DNA of 30,624 nucleotides from a virus, in the IMG/VR virus record IMGVR_UViG_3300042308_001333, positions 1 through 30,624 of that record; one strand, written 5' to 3'. The notes under the pieces were generated by a model. The model was not told where the DNA came from, did no database searches, and saw only the letters and a list, made by a program, of their open reading frames with translations. This document shows positions 1-30,624 of this stretch, piece after piece. Each line of letters begins with the position of its first letter. Position 1 is the stretch's first letter. The position numbers were made by a program, and so were the translations under genes.

Positions 1-392
1 AGGGATTGCGCGTTGAAGCCACCCGCGCCGACGCTGGCGAGCCCGGCAAAGGCGCCGAGGATGGCCGCGCGCTTGGCCTCCACCGAGGTTTCGAACACCT
101 GGACATTGGCCGCGGCCATCATGTCCAGCATTTCCTCAGCGAAGTCGCGCAGGTCGGATTGTTCGGCCGATGCCACCCAGCGCCGCAGCCGCACGATATG
201 GCGGCGGAGGCGCATGTAGCCTTCGACGCTGCTCACGGGCACGTCGCGATAGGCGGTCGGAGCCTGGGTGACGACGGGGGCGTTGAGCAGGGCCACGACC
301 TCGGCCGCAGTCTTGCCGGCGTATTGCTCGCCTTGCAGTTCGGCGGAGAGCGCTGCGATCACGGCCGCGCGCGTGGTGGGGTGCATGGTCAT
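1..392 (-). CDS. Hypothetical phage protein, partial (C-terminus beyond left edge)
   Basis: The reading frame opens with ATG at 392 and runs off the left edge with at least 130 residues. The start overlaps the stop of the upstream gene in an ATGA junction, which supports it. The visible protein is mostly helical, with an N-terminal part rich in Ala, Glu and Val, then a basic stretch (RLRRHIVRLRRW, about residues 73-84), then an acidic helix (about 89-104). It ends in a Gly/Ala-rich segment at the window edge. I do not recognise the family. Its place downstream of tail-fibre genes suggests a virion or late accessory protein, but that is inference from position only. Confidence 0.6.
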   Translation of the reverse strand, partial: MTMHPTTRAAVIAALSAELQGEQYAGKTAAEVVALLNAPVVTQAPTAYRDVPVSSVEGYMRLRRHIVRLRRWVASAEQSDLRDFAEEMLDMMAAANVQVFETSVEAKRAAILGAFAGLASVGAGGFNAQS

Positions 393-763
393 GTCGGGTC
401 CGCCAAGCCGACCGCTTCAAAAGACGTGAGGGTGAAGGTATTCCCGTCCACGACCAATTGGCCGGCGGCGAGTGGCCCGGCGGAGTAGAGCACGCTGGCG
501 CCCAAGACGTTGGCGGCGACAACGGCCCAATGGGTCGCTGTGCCGTCCGCGATTATTTCGCCATCATCGATAGCCGCCACCGCGACTTGCTTGCCGCTGG
601 GCGTGCGGTCGTCTGGCGCGTACACGGTGGGCGCGAGCTTCCGGCCAACGGCGTAGGTGGCTGTGGCTTCGGTATAGTTGGCGGGCTCCTGGGTGCAGAG
701 GTAGAGCGCGTCGATGTTATCGGCCACCGGGGTCAAGATTTCCGCAAGGTTGATGTAGGCCAT
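389..763 (-). CDS. Hypothetical phage protein (124 aa)
   Basis: The start is the ATG at 763, chosen because AGGAG lies about 8 bases upstream; a longer frame starting five codons earlier would bury this ribosome binding site. The protein has 124 residues, begins MAYINLAEILTPVADNID and is rich in short beta-prone stretches with Ala, Thr and Val. No signal peptide or membrane segment is seen. The middle (about residues 45-65) looks like a small beta domain with repeated Ala-Ile-Asp and Gly-Glu. The stop overlaps the next start by 4 bases, so the two are probably co-translated. Family unknown; position in the late operon suggests a small structural or tail-associated protein. Confidence 0.6.
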   Translation of the reverse strand: MAYINLAEILTPVADNIDALYLCTQEPANYTEATATYAVGRKLAPTVYAPDDRTPSGKQVAVAAIDDGEIIADGTATHWAVVAANVLGASVLYSAGPLAAGQLVVDGNTFTLTSFEAVGLADPT

Positions 764-846
764 GTTTGCTCCTGGCATGGGCGCGCGCCCGCACGCGCGA
801 GGCGCGGCAGGTGCGGCAGTGTGGGGAGGTGTAGAGGCGGTGGGGG

Positions 847-1161
847 CTACTTCGACGGCCAGATGAAATGCGCCGCGTAGCCAATGCCGGCTGCGATGCT
901 GGCGCCTGGGATTTTCTCAAAAAACCAACCGATGAAGCGACCGCCGAATTTGCCGACAGCCTTAGCTGTGCGGATCTCGGCAATCACCTCGTCCAGTTTC
1001 TTGTTCGTCGTGGACTGGCCTGCTTCGATCTTTTCGAGCCGGCCTTCCGTGCGGTCTTCCCATTCCTTCCGCATCTTCCCGCGCTCCTCAATGCGCGCGG
1101 TGCGGTCAAGAAGGTCATTCAGCAGGCTCAGGTTGGCCGCACGGCGCTCCTCATCACCCAT
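847..1161 (-). CDS. Small coiled-coil protein with C-terminal hydrophobic segment (104 aa)
   Basis: The ATG at 1161 is preceded by GGAGG at about 8 bases; an in-frame ATG at 1182 would place the ribosome binding site inside the gene and is less likely. Residues 1-65 are charged and helical (many Arg, Glu and Lys with heptad-like Leu/Ile spacing), as in a coiled coil. Residues about 70-100 are hydrophobic, with Gly and aromatics (GGRFIGWFFEKIP, then AAGIGYAAHFIW), as in one membrane segment. Such architecture, placed after tail-fibre genes, occurs in phage membrane proteins of the DUF1515 or holin-accessory type. A holin role is possible but not shown: only one clear membrane stretch is seen and no endolysin is in the window. 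Confidence 0.6.
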   Translation of the reverse strand: MGDEERRAANLSLLNDLLDRTARIEERGKMRKEWEDRTEGRLEKIEAGQSTTNKKLDEVIAEIRTAKAVGKFGGRFIGWFFEKIPGASIAAGIGYAAHFIWPSK

Positions 1162-1231
1162 GCACCAAGCCTCCGGAATCACGCCACAACCAGCGCTAGA
1201 TTAACGCACTATTGACGACGATTTATCGGGC

Positions 1232-1477
1232 CTATGCCCACACGCGCGACGGCGTGGCGGGCGCTATCTCGCTGGCCACCCACGCCGCGTCGATGTCGCG
1301 GCAAAACCACGCGGCATTGACGTGCCAGCGCGGATCGGACAGGGCGCCGATGATGTCCAGTTGTACATCGGCGGGCGGGCTCGGGCGGTCCTGGTGATCG
1401 CGCGGCCAGCCCGCGGCGTCGCACGCAGCGAGAAAAGCCGCCTCGTTAATGAAGCGGTGGCAGGATCGGGTCCACAT
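1232..1477 (-). CDS. Hypothetical phage protein (81 aa)
   Basis: The ATG at 1477 has AGGAG about 9 bases upstream and starts 11 bases after the end of the tail-fibre-like gene. The protein is 81 residues, with many Trp (about 6) and Asp, and ends in TPSRVWA. The pattern VNAAWF..DIDAAWVASE..PATPSRV resembles small proteins that often sit next to tail-fibre genes in alphaproteobacterial prophages (recalled pattern, not searched). No signal peptide or membrane helix is visible. Function unknown; a small tail-tip or fibre-associated protein is the most natural guess from position. Confidence 0.6.
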   Translation of the reverse strand: MWTRSCHRFINEAAFLAACDAAGWPRDHQDRPSPPADVQLDIIGALSDPRWHVNAAWFCRDIDAAWVASEIAPATPSRVWA

Positions 1478-1488
1478 GGCGCGGGCTC

Positions 1489-2742
1489 CTACGGGGCGGT
1501 GAGCTGCTGCAGCAGCGCGTCGGACGCTGCCACGGGCGCGTAGAGGAAGGCGCGGTGGACGGCGTTGCTGACGGTGGTGGTGGACGACGAGGACCACGGC
1601 GCGCAACCCACGGCGAGGCGGGCCACCGAAGCAAGCGGGGCCACCGTGCCGACAGACAACGTGCCGATCGTGCCTCCATCGATGCAGGTAGCGATCCGGC
1701 CTGGCATCCACGACACACCGAAGCGGTAGGTGACGCCCGGCACGAACAGGCAGGTTCGGCCCACCGTCATGCCGCCGACGCCGTTCTGGATATACGTGAC
1801 ACCGAAAACGGAAGCGCCCTGGCGACCGACATAGATGGCATTGTCGAAGGTGTTCCCGATGCCGCCGAAGGTGATCGATTGCCCCCCGGTCGTCGCCGGG
1901 ATCGGCCGCTGGGTCCATTCGAAGAGCATGGTGCCGCGATCCAACGACACCTGCGACGACGAGACAGGCAGGATCAGGTTGTCGGCGCTGCGGGTGACGG
2001 TGGCGCTGGTGGTGGGGATGTAGCTGGTGGGGTTTGTCAGGGTGGCATCCGCCTCCGCCTGCGCGCCCCAGACAAAGACGGAATCGCCGTTGGCCGGCGC
2101 GGTGCTGCCTGCCGCCGCCGGACCGCATGTGGCCGTGATCGCCGTAACCGTGGAACTCGTGGCCTCGATGGCGCAGCGATACCAGCCGTTGCCCATCGCC
2201 TCGATGGTCTTCTGCGAAAACAGCAGAGTGCCGGCGCCGGCGGTGTTGCTGCCGGCCACGCCGCTGGCGAGGTTGAACCAGCACTGAACGGTGTTCGTGC
2301 CGTCGCCGATCTGCATCCAGGCCCAGGAGGAGGTGTTGGCCTTGAAGTATTGCGAGTAGGCCACCCCTCGCCCGGCCGTGATTGTCACCGCCTGCGCCAC
2401 GTTGCCGCCGCTGGCCGTCGCCGCCAGCGTCTCCGCCGTGGTGGCGCCATCGGGCGCGACGGCGCTGTTGGCGGTGACGGTGCAGTTGGTCGCCGTCCAG
2501 GCCGCGTTGTCGAATTCCTCGCTGCGCAGAAGCCGGTTGGTGCGCTGCGGCTCGCACAGCAGGCCCTCCGACACGCCGGAGACCGGGTTGAACCGGAAGC
2601 GCGAAACGTTGGCGGGCTTCGTGGCGAGCTGGCCGATGCGGTTGACGGTGCGGGCTGTGCTGGCGCGGGTGAAGGCGGCGCGCGGGTCGATCAGGCCCGG
2701 CGTCTTGTGGAACTGCCAGTTGATCCAGGGTTCGATGGACAT
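1489..2742 (-). CDS. Tail fibre-like / carbohydrate-binding structural protein (417 aa)
   Basis: ATG at 2742 lies one base past the upstream stop. The N-terminus (about residues 1-60) carries a short PGLIDPRAAFTRAST-like segment. This is followed by RTNRLLRSEEFDNAAWT (about 67-83), a motif I associate with phage tail-fibre and concanavalin-like beta-sandwich proteins. The rest is Thr/Ser/Gly/Ala-rich with regularly spaced aromatic residues, as in two successive jelly-roll domains (about 80-230 and 240-410). Such proteins usually form the receptor-binding or adhesion part of the tail. The location after tail-tip genes fits. The exact receptor and fold are not determinable from sequence alone. 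No chaperone gene for it is evident. Confidence 0.72.
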   Translation of the reverse strand: MSIEPWINWQFHKTPGLIDPRAAFTRASTARTVNRIGQLATKPANVSRFRFNPVSGVSEGLLCEPQRTNRLLRSEEFDNAAWTATNCTVTANSAVAPDGATTAETLAATASGGNVAQAVTITAGRGVAYSQYFKANTSSWAWMQIGDGTNTVQCWFNLASGVAGSNTAGAGTLLFSQKTIEAMGNGWYRCAIEATSSTVTAITATCGPAAAGSTAPANGDSVFVWGAQAEADATLTNPTSYIPTTSATVTRSADNLILPVSSSQVSLDRGTMLFEWTQRPIPATTGGQSITFGGIGNTFDNAIYVGRQGASVFGVTYIQNGVGGMTVGRTCLFVPGVTYRFGVSWMPGRIATCIDGGTIGTLSVGTVAPLASVARLAVGCAPWSSSSTTTVSNAVHRAFLYAPVAASDALLQQLTAP

Positions 2743-2743
2743 G

Positions 2744-3316
2744 CTACGCCACCTCGAAGGATGCGGCCCCGGTGCAGACGGCCGTCAGGATGGCGCTGCC
2801 CGTGGCGATGGTGAGGTTGGAGCCGGCGCCGTTGATCGTCTCGCTGCCGGCACGGGCGAGGGTGAGGTTGTTCCCCGAGCGGTTGCGCAGGCGGAACTGC
2901 CAGCCGATCCACACATCGGCCGCCGCCGGCAGCGTCCATGTGCGGGTGCCGGAGGTGCAGAGCAGGAGCTTCATGCCGTCGTGCTCCGTGATCTGGTAGG
3001 TGGCATCCTGCGCGTTGACGAGCAGCGCGGCGGCCATGTCCCACTGGCGGAACGCCTCGCCGTTCAGCGTGTGCATCCGCGGCAGGTCCATCGGCTCGTT
3101 GCCGACGCCGTTGGCGGCGATGCCCAGGGCAACCTGCAGGGCGTAGTTGGCGGCGGCGGCTTCCTGGTAGGCCTGGCACTGCACCGCCAGCGCCGCCACG
3201 TCGATGCCCGTCTGGCCGACCGCGTTGAACGCCGGAACGAGGTAGGTGCGATGCCCGCCGTTCTCGAACTGGCTCGTGGCCAGCCCGGCGAGGTAGGCCC
3301 AATCAGCGCTGCTCAC
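2744..3316 (-). CDS. Putative tail-tip / fibre-associated protein (190 aa)
   Basis: The start is GTG at 3316, overlapping the upstream stop (GTGA), with GGAGG about 8 bases upstream. The N-terminal half (residues 1-90) is helical and Ala/Gln-rich. The C-terminal half (about 100-190) is a beta-rich segment with repeated aromatic-Thr-Leu patterns (TRTWTLPAAADVWIGWQFRLRN) resembling the small beta domains attached to phage fibres. The next gene, a fibre-like protein, starts one base after its stop, so the two are likely translated together. Function is inferred from position only: a connector or accessory of the tail fibre. Confidence 0.62.
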   Translation of the reverse strand: MSSADWAYLAGLATSQFENGGHRTYLVPAFNAVGQTGIDVAALAVQCQAYQEAAAANYALQVALGIAANGVGNEPMDLPRMHTLNGEAFRQWDMAAALLVNAQDATYQITEHDGMKLLLCTSGTRTWTLPAAADVWIGWQFRLRNRSGNNLTLARAGSETINGAGSNLTIATGSAILTAVCTGAASFEVA

Positions 3317-4167
3317 AGGATTTCCTCCAACTCATAAGAGACCTCGTGCAAGTTACGGAAGGCCTGGGTGATCGGGTCCACGCGGCGGCTGTGGGCCAGA
3401 AAGTTCCGCTTGAACGCGCGGGCCGTATCGGCGGGGTCTGGGCGGACCCACAATTGCCCCGCCGTGCCGAGCCTGCGTTGCGCGTCCAGAACCGCGCCGA
3501 GGGCTTCGGTGGTGGTCAATGCCTTGAGGGTGAAACGCAGCACGCGGGCGGGGTCGCGGCGGTCATGGAACAGCACGCCGCCAAGGCTTTGCTCGCTTAC
3601 GTCGCGCGCTTCCCAGCCGAACGCCGCGCCATAGGCAAAGCTGCGCAGGGGTTCCCATATCGGGCCCATCCAAAGCCGGGCGAGTTCCACATACCCATCC
3701 GGGTTAGTGGTGTCGGTGAAGGCGAGCGTCCAGTATCGAGCGCGGACGTTTTCGCCGCAGTCGTGCTCCAGGCTGATCGGATAGCCCTCGGTTTCGCTGG
3801 CGGCGATCTGGCCGGTCCAGAAATTGTCGTCCTCCCACTCCAGTTCTTGCGGGAGGTAGACGGCGGGCCACACATCTAGCGTGCCGCTGTCGTAAACGTC
3901 GCTGGCGCCCGCCGTGGTGCCGGCGGTGATGCGGTAGGTGGCATCCGTGCTGAGGTTGTGGCGCGCGATGGCAAGCAGGCGCACGATGGTGGTGGTGTTG
4001 CCGAGATCCACGCGGAACTGCGTGCTCGCCGCGTCGTCGTTCGTGCTGCGGGCGCGGAGGGAGAGGAATTCCTGTTGCAGATTGGCCAGCGGGGCGCCGG
4101 CTTGCCAGGAGCCGGCGGAAAGGGTGGCGGCGTCGGCGCGGTTGTAGAAGGAGAATTGGATTGGCAC
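3313..4167 (-). CDS. Putative minor tail / distal tail protein (284 aa)
   Basis: The start is GTG at 4167, five bases past the stop of the upstream tail protein. The sequence is beta-rich, with a discoidin-like N-terminal part (about residues 1-150: STQFRVDLGNTTTIVRLLAIARHNLS, DSGTLDVWP, ARYWTLAFTDTTNPDGYVELARLWMG read in pieces). Such a part fits a galactose-binding-like sandwich on a tail tip. The C-terminal part (about 190-284) contains RDPARVLRFTLKALT and ends in charged helices. Its position between a tail-tip protein and the fibre genes supports a baseplate or tail-tip role. I could not name a specific family. Confidence 0.62.
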   Translation of the reverse strand: MPIQFSFYNRADAATLSAGSWQAGAPLANLQQEFLSLRARSTNDDAASTQFRVDLGNTTTIVRLLAIARHNLSTDATYRITAGTTAGASDVYDSGTLDVWPAVYLPQELEWEDDNFWTGQIAASETEGYPISLEHDCGENVRARYWTLAFTDTTNPDGYVELARLWMGPIWEPLRSFAYGAAFGWEARDVSEQSLGGVLFHDRRDPARVLRFTLKALTTTEALGAVLDAQRRLGTAGQLWVRPDPADTARAFKRNFLAHSRRVDPITQAFRNLHEVSYELEEIL

Positions 4168-4171
4168 CGCG

Positions 4172-5716
4172 CTACCCCCACAAATCCAGCGTCAACCGCT
4201 TGCGCTTGCCATCGGCATCAATGCCCACGACCACGAAATCCCGCCCCGAGCCGTAGCCCAGCCGATCCGTCGTCAGCGTCACCACGTCGCCCAAATCAAC
4301 GGCCGCGTTGTCCTGCGTCAGCGCCACGCGGGTTTGCACGAAATCCCGTCGCACCTTGTGCAGCGCCAGCAACCGGGCCGCCTCCGTGGCCAAATCCGTG
4401 GCGTCCTGAATGGCCGTGTCGCGCACCATCTCCGGCGCCAGGAGGTGCTTGGTCTGCACGCTGGAATCGCTGGCCGTCACCTCGCGCCACGGCTGGAGCA
4501 AGCGGGCCTTGTCGGCTTCCGAGACAGCGCCGGCCAGGTCGGATCGGGCCAATTCGGTATAGGGCAGGCCGCGCAACTTCACGCGCCAGACCGGCACCCC
4601 GGCATCGGCATCGCGCGGCGCTTGGGTTTCGAGGGCGAGGATATCCACGTCCGTAAACTCGAACGTCGCCGAACCGGACGGCGCCACAAGCCGCCCGACC
4701 TGCCAGACGCCGGCACGATCCGGGGCGAGCCAGCCGCCCACCGATGCCAGCACGGTGTCGATCGCCTGTTGCCGCGTCGTCTCGCCCGTGAAGTAGGCGC
4801 CGCACTCGTAGCCCGCCGCGCTGGCGAGGGCCGTGAAGGTGGCGCTATCCAGATCGCCGCCCGCCACGCCGCATCGCTGGGTGAGGATGCGCGAGACGAT
4901 CTCGGCCGCGGTATCGACGTAGCCGCCGGTTGCGTCGCCGCGGGCATCCAGGGTGACGCGGCCAGACGGCGAGGCGCCCAGGCGAATGAGGCCAAGGGAG
5001 AGGCAGGTGTCATAGGCGCCGGCAGCCGGGGCGGTGGCTTCCATCGCGGCGAGGTTGGCGCGCGTGGTGCCGGCCGTGAGCGCCACACCCTGGTCATAGA
5101 CGGCATCCACAGCCTGCGCCGCGCCGTCGTGGAACTGGTAGATCAGCTTGGCCGTGTTCACCAGCACCGGTTCAATCTGGTAGCGCCGGCCAAACAGGAG
5201 CGGCTTGCGCTGGCCCTTGATGTCGTCCGCCGTGCCCTCGGCGCCGCTCGGCAGGCTGTTCGTGCCGGCGTAGAGCGTGGCCTGGAGCGGCTGGGTCAGG
5301 ATGTGCAGCTTGTCCCGCAGCCGGATCGTGGCATCCGCGGCGCCCACCGTGGCCTGTTCCGCCGTGCCGGTCAGCACCGTGGTGTAGCCGCTGGGATAGG
5401 CGGCGCCCTGCGGCCCTATCCGCACCACCACGGCGCGGCCGTCAATGCCGTAGTCGCGCAGGCTGGCCAGTTCTTGATCGAGGTTGTTGAGGACGATTTC
5501 GCCCGTGCCGACCGTGGCGCCGCCGGCCACGCGGGCGGAGGCGAACATGGTCCGCTTGAAGCTGATCGGCTGCATCAGGCGCGGGGCAAACCAGGCGTTC
5601 GCCGGGGCTTCGCTCGGCAGCGTCATCGTGCCCCGGCCGGAGGCATAGCGCAGGGTGGTGGTGGTGGCGCCGTCGTGGGCAGTGATCTCCACGAGGTAGG
5701 TCAGGGGGGTGGTCAT
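4172..5716 (-). CDS. Putative tail tip / baseplate protein (514 aa)
   Basis: ATG at 5716 overlaps the stop of the tape measure gene by 4 bases (ATGA), so it is co-translated with it. In siphophages the genes just after the tape measure encode the distal tail and tail-tip hub. The protein is 514 residues, beta-rich, beginning MTTPLTYLVEITAHDG. A region of about residues 90-200 (VVVRIGPQG, IRLRDKLHIL, RKPLLFGRR) is typical of tail-tip proteins that bind the tube end. The C-terminal region (about 420-514) has a DLATEAARLLALHKVRRDF helix and VDLGDVVTLTTDRLGYG, reminiscent of the hub-type fold. Peptidase motifs are not seen. The role as a tail-tip structural protein is well supported by position, less by sequence. 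Confidence 0.68.
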   Translation of the reverse strand: MTTPLTYLVEITAHDGATTTTLRYASGRGTMTLPSEAPANAWFAPRLMQPISFKRTMFASARVAGGATVGTGEIVLNNLDQELASLRDYGIDGRAVVVRIGPQGAAYPSGYTTVLTGTAEQATVGAADATIRLRDKLHILTQPLQATLYAGTNSLPSGAEGTADDIKGQRKPLLFGRRYQIEPVLVNTAKLIYQFHDGAAQAVDAVYDQGVALTAGTTRANLAAMEATAPAAGAYDTCLSLGLIRLGASPSGRVTLDARGDATGGYVDTAAEIVSRILTQRCGVAGGDLDSATFTALASAAGYECGAYFTGETTRQQAIDTVLASVGGWLAPDRAGVWQVGRLVAPSGSATFEFTDVDILALETQAPRDADAGVPVWRVKLRGLPYTELARSDLAGAVSEADKARLLQPWREVTASDSSVQTKHLLAPEMVRDTAIQDATDLATEAARLLALHKVRRDFVQTRVALTQDNAAVDLGDVVTLTTDRLGYGSGRDFVVVGIDADGKRKRLTLDLWG

Positions 5717-8700
5717 GCGGCGGTGCGCCGAATCACGGTGGTCTGCTCATCCAGCGCCCCGGCGACAAGCACGCCACTCGCCCGGGTTTCCTGCGCGACG
5801 GTAACGCCGACCTGCCGCAGCACGCCCTCGACCGCGACGAGCCGGCCGTTGATGGCCTGCAACTCGGCCAACATCGGCGCCACCACGCCACCACCGATGC
5901 CGAGGCTATCGGGCTGCGTCGGGCGGGTGCCGCCGTTCAGAACCTGGGCGGTGTAGCCGGTCAGCACGTTTTCGACGCTGCCGGGCCCGCCGTTGATGCC
6001 GCCGCCGTAGGTGGCGCCGGTCAGGATGCCGCCGAGGTTGTCGTTGGTGCCGCCGCGCCCCCCGCCGTAGGTGTAGCCCGGGGCCGGCACCGGGGTAGGC
6101 ACGCCAACCGGCGCCGTGTTGGCGGCGATGATCGCGAGATAGGTGGTCATGATGCCGTAGTAGGTGGCGAAGGCCGCGGCGTTGCCGACCTCAATCGCGT
6201 TGGCCACGGCCTGGCCGGATTGGATCGCGGCGCCGGCCGTGATGACGCTGGCGTTGGTGGCGGCGGCCTGCTGTGCTGCGATGCTGATCCCGCCGGCCAG
6301 TGCGCCGAGGCCTACGACGATGCTGCCATGGATGGTGGCGAGGCTGGTGTTGAGGTCCACCGCGGCGCCGTGGATGGTGGCGAGCGAGGTGTTCACGTCA
6401 CGGCCCGTTGCATCAATCGTGGCCAGGGCGCCGCCAAGCGAGAGCACGCTGCCGTTCATCACAGCGAGACCACCGGCCAGGATGCTAAGCCCGGCATTGC
6501 CTACCGCCTGCCCTTCTTGCAGCGCAGCCCCCGCGGCGACCACGGCGCGGGCTGTGATATCCTGCCCGGCAGCAAGCGCAGCCGCGCCGTTGGCCAGCAC
6601 GCCCAACCCAGCCACAAGGCTGCCGTGTACTGTGGCGATCGAGGTGTTCAGATCCGCCATCGCGCTATGCAAGGCGGCTAGGGACTGGTTGATGCCGGCA
6701 AGCCCCGCCAGCGTGGCGGCGCCGCTGGCCAGCACCTGCGCCGGGATCGCCCCTAGCAGGGCGTTGGCCACGGCTTGGCCTTCCTGCTGTGCGCGGCCGG
6801 TGGCCAGCACGTTGTCGTTGACCGCAGCCGTGAGACCGGCCGTGGTGGCCTGCGCCGCTCCGAGCCCGCCAAACCCGGCGACGATGCTGCCATGGATAGT
6901 GGCGAGGCTGCGGTTGAGGTCCACAACGCTGGTGTTGACGGCGCCGAGAGACTGGTTCACCGCGGCCAGGCCGGTTGCGGTGGCGGCGATGCTCTGGCCA
7001 AAGCCCGATACCAGCGTGCCGACCGTGTTGGCCGTGGCCTGCGCCGTCGCGGCGATATCGGCGGCCGAGGCGGCGGAGAAGGCACCGCCGGCCAGCTGCA
7101 CCACGTTGCCCGCCGGCAGGATCACGGTGGCGGTGTTGAGCGTGCCGGTGGTCAGCGCCTGCTGGATGGCCTGGAGCGCGGCGGTCTGCTGCGCATCGTA
7201 GGACTGGACGACGGGGAGGTTCGACAGCCCACCCGTGACCTGCTGCAAGATCGCCTGGAAGCCGGAGCCGCTGGCAAACATGTCCCGCCCGGCGCCCAGC
7301 AAGGCATCGGCGCTGCCGGTGATCCGGCCCAGCGCATCGCGGTCGCCACCCGTGGCCAGGAGGCGGTCACGCTCGAAATTGGCCTGTGCGGCGGCGAGGC
7401 GATCCGTGGGGGAGGCGCCGGCCGCGGTGCCGGTGGCGAGGTTGTCGAGGTACGCGCGAATCGTGCTGCCGGCTTGGCGCAGCGCCTGGGCAGCCTGCTC
7501 GCCGTAGCGTTCGATGATGGCGGCGCGTTCGGCGGCCTGGACTTCCTCCAGCGCCACCAGCCGGGCGGCCTTGTCGGCGGCGGTGAGGGCCAGGGCATCC
7601 AGCGACTTGCCGAACGCCTCCAGCTCCTGCCGTGCCGCCTCGGCCTGCCGCACCAGTTCGGCCTGCTGGGTGTCGCCACCCGCGGCGAGGCGGCGGATGG
7701 ACAGCGACACGTCGGACTGGCGCAGGGTTTCGGTGCGCTGCGCTTCCAACGCCGCGATTGCCTTGGCGCGTGCCTCGGTGAGGCCGGTTTCGGCAACGCC
7801 GTATTGCTGGGCCGATTTGGTAACGGCGTCGAAATTGTCGTTCACCGCCTGCATTTGGGCGGTGAACGCGGGGATCGCGTCGGTCGTCAGCCCCTTGATC
7901 GTGTCCTGGATGCGGATGAAGGACTCAACGAACTGTTGCAGCCCTTCCACGCCTTGGAAGTTCCGCTGCCGGAGTTGCTCGTCAAGATTCGTGTTGTCCA
8001 TCGCGGCGAAGCGGAGGCGGCTGAAGCCCTCGCCGATGGTGCCAGCGTCCGCCCAGGAATAGTCAGGGCCGTTCTTGTTGCCGCCGATGACCGAGGCGCC
8101 GGCCACGCGGAGATTGCGCGTGTTCAGGTATTCGTTGGTGGCGGCGACTTGCTGTTCTGCCGCCATGAAGGCGGCCTTGCCCTCTTCGTTGTAATATTCA
8201 TAGGAGATCGGCTTCAGGGCGGTGCCGAAGTCGTTGGTTCCGCCGACGGCTTCGTTGTAGGCGGTGGATTGGAAGCGCAGGCCGTAGCCGCGGACGGATT
8301 CGCCGGGGCCGAACAAGCCACCGAGGCCGCCGCCAGCAGCGCCGCCGATCAGGCCGCCGATCAGCGTGCCGACGCCGGGGATCAGGCTTCCGATGATGGC
8401 GCCGCCGAGGGCGCCGACACCCGAGCCAACCATACCCCCGGTCTGATTCCCGCCAAGCAGGTTGTTCAGCAGCATGCCAGCGCCGAAGCCCGCACCAGCG
8501 CCGCCCAAGACGCCGCCGAGCGTGACGCTGCTGGGGGCCATATAGCCCGCCGCGCCCATGGCGATAGACGGTTCAATTGCGACTGCCGGGCCCGCCCAAA
8601 GCGGAGTCGAAAGCAACCCGCCGCTGCCTGTCAGGCCGATAGAGTCCAATATGGAACGGCCGCCAAAAAGCTGACCAACCCCTAGTAGATCGCCAATACC

Positions 8701-10716
8701 GCCGCTGCCTCCGAATGCGCCAGAGAGCGTCTCACGCGGCCCCCTGGAGCCGACGAACAGACTGTTGAGCGCCGGGTTGATCAGCGCCAGCTTAGCGAAA
8801 TCCGAGACAACCGACACGGCAATGCCGCGCGCAACGGTCGCGAAGCTGACGGCCGACGCTTCGCCACGTGTGAACGCATCCACGATGGCATCGCCGACCC
8901 GATCGAAGGCGCGTTCGCCAATCGCCACCACCGCGTTCCAGCTGCGTTCAGTAAAGTCCTTCGCCCGCTTGGCGGCTTCCTCAGCTTCCTTGTTCGCCTT
9001 CTTCAGGTCATCCAGCTTGCGCACGCTGGCGCCGATGGCTTCGGCCGCGCGCTTTTCCGCTTCGGTGCGCTTGTCGATATCGGGGATGCCGGCGGCGCGG
9101 ATTTGGTTTTCGGTTTCGAGCGCAATGGCGGATTCGCGGCTGGCCTCGGTGCCGGCCAGGGTGCCGGCCAGGGCTTCCTCGGCGGCGCGCACCTGGAGGT
9201 TGAGCTTGTCGATGACGTCCTGGCGCTTTTCCGCGGACTTGGCGGCTTCAACGCCAGCCTTGCCTTCTTCCTCCGCCAGCTTCTTCAGCGCCTCGGCCTG
9301 CTCGCGCAGCACGCCGGCACGGGCTGCGGCGGCATCAAAGCGAGCGCCGGGCACGCCGGGGCTGCCTTGCAGCACGGAAACGCCGGCCGCCTCGGCCTCA
9401 TCGATCTTGCGCAGTTTCTCGGCGGTCTCGCGCTGGATCTTCAGCCGCTTGTCTGCGGCTTCCGCCACATCTCGCACTTCAGACGACAGGCGGGTGCGGC
9501 GGCTTTCGCTGGCCTGCCGGGCCGCGTCCTCGGCTTCGGCACGTTGGGATTCGCGATCCTGCCGGCGGATATCCTGCTGCCGGGCCAGGGCCTCGCGCAG
9601 TTCCTGGTCCGCGATCTCCATGGCTTGGCGCAGCCCCGGGGAAACGTCGCCGTAGGCGCTGGCAGCGCGCTCGGCGGCGACCTGCGCGGCCACCTGCTGC
9701 TGCCGGCGCTGTGCGGCGACCACGCCTTGGTCGGCGGCCTCGCGTTCATTCGGGGCGATCAGGCGGCCAGCAGCACCCAGAGCAGAAGCCCCGGCTTGCA
9801 TGTAGCGGGCGAAGGTCTGCGACAGGCCGGTGATGCGATCCAGCCGCGCGCCGAAGTCTTCCGTGGCGGCTATCAGAATATCCTTCGCCCGGCCCATCGT
9901 GACGGGCATCCGGCTGAATTCCTCGCCCATCTTCTCCGAGGCGCGGAGCAGGGCGGGGAAGACCTTCTCGGCGGTGAGCTGGCCCTCGCTGCCCATCTTG
10001 CGTAGCTCGCCGAGACCCACGCCGAGTTCGCGCGCCAGCGCCTGGGCGAGTTGCGGCATGTTCTCCAGGAGCGAGCGCAATTCGTCGCCCTGTAGCGTGC
10101 CGCTGGCCAGCGCCTGGCCCAGCTGCTGCACCGCGGCACCGGTTTCCTGCGCGCTGGCACCGGCCACGATGCCAGCTTTCTGGATGCCGGAGACCAGCTT
10201 CAACACCTGATCGCTAGTGGCGCCCACCTCTTTCGCGGCCACAGAGAAACGAGCGAAGCTGCCGGCGCTTTCGGCCACCGCCACGCCGGTTTGCTGGCTC
10301 AGCGCGAACAGCCGCTCATACACCGCCTGCGCCTGTCCCAGCCCGCCGGTGGCGCTGCTGAGGCGGGCCAAGGTGGCGGTAGCGGTATCGCCGGCCTTGG
10401 CGATGGCCACGGCTCCCACCGTTGCCGCCGCGCCGAGGGCGAGGAACCCCGCCGTCAAGCCAGAAGCCACACCAGCAACGCCGGTGAAGGTGCTGCCGAT
10501 ACGGCCGAGCGAGCCGCCCATGCCCACGAAGGCGCGGTTGGCCACATCGCTGGCAACGGCCAGGCGCTGCATCTCCGGCGCCGCCGCGGCCGAGGCAACG
10601 GCGACACGGCGCATCGCCGCCTCACCAGCCGGGCCAATTGCCTCGATCTGGCGGCGTGCCTGCTCGGCGCCTTCGGCCGAAATGCGGATGCCCACAGAGG
10701 GGCGCGAACCGCTCAT
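5713..10716 (-). CDS. Tape measure protein (1667 aa)
   Basis: This protein sets tail length and is packed inside the tail tube until DNA ejection. The start is ATG at 10716 with AGGAGG about 8 bases upstream; a longer frame from 10749 lacks a ribosome binding site. Residues about 70-290 form the conserved tape-measure N-terminal domain, including QKAGIVAGASAQETGAAVQQ, LQGDELRSLLENMPQLAQAL and TAEKVFPALLRASEKMGEEF. Residues about 330-610 are long charged coiled coils. A glycine-rich hydrophobic segment (about 740-810, with GGLIGGAAGGGLGGLFGPG) resembles the membrane-inserting part of tape measures. The C-terminal third carries three imperfect copies of a roughly 85-95 residue repeat. The tail would be about 250 nm at 0.15 nm per residue (general rule, not measured). 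The gene sits left of an unusual island, so its promoter or read-through source is unclear. Confidence 0.95.
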   Translation of the reverse strand: MSGSRPSVGIRISAEGAEQARRQIEAIGPAGEAAMRRVAVASAAAAPEMQRLAVASDVANRAFVGMGGSLGRIGSTFTGVAGVASGLTAGFLALGAAATVGAVAIAKAGDTATATLARLSSATGGLGQAQAVYERLFALSQQTGVAVAESAGSFARFSVAAKEVGATSDQVLKLVSGIQKAGIVAGASAQETGAAVQQLGQALASGTLQGDELRSLLENMPQLAQALARELGVGLGELRKMGSEGQLTAEKVFPALLRASEKMGEEFSRMPVTMGRAKDILIAATEDFGARLDRITGLSQTFARYMQAGASALGAAGRLIAPNEREAADQGVVAAQRRQQQVAAQVAAERAASAYGDVSPGLRQAMEIADQELREALARQQDIRRQDRESQRAEAEDAARQASESRRTRLSSEVRDVAEAADKRLKIQRETAEKLRKIDEAEAAGVSVLQGSPGVPGARFDAAAARAGVLREQAEALKKLAEEEGKAGVEAAKSAEKRQDVIDKLNLQVRAAEEALAGTLAGTEASRESAIALETENQIRAAGIPDIDKRTEAEKRAAEAIGASVRKLDDLKKANKEAEEAAKRAKDFTERSWNAVVAIGERAFDRVGDAIVDAFTRGEASAVSFATVARGIAVSVVSDFAKLALINPALNSLFVGSRGPRETLSGAFGGSGGIGDLLGVGQLFGGRSILDSIGLTGSGGLLSTPLWAGPAVAIEPSIAMGAAGYMAPSSVTLGGVLGGAGAGFGAGMLLNNLLGGNQTGGMVGSGVGALGGAIIGSLIPGVGTLIGGLIGGAAGGGLGGLFGPGESVRGYGLRFQSTAYNEAVGGTNDFGTALKPISYEYYNEEGKAAFMAAEQQVAATNEYLNTRNLRVAGASVIGGNKNGPDYSWADAGTIGEGFSRLRFAAMDNTNLDEQLRQRNFQGVEGLQQFVESFIRIQDTIKGLTTDAIPAFTAQMQAVNDNFDAVTKSAQQYGVAETGLTEARAKAIAALEAQRTETLRQSDVSLSIRRLAAGGDTQQAELVRQAEAARQELEAFGKSLDALALTAADKAARLVALEEVQAAERAAIIERYGEQAAQALRQAGSTIRAYLDNLATGTAAGASPTDRLAAAQANFERDRLLATGGDRDALGRITGSADALLGAGRDMFASGSGFQAILQQVTGGLSNLPVVQSYDAQQTAALQAIQQALTTGTLNTATVILPAGNVVQLAGGAFSAASAADIAATAQATANTVGTLVSGFGQSIAATATGLAAVNQSLGAVNTSVVDLNRSLATIHGSIVAGFGGLGAAQATTAGLTAAVNDNVLATGRAQQEGQAVANALLGAIPAQVLASGAATLAGLAGINQSLAALHSAMADLNTSIATVHGSLVAGLGVLANGAAALAAGQDITARAVVAAGAALQEGQAVGNAGLSILAGGLAVMNGSVLSLGGALATIDATGRDVNTSLATIHGAAVDLNTSLATIHGSIVVGLGALAGGISIAAQQAAATNASVITAGAAIQSGQAVANAIEVGNAAAFATYYGIMTTYLAIIAANTAPVGVPTPVPAPGYTYGGGRGGTNDNLGGILTGATYGGGINGGPGSVENVLTGYTAQVLNGGTRPTQPDSLGIGGGVVAPMLAELQAINGRLVAVEGVLRQVGVTVAQETRASGVLVAGALDEQTTVIRRTAA
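6170..6930 (-). repeat. Three imperfect repeats inside the tape measure gene
   Basis: The C-terminal part of the tape measure (about residues 1262-1515) repeats a unit that contains a GQAVANA-like helix, an Ala-rich stretch and a LNTSLATIHGS-like segment. Copies of the last motif lie near plus-strand positions 6310-6360, 6605-6660 and 6885-6921, about 260-290 bases apart. Tandem copies of this type in tape measures fit a helical rod grown by repeat duplication, but here the copies differ at many positions. Confidence 0.75.
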
Positions 10717-10782
10717 GGTGTAGCCTCCTCTGGCTAGTGGATTGCGCATGCGTTACGGTCACAGCCCTTTGGGGAGGGTGCG

Positions 10783-11163
10783 ATGCGGGCAGGCGTTGTT
10801 GTGGTGGTGGCGCTGTTGGCAGGGTGCGCCACAGCGGTTTTGCAATCGGATGATCCGCGGCGCGCGGTAGTGCTGGCGCCTTATCTCCGCGTAATCCCAC
10901 CCTTCGGGCAGGTTCACATACCGGAAGGGACAGTTTTGTATCCGGCCACCGTGGATGGGCAGCCGTCTTGGTGCTCCACTGCGCCGGTCTATTTTGTGCC
11001 TGGTGAGGCCCGCCCGCTATGCTTGTTTGATCCGAGCGGCGGAAGCCAGACCGAGGGATGGTTCAAGACTGCGTATGTCGCCGGTTCATTGGCAAGCTTA
11101 CGGTATGATGTCGATGTCCCATATCGAGTGGGACAGCGGCCGGCGCTGCCTCCTCGGCAATAA
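10783..11163 (+). CDS. Putative lipoprotein (126 aa), plus-strand, unknown function
   Basis: This is the only intact plus-strand gene I support. GGGGAGG precedes the ATG at about 5-8 bases. The N-terminus (MRAGVVVVVALLAGC) is a signal peptide with the lipobox LLAGC, so Cys15 would be lipidated and the mature protein anchored in a membrane. The mature part has four further Cys/Trp-containing beta-like stretches (WCSTAPVYFVPGE, RPLCLFDPSGG) and no known domain that I recognise. It is convergent with the cassette and array at its right. Membrane-anchored phage lipoproteins often change the host surface or block superinfection (family knowledge for such genes generally); that role is only a hypothesis here. 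Its promoter must lie in the short gap 10717-10775, where I see no clear -35/-10 pair. Confidence 0.72.
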   Translation: MRAGVVVVVALLAGCATAVLQSDDPRRAVVLAPYLRVIPPFGQVHIPEGTVLYPATVDGQPSWCSTAPVYFVPGEARPLCLFDPSGGSQTEGWFKTAYVAGSLASLRYDVDVPYRVGQRPALPPRQ

Positions 11164-11185
11164 GGGCGGCGCTTCGGCGCCGCCC
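11164..11185. terminator. Perfect 9-bp hairpin with TTCG loop
   Basis: The stem GGGCGGCGC pairs with GCGCCGCCC around a TTCG loop on the plus strand (CGAA on the minus strand). It follows the plus-strand lipoprotein stop at 11161-11163 directly. It also lies at the far end of the minus-strand pentamer array, where TTATTG follows on the minus strand. There is no long T-run on either strand, so it may be a bidirectional terminator, a transcript-end stabiliser, or a structural element of the array RNA. Confidence 0.7.
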
Positions 11186-11193
11186 TGCTAACT

Positions 11194-11374
11194 TAGCCTG
11201 CCGTGCCCGGCCCAGCCTAGCCGAGCCATGCCCAACCTGGCCTCGCCATGCCTGCCAGACCACGCCTGGCCTCGCCGAGCCGTGCCCCGCCCCGCCATGC
11301 CTCACCTTGCCTGCCACGCCTCGCCTTGCCTAGCCAAGCCGTGCCTAGCCTCGCCATGCCTGCCCTGCCATGTC
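11194..11374 (-). repeat. Degenerate GGC-NN pentamer array (37 units, 181 bp)
   Basis: On the minus strand the sequence is a head-to-tail run of pentamers GGCNN, in which the last two bases vary freely. I count 33 pentamers and 4 tetramers (GGCA), exactly filling 11194-11374. Three pentamers begin GGT and the first unit is GACAT; all others begin GGC. The tetramers divide the array into blocks of 9, 11 and 10 pentamers. The array starts 7 bases after the stop codon of the 155-residue gene of the three-gene cassette, in the same transcription direction, so it would form its 3' untranslated RNA. It ends shortly before the UUCG hairpin. No coding role is likely because five-base periodicity shifts frame continually. 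Tracts of this general type occur in other phage genomes in my memory; their function is, to my knowledge, not established. Confidence 0.9.
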
Positions 11375-11381
11375 CTTGCAA

Positions 11382-11849
11382 TCAGCGGCGGGCTGCCGCG
11401 ATCGCCTCCGTCACCGCCGAGAATTCGGCGAACTCGCCGTACTTCGACAGCCACACTTCCAGATCGGTCCAGCCTTGCCGGATGACCTGACCGCGTAGTT
11501 CCTTCTCGCCCAACACGACATGCCGGGCTTCGTATCCAAGGCCCACATCCGGCCTTTCGACCGAGACGAAGGCTCGCTTCGGCTCCGACACGCCGCGAGG
11601 TGCGACCTTCACCACGATGGCGCCGACGAGTTGCCGCGCCTGCGCTTCCCGGTGCCGTTCCGCCGCGATGCTGTCGTCCCACTCGAAGGCGCGGTGCAGC
11701 ACCGAGGTATCCGGCCGGGCTGCATCCACCACCATGGCCGGGGTGAGGGAGCCGTTGGCACGTTGCCGCAGCAGTTCGATAGTCTCGCCGGCCTGCTGGG
11801 CGTTGATGCAAAACCGGGCACCAGACTTGAACTCGTAACGGAAGCTCAT
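11382..11849 (-). CDS. Conserved phage protein, third gene of array cassette (155 aa)
   Basis: ATG at 11849 overlaps the stop of the 198-residue gene (ATGA). Residues about 1-50 form a small region with RANGSLTPAMVVDAARPD, then VLHRAFEWDDSIAAERHREA (about 50-70), a pattern I recall from widespread uncharacterised phage proteins (LTP..VVD.A, FEWDD..AAE). The middle (about 72-120) has beta-like strands (LVGAIVVKVAPRGVSE, RAFVSVERPDVG) and the C-terminus is helical (WLSKYGEFAEFSAVTEAIAAARR). No catalytic motif is recognised. It always seems to travel with a partner like the 198-residue protein in remembered phage loci, so the two may form a complex. The pentamer array starts 7 bases after its stop codon. 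Confidence 0.75.
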   Translation of the reverse strand: MSFRYEFKSGARFCINAQQAGETIELLRQRANGSLTPAMVVDAARPDTSVLHRAFEWDDSIAAERHREAQARQLVGAIVVKVAPRGVSEPKRAFVSVERPDVGLGYEARHVVLGEKELRGQVIRQGWTDLEVWLSKYGEFAEFSAVTEAIAAARR

Positions 11850-12442
11850 GCGCCCTCGCCCTCCGTGGCGACATGGAACATGCCGTAGCTGCCGTCGCGC
11901 TCCGGCCGCCACTCCCCGACGCCAACACCGAAGCCGGCGCTGTTGAACAGGTGCACGATCTGCTCGGCGGAGAGCGCCCCGGCGTTGAACCGGATGGAGA
12001 GGTCCACCGACCATTCGGTGAATTGGCCGCGGTGACGAATGTCCGCGCCGCCCATGGCGATCTTGACCATGTCCTCCCGCGGCGAGGGCGTGCCGTTGAT
12101 GCGGGCCAACTCGCCGGGGATGTGGAAGGCGCCACGCGCTTCCGTCATTCTCAGGCCATCCACGAAGCGGCAGGCGGACACGGCCGCCGCCTTGAATGCG
12201 ACGGTGGGAAAGCCGTAGCCGCGGCCGTCCGGCATCGGGTAGAGCGAGGCCTCGTAGTCGGCTTGCGGGTCCTTCGCCTCCCTCGCCGCCTTGGCCCGTT
12301 TCATCTGCTTGTCCAGCATCTGCTTCTTCGCCTTCTCGCTCCAGGCGTGGCAGATCAGCGGGCTGTCACCAACGAGACGCAGGCCCATCACGCGAAGGTC
12401 AAGGGGCGGCAGCTGGATTGCCTGGGTGGGTGACTTGCTCAT
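11846..12442 (-). CDS. Conserved phage protein, possible RAMP/Cas7-like RRM fold (198 aa)
   Basis: ATG at 12442 shares a base with the upstream stop (TGATG). The protein starts with an acidic-hydrophobic strand and DSPLICHAWSEKAKKQML (about 28-45). It then has a Lys/Arg-rich helix, GFPTVAFKAAAVSACR (about 77-92), HIPGELARI, REDMVKIAMGGADIRHRG, a strand pair WSVDLSIRFNAG (about 145-157), and a C-terminal glycine-rich segment AGFGVGVGEWRPERDGSYGMF (read in pieces, about 169-189). The order of an early P-L strand, a 'pG/P..aFKaA' helix and a late glycine-rich loop before a final strand resembles the layout of RAMP proteins such as Cas7/Csf2. This is pattern reasoning, not a search. If correct, it would be a nucleic-acid-binding, possibly filament-forming protein. 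An annealing or recombination protein is the main alternative. Confidence 0.7.
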   Translation of the reverse strand: MSKSPTQAIQLPPLDLRVMGLRLVGDSPLICHAWSEKAKKQMLDKQMKRAKAAREAKDPQADYEASLYPMPDGRGYGFPTVAFKAAAVSACRFVDGLRMTEARGAFHIPGELARINGTPSPREDMVKIAMGGADIRHRGQFTEWSVDLSIRFNAGALSAEQIVHLFNSAGFGVGVGEWRPERDGSYGMFHVATEGEGA

Positions 12443-12711
12443 CACACCACCTCCTGCGCAGCGGCGATCCGGTTGAGGTCGCCCAGGATGCCGCGCGCAA
12501 GCCGGGCATCCGTGGATGGCGCATGACGATGCCATGGCATACCCATGATGCTGTCCAGGCTCTCCTCGTCCGTGGCGTCAATCTGCCCATAGGTCCAGCG
12601 CAGCGCCCGGACTTTCACCAGTATGCCTTCCATCGTCACAGGCGCGTGTTTCTCGATTTGCCGAACCACGGCGCTGGTTCGGTCCATGGCGGCGCTGGCG
12701 GCCTCGGACAT
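12442..12711 (-). CDS. Hypothetical protein, first gene of array cassette (89 aa)
   Basis: ATG at 12711 begins MSEAASAAMDRTSAVV. Residues 1-30 are helical and acidic. The middle has APVTMEGILVKVRALRW (about 28-44), and the C-terminal part (about 65-89) is a helix with DARLARGILGDLNRIA. The last base of its stop is shared with the start of the next gene (TGATG), so the cassette is co-translated. It is rich in small and charged residues with no domain I know. The 110 bases upstream hold a plus-strand gene remnant and no clear promoter, so transcription may come from the late operon to the right. Confidence 0.65.
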   Translation of the reverse strand: MSEAASAAMDRTSAVVRQIEKHAPVTMEGILVKVRALRWTYGQIDATDEESLDSIMGMPWHRHAPSTDARLARGILGDLNRIAAAQEVV

Positions 12712-12722
12712 CGCGTCGTCGC

Positions 12723-12824
12723 GCGTGGCGTCGGCTGCAACCCGACATCCCCACCCGCGCCGAAGCCATCCGCCGCTTGATCGAACTCGGCCTGGAAGCC
12801 TCCAAGGCAAAGCCCACGTCCTAG
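12723..12824 (+). pseudogene. 3' remnant of a ribbon-helix-helix (CopG/Arc-like) gene
   Basis: On the plus strand 33 codons before TAG at 12822-12824 read as the C-terminus of a ribbon-helix-helix protein: RRLQPDIPTRAEAIRRL followed by IELGLEAS. 'TRAEAIRRLIELGL' is the classic helix pair of such DNA-binding proteins, whose genes usually give a beta strand upstream. The frame upstream of 12723 turns into low-quality Arg/Trp-rich sequence with no such strand or start, so the 5' part is missing. The stop overlaps the stop of the minus-strand DUF6441-like gene. It marks a recombination junction at the border of the island. Confidence 0.65.
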
Positions 12825-13567
12825 CGCCCGCTCGCCAACTCCCGCACCGCAGCGGCGGCGAACCAACCCGGCGCCTGTGCGCGCACCTGATCGACGTTGA
12901 GCCGCTTTCGCAGGCTGACCTGCCGGGCCAGGAAGAACATCGGCACAAAGCCCTTGGCCAGGATCTCCCGGCGGCGCTGTGCGGCGCCCTTGCCGCGCGC
13001 GGTGCCGATTTCCGTCGCGGTGCCCACAAACAGCCGCAGCCGGTTGCGGGTGCGCTTCGTCACGCCATAGGCCCCGGCCACGCGCAGGCACCAAAGGCGC
13101 AGGCGGGGGTTGGATTTGCTGGGGATGATGAACGCCTCCCCGCGCTTGCCGGCGGCGATCATCTGTTGCGGGGTGATGCGAAGGCCACCGCGCCGGCCGG
13201 CGCCGCGGCGGCCACCGACGGCGTTGTAGCCGGTGGGGAAGGCCAGATACTTGCCGCCCTTGGCCGTGATCGTGGCGCCCTGGTCGAACGCCGTCACCAC
13301 ATCAGGCATTCGGCTATACACCAGCGCGGCAGGCTTCAGCGTGCGCGGAGCACGGCCTGGCGGGGGATAGACGGCTAGGCGCCAGCTGTTCGCAACCGCT
13401 TTGCCGCCATCCCTGAAACCGGCAGCGCGGGCTTGGTTCCGCAGGGCGGCCTGGGTAAGCCGACCGGCGGTCGAAACTGCCCGGCGCATGCCGGCGGCCA
13501 CGCGCACCAGTTCCTGATCCAGCGCCTTGGAGAGATTGCCGGTGACGGTCGCCTTGAGGAGGGTCAT
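12821..13567 (-). CDS. DUF6441-like phage tail-associated protein (248 aa)
   Basis: ATG at 13567 shares a base with the stop of the tail-chaperone frame (TGATG). The N-terminus (LLKATVTGNLSKALDQELVRV) is an amphipathic helix. Residues 30-75 contain GRLTQAALRNQARAAGF and WRLAVYPPPG. Then comes GATITAKGGKYLAFPTGYNAVG (pieces; about 95-115), a basic Gly/Arg-rich stretch and a C-terminal helical part (KGFVPMFFLARQVSLRKRLN). This order matches proteins I know as DUF6441, found beside tail genes of alphaproteobacterial phages; structural or assembly role is assumed from position. The gene is uninterrupted and ends exactly where the plus-strand remnant ends. Confidence 0.68.
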   Translation of the reverse strand: MTLLKATVTGNLSKALDQELVRVAAGMRRAVSTAGRLTQAALRNQARAAGFRDGGKAVANSWRLAVYPPPGRAPRTLKPAALVYSRMPDVVTAFDQGATITAKGGKYLAFPTGYNAVGGRRGAGRRGGLRITPQQMIAAGKRGEAFIIPSKSNPRLRLWCLRVAGAYGVTKRTRNRLRLFVGTATEIGTARGKGAAQRRREILAKGFVPMFFLARQVSLRKRLNVDQVRAQAPGWFAAAAVRELASGR

Positions 13568-14432
13568 CAGCGCACCTGTCGTTCGGTTTCCCGCCATCCG
13601 GCGTCGATGCCCGCCAGCGTGGCGAACGCATCCACAATCCAGGCCGCCTGGTCGTTGAGGCTGCCACCGTCCGGCCAATGGGCCACCCCTGCCTCGCCGC
13701 GGCACGCCGCCCAGAGGCGGACGAAATCGTGCCAGGGGCGCGGCACGGCCAACCGGGGGTTGTCGCCCTTCCAGGGCTCGGCCGCGGCCCCGGCGGGCAC
13801 CAGCCAATCAGACCCATCAAAGGGCCTCAGCCCTCCTGCGTAGGCGCCGGGCTCTCGGGCGACGGCGAGGGCGCCTCGGAGTTTCCCGCCGCGTCCGGGC
13901 CGAGCCAGATCAGCACCTGCGCACGCGTGGCCAGGGCCTCCAGTTCGGCCGCCGGAATGGCGTCCAGTAGTTCCGCCGGAACGCGGCTGTCGCGCCCGCG
14001 CACCAGGGGCGGCAGGCCGGGCCCGGACCATTCACGCAGGGCGAATTGGAGCGTGATGAACGGGCTCATCTCGTTGTAGCGCAGACGGGCTTCCAGCAAC
14101 TCGGCATAGGCGGGCTCCTGCCGCGCCACGCGCTCCAGCACCGCCAGCCGCGCCTGTGCGGCCTTGTCGTCTGGCGCCGCCTCGGCTGCGTCCACCGCAG
14201 CCAGGGCTTCGTGCAGGTTGGCCGGCGCCAGTTCCTCCAGGACCTGCCGCAGCACGCCGAACATGACGGCCTGGTCCGGGGGATCGCCGCCCTCCGCACG
14301 GATCTGCCGCCGCATCGCGTTCCGCTCCCGGTAGCTGAGCGGGCTCAGCACGTAGGAGCGAGGCGACTTCGGCGGCGTGTACGTGAGCGTATCCTGCACC
14401 GAGAATACGGGTTCGGAAGGGGCGATGTCCAA
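13567..14432 (-). CDS. Tail assembly chaperone fusion GT, by -1 frameshift (288 aa)
   Basis: The downstream T-like frame (about 104 codons from 13881 to 13567) is open back past the G stop codon and has no good start of its own. It is reached by a -1 frameshift on GGGAAAC inside the G gene. The fusion is 184 residues of G plus 104 residues of T. The T part includes DGSDWLVPAG, NPRLAVPRPWHDFVRLW and WPDGGSLNDQAAWIVDAF, all well-formed protein sequence. In lambda-like phages, G and GT chaperones bind the tape measure and tube protein during tail assembly (established for lambda G and GT). An alternative, a separate protein starting at an internal GTG, has no ribosome binding site in good register. 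Confidence 0.82.
13827..14432 (-). CDS. Tail assembly chaperone G (201 aa)
   Basis: The start is a TTG at 14432, placed 6-7 bases after GGAGG; no ATG with a ribosome binding site fits better. The upstream stop is 13 bases before it. The product begins MDIAPSEPVFSVQDTLTYTP and contains a helical middle with LSYRERNAMRRQIRAEGGD, DKAAQARLAVLERVARQ and NEMSPFITLQFALREWSG. It ends in a Pro/Ser-rich tail after the slippery site. Position between the tail tube gene and the tape measure region, plus the frameshift structure, identifies it as the G-like chaperone rather than a sequence match to lambda G. Confidence 0.8.
   Translation of the reverse strand: MDIAPSEPVFSVQDTLTYTPPKSPRSYVLSPLSYRERNAMRRQIRAEGGDPPDQAVMFGVLRQVLEELAPANLHEALAAVDAAEAAPDDKAAQARLAVLERVARQEPAYAELLEARLRYNEMSPFITLQFALREWSGPGLPPLVRGRDSRVPAELLDAIPAAELEALATRAQVLIWLGPDAAGNSEAPSPSPESPAPTQEG
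13881..13887 (-). promoter_or_regulatory. Programmed -1 frameshift slippery site GGGAAAC
   Basis: On the minus strand the heptamer G GGA AAC is in frame in the G gene (codons GGA, AAC). It fits the canonical X-XXY-YYZ pattern and closely resembles lambda's GGGAAAG in G/GT. After slipping back one base, the ribosome reads CTC CGA GGC and continues into the T frame without a stop to 13567. Confidence 0.88.
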
Positions 14433-14445
14433 GCAGGACCTCCGT

Positions 14446-15621
14446 TCAGAAGTGGCAGATCGAGAAACCAGCGTCGGCGCCGTCGGCGTCAAACTCGATG
14501 GCATGCGTGGCCAGGCCCTCGCGGTTGCGCGGATCGAAGGCCGTTGCCTTGGCGCTGGGCACGCAGAAGGCGAAGCGGTTGCCGGCGGTGCTGCCGATGA
14601 TGCCGGCCAGCGGCATGGCGGTGCCGGCCTTGAAGTTCGTCATCAGCCCGGCGGCGTAGGTGGTGTGTTGATAGGGGTCGAGGCTGCCGCCCATGGCGCG
14701 TTCCACCGGCACCGCGGCGCCGAAGCCCTCGCTGCTCTCGGGATCGTCGGGAAGGATGATGTTCACGCCGGTGTTGAGCTGCAGCGTCTTGATCTGGGCA
14801 AGGCGGCGATTGAACTGGCTCTGCCCCGCCACCCAGCGCGGCGGGACGATGGCGATGCGGGTGTTGGCGGCGGTGGCGGCGGCGCTGGGCAGCGAAGTCG
14901 CGGTCTTGGCGCCGTACTGGGCGCGCATCTCGAACGTCCAGTAGCCGATGCCGCCGGCTTCGAGCTGCAGCGAGGCGTTGCCCATGGCGCCGGTGAAGGT
15001 CCACAGCATGCCGTCGGCGTAGAAGTAGATGGTGAGGGTCTTGTACACGCTCTCATCGCTGGTCGGCGTGTAGAGCACGTTGATGGGGATCTGCAGCGTG
15101 CTGGAGGTCGTCATCGTGGTGCGGGTATCGGCCACGGTGATGACGCGACCGGCGGTGTAGTCGGTGATGACCGTGGTCCCGGGCGAAACCGCGGCGATGA
15201 TCAGCGGCATGCCGCGATACTGCTGCGCCGTGGTGCCGAAGGGGCTGGCCGCGGTCACGGTGGTGGTGGTGCCCGCCGTCGCCGCCGTGGGGGCGCCTAC
15301 GGCGCTGGCCGTGGTGGTTTCGGCAAAGGTGCAGGCCTGGAGGAACTTGCCCCACTCCGGGGCCGTGCCTGCCGTGCCGGAGCCACGCAGGGGCATGCGG
15401 ATGCGCAGGCGCGGGCGCAGGCCGCCGACCTGGCGGGCGGTGCGGTCGAGGCTGCCGTTGTATTCCGGGATGTCCAGAACCTGGGGATCGAACTGCACCT
15501 CGCAGTCGGCGCCGATCCAGTCGGTGGAGCCGACAGAGCCGCCGAAGATATCGGTGCCCACCGTGGTTTCGATCTTGGCCGCCAGCGCGGCGAACTTCAT
15601 GCGGACGAGATTGGTGGACAT
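14446..15621 (-). CDS. Major tail tube protein (391 aa)
   Basis: ATG at 15621 begins MSTNLVRMKFAALAAKIET. The protein is beta-rich with many Thr, Gly and Ala. An early domain (about 1-95) includes TDWIGADCEVQFDPQVLDIP and an Arg-rich stretch, a Thr/Ala-rich linker or Ig-like insertion lies at about 105-180, and a second beta domain (about 195-390) includes LTIYFYADGMLWTFTGAMGN and LEAGGIGYWTFEMRAQYG. The last motif is typical of phage tail tube proteins. Position between the tail-terminator-like gene and the G/GT chaperones supports this. The subunits would stack as hexameric rings around the tape measure. Exact family is not certain. Confidence 0.8.
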   Translation of the reverse strand: MSTNLVRMKFAALAAKIETTVGTDIFGGSVGSTDWIGADCEVQFDPQVLDIPEYNGSLDRTARQVGGLRPRLRIRMPLRGSGTAGTAPEWGKFLQACTFAETTTASAVGAPTAATAGTTTTVTAASPFGTTAQQYRGMPLIIAAVSPGTTVITDYTAGRVITVADTRTTMTTSSTLQIPINVLYTPTSDESVYKTLTIYFYADGMLWTFTGAMGNASLQLEAGGIGYWTFEMRAQYGAKTATSLPSAAATAANTRIAIVPPRWVAGQSQFNRRLAQIKTLQLNTGVNIILPDDPESSEGFGAAVPVERAMGGSLDPYQHTTYAAGLMTNFKAGTAMPLAGIIGSTAGNRFAFCVPSAKATAFDPRNREGLATHAIEFDADGADAGFSICHF

Positions 15622-15678
15622 GGCGCGGAGGCTCCATCAGGAATGCGGGCCTTGCCGAAGGGCGGATGCGGCGAGGCT

Positions 15679-16116
15679 TCAGGCCACCAATGGGCCGAGG
15701 CAAAGCATCGTGAAGCGGGCGGTGAACTCGCCGACCGGCTTGGCCGATTCCTCTGCATCCAGCAGCCGCAACTCCGCCCCTTCCTGGGCAGGCTCGCCCA
15801 AGCTGGAGGTGCTGGGCGTCCAACCGGAGAGGGCGGCAACGGTGCTGGCGTGCAGTTCGGCCATGGCCTGTTCGGCGAGGATGTCGGTGCGCGCCCTGAC
15901 ATAGCCGGTGACGGCGAAGGACAGCGTGTAGTGGACGGCAAGCGGTTCGGCCGCCTCGTCTGCCGACCAATCCGTGCCGGTCAGCACCAGGCGGGGCAGC
16001 GGTTCCTTGTCCACATCCACCGCGGCGCGGCGGGCGCGCTCCACCGTGGCGGTGGGGATTTGCGTGGTGAGGCGCGCGGCGATTGCGGCGAGGGCGGTTT
16101 CGCGGAGGGCGGTCAT
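15679..16116 (-). CDS. Minor tail protein / tail terminator-like (145 aa)
   Basis: ATG at 16116 overlaps the upstream stop (ATGA). The product starts MTALRETALAAIAARLTTQI, a helix typical of gpU-like tail terminators and tail-completion proteins, followed by ERARRAAVDVDKEPLPRLVL. A beta part follows with HYTLSFAVTGYVRART, then helix and strand with KPVGEFTARFTMLCLG. It lies between the head-tail joining protein and the tube protein, which is the usual place of the terminator that caps the tail tube. The longer upstream-extended frame is a shadow of the neighbouring gene. Confidence 0.75.
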   Translation of the reverse strand: MTALRETALAAIAARLTTQIPTATVERARRAAVDVDKEPLPRLVLTGTDWSADEAAEPLAVHYTLSFAVTGYVRARTDILAEQAMAELHASTVAALSGWTPSTSSLGEPAQEGAELRLLDAEESAKPVGEFTARFTMLCLGPLVA

Positions 16117-16421
16117 GTGGTGGCCGGCTCGCTCAACGTCAGCTTCCACGACAGCCCAAGCACGTCGCGCTCCGTGTCCTCCACCGCGTAGGTGGCGGCC
16201 CCGATGCGCAGCTCGTCGCCCTTTTGCGGCGTGTCGGTGATCGCCGCCGCGCGGATCTCGGCCTGCATCGTGCCGGCGCGGGCCGTACCGATGACGTCGG
16301 TGGGCTGGGACAGGATCACGCGGACGCTCTGCCAGGTGTAGGGGGGGCGGCGGAACGAGGCCGCGGTGCCCATGTTGGCGTCGGCGTGCAGGGTGGTGAG
16401 GGCGGTGGCGAAGGCGGTCAT
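16113..16421 (-). CDS. Head-tail joining protein, gpFII-like (102 aa)
   Basis: ATG at 16421 overlaps the stop of the glycosyltransferase gene by 4 bases. The protein is 102 residues: helix MTAFATALTTLHAD, then strands with YTWQSVRVILSQPTD, TMQAEIRAAAI, PQKGDELRIGAATYAVEDTE and WKLTLSEP. The KGDELRIGAATYAV pattern is that of small beta-barrel head-tail joining proteins such as lambda FII. It would attach at the head-tail interface after packaging. Position and size both fit. Confidence 0.72.
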   Translation of the reverse strand: MTAFATALTTLHADANMGTAASFRRPPYTWQSVRVILSQPTDVIGTARAGTMQAEIRAAAITDTPQKGDELRIGAATYAVEDTERDVLGLSWKLTLSEPATT

Positions 16422-17305
16422 TTGCTAGCCACCGCGGCAGCCACCGTAGCCACCATGTCCGCGTCACCTTGGCGCACCGCGTAGGATGAGGGGGGGATAC
16501 TGGACGTTTGTCCCATCACCAGTCCCACCCGATGCACTGCAGGAGGTGCGACTGGTTTGGCAGCAGCCGGCTTCTCCTCCGGCGGGTTCACAAAGACCGA
16601 AGTCGGATCACCCTCAAACGTGGTCGTCCCGTTGTGGGTGAGCAGGATGAACGGGTCCAGCAGCACGCGCCCGCCGATCTGGCGCCAGCGCATGCAGAAC
16701 GCGTAATCCTCGCTCCAATACTGGCGCGTTTCGGGATCGGTGTAGCAGCCGAACAGGTCGAGGATTTGCACCTCCCCCGTGGCGCCGTCCCGATACCAGA
16801 GATCATGGTAGGCGCCGGCCATCTTCATCGCCACGTCGCGGGAGATGCAGACGAAGCCGCCGGCCAGGCACATGATCTCGACCAGCCCGGATTCCGACAC
16901 CACCGCGCCCTGTTGCAGCGGCACCATGGCGGGGTCGTAGCGGTCGCGGTTCTTCTTCGCGTAGGTGCCGCCCACCAGTGCGTTCGGGTTGGCCTGGGAA
17001 TGGGCCACCAGCCGCAGCACATCGCGCCCGGTGAAACCAATGTCGGCGTCGATGAAGACGAGGTGCGAGGCGTCGCTGGCCAGGAAGTCATGCAGGACGC
17101 GGTTGCGGCCCCGCGGAATCAGGCTCTCGTTGCGCACGGTATGCAGGCCCAGCGAGATCCCGCGCCGGGCGCATTCCTGCTGGAGATCGAACACCCCCAG
17201 CAGGTAGCGGTCGAAGCACTGGCCGCCGTACATCGGCGTTCCAATCAGGATGCCCGTGGGCGTCCTGGCCAGTTCCATCGGCGGCGCGGTGTCGCGTACC
17301 GTCAT
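16418..17305 (-). CDS. Glycosyltransferase-like protein in the head operon (295 aa)
   Basis: ATG at 17305 follows the decoration gene stop by 3 bases. The N-terminal 30 residues are a flexible leader, then a Rossmann-type GT-A fold: ILIGTPMYGGQCFDRYL (about 19-35), HTVRNESLIPRGRNRVLHDF and LVFIDADIGF (about 82-91), in which D86 and D88 form the DxD metal- and sugar-nucleotide-binding motif. Further on come GGTYAKKN, LAGGFVCISRDV, FGCYTDPETRQYWSEDYAFCMRW (pieces; E/D acceptor-region residues) and LLTHNGTT. This is a well-formed family member, not a fragment. The C-terminal 60 residues are Pro/Ala-rich and probably disordered. Acting in the cytoplasm, it could sugar-modify a virion protein or the host surface. 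The acceptor is not known. Confidence 0.85.
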   Translation of the reverse strand: MTVRDTAPPMELARTPTGILIGTPMYGGQCFDRYLLGVFDLQQECARRGISLGLHTVRNESLIPRGRNRVLHDFLASDASHLVFIDADIGFTGRDVLRLVAHSQANPNALVGGTYAKKNRDRYDPAMVPLQQGAVVSESGLVEIMCLAGGFVCISRDVAMKMAGAYHDLWYRDGATGEVQILDLFGCYTDPETRQYWSEDYAFCMRWRQIGGRVLLDPFILLTHNGTTTFEGDPTSVFVNPPEEKPAAAKPVAPPAVHRVGLVMGQTSSIPPSSYAVRQGDADMVATVAAAVASK

Positions 17306-17308
17306 GGG

Positions 17309-17653
17309 CTACAGCGCGTTGGGGTTGAGCGCGATGGTTGCCGTGGTGTCGGTATTGCCCACCGCCGCCAGAAACACCCCGACCTTGGTGTTCGACGTCG
17401 CCGAGATGCCAACGATCGAGTTGGTGTTGTCCCAGTAGGCGATGGCGCCGGCCGCGGCGCTGGTGCTGACGGCGTTGGCCTTGGCCAGCGTCCAAACACC
17501 GCCGCGGGCCAGCGCCACGTTGGCGCCGCTGTCGGCATTGGCCAGGGCCACGCCGTAGAGCTGGGTGCCGACGATGACCACGCGGCCAGCGACGACGTTG
17601 TGCGGGGCCGCGACGGTCAGCAGATCGCCCGGCCCAACATAGTTGTTTGCCAT
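17309..17653 (-). CDS. Capsid decoration protein, DUF2190 family (114 aa)
   Basis: ATG at 17653 lies 25 bases after the capsid gene stop. The 114-residue product begins MANNYVGPGDLLTVAAPHNV and contains VAGRVVIVGTQLYGVALANA and ARGGVWTLAKANAVST, the pattern of DUF2190. These small beta-rich proteins attach to or stabilise the capsid (decoration or cement role). It directly follows the major capsid gene, as in other members. Confident identification from sequence pattern. Confidence 0.88.
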   Translation of the reverse strand: MANNYVGPGDLLTVAAPHNVVAGRVVIVGTQLYGVALANADSGANVALARGGVWTLAKANAVSTSAAAGAIAYWDNTNSIVGISATSNTKVGVFLAAVGNTDTTATIALNPNAL

Positions 17654-17678
17654 GTCTCAGTCTCCTTGCTTGGGCCGA

Positions 17679-19646
17679 TCAGGCGCCGGGGTTGAAGTAG
17701 CCGCCGCGGTGGTCGACGGCGCCAACGGCGAAGTCGTGGATCACCTCGATGGCAAGGCCGTCGGTGCCGGGCACGTACTGCTGCACCCGAACCATCGGCG
17801 CGGTCTGGCCGTTCACGTAGCCGTAGACGTAGACCGGCGCGGACGCGGGGTCGGCGAACAGATACCAGCGATTGCCGGTCAGGTTCGCGTCGCTGATCGG
17901 GGTCAGGTCGGAGTAGAGGCCGACATTGGCTCCGCTCTCCGGGCTCACGCGCGTGGTGTAGCGGATCGCCGCGCCACGGTAGGCCGCGCCGGTCAGCAGG
18001 TAGCGCGGGGTGATGTTCAGCTTGATGCCGTCCAGGCTGGTCTGCGCCATCATGGCAGCGTAGGCGGTATCCAGCGTGCTCTCGCTGATCGCGCCGCCGG
18101 AAGCTGCCTTGTTGGCCCGGGTGGCACCGGTGGTGAAGACCGCACCGGTGGAGGTCGAGAGCGTCGGGCCGTCGCCGCTGGCGGTGTTCACCAAGGCATA
18201 GGCCAGCGCGTTCTCGTAGTCGGCGACGCGGCGGCCGATCATGGCACCGAAATCGGTGAAGGCGCCGAGGTCGTCGTTGACCAGCGCCTGCCGGGTGATG
18301 CGGACCTGGCGGGCATAGGTCTTCGGCGTGATGCTTTCGCGCTTCTCGCTGATCGTGCCGGCGGTGATCGCGCCGCCCTCGGCCAGCTCCGCCAGCGCCG
18401 GGAAATCGCCGGCCATCAGGAACTTGTGCGCCTTGAAGTCGGCGAACGAGCGCTGGCCGAAGAACGTGCGGTAGGACGGCGATGCCGCGGTAAAGCCGGC
18501 CATCAGCATCTTGTTCCCGGCGGCTTCCAGCAGCAGCGGGAAGTCGCTGGTGGTGTGGAACGAGCGCTCCACCAGGCGGGCGCGGTCGCGGAAGGTGACG
18601 CGCTCGCCGCGGGCCCCGGCCAGCTCCATCAGCATTTCGGAAGGGCGCAGGTTGGCGAACTCGCGAAAGCGCGGGTTGGTGTCGGCGGCCGTGGCCAGCG
18701 CCGGCATGGCGCGGACCGCGATGGCGTCGGCCATGGCTGCGATCATCTGCGCCGGGTCGTCGTTCGACGGGCCGCTGTTCGGCGAGGCCGGGATGCTCGG
18801 CGCCGGGCCGCGCTTCACGGCTTCGTCCCACAGCGCGGAGCGCAGGGCTTCGGCCGTCCAGCCCTCGCTCTGCGCGCGCTGGTGCAGCGGGTCCACCGTC
18901 TCGGCCGGCACCATGGCGCGGGCCGCGGTCACGATCGGCAGCAGGGAGGAGATGCGGGCGCGTTCGGCCGTGACGGCCTCCTGCGTTGCACGGGCGGCGT
19001 CGGCGGCGGGGACGGAATCCGCCGGGGGCTGGTCTGTCATGGTGGGGGACTCCGTAGGAGGTTCGGGTGCAGTCACCTCGGCCGGAAGGTCCGGCTCCAG
19101 CGCGGTCATGCGGGGTTGCGGGGAATCGCTGCGGACGCCCGCAGCGGCGTCGACAGGAACGGCGACAAGGGAAATCTCGTAGGGCTCCCAATCGACGGCG
19201 CGGTGGACGGTCAGGGCGCCGTCGCGGATCGGTTCGTACTTGAACACGCGGTAGCCGACGCTGACGCTGCGGAGCGTGCCTTCCACGATGCGGTGCCAGA
19301 TCGGCTCCACATCGGGCGCGCGGGACATTTGCAGCGTCGCGATGCCGCGGCCCCGCTCCACGCGGGCCGACACCACGCGGCCGATCACGCTGGCGGCGCC
19401 TTGCATGCGGTGGGTATCAAGCACCGGTGCCTGGCCGGACGTGAGGCGGTCCATGCGGACGGCGCCCATGTCCAGTTCTTCCATAATCTGGCCGAGCGCC
19501 GGCACGTAGTTGGCTGCGCGCGCGCCGGTGCTCCAGACCACGTCAACGGTGCGGTCGGCTTCGTTTACGCTCATCGGGGCGGCCAGCGCGCGCGCGGCCA
19601 CCATGACCACCTCGGGGGGCGGCGCCTGTTCCGTCTCGTCCGTCAT
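17679..19646 (-). CDS. Prohead protease-major capsid protein fusion (655 aa)
   Basis: ATG at 19646 overlaps the portal stop by 4 bases. Residues about 20-175 are a prohead serine-protease domain: VLDTHRMQGAASVIGRV with H79 as probable catalytic His and EGTLRSVSVGYRVFKYE with S127 or S129 as probable nucleophile. Residues about 180-210 are a Pro/Thr/Glu-rich linker. Residues 225-330 are helical and scaffold-like, and about 330-655 form the HK97-type capsid part with FREFANLRPSEML, FADFKAHKFLMAGDFPAL and TISEKRESITPKTYARQVRI. The protease would cut itself and the scaffold region free during head maturation. An internal ATG at codon 203 (19040) with GGAG upstream may also give a shorter capsid-only product. 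Confidence 0.88.
   Translation of the reverse strand: MTDETEQAPPPEVVMVAARALAAPMSVNEADRTVDVVWSTGARAANYVPALGQIMEELDMGAVRMDRLTSGQAPVLDTHRMQGAASVIGRVVSARVERGRGIATLQMSRAPDVEPIWHRIVEGTLRSVSVGYRVFKYEPIRDGALTVHRAVDWEPYEISLVAVPVDAAAGVRSDSPQPRMTALEPDLPAEVTAPEPPTESPTMTDQPPADSVPAADAARATQEAVTAERARISSLLPIVTAARAMVPAETVDPLHQRAQSEGWTAEALRSALWDEAVKRGPAPSIPASPNSGPSNDDPAQMIAAMADAIAVRAMPALATAADTNPRFREFANLRPSEMLMELAGARGERVTFRDRARLVERSFHTTSDFPLLLEAAGNKMLMAGFTAASPSYRTFFGQRSFADFKAHKFLMAGDFPALAELAEGGAITAGTISEKRESITPKTYARQVRITRQALVNDDLGAFTDFGAMIGRRVADYENALAYALVNTASGDGPTLSTSTGAVFTTGATRANKAASGGAISESTLDTAYAAMMAQTSLDGIKLNITPRYLLTGAAYRGAAIRYTTRVSPESGANVGLYSDLTPISDANLTGNRWYLFADPASAPVYVYGYVNGQTAPMVRVQQYVPGTDGLAIEVIHDFAVGAVDHRGGYFNPGA
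19037..19055 (-). promoter_or_regulatory. Possible internal translation start within capsid fusion gene
   Basis: GGAG lies about 9 bases before an in-frame ATG at 19040 (codon 203, MTDQPPADS), located in the linker between the protease and scaffold-capsid parts. Nested starts of this kind are known in lambda C/Nu3. The site could yield a 453-residue product without the protease. This is inference from position of the motif only. Confidence 0.4.
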
Positions 19647-21154
19647 ACTTGTGGCTCCGGTGCCGGCTCGCGCCGAGGCTGCGCGGCGCCGGTGGCCGCA
19701 ATCTCAATCGCCGCGATCTGCGCGGCATCCTGGGCGGCGCCCGACTTGGCGACGCGGCGGGGGTCGGTGTCGAGCGACACGCCGGCACCATCAAGCAGCG
19801 CGTTGTTTTCTTTGTAGCTGCCCACCGTCTCCTTGACGGTGTAGCCAAACCCGGCCACCGCCTCGGAAAGCGGCACAAACCCGGCGCGAACCTGCGCCAC
19901 AAGCGCCGTCGTGTCCTTCAGCGGATCAATCATCTCATGCGGCGGCGGGACATGCTCCACCGCGGGCATCTCTGCTTCCCACAACCCCAGCATCGCGCCT
20001 TGCACGTGGAACCGATCGGCGACGCGCGCCACAAACATCGGGATCAGCATCCCGTATTGGATTTGCTCGCACAGCCGGCGGAACTCGATCTTGCCGGCGC
20101 GCAGGCTGGAATAGTTGGCCTGGGTCAGGTCGCCGGAAACCTGGTCGTAGGTGAGTCCAGAGCCTACGGCGCCGGCTTCCAGCGCGCGCTTGGCCAGCGA
20201 GACATGGGAACCGCCACTGGAGGGGTTGATGGCATCGAAAGACGAGCCGGCACCGTTGGTGCGGCGATACAGCAGCAAGCCCGGCTCGAAAGTCTCCACC
20301 ACGTTGCCGCGGGCATCGCGGAACAGGCCATCCGAGCCTTGCGTTTCCGTGCCCGAGGTTGACGCGGCGCCGATGACGCCCTCGCTCTCATCCGTCACGG
20401 CGCCGACCAGGCAAGCCTCGATCTTGGCCTTCTGCAGCAGCGCGGCCTCGTAGTCGCTGAGGTCGCGAAGGTGGCGCAGCACCGGCGCCAGCCACGACAC
20501 GTCGCGCAACTGGCCGGGCCGGCGCTTGCGGAAGACGTGCATCACCTCCGAGGCCGGCACGCGCACGCTTTCGACCGCGACGGCGTCAAAGATCCAGGAA
20601 TTCCCGGGGTGGGTTCGATACAGCCAATAGGCAGCTGGGCGGCCCGTTTCGTCCAGGCCAATGCCCTGCACGGTGCGCTCGCCGTTGATGATCCCGTTGC
20701 GCGAGGAATCGAGAAAGTCGCTTTCCAGCACCTGCAGGCGCAACCCGATCGGGTTGGCTGGCGTCGGCCGGGAAAACAGGAATCGAACGAAGACCTCGCC
20801 GCTCTCGACCACGCCGCGAATCACCAGCGCCTGCATGGCCGCGAAGTTTTGGTGCCCTTCGGCGTCGCATTCCAGGCCGCCAGCCCAGCGCTTCCAAACT
20901 GCCGCGTGCTGTTCATCCGGCCAGGCGGTTGTGATGCCGGAGCCGACTGCATTGCCCGCCCAGAGATCCACGATGCGCGCGCCGTAGGGGTTGTTCCGCA
21001 CCGCCTCGCGAGCGCGCCGCGCAACAGTGTGGGCAGCCGCGCCGACCTCCGCCGTGGCAGAGGCGCCGCTGTCCCGAAACGTCGTCCCACGGTCGTTCTG
21101 CGCCGCCGCATAGGCACGCTTGGCGCCAAACCCGAGCCAGGAGAGCAGGCCCAT
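19643..21154 (-). CDS. Portal protein, lambda gpB-type (503 aa)
   Basis: ATG at 21154 shares its first base with the stop of the gpW-like gene (TGATG) and begins MGLLSWLGFGAKRAYAAAQN. Typical portal patterns follow: NNPYGARIVDLWAGNAVGSG (about 55-74), QALVIRGVVESGEVFVRFLF, LRLQVLESDFLD, GLDETGRPAAYWLYRTHPG, VMHVFRKRRPGQLRDVSWLA, and LRAGKIEFRRLCEQIQYGML. These match the lambda-B portal family, which forms a ring at one capsid vertex for DNA entry. The length of about 500 is normal. The C-terminal Ala/Pro-rich tail is common. Downstream protease-capsid fusion overlaps it by 4 bases, so expression is coupled. Confidence 0.92.
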   Translation of the reverse strand: MGLLSWLGFGAKRAYAAAQNDRGTTFRDSGASATAEVGAAAHTVARRAREAVRNNPYGARIVDLWAGNAVGSGITTAWPDEQHAAVWKRWAGGLECDAEGHQNFAAMQALVIRGVVESGEVFVRFLFSRPTPANPIGLRLQVLESDFLDSSRNGIINGERTVQGIGLDETGRPAAYWLYRTHPGNSWIFDAVAVESVRVPASEVMHVFRKRRPGQLRDVSWLAPVLRHLRDLSDYEAALLQKAKIEACLVGAVTDESEGVIGAASTSGTETQGSDGLFRDARGNVVETFEPGLLLYRRTNGAGSSFDAINPSSGGSHVSLAKRALEAGAVGSGLTYDQVSGDLTQANYSSLRAGKIEFRRLCEQIQYGMLIPMFVARVADRFHVQGAMLGLWEAEMPAVEHVPPPHEMIDPLKDTTALVAQVRAGFVPLSEAVAGFGYTVKETVGSYKENNALLDGAGVSLDTDPRRVAKSGAAQDAAQIAAIEIAATGAAQPRREPAPEPQV

Positions 21155-21354
21155 CAGTAGCCCCGATCGAAACGCACGAGGGTGGACCGCGGCGGGCGGC
21201 TGGTGCTGACCACACCCGCGATCGTGGCGCGCACCTTCAGCAGTTCGGTTGCGCTCTGGTACGTCACTTCGCGACCGTCGGCGTAGCGGACGCGCAGGGC
21301 GCCGGTTGCCAGCGCTGCCTCCACCGTGGCGAGGTCGGCTGTTGTCCACGCCAT
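21154..21354 (-). CDS. gpW-like head-tail joining protein (66 aa)
   Basis: ATG at 21354 opens a 66-residue protein MAWTTADLATVEAALATGAL with VRYADGREVTYQSATELLKV. The pattern of an N-terminal helix with T/SxxDLxxxExAxxxG and a VRYADGREVTY beta hairpin is that of the gpW family, which joins the portal to the tail after DNA packaging. It sits between terminase and portal, as in lambda (W between A and B). Size 66 matches lambda W at 68. Confidence 0.88.
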   Translation of the reverse strand: MAWTTADLATVEAALATGALRVRYADGREVTYQSATELLKVRATIAGVVSTSRPPRSTLVRFDRGY

Positions 21355-21370
21355 TGCCGCCTCCTTCGCC

Positions 21371-23293
21371 TCAGCGGCGCTGAATCCAGTTGCTCTCGCG
21401 AAACTTGACCGCCGGGGCCGCTACCGCAGGTGCCGGCATGACCGCGGCCACATCGGCCGGCACCGGCGCGACCTGCACGCCCATGGCATCCGCCATCCGG
21501 TCCCAGCGCCCGACGCTCCAGGCATCCATGCCCATCGCCGCAGTTGCCGCCCGGGCGTACACCCGGCAGTCAAGCGCCTCGTTGCGTTCGCGGGTTTTCA
21601 CCCATTCCATCTTGGTAAACCCGCCTTTGCCGCGGCGGGCCATCAGCTGCTCGGCGGTGATCTGCCGGCAGAATTCTTCCCCGGCGGCGTGGGTGGGGAG
21701 ATGCACGTAACCCTGGGGGAACGGCTCGCCGCTTTCTTCCGTCGGCCGGTCCAGTTTCAGCCAGCCGTAAAGCTCGCCCTTGAGGTAGCTTGACCCCACT
21801 GGCCAGACCTTGAGGCCGCCCATCTTCGCGCCGTTGCGCCGGATCTCGGTCTTGCTCGGCAGGCCGATGGCTTGCCGCAGTGCGTCCTGGCCCTTCACCG
21901 CTATCACCCGGGGGCCAGCGCTGCGCGTGAAGGCGTAGACCTCCGCCGTGGTGGTGCCGTCGCCGCTGTCCACTGCGGTCATGGACAGGCCCAGCAGTTG
22001 CCCGCTGGCGTGGCGCCATTGCTCATCCAGGACCGTCCGCAGCGCCTGCCACACGGCGGATTCGAAAGGGTTGCCAGGCAAGACGCGGTGCCCGATCAGC
22101 CAACTCTGCTTGTCGCGGCCCCAGGCGTAGATGCTGACCTCAATCCGGTCCCGCTGCACGTCTGCGCCCGCCGTCAGAAACAGCCCGCCGGCCGGGATCG
22201 TGCCGGGCTCCCATTCCTCGCGCCGGTCATAGAGCCGTTGCCAGTCCGGGGCCTCGCCGCGTTCCTGCCAGGTCTCGCCCAGCACGGTGTTCTTGAACGT
22301 CTTCAGGGCTTGATCCTTGCCCTGCGCCGCTTCCCAATCGCGCGCGATCTGTTCCCAGGACAGCCAACCCACCGGGGAATACAGGCTCGAAATATGGAAC
22401 CCGACGACGCCCGGCGAAGTCGCCTCAGCCGTTGCGCGCCACTCGCCGGCACCGAGCATCCACGTCTTGTGGCGTTCCGGGATCGGCGTTTCGCAGTCTT
22501 CGCACACATAGGCGGCCGTTTCGGGCCGGCCCTTCTCCCATCGCAGGCGTTCGAACTGAAGCCATTGCATGGCGCCACAATGCGGGCACGGCAGGAAGTA
22601 GCGCCGCTGGTCGCTGGCCTCGTATTCCCGTTCGATCCGCGACTGGCCCGCGATCGTCGGCGTGGAAACCAGAAATTCCTTCTTCCGCCGGCCAAAGGTG
22701 CGGGCGCGCGCCGACGCCAGCGCGATCGGATCGCCTTCGCCCTCCACATCGCCCGGATAGGCGTCCACCTCGTCCATGAACAGGTAGCGGGCCGACATGG
22801 ACCGCAGCCCGACGGCACTGTTGGCGCCGGTGATGACGAGCTGGCCGCCGGCAAAGTCCTTCGACAGCATCGTGTTGCCGCTGTCGCGTTCCCGGGCCGC
22901 GGCAACGTAGCCGCGCAGGCTCGGGGTTTCCTCCAGCAACGGCTCGATGCGCTGGCGGCTAAACCGCTTCCCCAGTTCCACCGTGGGCTGCACGGTCAGC
23001 ATCGGGCCCGGCGCGTGCTGGATCACGTAGCCGATCCAGTTGTTTCCGCTCTCCGTCGCGCCGACCTGTGCGCCCTTCATGAACACCACCCGTTGCGCCG
23101 AGTGGGACGGCGAAAGGCAATCCATGATTTCGGCGAGGTATGGCGTGCGAGCGTTGCGCCATGGGCCCGGTTCGGCGCTGCCCTTGCTGGACAGCATGCG
23201 GTTTGCTTCGGCCCATTCGGAGACGGTGAGGAGCGGTTCGGGCTTGATCCCGGCACGCCACGCGGCCTGGATTTCCGCAACGCCGTCGGACAT
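21371..23293 (-). CDS. Terminase large subunit, GpA-type (640 aa)
   Basis: ATG at 23293 shares a base with the small-subunit stop. The protein is 640 residues, normal for GpA. FMKGAQVGATES (71-82) is the deviant Walker A region; LFMDEVD (171-177) is Walker B with D174 and E175. Two CxxC pairs (CPHC at 236-239, CEDC at 264-267) form a zinc-binding insertion typical of GpA. The nuclease region has AGADVQRDRIEVSIYAWG (D378) and TAVDSGDGTTTAEVYAF (D442). These fit the translocating ATPase plus cos-cleaving nuclease that packages DNA into the procapsid. The lambda-type arrangement predicts cohesive-end packaging; the cos site is not identified in this window. Confidence 0.96.
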   Translation of the reverse strand: MSDGVAEIQAAWRAGIKPEPLLTVSEWAEANRMLSSKGSAEPGPWRNARTPYLAEIMDCLSPSHSAQRVVFMKGAQVGATESGNNWIGYVIQHAPGPMLTVQPTVELGKRFSRQRIEPLLEETPSLRGYVAAARERDSGNTMLSKDFAGGQLVITGANSAVGLRSMSARYLFMDEVDAYPGDVEGEGDPIALASARARTFGRRKKEFLVSTPTIAGQSRIEREYEASDQRRYFLPCPHCGAMQWLQFERLRWEKGRPETAAYVCEDCETPIPERHKTWMLGAGEWRATAEATSPGVVGFHISSLYSPVGWLSWEQIARDWEAAQGKDQALKTFKNTVLGETWQERGEAPDWQRLYDRREEWEPGTIPAGGLFLTAGADVQRDRIEVSIYAWGRDKQSWLIGHRVLPGNPFESAVWQALRTVLDEQWRHASGQLLGLSMTAVDSGDGTTTAEVYAFTRSAGPRVIAVKGQDALRQAIGLPSKTEIRRNGAKMGGLKVWPVGSSYLKGELYGWLKLDRPTEESGEPFPQGYVHLPTHAAGEEFCRQITAEQLMARRGKGGFTKMEWVKTRERNEALDCRVYARAATAAMGMDAWSVGRWDRMADAMGVQVAPVPADVAAVMPAPAVAAPAVKFRESNWIQRR

Positions 23294-23643
23294 CAGGGCT
23301 CCAGGACGATCTCCGCCCGCTCGGTCAGGTGGGCACGTAGGCTTGCATCAAGCGCGGACTGCAGCGCGTGTTGGTCGACACCCATCTCGGCGGCCAGGAT
23401 CGGGGCAGCGCGCGCCGGCCAGGCCAAAATGGCGTCGCGCTCGGCCTGCGCCATCTCCTGCACGGCCTCCAGAACCTTGCCGCGATCGATCAACTCGCCG
23501 CGCATCTTGCCGGTTTCGAGTTCCGCCTTTTCGGCCAGCGCGGTGATGCGCCGAGTCTGGGCTTCCTCGTGCGTTTGCTTCCGTTTGCCCCAGCGTTTTT
23601 CGTTCATTGCCAGGGCGGCGTCGGTGGAATCGATTTTGGCCAT
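23293..23643 (-). CDS. Terminase small subunit-like (116 aa)
   Basis: ATG at 23643 with a 103-base gap to the HNH gene. The protein is 116 residues and fully helical: MAKIDSTDAALAMNEKRW, KQTHEEAQTRRITALAEKAELETGKMRG (pieces), then ERDAILAWPARAAPILAAEMGVD. The last part, a Trp-Pro-Ala-Arg helix pair near the C-terminus, is a typical terminase small subunit pattern in lambda-like and Mu-like phages. It would bind DNA at the packaging site and recruit the large subunit. It overlaps the large subunit start by one base. The N-terminal winged helix expected in Nu1 is short or absent, so it belongs to another small-subunit type. Confidence 0.78.
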   Translation of the reverse strand: MAKIDSTDAALAMNEKRWGKRKQTHEEAQTRRITALAEKAELETGKMRGELIDRGKVLEAVQEMAQAERDAILAWPARAAPILAAEMGVDQHALQSALDASLRAHLTERAEIVLEP

Positions 23644-23745
23644 CAGAGTCCGGAGGCCGGAGGAATCTAAATTCTGGGACTAGCGATGTTACGCGCTTAT
23701 GCTGCCCGCATAGTGAGACGGCCAGGGAGAACCTACGATTGCGCA

Positions 23746-24489
23746 TTACAGCAGGTGCTCAACCCTCGCGCCCTTGGCGATGTTCTGCTCGGCCCAAAGC
23801 GGGCGCAGATTGGGCAGCGAGAACGCCTCGCGGAACTGCGGCTCGTCAGATAAGTCGAACGCAGACAGCGGGCGAATGTGGTCGATGTGGATTTTGCCTT
23901 GCCCGAACGCCTGCCAGTCCATGCGCTTGGTAAACTGGCGCTCTATGTGCGTCTTCAGTTGCTCAGGGGTGTAACCGAGGCGTTGAAGCAAAGTGGCCGA
24001 CTTCGCCTTGCCGAGCGCGGCATTGCGGATAGCCTCGGACACGCCATCACGACGCATCTTCTTCTTCACGCGCATCCGCAGCAATTCGGCACAGCGGTAG
24101 GTTTGATCCAGTCTGTAACGCATCTTCCAGGCTTCGGCTTCCGACAGCCTGGGATTACGCCAAGGCATCCCGCTGGATTCGTAGAATGCCGCCACCCATT
24201 CATCAGGCGCCCGGCGCTTGATCCATTCACGCCAAGCTGACCGCGCTTCCACGATCTCTCGCTGGAATGCCTTTGGTCCCGACTTGACGTATGGCAGCCC
24301 CAACTTGCCCAGCGACTTGTTGCTGAGCGTTTCGATAGGGCGCTCGCGACGCTTGGCCCGCTTGTCGGCTGCCCGGCACGGCTTACAATGCCCACTCGGC
24401 ACACCGTTTCGACGTCCACTTGATATCCGCCCGACCATCTGCGTCGGCTCTTTAGCAACACCACATGCCCAACACTTGACCAGCAGCAT
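23746..24489 (-). CDS. HNH endonuclease (247 aa)
   Basis: ATG at 24489 with GGAGG about 11 bases upstream. Two CxxC-type Cys pairs (C6, C9, and C35, C38) suggest a small zinc site at the N-terminus; a Lys/Arg-rich linker (39-55) follows. The HNH motif lies at HIDHIRPLSAF (H201, D203, H204) with N227 and N236 in LPNLRPLWAEQNIAKGA, all intact. HNH proteins beside terminase genes may be needed for cos cleavage or be free-standing homing nucleases (established for the families). A segment (about 166-190, LLQRLGYTPEQLKTHIERQF, pieces) is commonly fused to phage HNH proteins. It is placed directly after the early-operon terminator. Confidence 0.88.
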   Translation of the reverse strand: MLLVKCWACGVAKEPTQMVGRISSGRRNGVPSGHCKPCRAADKRAKRRERPIETLSNKSLGKLGLPYVKSGPKAFQREIVEARSAWREWIKRRAPDEWVAAFYESSGMPWRNPRLSEAEAWKMRYRLDQTYRCAELLRMRVKKKMRRDGVSEAIRNAALGKAKSATLLQRLGYTPEQLKTHIERQFTKRMDWQAFGQGKIHIDHIRPLSAFDLSDEPQFREAFSLPNLRPLWAEQNIAKGARVEHLL

Positions 24490-24523
24490 GCGTGAGCTGG
24501 CCTCCAGGCGACGACGGTGGGGT

Positions 24524-24559
24524 AAAAACACAAACGCCCGCCGGGGTGAGTGGCGGGCG
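24524..24559 (-). terminator. Strong intrinsic terminator after early operon
   Basis: On the minus strand an 8-bp all-GC stem CGCCCGCC / GGCGGGCG encloses a 9-base loop and is followed by TTTGTGTTTTT. It lies about 190 bases past the stop of the 179-residue gene and just 35 bases before the HNH gene. The rest of the 24560-24750 gap holds a 9-bp inverted repeat and a TTGACA-like box, nothing else I can support. Confidence 0.85.
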
Positions 24560-24562
24560 GGC

Positions 24563-24629
24563 AAGGCTTGAAGTCAAATCGTGCAGCCTCTGCTTTCCTG
24601 GCACAATTCACCGCCCGATGTCAAGCCTT
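24563..24629. promoter_or_regulatory. Inverted repeat flanking a TTGACA-like box (possible late promoter/operator)
   Basis: Copies of AAGGCTTGA and its perfect complement TCAAGCCTT lie at 24563-24571 and 24621-24629. The right copy overlaps a minus-strand TTGACA (24624-24619). Seventeen bases further there is no good -10 hexamer, so promoter status is uncertain. Located between the early genes and the terminator-HNH-terminase run. Confidence 0.35.
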
Positions 24630-24750
24630 CCGTCACATCCGCGTGCACCCCGATTTTCCGGGCCGTACAGCCCCGCAACCAGCCGCCCGCACCCACCATA
24701 CCACCGCACCCCCAAAAACCCGCCCAGCGCCACCACAGAGGCGCCGCGCC

Positions 24751-25290
24751 CTATGCCAGCCGATACTCGACCACCAACCGCTCCAACGCCGCCAGCAGCT
24801 CCACCTTGCCGCGCCCCTCGCGCCACTTCCGCTCCGCGTCATAGGCCGACAACGCGCCGCCCCTCAGCACCACCCAGTTGACCACCCCCTGGCTCGCCGC
24901 CAGCCCCATCGCCTGCACGCCCCGCCGGTGCCACTCCGCAGCACTCAGGGCCGCCTCCTGCGGCAGCAGCGCCACGCCCAGCCCATCGCCGCGCCTGGCC
25001 TCCTGCACGCGGTCAGAGGCCCACGGCATCGGGCCCATGCCCCTGCCCGCTTCGACGTGCTCCACGGCTTGGCGGTAGATCGCCGCGGCTGTGCGGTGGG
25101 CGTCGGTGCATTCGGCCACGCGGTTGAGCGGGTCGGCTCGGCGGGCGCGGGGGTGGGTGCTGCGGGTGCCAACGGCGACGTGCTCCACCACCACGGCAAT
25201 GCCGGGGCTCCCCATGTCGTAGCCCTGCGCCTCGGCCTGCTGGCGGGGGTCGGACGGCGTGGTGCGGCGGCGGCGGGCGGGGCGGGTCAT
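24751..25290 (-). CDS. Putative late regulator, DUF6456-like (179 aa)
   Basis: ATG at 25290 follows the previous stop by 5 bases. The N-terminal 60 residues are Arg/Thr-rich and probably disordered. The second half (about 100-179) is helical: QEAALSAAEWHRRGVQAM, VVNWVVLRGGALSAYDAERKWREG and KVELLAALERLVVEY. This ending resembles the C-terminal helix-turn-helix-like part of DUF6456 and sigma-region-4-like late regulators. It is the last gene before the strong terminator and late genes, the place occupied by antiterminator Q in lambda. The Q-like role is inference from position and weak motif. Confidence 0.55.
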   Translation of the reverse strand: MTRPARRRRTTPSDPRQQAEAQGYDMGSPGIAVVVEHVAVGTRSTHPRARRADPLNRVAECTDAHRTAAAIYRQAVEHVEAGRGMGPMPWASDRVQEARRGDGLGVALLPQEAALSAAEWHRRGVQAMGLAASQGVVNWVVLRGGALSAYDAERKWREGRGKVELLAALERLVVEYRLA

Positions 25291-25295
25291 GGGCG

Positions 25296-25745
25296 CTATG
25301 ACACCACCCGCAGATTAGCCCGCGCGTCAGCCCGTAGCTTTTCCAGCGTGGCAGGCGCCAGCGTGTGCGCCCGCACCTTCGGCCGCGTGTCGGGATTGCG
25401 GGCCGCCATCATGTCCGCCAGTTCCTTCAACTGCCGCGCTACAGCCGCGCGCTCCTCAGCGCTAACCTGCGTTTCAGGCTCCGGCGGCGGGGCGGGCAGC
25501 GCCACACGCCGCGGGCCGTTGTCGCGCCACCACGATTGCAGGGGTTCCTTGACCTCCCGCAGCGTGCGGATGTGCAGGTTTTGCGGCGTCATGGCGACGG
25601 CTTCGAGGCTGGCCGGCGTGAACGCGGCTTCGGGCAGATCGGCCATCAGCGGCAGGTAATGCAACATTGCCTCCATGGCCTTGACGGGATCGTGCGGGGT
25701 GGACATGCGGGCCAGCATCGCCAGCCATTCGCGGCGCGGGATCAT
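25296..25745 (-). CDS. Hypothetical protein beside replication gene (149 aa)
   Basis: ATG at 25745 overlaps the stop of the replication protein gene (ATGA), so the two are coupled. The N-terminus is MIPRREWLAMLARMSTPHDP, then helices with VKAMEAMLHYLPLMADLP and TPASLEAVAM. The C-terminal half is charged with ERAAVARQLKELADMMAARN and THLAPATLEKLRADAR-like segments. Phage proteins encoded after replication initiators often act as helicase loaders or partners. No AAA+ motif is present, so a loader of the DnaC type is excluded. Function unknown. Confidence 0.55.
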   Translation of the reverse strand: MIPRREWLAMLARMSTPHDPVKAMEAMLHYLPLMADLPEAAFTPASLEAVAMTPQNLHIRTLREVKEPLQSWWRDNGPRRVALPAPPPEPETQVSAEERAAVARQLKELADMMAARNPDTRPKVRAHTLAPATLEKLRADARANLRVVS

Positions 25746-26515
25746 TGGGCCAACCTCAACTGCGGTTCGGTGTCGCGGGCCAGTCGGATCAGTTGTTCGT
25801 TCTGGTCGTAAGTGGACAGGTGGCTCGTCTTGGCAGGCGGGGCGCGTGTGCGGCTTTCGGCGTCGCGCCGGCACCAATTGCGCCAGGTGGCCTGCCAATC
25901 CGTCTTTCGGCCCCGTGCGCCGGGCTGGGCGCGCCAATAGTCGCGGAACTTGGCGAGGGTTTGCTGGGTGGCGCCTTCGAAGCCGGGTTCGTCCGGAATC
26001 CAGGCGTCGGGAAGGCGGGCTCCCGTGCGGGTTGGCGACGACGCGGAACGCGGCGCGCTCTCCCCTTTCTTATCTGCTTCTGTATCTGCTTCTGCTTCTG
26101 CTTCTAGAGCATAAGGGGGTTGGATAACGGGGGGGGTTAACCCCCCATCGACTTTTAGCTTAAGGGTTGGGTTTCCCCCGCGCTTGCCATCCCTTTGACC
26201 TTGCTCGCTTATTTCTTTATCACGCACCATACGACGGCAGAAAATCACTCCCGTTTCGGTGCGGGAAAACACGCCGCTTTTTTCCAATTCCTGCACGAGT
26301 TTTTTTGTTTTTCCTTCGGAAACGCTCGCAAGCATGCCGATTTGCCGATCGGTCGGTGGCTGCCCATTGATTGTCAAATGGCCATAAGGCGTGCCCTTGT
26401 GCATTACGCAAAGCATGCGCATCCAAAGCCCTTGAGCAGCCAAAGACACCACGCGGAGCGCGTCGTCTCCTTCGTAGTCCGCCCACCAAAACTTTGACCA
26501 GCGGTGCTCGGTCAT
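25742..26515 (-). CDS. Phage replication initiator-like protein (257 aa)
   Basis: ATG at 26515 overlaps the upstream stop (ATGA) and opens MTEHRWSKFWWADYEGDDAL. Residues 1-105 form a winged-helix-type N-terminal domain: RVVSLAAQGLWMRML, TDRQIGMLASVSEGKTKKLVQELEKSGVFSRTE (in pieces), GVIFCRRMVRDKEI. This is the pattern of phage replisome organisers. A flexible linker rich in Glu, Ala and Pro (about 120-175) follows, containing an EAEAEADTEAD low-complexity stretch encoded by a hexamer-like repeat. The C-terminal part (about 180-257) has WRAQPGARGRKTDWQATWRNW, typical for these proteins. It would bind the origin and recruit helicase. A perfect palindrome lies within its linker-coding region. 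Confidence 0.78.
   Translation of the reverse strand: MTEHRWSKFWWADYEGDDALRVVSLAAQGLWMRMLCVMHKGTPYGHLTINGQPPTDRQIGMLASVSEGKTKKLVQELEKSGVFSRTETGVIFCRRMVRDKEISEQGQRDGKRGGNPTLKLKVDGGLTPPVIQPPYALEAEAEADTEADKKGESAPRSASSPTRTGARLPDAWIPDEPGFEGATQQTLAKFRDYWRAQPGARGRKTDWQATWRNWCRRDAESRTRAPPAKTSHLSTYDQNEQLIRLARDTEPQLRLAQ
26131..26146. repeat. Perfect 16-bp palindrome inside replication gene (origin candidate)
   Basis: GGGGGGTTAACCCCCC is fully self-complementary and sits in the linker-coding part of the replication gene, next to less GC-rich sequence (26150-26330). It encodes about residues 124-129. Lambda O carries its origin in the same place, but iterons were not found here. Confidence 0.45.
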
Positions 26516-26856
26516 GCCGCAATCCTCATTAGAGCGGCTTTCCATATATCACCACGAACCTCGCCGCGTCGCTTGTGGACTGCGGGGATTTTCATGGGAG
26601 AAACGGGACAGCGGCTCTTTGCTACTGGAGGCGTCTCTCGGCCATCGCCTAGCCGCACGATGTGCCAATGGTTCGATTCATCGTGCCGGAACGACACCAA
26701 GCCCCAAGTCACGAGGTCTCGGGTCGCCCGCATGATTTCTGTTTCGTTCCGTGCCAAATCATCGGCCATCCGCTTCTGAGTGCGGAACGGAATGCGCCGG
26801 TCGCAGTGCCATTCGAGGTAGCAGAGCACGGCGTGATGGACTGGCCGGATCTTCAC
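26512..26856 (-). CDS. Winged-helix DNA-binding protein (114 aa)
   Basis: The start is GTG at 26856 (GTGA overlap with the upstream stop); an ATG five codons earlier (26871) would extend it into the 47-residue gene. The protein has a compact winged-helix region: VLCYLEWHCDRRIPFRTQKRMADDLARNETEIMRATRDL (pieces; about 9-46), then VTWGLVSFRHDESNHWHIVRLGDGRE as wing and strand. A helix-turn-helix of this type is used in phage replisome organisers and small regulators. The replication-initiator gene starts within its stop. It is probably a partner of that initiator. Confidence 0.7.
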   Translation of the reverse strand: MKIRPVHHAVLCYLEWHCDRRIPFRTQKRMADDLARNETEIMRATRDLVTWGLVSFRHDESNHWHIVRLGDGRETPPVAKSRCPVSPMKIPAVHKRRGEVRGDIWKAALMRIAA

Positions 26857-26996
26857 CCCACCACCTCCCACCCCGGCCAGAACGACAGATACAGCGCGCG
26901 GTTTTCAGCCGAGAGCAGGCCGGCGAGGTGCAGGCCGGTGTCGGCGCAGACCACGGTGTAAAGCGCGCCGTCGCGGAGGAGGCGGACGCGGCGCAT
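26853..26996 (-). CDS. Small hypothetical protein (47 aa)
   Basis: A short frame begins with ATG at 26996 inside the upstream stop (TGATG) and ends at 26853 in a GTGA overlap with the next gene. Residues include MRRVRLLRDGALYTVVCADTG, read in pieces, then LHLAGLLSAENRALYLSFWPGWEVVG. The tight junctions on both sides are good evidence that it is translated. It has one Cys and a few aromatic residues; no membrane segment or known domain. Confidence 0.6.
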   Translation of the reverse strand: MRRVRLLRDGALYTVVCADTGLHLAGLLSAENRALYLSFWPGWEVVG

Positions 26997-27331
26997 CACC
27001 ACGTCGCCACCCCAAACATCGCCGCCATCGCCGCATCACTCACGACCACCTGCGCATGCCCGGCCAGCACCGCCCCATTCTTCCGGCACTTGAACAGTTG
27101 CCACCGCGGCGCATCCGTCCCGTTGCCGATGGTGAGCCCGCCGCTGATCCAGCCGTTTTCGTCGGGGGCGTTGGTGGCGAGGGTGACGCGCTGGCCGTCG
27201 GTGGTGGTGGCGAGCATCAGGCCCTGCCCCGCGTTGTGCCAGGTGGCGAGCGCCCATTGCCGCTCCTGCACGCCTTCGCCGATGCGGATCGTGCCGGCGC
27301 GGGGGTTGGTGGTGAGGGTGATGCGGATCAT
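26996..27331 (-). CDS. Hypothetical protein (111 aa)
   Basis: ATG at 27331 overlaps the transporter stop (ATGA). The protein begins MIRITLTTNPRAGTIRIGEG and is beta-rich with WQLFKCRKNGAVL and VVVSDAAMAAMFGVATW. No signal peptide or known motif. The upstream extension to 27403 would lie inside the transporter gene and is discarded. Position after the transporter suggests it may be part of the same module, but no function is recognised. Confidence 0.6.
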   Translation of the reverse strand: MIRITLTTNPRAGTIRIGEGVQERQWALATWHNAGQGLMLATTTDGQRVTLATNAPDENGWISGGLTIGNGTDAPRWQLFKCRKNGAVLAGHAQVVVSDAAMAAMFGVATW

Positions 27332-27831
27332 CGGCGCCACCACTTCCACGCAGCAAACCCTGCGGAGGCGTAGCACTTGGCCAGGATCAGCCCCGGCGCC
27401 CACTTCACGGTCCCGAACGCCAGCGCGGAAAACAGCAGGCTATCCAGCACGGCGCCAACGAAGCCCGACGCCAGCACAGCTGCCCACATGGCCCGCTTGC
27501 GGAGCCGGTCATAGACAGCGAAATCCGCCAGTTCTGAGAGCAGGAACGCGACAGCCGACGCCATGGCGAGCGCGGGCGGGGAGAACGCAAGGGATAAGCC
27601 GGCGCTGGCTGCGATCAGCGCCGCCACGGCCCATCGCGGCAACCGCTCATGCAAGGCGTCTCGAAGCGCCAGCGCGGCCCCGATCAGCAACACGCCAGAC
27701 GGCGCCATGAGGCCGGGCGCCACTGGGATAAGGCACGGGCCGTTGGAAATGCACGATCCCACGTTGCCGATCAGCCAATTGGCGGCGGGGATGGTGGCGA
27801 GGAAGGAGGCGGAGAGAAGGGCGGTCTTCAT
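27328..27831 (-). CDS. Queuosine-precursor transporter-like, YhhQ/VUT (DUF165) family (167 aa)
   Basis: ATG at 27831 overlaps the +1-frame stop of the DpdA-like gene (ATGA). The 167-residue protein has about five to six hydrophobic segments. The segment SELADFAVYDRLRKR (about 100-114) and WAAVLASGFVGAVLDSLLFSALAFG (in pieces, about 117-140) match the conserved pattern of the YhhQ/VUT family of inner-membrane transporters. E. coli YhhQ imports preQ0/preQ1 (established). In phages that modify DNA with 7-deazaguanine, such a transporter could raise precursor supply. No queuosine biosynthesis enzymes (QueC, D, E or F) are visible nearby, so the phage would depend on host or environmental precursor. 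Confidence 0.82.
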   Translation of the reverse strand: MKTALLSASFLATIPAANWLIGNVGSCISNGPCLIPVAPGLMAPSGVLLIGAALALRDALHERLPRWAVAALIAASAGLSLAFSPPALAMASAVAFLLSELADFAVYDRLRKRAMWAAVLASGFVGAVLDSLLFSALAFGTVKWAPGLILAKCYASAGFAAWKWWRR

Positions 27832-28509
27832 GCGAACAAGGTTCCCTGTGACGCGCGCTTGCCGATGTGGCGCGGGTTCCGCGCGTCAATGCGCTGGGCC
27901 ATGCGTTCCGGCTCCTGCGCTGCCCGGTTCATCGTGCCGGCGTGGTTGCGGGCGATATTCGTGCTGTCCGCCGAGGCGAAAGGGCCACGCGCCTTCGCTC
28001 GCCTCCTTCATCGCCCGGAGCATGTGAACCCAAGTTGTGGGCGGAATGACTTGCCACGCAGCGTCGATGCGTTGACTCCACGCGGGAGAGCCAGGCGAGG
28101 TGAACGCGCCGGAACTACCGATGCAGATACGGGGATACGCGCTCGCCAGTCGCACGAGACGCCCTAGGCTTTCGTGCATGTGCCAGACCGGCGCAGCGAG
28201 TTCGCGCGGGAGCGGACACGAGGCAAGCAACTCGTCGTTCGCCGCTTCGTCGCCGTCGATCACATCGGGGATCACAGCCCAATGCGGGTGGCGAATATGG
28301 GGCGTTGCCCAAGCGTAGAACGACGGCCAATCCATGGCCTGACCACGCGTCCATGCCGAGAATGCGCCGTTGTCGAGCATGACGGATGCGCCATAGGCGA
28401 GGCACCAAGCAAGGTCGCCCGGCGCCGCCCATGAGACGCAGAAATGCCGCCCCGCCATGGGGGCGAGTGCGGCGCGCGGGGTGATCGGGGTCCCGTGGTA
28501 ATGGATCAC
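27828..28509 (-). CDS. DpdA-like TIM-barrel transglycosylase with +1 frame change
   Basis: ATG at 28509 overlaps the nuclease stop (ATGA). The in-frame part (to about codon 177) contains SVMLDNGAFSAWTRG (43-57), AVIPDVIDGDEAAND, APVWHMHESLGRLVRL and CIGSSGAFTSPG, the pattern of tRNA-guanine-transglycosylase/DpdA-type TIM barrels in phages. The expected 'WPFAS.DSTNIARNH' C-terminal motif is not in frame. It appears in the +1 frame starting at CCC TTT C (27984-27978) and then runs without stops to TGA at 27828-27830, overlapping the transporter start. Without the shift the frame ends at 27886 with unrelated Arg/His-rich sequence. The shift could be programmed (CCC-U to CCU P-site slip), a mutation, or a sequence error. 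DpdA-type enzymes insert 7-deazaguanine bases into DNA (established family knowledge); substrate here is inferred. Confidence 0.78.
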
Positions 28510-29030
28510 CGCGGGCCCCTCGCCATCGCCAACGCCATCCTGTTCCCGCGCTCCACCTGCCCGCGCGTCGCTTTGGGTTTGGCGATGCGGGGGTTGCGGG
28601 GTTTCTTGGCGAGGGGCTTGGGGGTGTCGAGCGCGGCGTCGTGGTGTTGGGCTGCGATGCGCCAGCCGGCGGCCATGGGGATGCCGTGGCGGTCGAGGGC
28701 CTCGGCCAGCTGCTCCACAGACCGCGGCACCTCGTAGCCATGCCCCATGGCCCGCAGATCAGCCCCCCATGCCTCCTGCGCATCGGACTCGGTGTTCCGG
28801 CCCGCCTTCAGCTCGCAGCACAGGATGAAGCCGGGCATGATGTACCAGAGGTCGGACAGCCCCTTCTTCACGCCCTTGCGCTCCAGCCGCTGCCATTCGC
28901 GCGCCCTCTGCTCGGTCGTGCCGGCGTGCTTCCGGCCATGCTCAATGGCGGTCCATTTGCACGGCGCGAGGACGTGCGACTTGGAGAACATGGCGCAGCG
29001 GATCTGGAGGCGTTCTTCCGGGGCTGCCAT
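28506..29030 (-). CDS. VRR-NUC-type nuclease (174 aa)
   Basis: ATG at 29030 lies 3 bases after the GapR-like stop. The core KGLSDLWYIMPGFILCCELKAG (in pieces; G57-D60, E73-x-K75) carries the PD-(D/E)XK pattern GxSD...ExK, and a following helix (DAQEAWGADLRAMGHGYEVPRSVEQ, in pieces, with Q85) matches VRR-NUC. This is a Holliday-junction-resolvase-like nuclease family, probably acting in phage recombination or replication. Residues 1-50 are basic helical; the C-terminal 40 are Lys/Pro/Arg-rich, likely DNA binding. The length of 174 is normal for phage members. Confidence 0.8.
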   Translation of the reverse strand: MAAPEERLQIRCAMFSKSHVLAPCKWTAIEHGRKHAGTTEQRAREWQRLERKGVKKGLSDLWYIMPGFILCCELKAGRNTESDAQEAWGADLRAMGHGYEVPRSVEQLAEALDRHGIPMAAGWRIAAQHHDAALDTPKPLAKKPRNPRIAKPKATRGQVERGNRMALAMARGPR

Positions 29031-29033
29031 GCG

Positions 29034-29309
29034 CTACATCCCCAGCGCGCGCCGGTAGACGTCCAGAAGCGTCTCATGCTCCTCGACCTCGGCCGGCTCC
29101 TGCTTGCGCAGCCGGATCAGTTGCCGCATCACCTTCACATCAAAGCCGGCCGACTTGGCTTCGGCGAAGATGTCCTTGATGTCGGACGAGAGCCCCTTCT
29201 TCTCCTCCTCGAGCCTCTCGATACGCTCGATCAGGCCGCGGAGACGCTCGGCGGAGATGTTGCCCCATTGGGCGGCATCATCCCCGCTGTTGTGCCCCGG
29301 CTCGCTCAT
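29034..29309 (-). CDS. gapR: GapR-like nucleoid-associated protein, DUF2312 (91 aa)
   Basis: ATG at 29309 overlaps the previous stop (ATGA). The 91-residue protein matches the DUF2312/GapR pattern: ERLRGLIERIERLEEEKKGL, then DIKDIFAEAKSAGFDVKVMRQLIRLRKQ (in pieces), then ETLLDVYRRALG. In Caulobacter GapR binds overtwisted AT-rich DNA and assists replication (established). A phage copy could help phage replication or interfere with the host nucleoid protein. GapR is largely restricted to Alphaproteobacteria and their phages, which supports the host assignment. Confidence 0.93.
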   Translation of the reverse strand: MSEPGHNSGDDAAQWGNISAERLRGLIERIERLEEEKKGLSSDIKDIFAEAKSAGFDVKVMRQLIRLRKQEPAEVEEHETLLDVYRRALGM

Positions 29310-29533
29310 GCGGGCAGCTTCCCGCCCAGCGCGGCATACTGCGCCGCCGGATCGCCCTTGTCGGCGCCGCGGGGGCGGGGCGCGACGAGCTCAACATCCA
29401 CCTTGCCGCCCATCTTGGTCATGGCTTCGGTGAACGCTTCCACCACCGGCTTGGCGGTCGAGAGCTTGTCGGTCTGCGCCCAGATATCGTCTGGCACTTC
29501 GACAACGGCCGAAATGCGGAGTTCCTTTGGCAT
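29306..29533 (-). CDS. Small hypothetical protein (75 aa)
   Basis: ATG at 29533 with AGGAG about 8 bases upstream; the longer frame from 29638 lies inside the methyltransferase gene and is discarded. The product begins MPKELRISAVVEVPDDIWAQ and contains KPVVEAFTEAMTKMGGKVDVELV, an alternating strand-helix-strand pattern. The last part (APRPRGADKGDPAAQYAALGGK) is flexible. No family recognised. It is expressed with the GapR-like gene through an ATGA overlap. Confidence 0.7.
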   Translation of the reverse strand: MPKELRISAVVEVPDDIWAQTDKLSTAKPVVEAFTEAMTKMGGKVDVELVAPRPRGADKGDPAAQYAALGGKLPA

Positions 29534-29577
29534 GCACGCTCCTGTGCGGAATTGCCGGCTACCGGCCGGCGCGGGAG

Positions 29578-30156
29578 TCAGGCGGAGAGCCAGCCGAGGA
29601 CCGGCGGGCCTTGGTGCGCGCGGTCCCAGACGAACCACGCGAAAGCAATGGCGCCGTCCCTGTCCCGCTTGTCGGCGTCATCGCCGCGCCACAACGTTTG
29701 CCGGCCGCTGAACTGCCAGATGCGAGCGGGCGGATGCGGCTGCCACAGCACAGCATGCCGGGCGCGGCCTTCCAGCCATGCCGTGCGCTGAAAGATCGCC
29801 ACCTTCTCGGCGCCTAGATGCAGGGCGTGCAGAGTGAACTCGTCGGCCAGCTTGAAGGGTGGGTTCGTGACGACGGCGGGGGCGGCAAGAAACGTTTCCA
29901 TTAGAAAATCGCGCCGTGCCGCCCCATACCCACGATCAACTAGGTCGGTGCTGACAACCTGATGGCCGGCAGCAATGAGAACGTTGGAAATAGCGCCGTC
30001 GCCGCATGCCGGCTCCCACACGCGATGGGGGAATGTCTCAACGGCCAGCAGTGCCGCGGTGCAGCGCGCGGGGGTAGCGTAAAAGTCGTCAGGCTGCCGC
30101 TCGCCTGTCGTGTAGCGGCGGGTGCGCGTGGCGGAATTGGTGAGGGTGTCGCGCAT
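29578..30156 (-). CDS. DNA methyltransferase-like protein (192 aa)
   Basis: ATG at 30156 shares a base with the stop of the 39-residue gene; GGAG lies about 10 bases upstream. Motif I WEPACGDGAISNVL (residues 47-60) is the SAM-binding loop, and TNPPFKLADEF (97-107) is the NPPF motif IV of N6-adenine or N4-cytosine amino-methyltransferases. DVDR-like acidic residues (STDLVDRG) follow motif I as the ribose contact. The protein is short and lacks a target-recognition domain. It may be an orphan methyltransferase protecting phage DNA, or a non-specific one. An upstream extension to 30471 crosses two other genes and is rejected. Confidence 0.84.
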   Translation of the reverse strand: MRDTLTNSATRTRRYTTGERQPDDFYATPARCTAALLAVETFPHRVWEPACGDGAISNVLIAAGHQVVSTDLVDRGYGAARRDFLMETFLAAPAVVTNPPFKLADEFTLHALHLGAEKVAIFQRTAWLEGRARHAVLWQPHPPARIWQFSGRQTLWRGDDADKRDRDGAIAFAWFVWDRAHQGPPVLGWLSA

Positions 30157-30275
30157 CAGCACAAGCTCCAGACCACGCACCACCAGCGGGCAAACGCGAT
30201 CAGCGGCATCCCAATGATGATGGGAAGCACACAAATCCCAAGGCCAAGGGCCGAGCCGATCAGAATGGGGCGCAT
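30156..30275 (-). CDS. Small membrane peptide (39 aa)
   Basis: A 39-codon frame starts at 30275 and ends at 30156, sharing bases with both neighbours (TGATG at each end). The product begins MRPILIGSALGLGICVLPII and continues through a second hydrophobic run with Trp-Trp and Cys residues near the end. It looks like one long or two short membrane segments. The tight coupling on both sides supports that it is a real gene. Function unknown; no homology claim is made. Confidence 0.55.
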   Translation of the reverse strand: MRPILIGSALGLGICVLPIIIGMPLIAFARWWCVVWSLC

Positions 30276-30502
30276 CAAAAGAAATTCCCCCGGCCCGGCG
30301 GCTCGTCCGCAAACTCAAACCCCGCCAGCGCCATCTTGGCCCGCGTCTCCGCCTCCATGTCGGCGCGGAACGTGATGCGCGGCGGGTTGTCCATGGCCAC
30401 GTCGCCGATGCGGCGGATCGGGCGCGTGACCACATGAACGCCAGCTGCGTGGGCTTGGCGCTTGGCCGCATAGGCGGCTTGGAGTGCGCAATGGTCGGTC
30501 AT
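30275..30502 (-). CDS. Hypothetical protein (75 aa)
   Basis: ATG at 30502 overlaps the stop of the partial upstream gene (ATGA) and opens MTDHCALQAAYAAKRQAHAA. It continues with VVTRPIRRIGDVAMDNPPRITFRADMEAETRAKMAL, in pieces. The first 25 residues are helical, the middle is beta-like and basic, and the end is acidic (FEFADEPPGRGNFF). No domain recognised. A longer frame starting at 30559 runs through the end of the upstream gene and is not preferred. Confidence 0.6.
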   Translation of the reverse strand: MTDHCALQAAYAAKRQAHAAGVHVVTRPIRRIGDVAMDNPPRITFRADMEAETRAKMALAGFEFADEPPGRGNFF

Positions 30503-30624
30503 ACCGCCGCCTTCCCATAGAAAATCCGCCCCATCTTCTTCTTCGCCCTCTGCTTCCACGTCCCGCTCTCCTGCGCGTTCTTGGCCGCGTAGTAGGCGCG
30601 GAGCGCTTCGGCATCATCGGGGCT
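30499..30624 (-). CDS. Hypothetical protein, partial (N-terminus beyond right edge)
   Basis: The last 41 codons of a gene enter from the right edge in frame and stop with TGA at 30499-30501. The visible part is helical and basic: EALRAYYAAKNAQE then GTWKQRAKKKMGRIF. The stop overlaps the next start (ATGA). Too little remains for a family call. Confidence 0.55.
   Translation of the reverse strand, partial: SPDDAEALRAYYAAKNAQESGTWKQRAKKKMGRIFYGKAAV

Follow-up and report, generated by a model that had tools for sequence, protein, structure and literature searches.

A phage-encoded VIPR system with a slip-divided GGY-NN array upstream of a tape measure gene

Layout of the locus

The window, by which we mean the whole stretch of DNA analyzed here, comprises the 30,624 nucleotides of IMGVR_UViG_3300042308_001333, a 30.6-kb IMG/VR virus record containing terminase, tail and tape measure genes. 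On its minus strand, the terminase gene is followed by portal-like and capsid-like genes and by tail genes including a DUF6441 gene, then by the unit described here (vipr, a candidate vap gene and a vrRNA array; Table 1), and finally by a tape measure gene of the TMP_3 family encoding 1678 aa; the portal-like and capsid-like calls come from gene order and from reading the sequence. Since the terminase is closest to those of Rhodobacter and Wolbachia phages, and the named hosts closest by Vipr are sphingomonads and Rhizobiales, the host of this phage is likely alphaproteobacterial. After the major tail protein gene, two minus-strand ORFs (13827–14504 and 13567–14031) overlap by about 205 nt, and this arrangement (13567–14504) is characteristic of frameshift-produced tail assembly chaperones.

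Three minus-strand ORFs with overlapping starts, as recognized by a first-pass annotation made from the sequence alone, precede the array. The start of vipr overlaps the stop of the preceding 89-aa ORF, and the 155-aa ORF overlaps vipr by 4 nt. The three-gene unit proposed at that stage is instead reduced to two genes and an array, as the 89-aa gene does not recur with the system. Its product, considered as a third component, was ruled out because it has no homologue in the other fetched Vipr loci or in 50,697 phage records, and the gene probably lies outside the VIPR system. The gap before it contains a plus-strand fragment (12729–12824) reading IPTRAEAIRRLIELGLEASKAKPTS up to a stop, which resembles the end of a ribbon-helix-helix protein and is possibly the scar of an earlier insertion.

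The 198-aa protein is Vipr, the ancestral RAMP of VIPR systems; such proteins are characterized by an RRM core and a G-loop. A profile built from 60 homologues matched PDB entry 36pp, 'SUSP1 Vipr protein', over nearly its full length (E=3.2e-22), and this was the one solved protein that the profile found; the single sequence alone reached E=1.1e-5. The family also aligned with the Vipr of Felixounavirus ESCO50, a relative of SUSP1 (hhalign 99.2%, E 5.9e-20). The AF2 model (pLDDT 93.7) gave Csm3/Cas7-family RAMPs as the top Foldseek matches (E 1.8e-6), so that the RAMP/Cas7-like character assigned at first sight is borne out by both the 36pp match and the fold. Members of the family share the conserved segment GFxVGVGEWRPE, in which the GVGEWRP motif is nearly invariant, and this segment corresponds to the glycine-rich loop that a RAMP should have. 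The protein falls into PHROG 4652, annotated as function unknown. Searches of Pfam, NCBIfam, PADLOC and Rfam returned nothing for vipr, the 155-aa gene or the array; in particular, the Vipr protein was assigned to none of the Pfam, NCBIfam or PADLOC families and matched no Cas family.

VIPR is a CRISPR relative whose sole description located in our literature search is a preprint of April 2026 (PMC13142463), which distinguishes seven types and six vap families (vap1–6), and the locus is thus not the undescribed system that it had been taken for. Viprs bind vrRNAs of 9–16 GGY/NN repeats, recognize double-stranded DNA via NN pairs between which a single base, as a rule at the wobble position, is left unread, and repress competing phages, the mechanism having been tested experimentally in type II; VIPR has also been proposed as the ancestor of CRISPR (PMC13142463).

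The 155-aa protein is a candidate vap (Vipr-accessory) product, placed by its position beside vipr. A homologue is present in 85 of 97 Vipr loci that were fetched by the Vipr protein alone, and a confident viral match was found which itself carries no named function. Its AF2 model is of high confidence (pLDDT 94.7), and the PDB offered no match with E below 1, the weak winged-helix look-alikes all having E>1. Compared with the neighbours of the type II-like vipr genes in ESCO50 and LESphi2, the family gave an hhalign probability of 0.1%.

Downstream of the array, a 9-bp G+C hairpin lies directly 3' of the stop codon of a plus-strand lipoprotein-like gene, and for this reason it probably serves both converging genes as a bidirectional transcription end. 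It does not appear in the output of the terminator scan because its T-run is short. The hairpin closing the array had been noticed before and is real, but its loop on the array strand is CGAA, the UUCG belonging to the plus strand. The lipoprotein-like gene itself, situated between this hairpin and the tape measure gene, opposes the late operon. The protein has no relatives in the phage records, and the gene looks like a moron.

Table 1. Positions of the features of the VIPR locus and its flanks within the window
Feature	Position	Strand	Remarks
89-aa ORF	12442–12711	-	No detectable relatives
vipr gene	11846–12442	-	198-aa Vipr (RAMP); G-loop motif GFGVGVGEWRPE
Candidate vap gene	11382–11849	-	155 aa; PHROG 15946 (function unknown)
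vrRNA array	11193–11381	-	GGY-NN pentamers with four 4-nt slips; 36 GGY, of which 33 GGC
Slip GGCA|GGC	11358–11364	-	5' border of U1
Guide U1	11316–11360	-	9 NN: AT GA TA AC TT TA AA GA GT
Slip GGCA|GGC	11309–11315	-	U1/U2 boundary
Guide U2	11257–11311	-	11 NN: AA GA AT GG GG AC TC GA CA GT CT; matches tape measure genes
Slip GGCA|GGC	11250–11256	-	U2/U3 boundary
Guide U3	11203–11252	-	10 NN: AT GA CA TG AT TC TA TG CG AC
Slip GGCA|GGC	11196–11202	-	3' border of U3
Hairpin	11164–11185	both	9 bp, G+C; loop TTCG on +, CGAA on -
Lipoprotein-like gene	10783–11163	+	126 aa; signal peptide with LLAGC
Own tape measure segment	10201–10233	-	KEVGATSDQVL, aa 173–183; U2 counterpart; mismatches 5/22

The array and its linkage to vipr

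The array proceeds in steps of which 31 out of 35 measure exactly 5 nt and the other four exactly 4 nt. Its best 186 nt hold 25 GGC-to-GGC steps of 5 nt, compared with a maximum of six in the rest of the window and a maximum of six in 200 first-order Markov windows, which excludes chance as an explanation of the array. All four 4-nt steps have the sequence GGCA|GGC, and these slips cut the tract into three guides of 9, 11 and 10 NN pairs (U1, U2 and U3), within the published range. The tandem GGY/NN repeat RNA characteristic of VIPR is therefore represented in the window by three units beside vipr. The 37 GGC-NN units counted at first pass were right to within one or two, but the four slips dividing them had been overlooked.

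Slip-to-slip distances in the relatives take values such as 44, 49, 54 and 59 nt, and equal 4 mod 5 in 204 of 264 cases; therefore, each inter-slip stretch amounts to whole pentamers plus one GGCA. Such stretches are read as single guides because target matches fill them and end at the slip borders, and the sequence comparisons support the view that GGCA|GGC slips delimit single guides. In six loci (L006, L007, L038, L105, L151 and L196), a common leader, (C)CGAAACNNGGCA|GGC, stands just before the first slip and could be a processing or start signal; a sphingomonad is included in this subgroup.

The association between the protein and the repeats is not confined to this locus. Retrieval by the Vipr protein alone gave 97 distinct loci with enough flank; of these, 90 carry a GGY-NN array near vipr on the same strand and none (0/97) on the opposite strand, while arrays were seen in none of 35 distant flanks of such loci. 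Conversely, when scanned for by the array alone, many contigs also encode Vipr, and a single IMG/VR scan yielded 507 Vipr-encoding stretches. The tie between protein and array postulated from the window alone thus holds among its homologues, of which those with tracts far outnumber those without. A protein reading the repeat RNA in five-base steps, as was also suspected, agrees with the published Viprs, in which the NN letters are read as a gapped guide (PMC13142463).

Guide matches and the one-base-skip code

By its codon prefixes, U2 spells [KN][DE][IM]GGTS[DE][HQ]VL. Its counterpart in the window's own tape measure gene agrees in 17 of 22 bases and 9 of 11 residues, in the sense orientation and in frame (z 7.2; 0/3000 shuffles). 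The best U2 match, 19/22, is with Enterobacter phage Mulvp2, at the homologous codons of its tape measure gene; this phage has an unrelated host. In all 21 tape measure sequences, the window's own included, U2 scores above the shuffled mean, and the own gene is outscored by one of the 20 others. Because of these matches (own 17/22, Mulvp2 19/22 and the consistent excess over shuffles), U2 is identified, at the level of sequence, as a guide to the tape measure gene. The searches of IMG/VR yielded nothing that U1, U2 or U3 would match exactly or nearly so, and gave no convincing target for U1 and U3; in 385 alphaproteobacterial genomes, no target of U2 with two or fewer mismatches was found.

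Several candidate targets were discarded. The 48 exact 8-NN matches of U1, U2 (in two registers) and U3 in IMG/VR were attributed to chance by their extension, frame or family, and two perfect 18/18 matches of U1 fell in A+T-rich contigs outside the coding frame. Separately, U1 weakly resembles the first residues (IQFSFYNRA) of the tail-module gene at 3313–4167 on the minus strand (P 0.03, uncorrected).

The recognition rule was examined across the window's clade, the slips being the sole definition of a guide. Of the 359 units in the initial set, three match vipr genes from outside their own system at codon positions 1–2, sense, in frame and with a skip of one base (21/24, 16/16 and 17/18), compared with 0.015 expected and none in 400 shuffles. 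When all 24 skip and frame classes are considered, these three fall in the predicted class, and the other 23 together contain one match. The carriers' own vipr genes match less well (18/24, 13/16 and 14/18, respectively). A new fetch of 80 Vipr loci, giving 97 new guides, replicated this pattern: guides of L300 and L333 match vipr genes at 23/24 and 21/22, whereas the carriers' own copies reach 17/24 and 15/22 (0/300 shuffles). L334 contributes two further guides, for which the matches lie in ParB-DNA methylase genes (19/20 and 20/22), and this locus has its own divergent ParB-methylase gene directly after its array. Over the whole local database at a threshold of 9, ten guides scored at skip 1, compared with 1, 1 and 3 at skips 0, 2 and 3, and two shuffled guides at skip 1; the best skip-3 match was the guide's own unmasked array. 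Thus, recognition with a one-base skip appears to hold in the window's clade, outside type II, and the skipped base in the clade matches is the codon wobble base.

Some tests were less informative. An early skip-rule test over all loci gave no excess; its guides had been cut ignoring the slips, and a later run used a still small database. The coherence of NN codon phase within units is low (z 0.4). At weak thresholds, the vipr test is unconvincing because the NN composition itself resembles codon positions 1–2, and only the high-score tail was used in comparison with shuffles. A guide of L038 had no match in an exact scan of IMG/VR. As a separate observation, the L238 guide at 4263 matches the vipr gene of L244 near its 3' end at 17/18 with a three-base skip, i.e., in the full pentamer register; this match may be chance or a trace of how guides originate.

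Guides also tend to resemble genes of the loci that carry them. In 15 of 912 tests (456 guides in both orientations), a guide compared in the coding frame resembled an own-locus protein with z>5, as against 1 of 2736 shuffled tests and 5 of 912 and 2 of 912 in the wrong frames, so the wrong-frame controls are not empty. The list includes the tape measure gene (the window, L211 and, antisense, L326), a portal-like gene (L337), a repressor-like gene (L229) and the ParB-methylase gene (L334), the calls in L337 and L229 resting on a reading of the sequence. At the one-base skip, perfect matches between a guide and its own locus are absent from the clade. Of 27 positions at which a guide and the carrier's gene share Leu, Arg or Ser, 17 have the own codon in the alternative box, compared with 8.0 expected from the own codon usage (P 3.5e-5, a statistic devised after the matches had been seen); in the window, the positions recoded relative to U2 are Ser AGC and Leu TTG. 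Such box switches would be the sole synonymous changes visible to a wobble-blind code. We lean towards the view that the guides are aimed at kin versions of genes which the carrier also owns (tape measure, portal-like, ParB-methylase, repressor-like and vipr), and that the carrier escapes through changes at codon positions 1–2, in part by synonymous Leu/Arg/Ser box switching.

Proposed function and relation to known systems

The window system belongs to VIPR, and is an instance of a system already described rather than of a new kind. VIPR systems reside mainly in phages and prophages, and the window, an IMG/VR virus record with phage structural genes, conforms to this setting. With high confidence, we interpret vipr, the candidate vap and the vrRNA array, forming one minus-strand unit in the tail module, as a phage VIPR system whose most likely role is to repress rival kin phages, its own allele being spared by mismatches. 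By analogy with published VIPR (PMC13142463), the array would be transcribed with or after the two genes, and Vipr subunits would cover each vrRNA stepwise, five nucleotides at a time, gripping the GGY and leaving the NN exposed. The resulting ribonucleoprotein would bind double-stranded DNA by matching successive NN pairs while skipping one base, and would repress the target without cutting it (PMC13142463). The present analysis suggests in addition that the targets may be rival relatives, and that the carrier's own allele may escape by mismatches, some of which are synonymous Leu/Arg/Ser recodings.

An alternative is that U2 represses the phage's own tape measure gene just downstream and thereby times late expression. 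The adjacency of the gene and its rank, second to one of 20 other tape measure sequences, would suit such self-regulation; nevertheless, we consider it improbable, since 5 of 22 positions are mismatched, the own gene encodes two of the amino acids from the alternative synonymous box, U2 fits the Mulvp2 gene better, guides throughout the clade lack a perfect match to their own locus, and other guides match rival vipr genes while avoiding their own. Still less probable is the earlier idea of a protein that covers or packs RNA or DNA of short repeat period, in which the NN letters are irrelevant. The RAMP fold and the fixed five-base period are as this idea would have them, but the NN strings correspond to stretches of phage genes much more closely than shuffled ones do; therefore, the order of the NN carries information, namely on the target, and the repeat RNA is more than a coated polymer. 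Finally, a functionless, degenerate low-complexity repeat downstream of ordinary genes, in keeping with a G+C-rich genome and with how common such arrays are among the viral-contig matches listed, is refuted by the strand-specific linkage to vipr (90/97 vs. 0/97) and the target matches, and is also at odds with the constant slip spacing of 4 mod 5 and the coding content of the NN.

VIPR type II, known from Escherichia phage SUSP1 and its Felixounavirus relatives (PMC13142463, 36pp), has a homologous Vipr (E 3e-22) and shares with the window GGY/NN vrRNA, a phage-encoded setting, two small genes and, as the guide matches suggest, one-base-skip recognition. The window system differs from type II of SUSP1 and P. 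fulva in that its candidate vap family shows no similarity by hhalign, and no vap1 homologue was found in it. In addition, the SUSP1 vrRNAs are separate transcripts with a structured, invariant 3' tail, whereas in the window each guide runs directly into the next, with no more than GGCA|GGC in between. Because of the dissimilar candidate vap and the absence of vrRNA tails, the window system is not type II. Some VIPR types are mentioned to have 'staggered arrays with overlapping vrRNAs' (PMC13142463, fig. S18); the contiguous, register-shifted array of the window would fit this wording, and its clade may be one of these types.

Class 1 CRISPR-Cas systems offer a more distant comparison. The window Vipr shares with Cas7/Csm3 the RAMP fold and the glycine-rich loop and, by analogy, would coat guide RNA stepwise. 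It differs in having no CRISPR repeats and no cas1/cas2, and in its phage-encoded, gapped-dinucleotide guide; searches with the protein gave no Cas match in Pfam, NCBIfam or PADLOC, and the window lacks long direct repeats interrupted by spacers.

From the window one arrives at a large second VIPR lineage, comprising the Vipr-encoding stretches counted above, whose guides can be read by eye from the GGCA|GGC slips. The clade matches independently support, at the level of sequence, a one-base skip beyond type II, and name targets, i.e., tape measure, vipr and ParB-methylase genes. They also point to a self/non-self mechanism based on synonymous recoding at Leu, Arg and Ser.

Named relatives of the window system occur in Mycobacterium phages (the Quico group), Gordonia phages (Ecliptus and UmaThurman) and Cyanophage Cy-LDV1, with Viprs 29–43% identical to that of the window. 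All have a homologue of the 155-aa candidate vap and GGY/NN arrays with GGCA|GGC slips adjoining the genes. Their arrays precede the genes or are placed between them, and in Cy-LDV1 follow them as well, whereas the window array follows the genes. Most of these systems are found near integrase, excisionase or repressor genes, and among them only Ecliptus has, like the window, its array before the tape measure gene; according to Pfam, a tape measure gene is located downstream of the vipr system in L275, L285, L294, L297 and L211 as well. A different array layout from that of the window's clade is seen in L119 (977–1567, minus strand), where GGY-NN blocks of about 9–10 units are repeated every 52–57 nt or so with constant short gaps.

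What the first reader, a model, noticed from the sequence alone, without database searches (positions are those of the whole stretch)
11194..11374. Array has regular block structure with four GGCA tetramers
Every unit is GGC plus two free bases except four tetramers GGCA. They divide the array into blocks of 9, 11 and 10 pentamers (about 49, 59 and 54 bases). Block one and block three open with the same three units (GGCA, GGCAT, GGCGA). Departures from GGC in the pentamers are almost all C to T (three GGT units). The conserved GGC with varied NN looks selected rather than formed by simple slippage, which would give near-identical units.
Basis: seen in the sequence. Interest (0 to 1): 0.7.

Follow-up and report, generated by a model that had tools for sequence, protein, structure and literature searches.

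The report
Phage guide-RNA array of VIPR system
The odd five-base repeat is most likely a set of three guide RNAs with which this phage, using a CRISPR-like protein encoded next door, would recognise and silence rival DNA; the system type was described in a 2026 preprint, and the four-base GGCA units look like the separators between guides.

Summary
The array is real and as described: 33 pentamers and four GGCA tetramers, minus strand, 11194-11374. It is not a microsatellite. It follows two overlapping minus-strand genes. One (11846-12535) is a clear homologue of SUSP1 Vipr, the RAMP protein of VIPR (Viral Interference Programmable Repeat) systems: a profile of 40 relatives hits PDB 36pp at E=2.5e-37, and the AlphaFold model matches Csm3. 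So the array is a vrRNA guide array: GGY is scaffold, NN is the code, and the blocks of 9, 11 and 10 NN are three guides. GGCA-divided arrays are a subset (36 of 157 arrays in an unbiased viral sample) linked to the window's second gene: 16 of 24 loci with both gene families against 6 of 54 with vipr alone. Mycobacteriophages gain and lose whole GGCA-bounded blocks. A Mycobacterium szulgai guide, read NN-skip-NN from the first unit after GGCA, matches exactly only vipr genes: 7 of 7 contigs in an IMG/VR scan. I infer that GGCA separates guides. SUSP1 itself has tailed, separate guides and an unrelated vap. No target was found for the window's own guides. New member of a known kind; GGCA is absent from the preprint's main text (supplement unread).

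The parts
11194..11374 (-). vrRNA-type guide array: 33 pentamers (GGYNN; outermost unit GACAT) and four GGCA tetramers
11316..11360 (-). guide block 1, 9 NN: AT GA TA AC TT TA AA GA GT
   Evidence: block reading inferred
11257..11311 (-). guide block 2, 11 NN: AA GA AT GG GG AC TC GA CA GT CT
11203..11252 (-). guide block 3, 10 NN: AT GA CA TG AT TC TA TG CG AC
11361..11364 (-). GGCA tetramer 1 (separator, inferred)
   Evidence: rule
11312..11315 (-). GGCA tetramer 2
11253..11256 (-). GGCA tetramer 3
11199..11202 (-). GGCA tetramer 4
11846..12535 (-). vipr gene (RAMP/Cas7-like, phrog_4652); possible start at 12442 (198 aa), the form aligned and folded
   Evidence: phmmer 36pp E=1.7e-5, profile E=2.5e-37, model pLDDT 91.1, Csm3 matches
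11382..11849 (-). candidate vap gene, 155 aa, phrog_15946, no known fold found; overlaps the vipr stop codon by 4 bases
11164..11185 (.). hairpin (9 G-C pairs, 4-nt loop) between the array's 3' end and the + strand gene: possible two-way terminator, or a tail of the last guide
   Evidence: sequence; fold; not reported by the terminator scan, which needs a T run

Best explanation
A VIPR system in the late operon of a tailed phage, probably of an alphaproteobacterium. Vipr, the candidate vap and the array read in the same direction. The array RNA is bound by Vipr subunits, one per GGYNN unit; GGY is held by the protein and NN pairs with double-stranded DNA, skipping one target base between dinucleotides. 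GGCA tetramers divide the RNA into three guides of 9, 11 and 10 NN (targets of about 27, 33 and 30 bp). The complex silences genes of a competing phage or mobile element. Shown here: array anatomy, Vipr homology and fold, shared strand, the GGCA rule and its link to the vap family, cassette-like block exchange, and the skip-1 code for one guide of a relative. From the preprint (SUSP1 and P. fulva): RNA binding, skip-1 recognition, repression. Inferred for this phage: transcription, one subunit per unit, processing at or near GGCA, targets, silencing.
For: Vipr: phmmer of the window protein to 36pp 'SUSP1 Vipr protein' E=1.7e-5; profile E=2.5e-37 over positions 1-189; invariant R138, W144, G170, G174, R179, G187 in 40 sequences; AF2 pLDDT 91.1, pTM 0.85; Csm3 by Foldseek E=1.2e-5 and VIA Z 11.8, 152 aligned, 3.4 A. 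Linkage: 110 of 154 array loci carry vipr and/or the vap family, and for 199 of the 201 arrays in them the nearest such gene is on the GGC strand. Code: preprint main text read whole (PMC13142463): vrRNAs of 9-16 YNNGG repeats, GGY fixed, NN hypervariable, 1-nt skip. Separator; in viral loci not chosen for GGCA, arrays with two or more GGCA occur in 16 of 24 loci with vipr and the vap family, 6 of 54 with vipr alone. Target: the M. szulgai guide after GGCA matches 10 of 10 NN in vipr of Saal and Donkeykong and 11 of 11 in L092; an exact 20-base gapped scan of IMG/VR found 7 contigs, all 7 in vipr, NN at codon positions 1-2.
Against: No target for any window guide: viral contigs exact scans gave 0 (block 2), 0 (block 3), 2 AT-rich hits (block 1), 0 (first 9 NN of block 2), 1 AT-rich hit out of codon phase (first 9 of block 3) (contexts); block 2 in 289 alphaproteobacterial genomes gave 1 hit at 3 mismatches, and the reversed control pattern also 1. 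Two Saal guides gave nothing convincing (1 hit at 3 mismatches in 158 genomes, control 0; 0). Only one guide has a clear target. Upstream of the szulgai GGCA, NN agree with the targets at 3, 4 or 5 of 12 positions (3 expected), and in the Saal group the unit next to GGCA does agree. 44 of 154 array loci show no vipr or vap in the DNA held. 115 of 203 arrays have no GGCA. The candidate vap does not resemble SUSP1 vap1 (hhalign probability 0.2).
Confidence: 0.93

Rival explanations
1. A microsatellite grown by slippage that has decayed, with no function.
For: Tandem 5-nt units; some GGC arrays in the set are low-complexity (L157, L161: GGCAG/GGCCG runs).
Against: GGY kept while NN is near random; adjacent units not alike; same rule beside vipr genes in many viral contigs; GGCA rule.
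Confidence: 0.03
2. The guide reading is right but GGCA is not a separator: it is a tolerated one-base deletion inside overlapping ('staggered') vrRNAs.
For: [quoted passage not shown] S18, not readable here). 115 of 203 arrays have no GGCA, e.g. L013, L051. In the Saal group the unit upstream of GGCA also agrees with the target.
Against: GGCA is 368 of 447 tetramers, intervals 7-14 in 209 of 280; block gain and loss at GGCA; best target match starts right after GGCA; many arrays start or end at GGCA; GGCA goes with one vap family.
Confidence: 0.2
3. A coding repeat: the array is translated as part of a protein.
For: A 5-nt unit stays largely open in every frame; ORFs have been annotated over such arrays, e.g. 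Donkeykong gene 48 and BobaPhett gene 51.
Against: Tetramers and NN=TA shift frames or make stops; of 250 arrays, 197 have an ORF of 60 or more codons ending nearby, and 58 of these gaps are 0-9 nt and 39 are 10-19 nt; blocks change freely.
Confidence: 0.02
4. A C-rich termination or insulator element for the convergent + strand gene, read on the GCC strand.
For: The + strand ORF 10783-11163 ends next to it and a hairpin lies between.
Against: In Saal, Donkeykong, Pipp and Cy-LDV1 the annotated genes on both sides of the arrays are co-directional; the code-like NN and the target match are unexplained.
Confidence: 0.02

Closest known systems
VIPR system of Escherichia phage SUSP1 (type II; PMC13142463)
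   Same: Vipr homologue (E=2.5e-37), GGY/NN pentamers, 9-16 NN per guide, a small gene following vipr, GGY on the gene strand.
   Different: SUSP1 guides are separate and GGT-rich and end in a 6-nt step plus a tail; my parse, which caught two of its four published guides, shows no tetramers; its vap1 is not related to the window's gene by hhalign. The window array is contiguous, GGC-rich and GGCA-divided, with no tail between blocks.
Mycobacteriophage Saal/Donkeykong and Gordonia phage Pipp/Ecliptus loci (annotated hypothetical proteins)
   Same: vipr and GGCA-divided GGC arrays; the vap family in Gordonia phages, and in Saal by HMM. Ecliptus carries it between tail assembly and tape measure genes, as the window does next to its tape measure gene.
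   Different: Vipr only about 37-44% identical to the window's; gene order varies.
Class 1 CRISPR (Csm3/Cas7 backbone and crRNA array)
   Same: RAMP fold; guide blocks bounded by a constant unit.
   Different: No 20+ nt repeats at the array; guide pairing is gapped; the constant unit is 4 nt.

Membership tests
VIPR system | Vipr protein: stand-alone RAMP homologue with G-loop | tested here: met
VIPR system | RNA of tandem GGY/NN units, 9-16 per guide, beside vipr | tested here: met
   blocks of 9, 11, 10; all 32 pentamers after the first are GGY
VIPR system | GGY conserved, NN hypervariable | tested here: met
VIPR system | NN plus 1-nt skip specifies a DNA target | tested here: inconclusive
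   clear for one guide of a relative; none found for the window's guides
VIPR system | vap accessory gene | tested here: inconclusive
   phrog_15946 gene adjacent and recurrent; sequences of vap2-6 not available; not like vap1
VIPR system | RNA expressed and bound by Vipr; DNA binding and repression | not testable with these tools
   needs experiment
VIPR type II (SUSP1-like) | each guide followed by a conserved structured 3' tail, with vap1 | tested here: not met
   no tail between blocks; 3' flanks of 68 GGCA arrays mean z -0.37, below -2 in 4; the window's last guide does have a hairpin after it; vap1 unrelated
CRISPR array | 20+ nt repeats separating unique contiguous spacers | tested here: not met
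   only 4-nt separators
CRISPR array | cas genes nearby | tested here: inconclusive
   no Pfam match for vipr or vap and no PADLOC match for the Vipr set; other window ORFs were not scanned for cas genes as a set

The most novel reading that the evidence does not exclude
GGCA is a minimal 'repeat': in one branch of VIPR, defined by the phrog_15946 vap, guides form contiguous arrays in the order separator-guide-separator, are gained and lost as whole cassettes, and are cut at or near GGCA. This would be a CRISPR-array-like organisation in the proposed ancestor of CRISPR, with prophages using it to shut off rival phages' vipr genes.
Probability: 0.5. Interest if true: 0.8.

Novelty: new member of a known kind. 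Interest (0 to 1): 0.62.

Why it matters
VIPR is proposed as an ancestor of CRISPR RAMP systems. If GGCA divides guides, many arrays in the public phage collections can be split into guides and decoded, and the exchange of whole guide cassettes between near-identical phages becomes a natural test of how guide arrays evolved before dedicated adaptation genes. The M. szulgai case suggests an arms race in which one VIPR targets another's vipr gene.

Tried and rejected
Rfam search of 10701-11800: 0 matches. Paper searches before the Vipr link showed nothing relevant among the rows listed; the later ones listed one paper on the topic, PMC13142463. Of the others I saw listings only. Blastn of the window to mycobacteriophage arrays (about 72%) is what shared GGC phase alone would give and is not evidence of common descent.

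(whole blocks against 1.35 Mb of held DNA): best mismatch fraction <=0.2 for 136 of 388 blocks at skip 1, 92 at skip 0, 82 at skip 2. This leans to skip 1 but may reflect codon composition; its skip-3 column only finds the arrays themselves, which were not masked. (1416 ten-unit windows, arrays masked, low-diversity windows left out): besides 3 overlapping windows of the M. szulgai guide, 2 skip-1, 2 skip-0 and 1 reversed-order windows had hits at <=1 mismatch; I treat these as chance. The pairwise substitution test is invalid (unrelated arrays share 15-mers) and was dropped; one search replaces it. A second M. szulgai guide in 60 Mycobacterium genomes: 1 hit at 3 mismatches, reversed control 0, which by my own estimate is near chance.

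The genome-contig loci were chosen with a pattern containing GGCA, so I recounted the viral scan alone: GGCA 179 of 241 tetramers, two or more GGCA in 36 of 157 arrays, intervals of 7-14 in 105 of 136.

Rows dropped: 227 merged arrays were reduced to 203 by removing those sharing 25-mers; L174 (same length as Donkeykong) and L177 (no array in the DNA held) were left out. Foldseek/VIA found no fold for the candidate vap (best Foldseek E 0.48, best Z 2.9); absence there proves nothing. 36pp did not appear among the rows shown by the fold searches, whose library ends in April 2026.

Full report
Observation. The minus strand of 11194-11374 reads GACAT GGCAG GGCA, 9 pentamers, GGCA, 11 pentamers, GGCA, 10 pentamers, GGCA GGCTA. 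Chance does not give this: the GGY-chain score is 32.8 against at most 5.0 in 50 simulated windows, both strands, and no other stretch of the window reaches 4.5. NN dinucleotides are diverse and neighbours are not alike.

Surroundings. The window is a 30,624-base virus record with tape measure (5713-10749), portal, capsid and terminase genes on the minus strand. The terminase is nearest to Shinella (60%) among plasmid-collection records and to Rhodobacter phages (56%) among phages, so an alphaproteobacterial host is likely. The array follows two overlapping minus-strand genes: 11846-12535 (phrog_4652) and 11382-11849 (phrog_15946). A + strand lipoprotein-like ORF (10783-11163; lipobox read by eye) and a hairpin at 11164-11185 lie on the other side.

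Relatives. With four phage records and the window this gave 250 arrays in 154 loci. Of the 154 loci, 110 carry relatives of one or both window genes, and for 199 of the 201 arrays in those loci the nearest relative is on the GGC strand. Of the 250 arrays, 197 have an upstream ORF of 60 or more codons ending nearby; 58 of these end 0-9 nt and 39 end 10-19 nt before the array. 35 of the 197 ORFs belong to the 11382-11849 family and 53 to the 11846-12535 family.

Identification. The 229-aa protein has one significant match among solved chains: 36pp, SUSP1 Vipr (E=1.7e-5); a profile of 40 relatives, the window's first, hits it at 2.5e-37 over 189 positions. All 40 match phrog_4652 and none match Pfam or PADLOC at E 0.001. 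The AlphaFold model (pLDDT 91.1) matches Csm3-type RAMPs. The preprint that describes SUSP1 Vipr is PMC13142463 (main text read whole; supplement not readable). It reports Vipr plus vap plus vrRNAs made of GGY/NN units, where NN pairs with double-stranded DNA with one target base skipped, against competing phages.

Tetramers. The SUSP1 guides are separate and tailed, and the two that my parse caught have no tetramers. In the collected arrays tetramers are GGCA in 368 of 447 cases, although the first N of pentamers is A in only about a third. GGCA-to-GGCA intervals are 7-14 units in 209 of 280 cases, with 86 at 9 or 10. Of 78 arrays with two or more GGCA, 34 end exactly one unit after the last and 36 start with none or one unit before the first. 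Because chose loci by GGCA, the viral scan was counted alone: GGCA 179 of 241 tetramers, 105 of 136 intervals at 7-14, and two or more GGCA in only 36 of 157 arrays. These arrays go with the window's second gene: 16 of 24 viral loci with vipr and the vap family have them, against 6 of 54 with vipr alone and 6 of 27 with neither. So GGCA division marks one form of VIPR, the window's.

Exchange. Some of these phages are near-identical, so these are few independent events, and single pentamers also come and go inside blocks. I read GGCA as the separator between guides.

Decoding. Among 1416 ten-unit windows searched against held DNA, one guide stands out: a block directly after a GGCA in an array of Mycobacterium szulgai (L148) matches 20 of 20 bases in the vipr gene of Saal and Donkeykong, and 22 of 22 in L092. 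An exact scan of viral contigs with that 20-base gapped pattern found 7 contigs, all 7 in vipr genes, NN at codon positions 1-2 and the skipped base at the wobble position; L148 itself has no match, so it is not a self-target. Upstream of the GGCA the six NN agree at 3 (L092), 4 (Saal group) or 5 (L177) of 12 positions, about the 3 expected, though in the Saal group the unit next to GGCA agrees. This supports the 1-nt skip and the separator in the same kind of array as the window's. It is one guide only; seven of the nine matching loci are the same phage group, one of them probably Donkeykong again.

Against. The window's own guides found no target in five exact viral scans (the three hits are AT-rich) nor, for block 2, in 289 alphaproteobacterial genomes. 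Two Saal guides and another szulgai guide found nothing better than 3 mismatches. 44 of 154 array loci show no vipr or vap in the DNA held; some arrays sit at contig ends and some are low-complexity. The second gene is only a candidate vap: confident model, no known fold found, unrelated to SUSP1 vap1. A hairpin does follow the window's last GGCA, so a tail on the last guide is not excluded.

Verdict. A VIPR guide array, new member of a recently described kind, not of the SUSP1 type II form. GGCA is not mentioned in the preprint's main text; whether it is in the supplement I could not check.

Noticed in passing
L148 3513-3696 and L128/L129/L092 vipr genes: A Mycobacterium szulgai VIPR guide matches vipr genes of mycobacteriophages and two other viral contigs (L092, L177): VIPR aimed at VIPR.
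   Followed up: partly
viral loci: GGCA-divided arrays go with the phrog_15946 vap family: 16 of 24 loci with vipr and vap, 6 of 54 with vipr alone.
   Followed up: partly
L188 2579-3892 (Gordonia phage Ecliptus): vipr, array and vap family between tail assembly chaperone and tape measure genes, a niche like the window's.
   Followed up: no
window 10783-11163 (+): Lone + strand gene with a lipoprotein-like N terminus (MRAGVVVVVALLAGC) inside the minus-strand late operon; no PHROG or Pfam match.
   Followed up: no
L014, L041, L079 and others: Long vipr-linked GGCNN arrays with few or no 4-nt steps (e.g. L014, 120 GGC units, one 4-nt step), perhaps another VIPR array type.
   Followed up: no
L129 2849-3235; L183 1127-1291: Hypothetical proteins annotated over VIPR arrays in phage records, probably spurious genes.
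   Followed up: no
L157 6628-6857, L161 2236-2417: Low-complexity GGCAG/GGCCG arrays in Actinoplanes and Cohnella without vipr in the DNA held; probably simple repeats.
   Followed up: no
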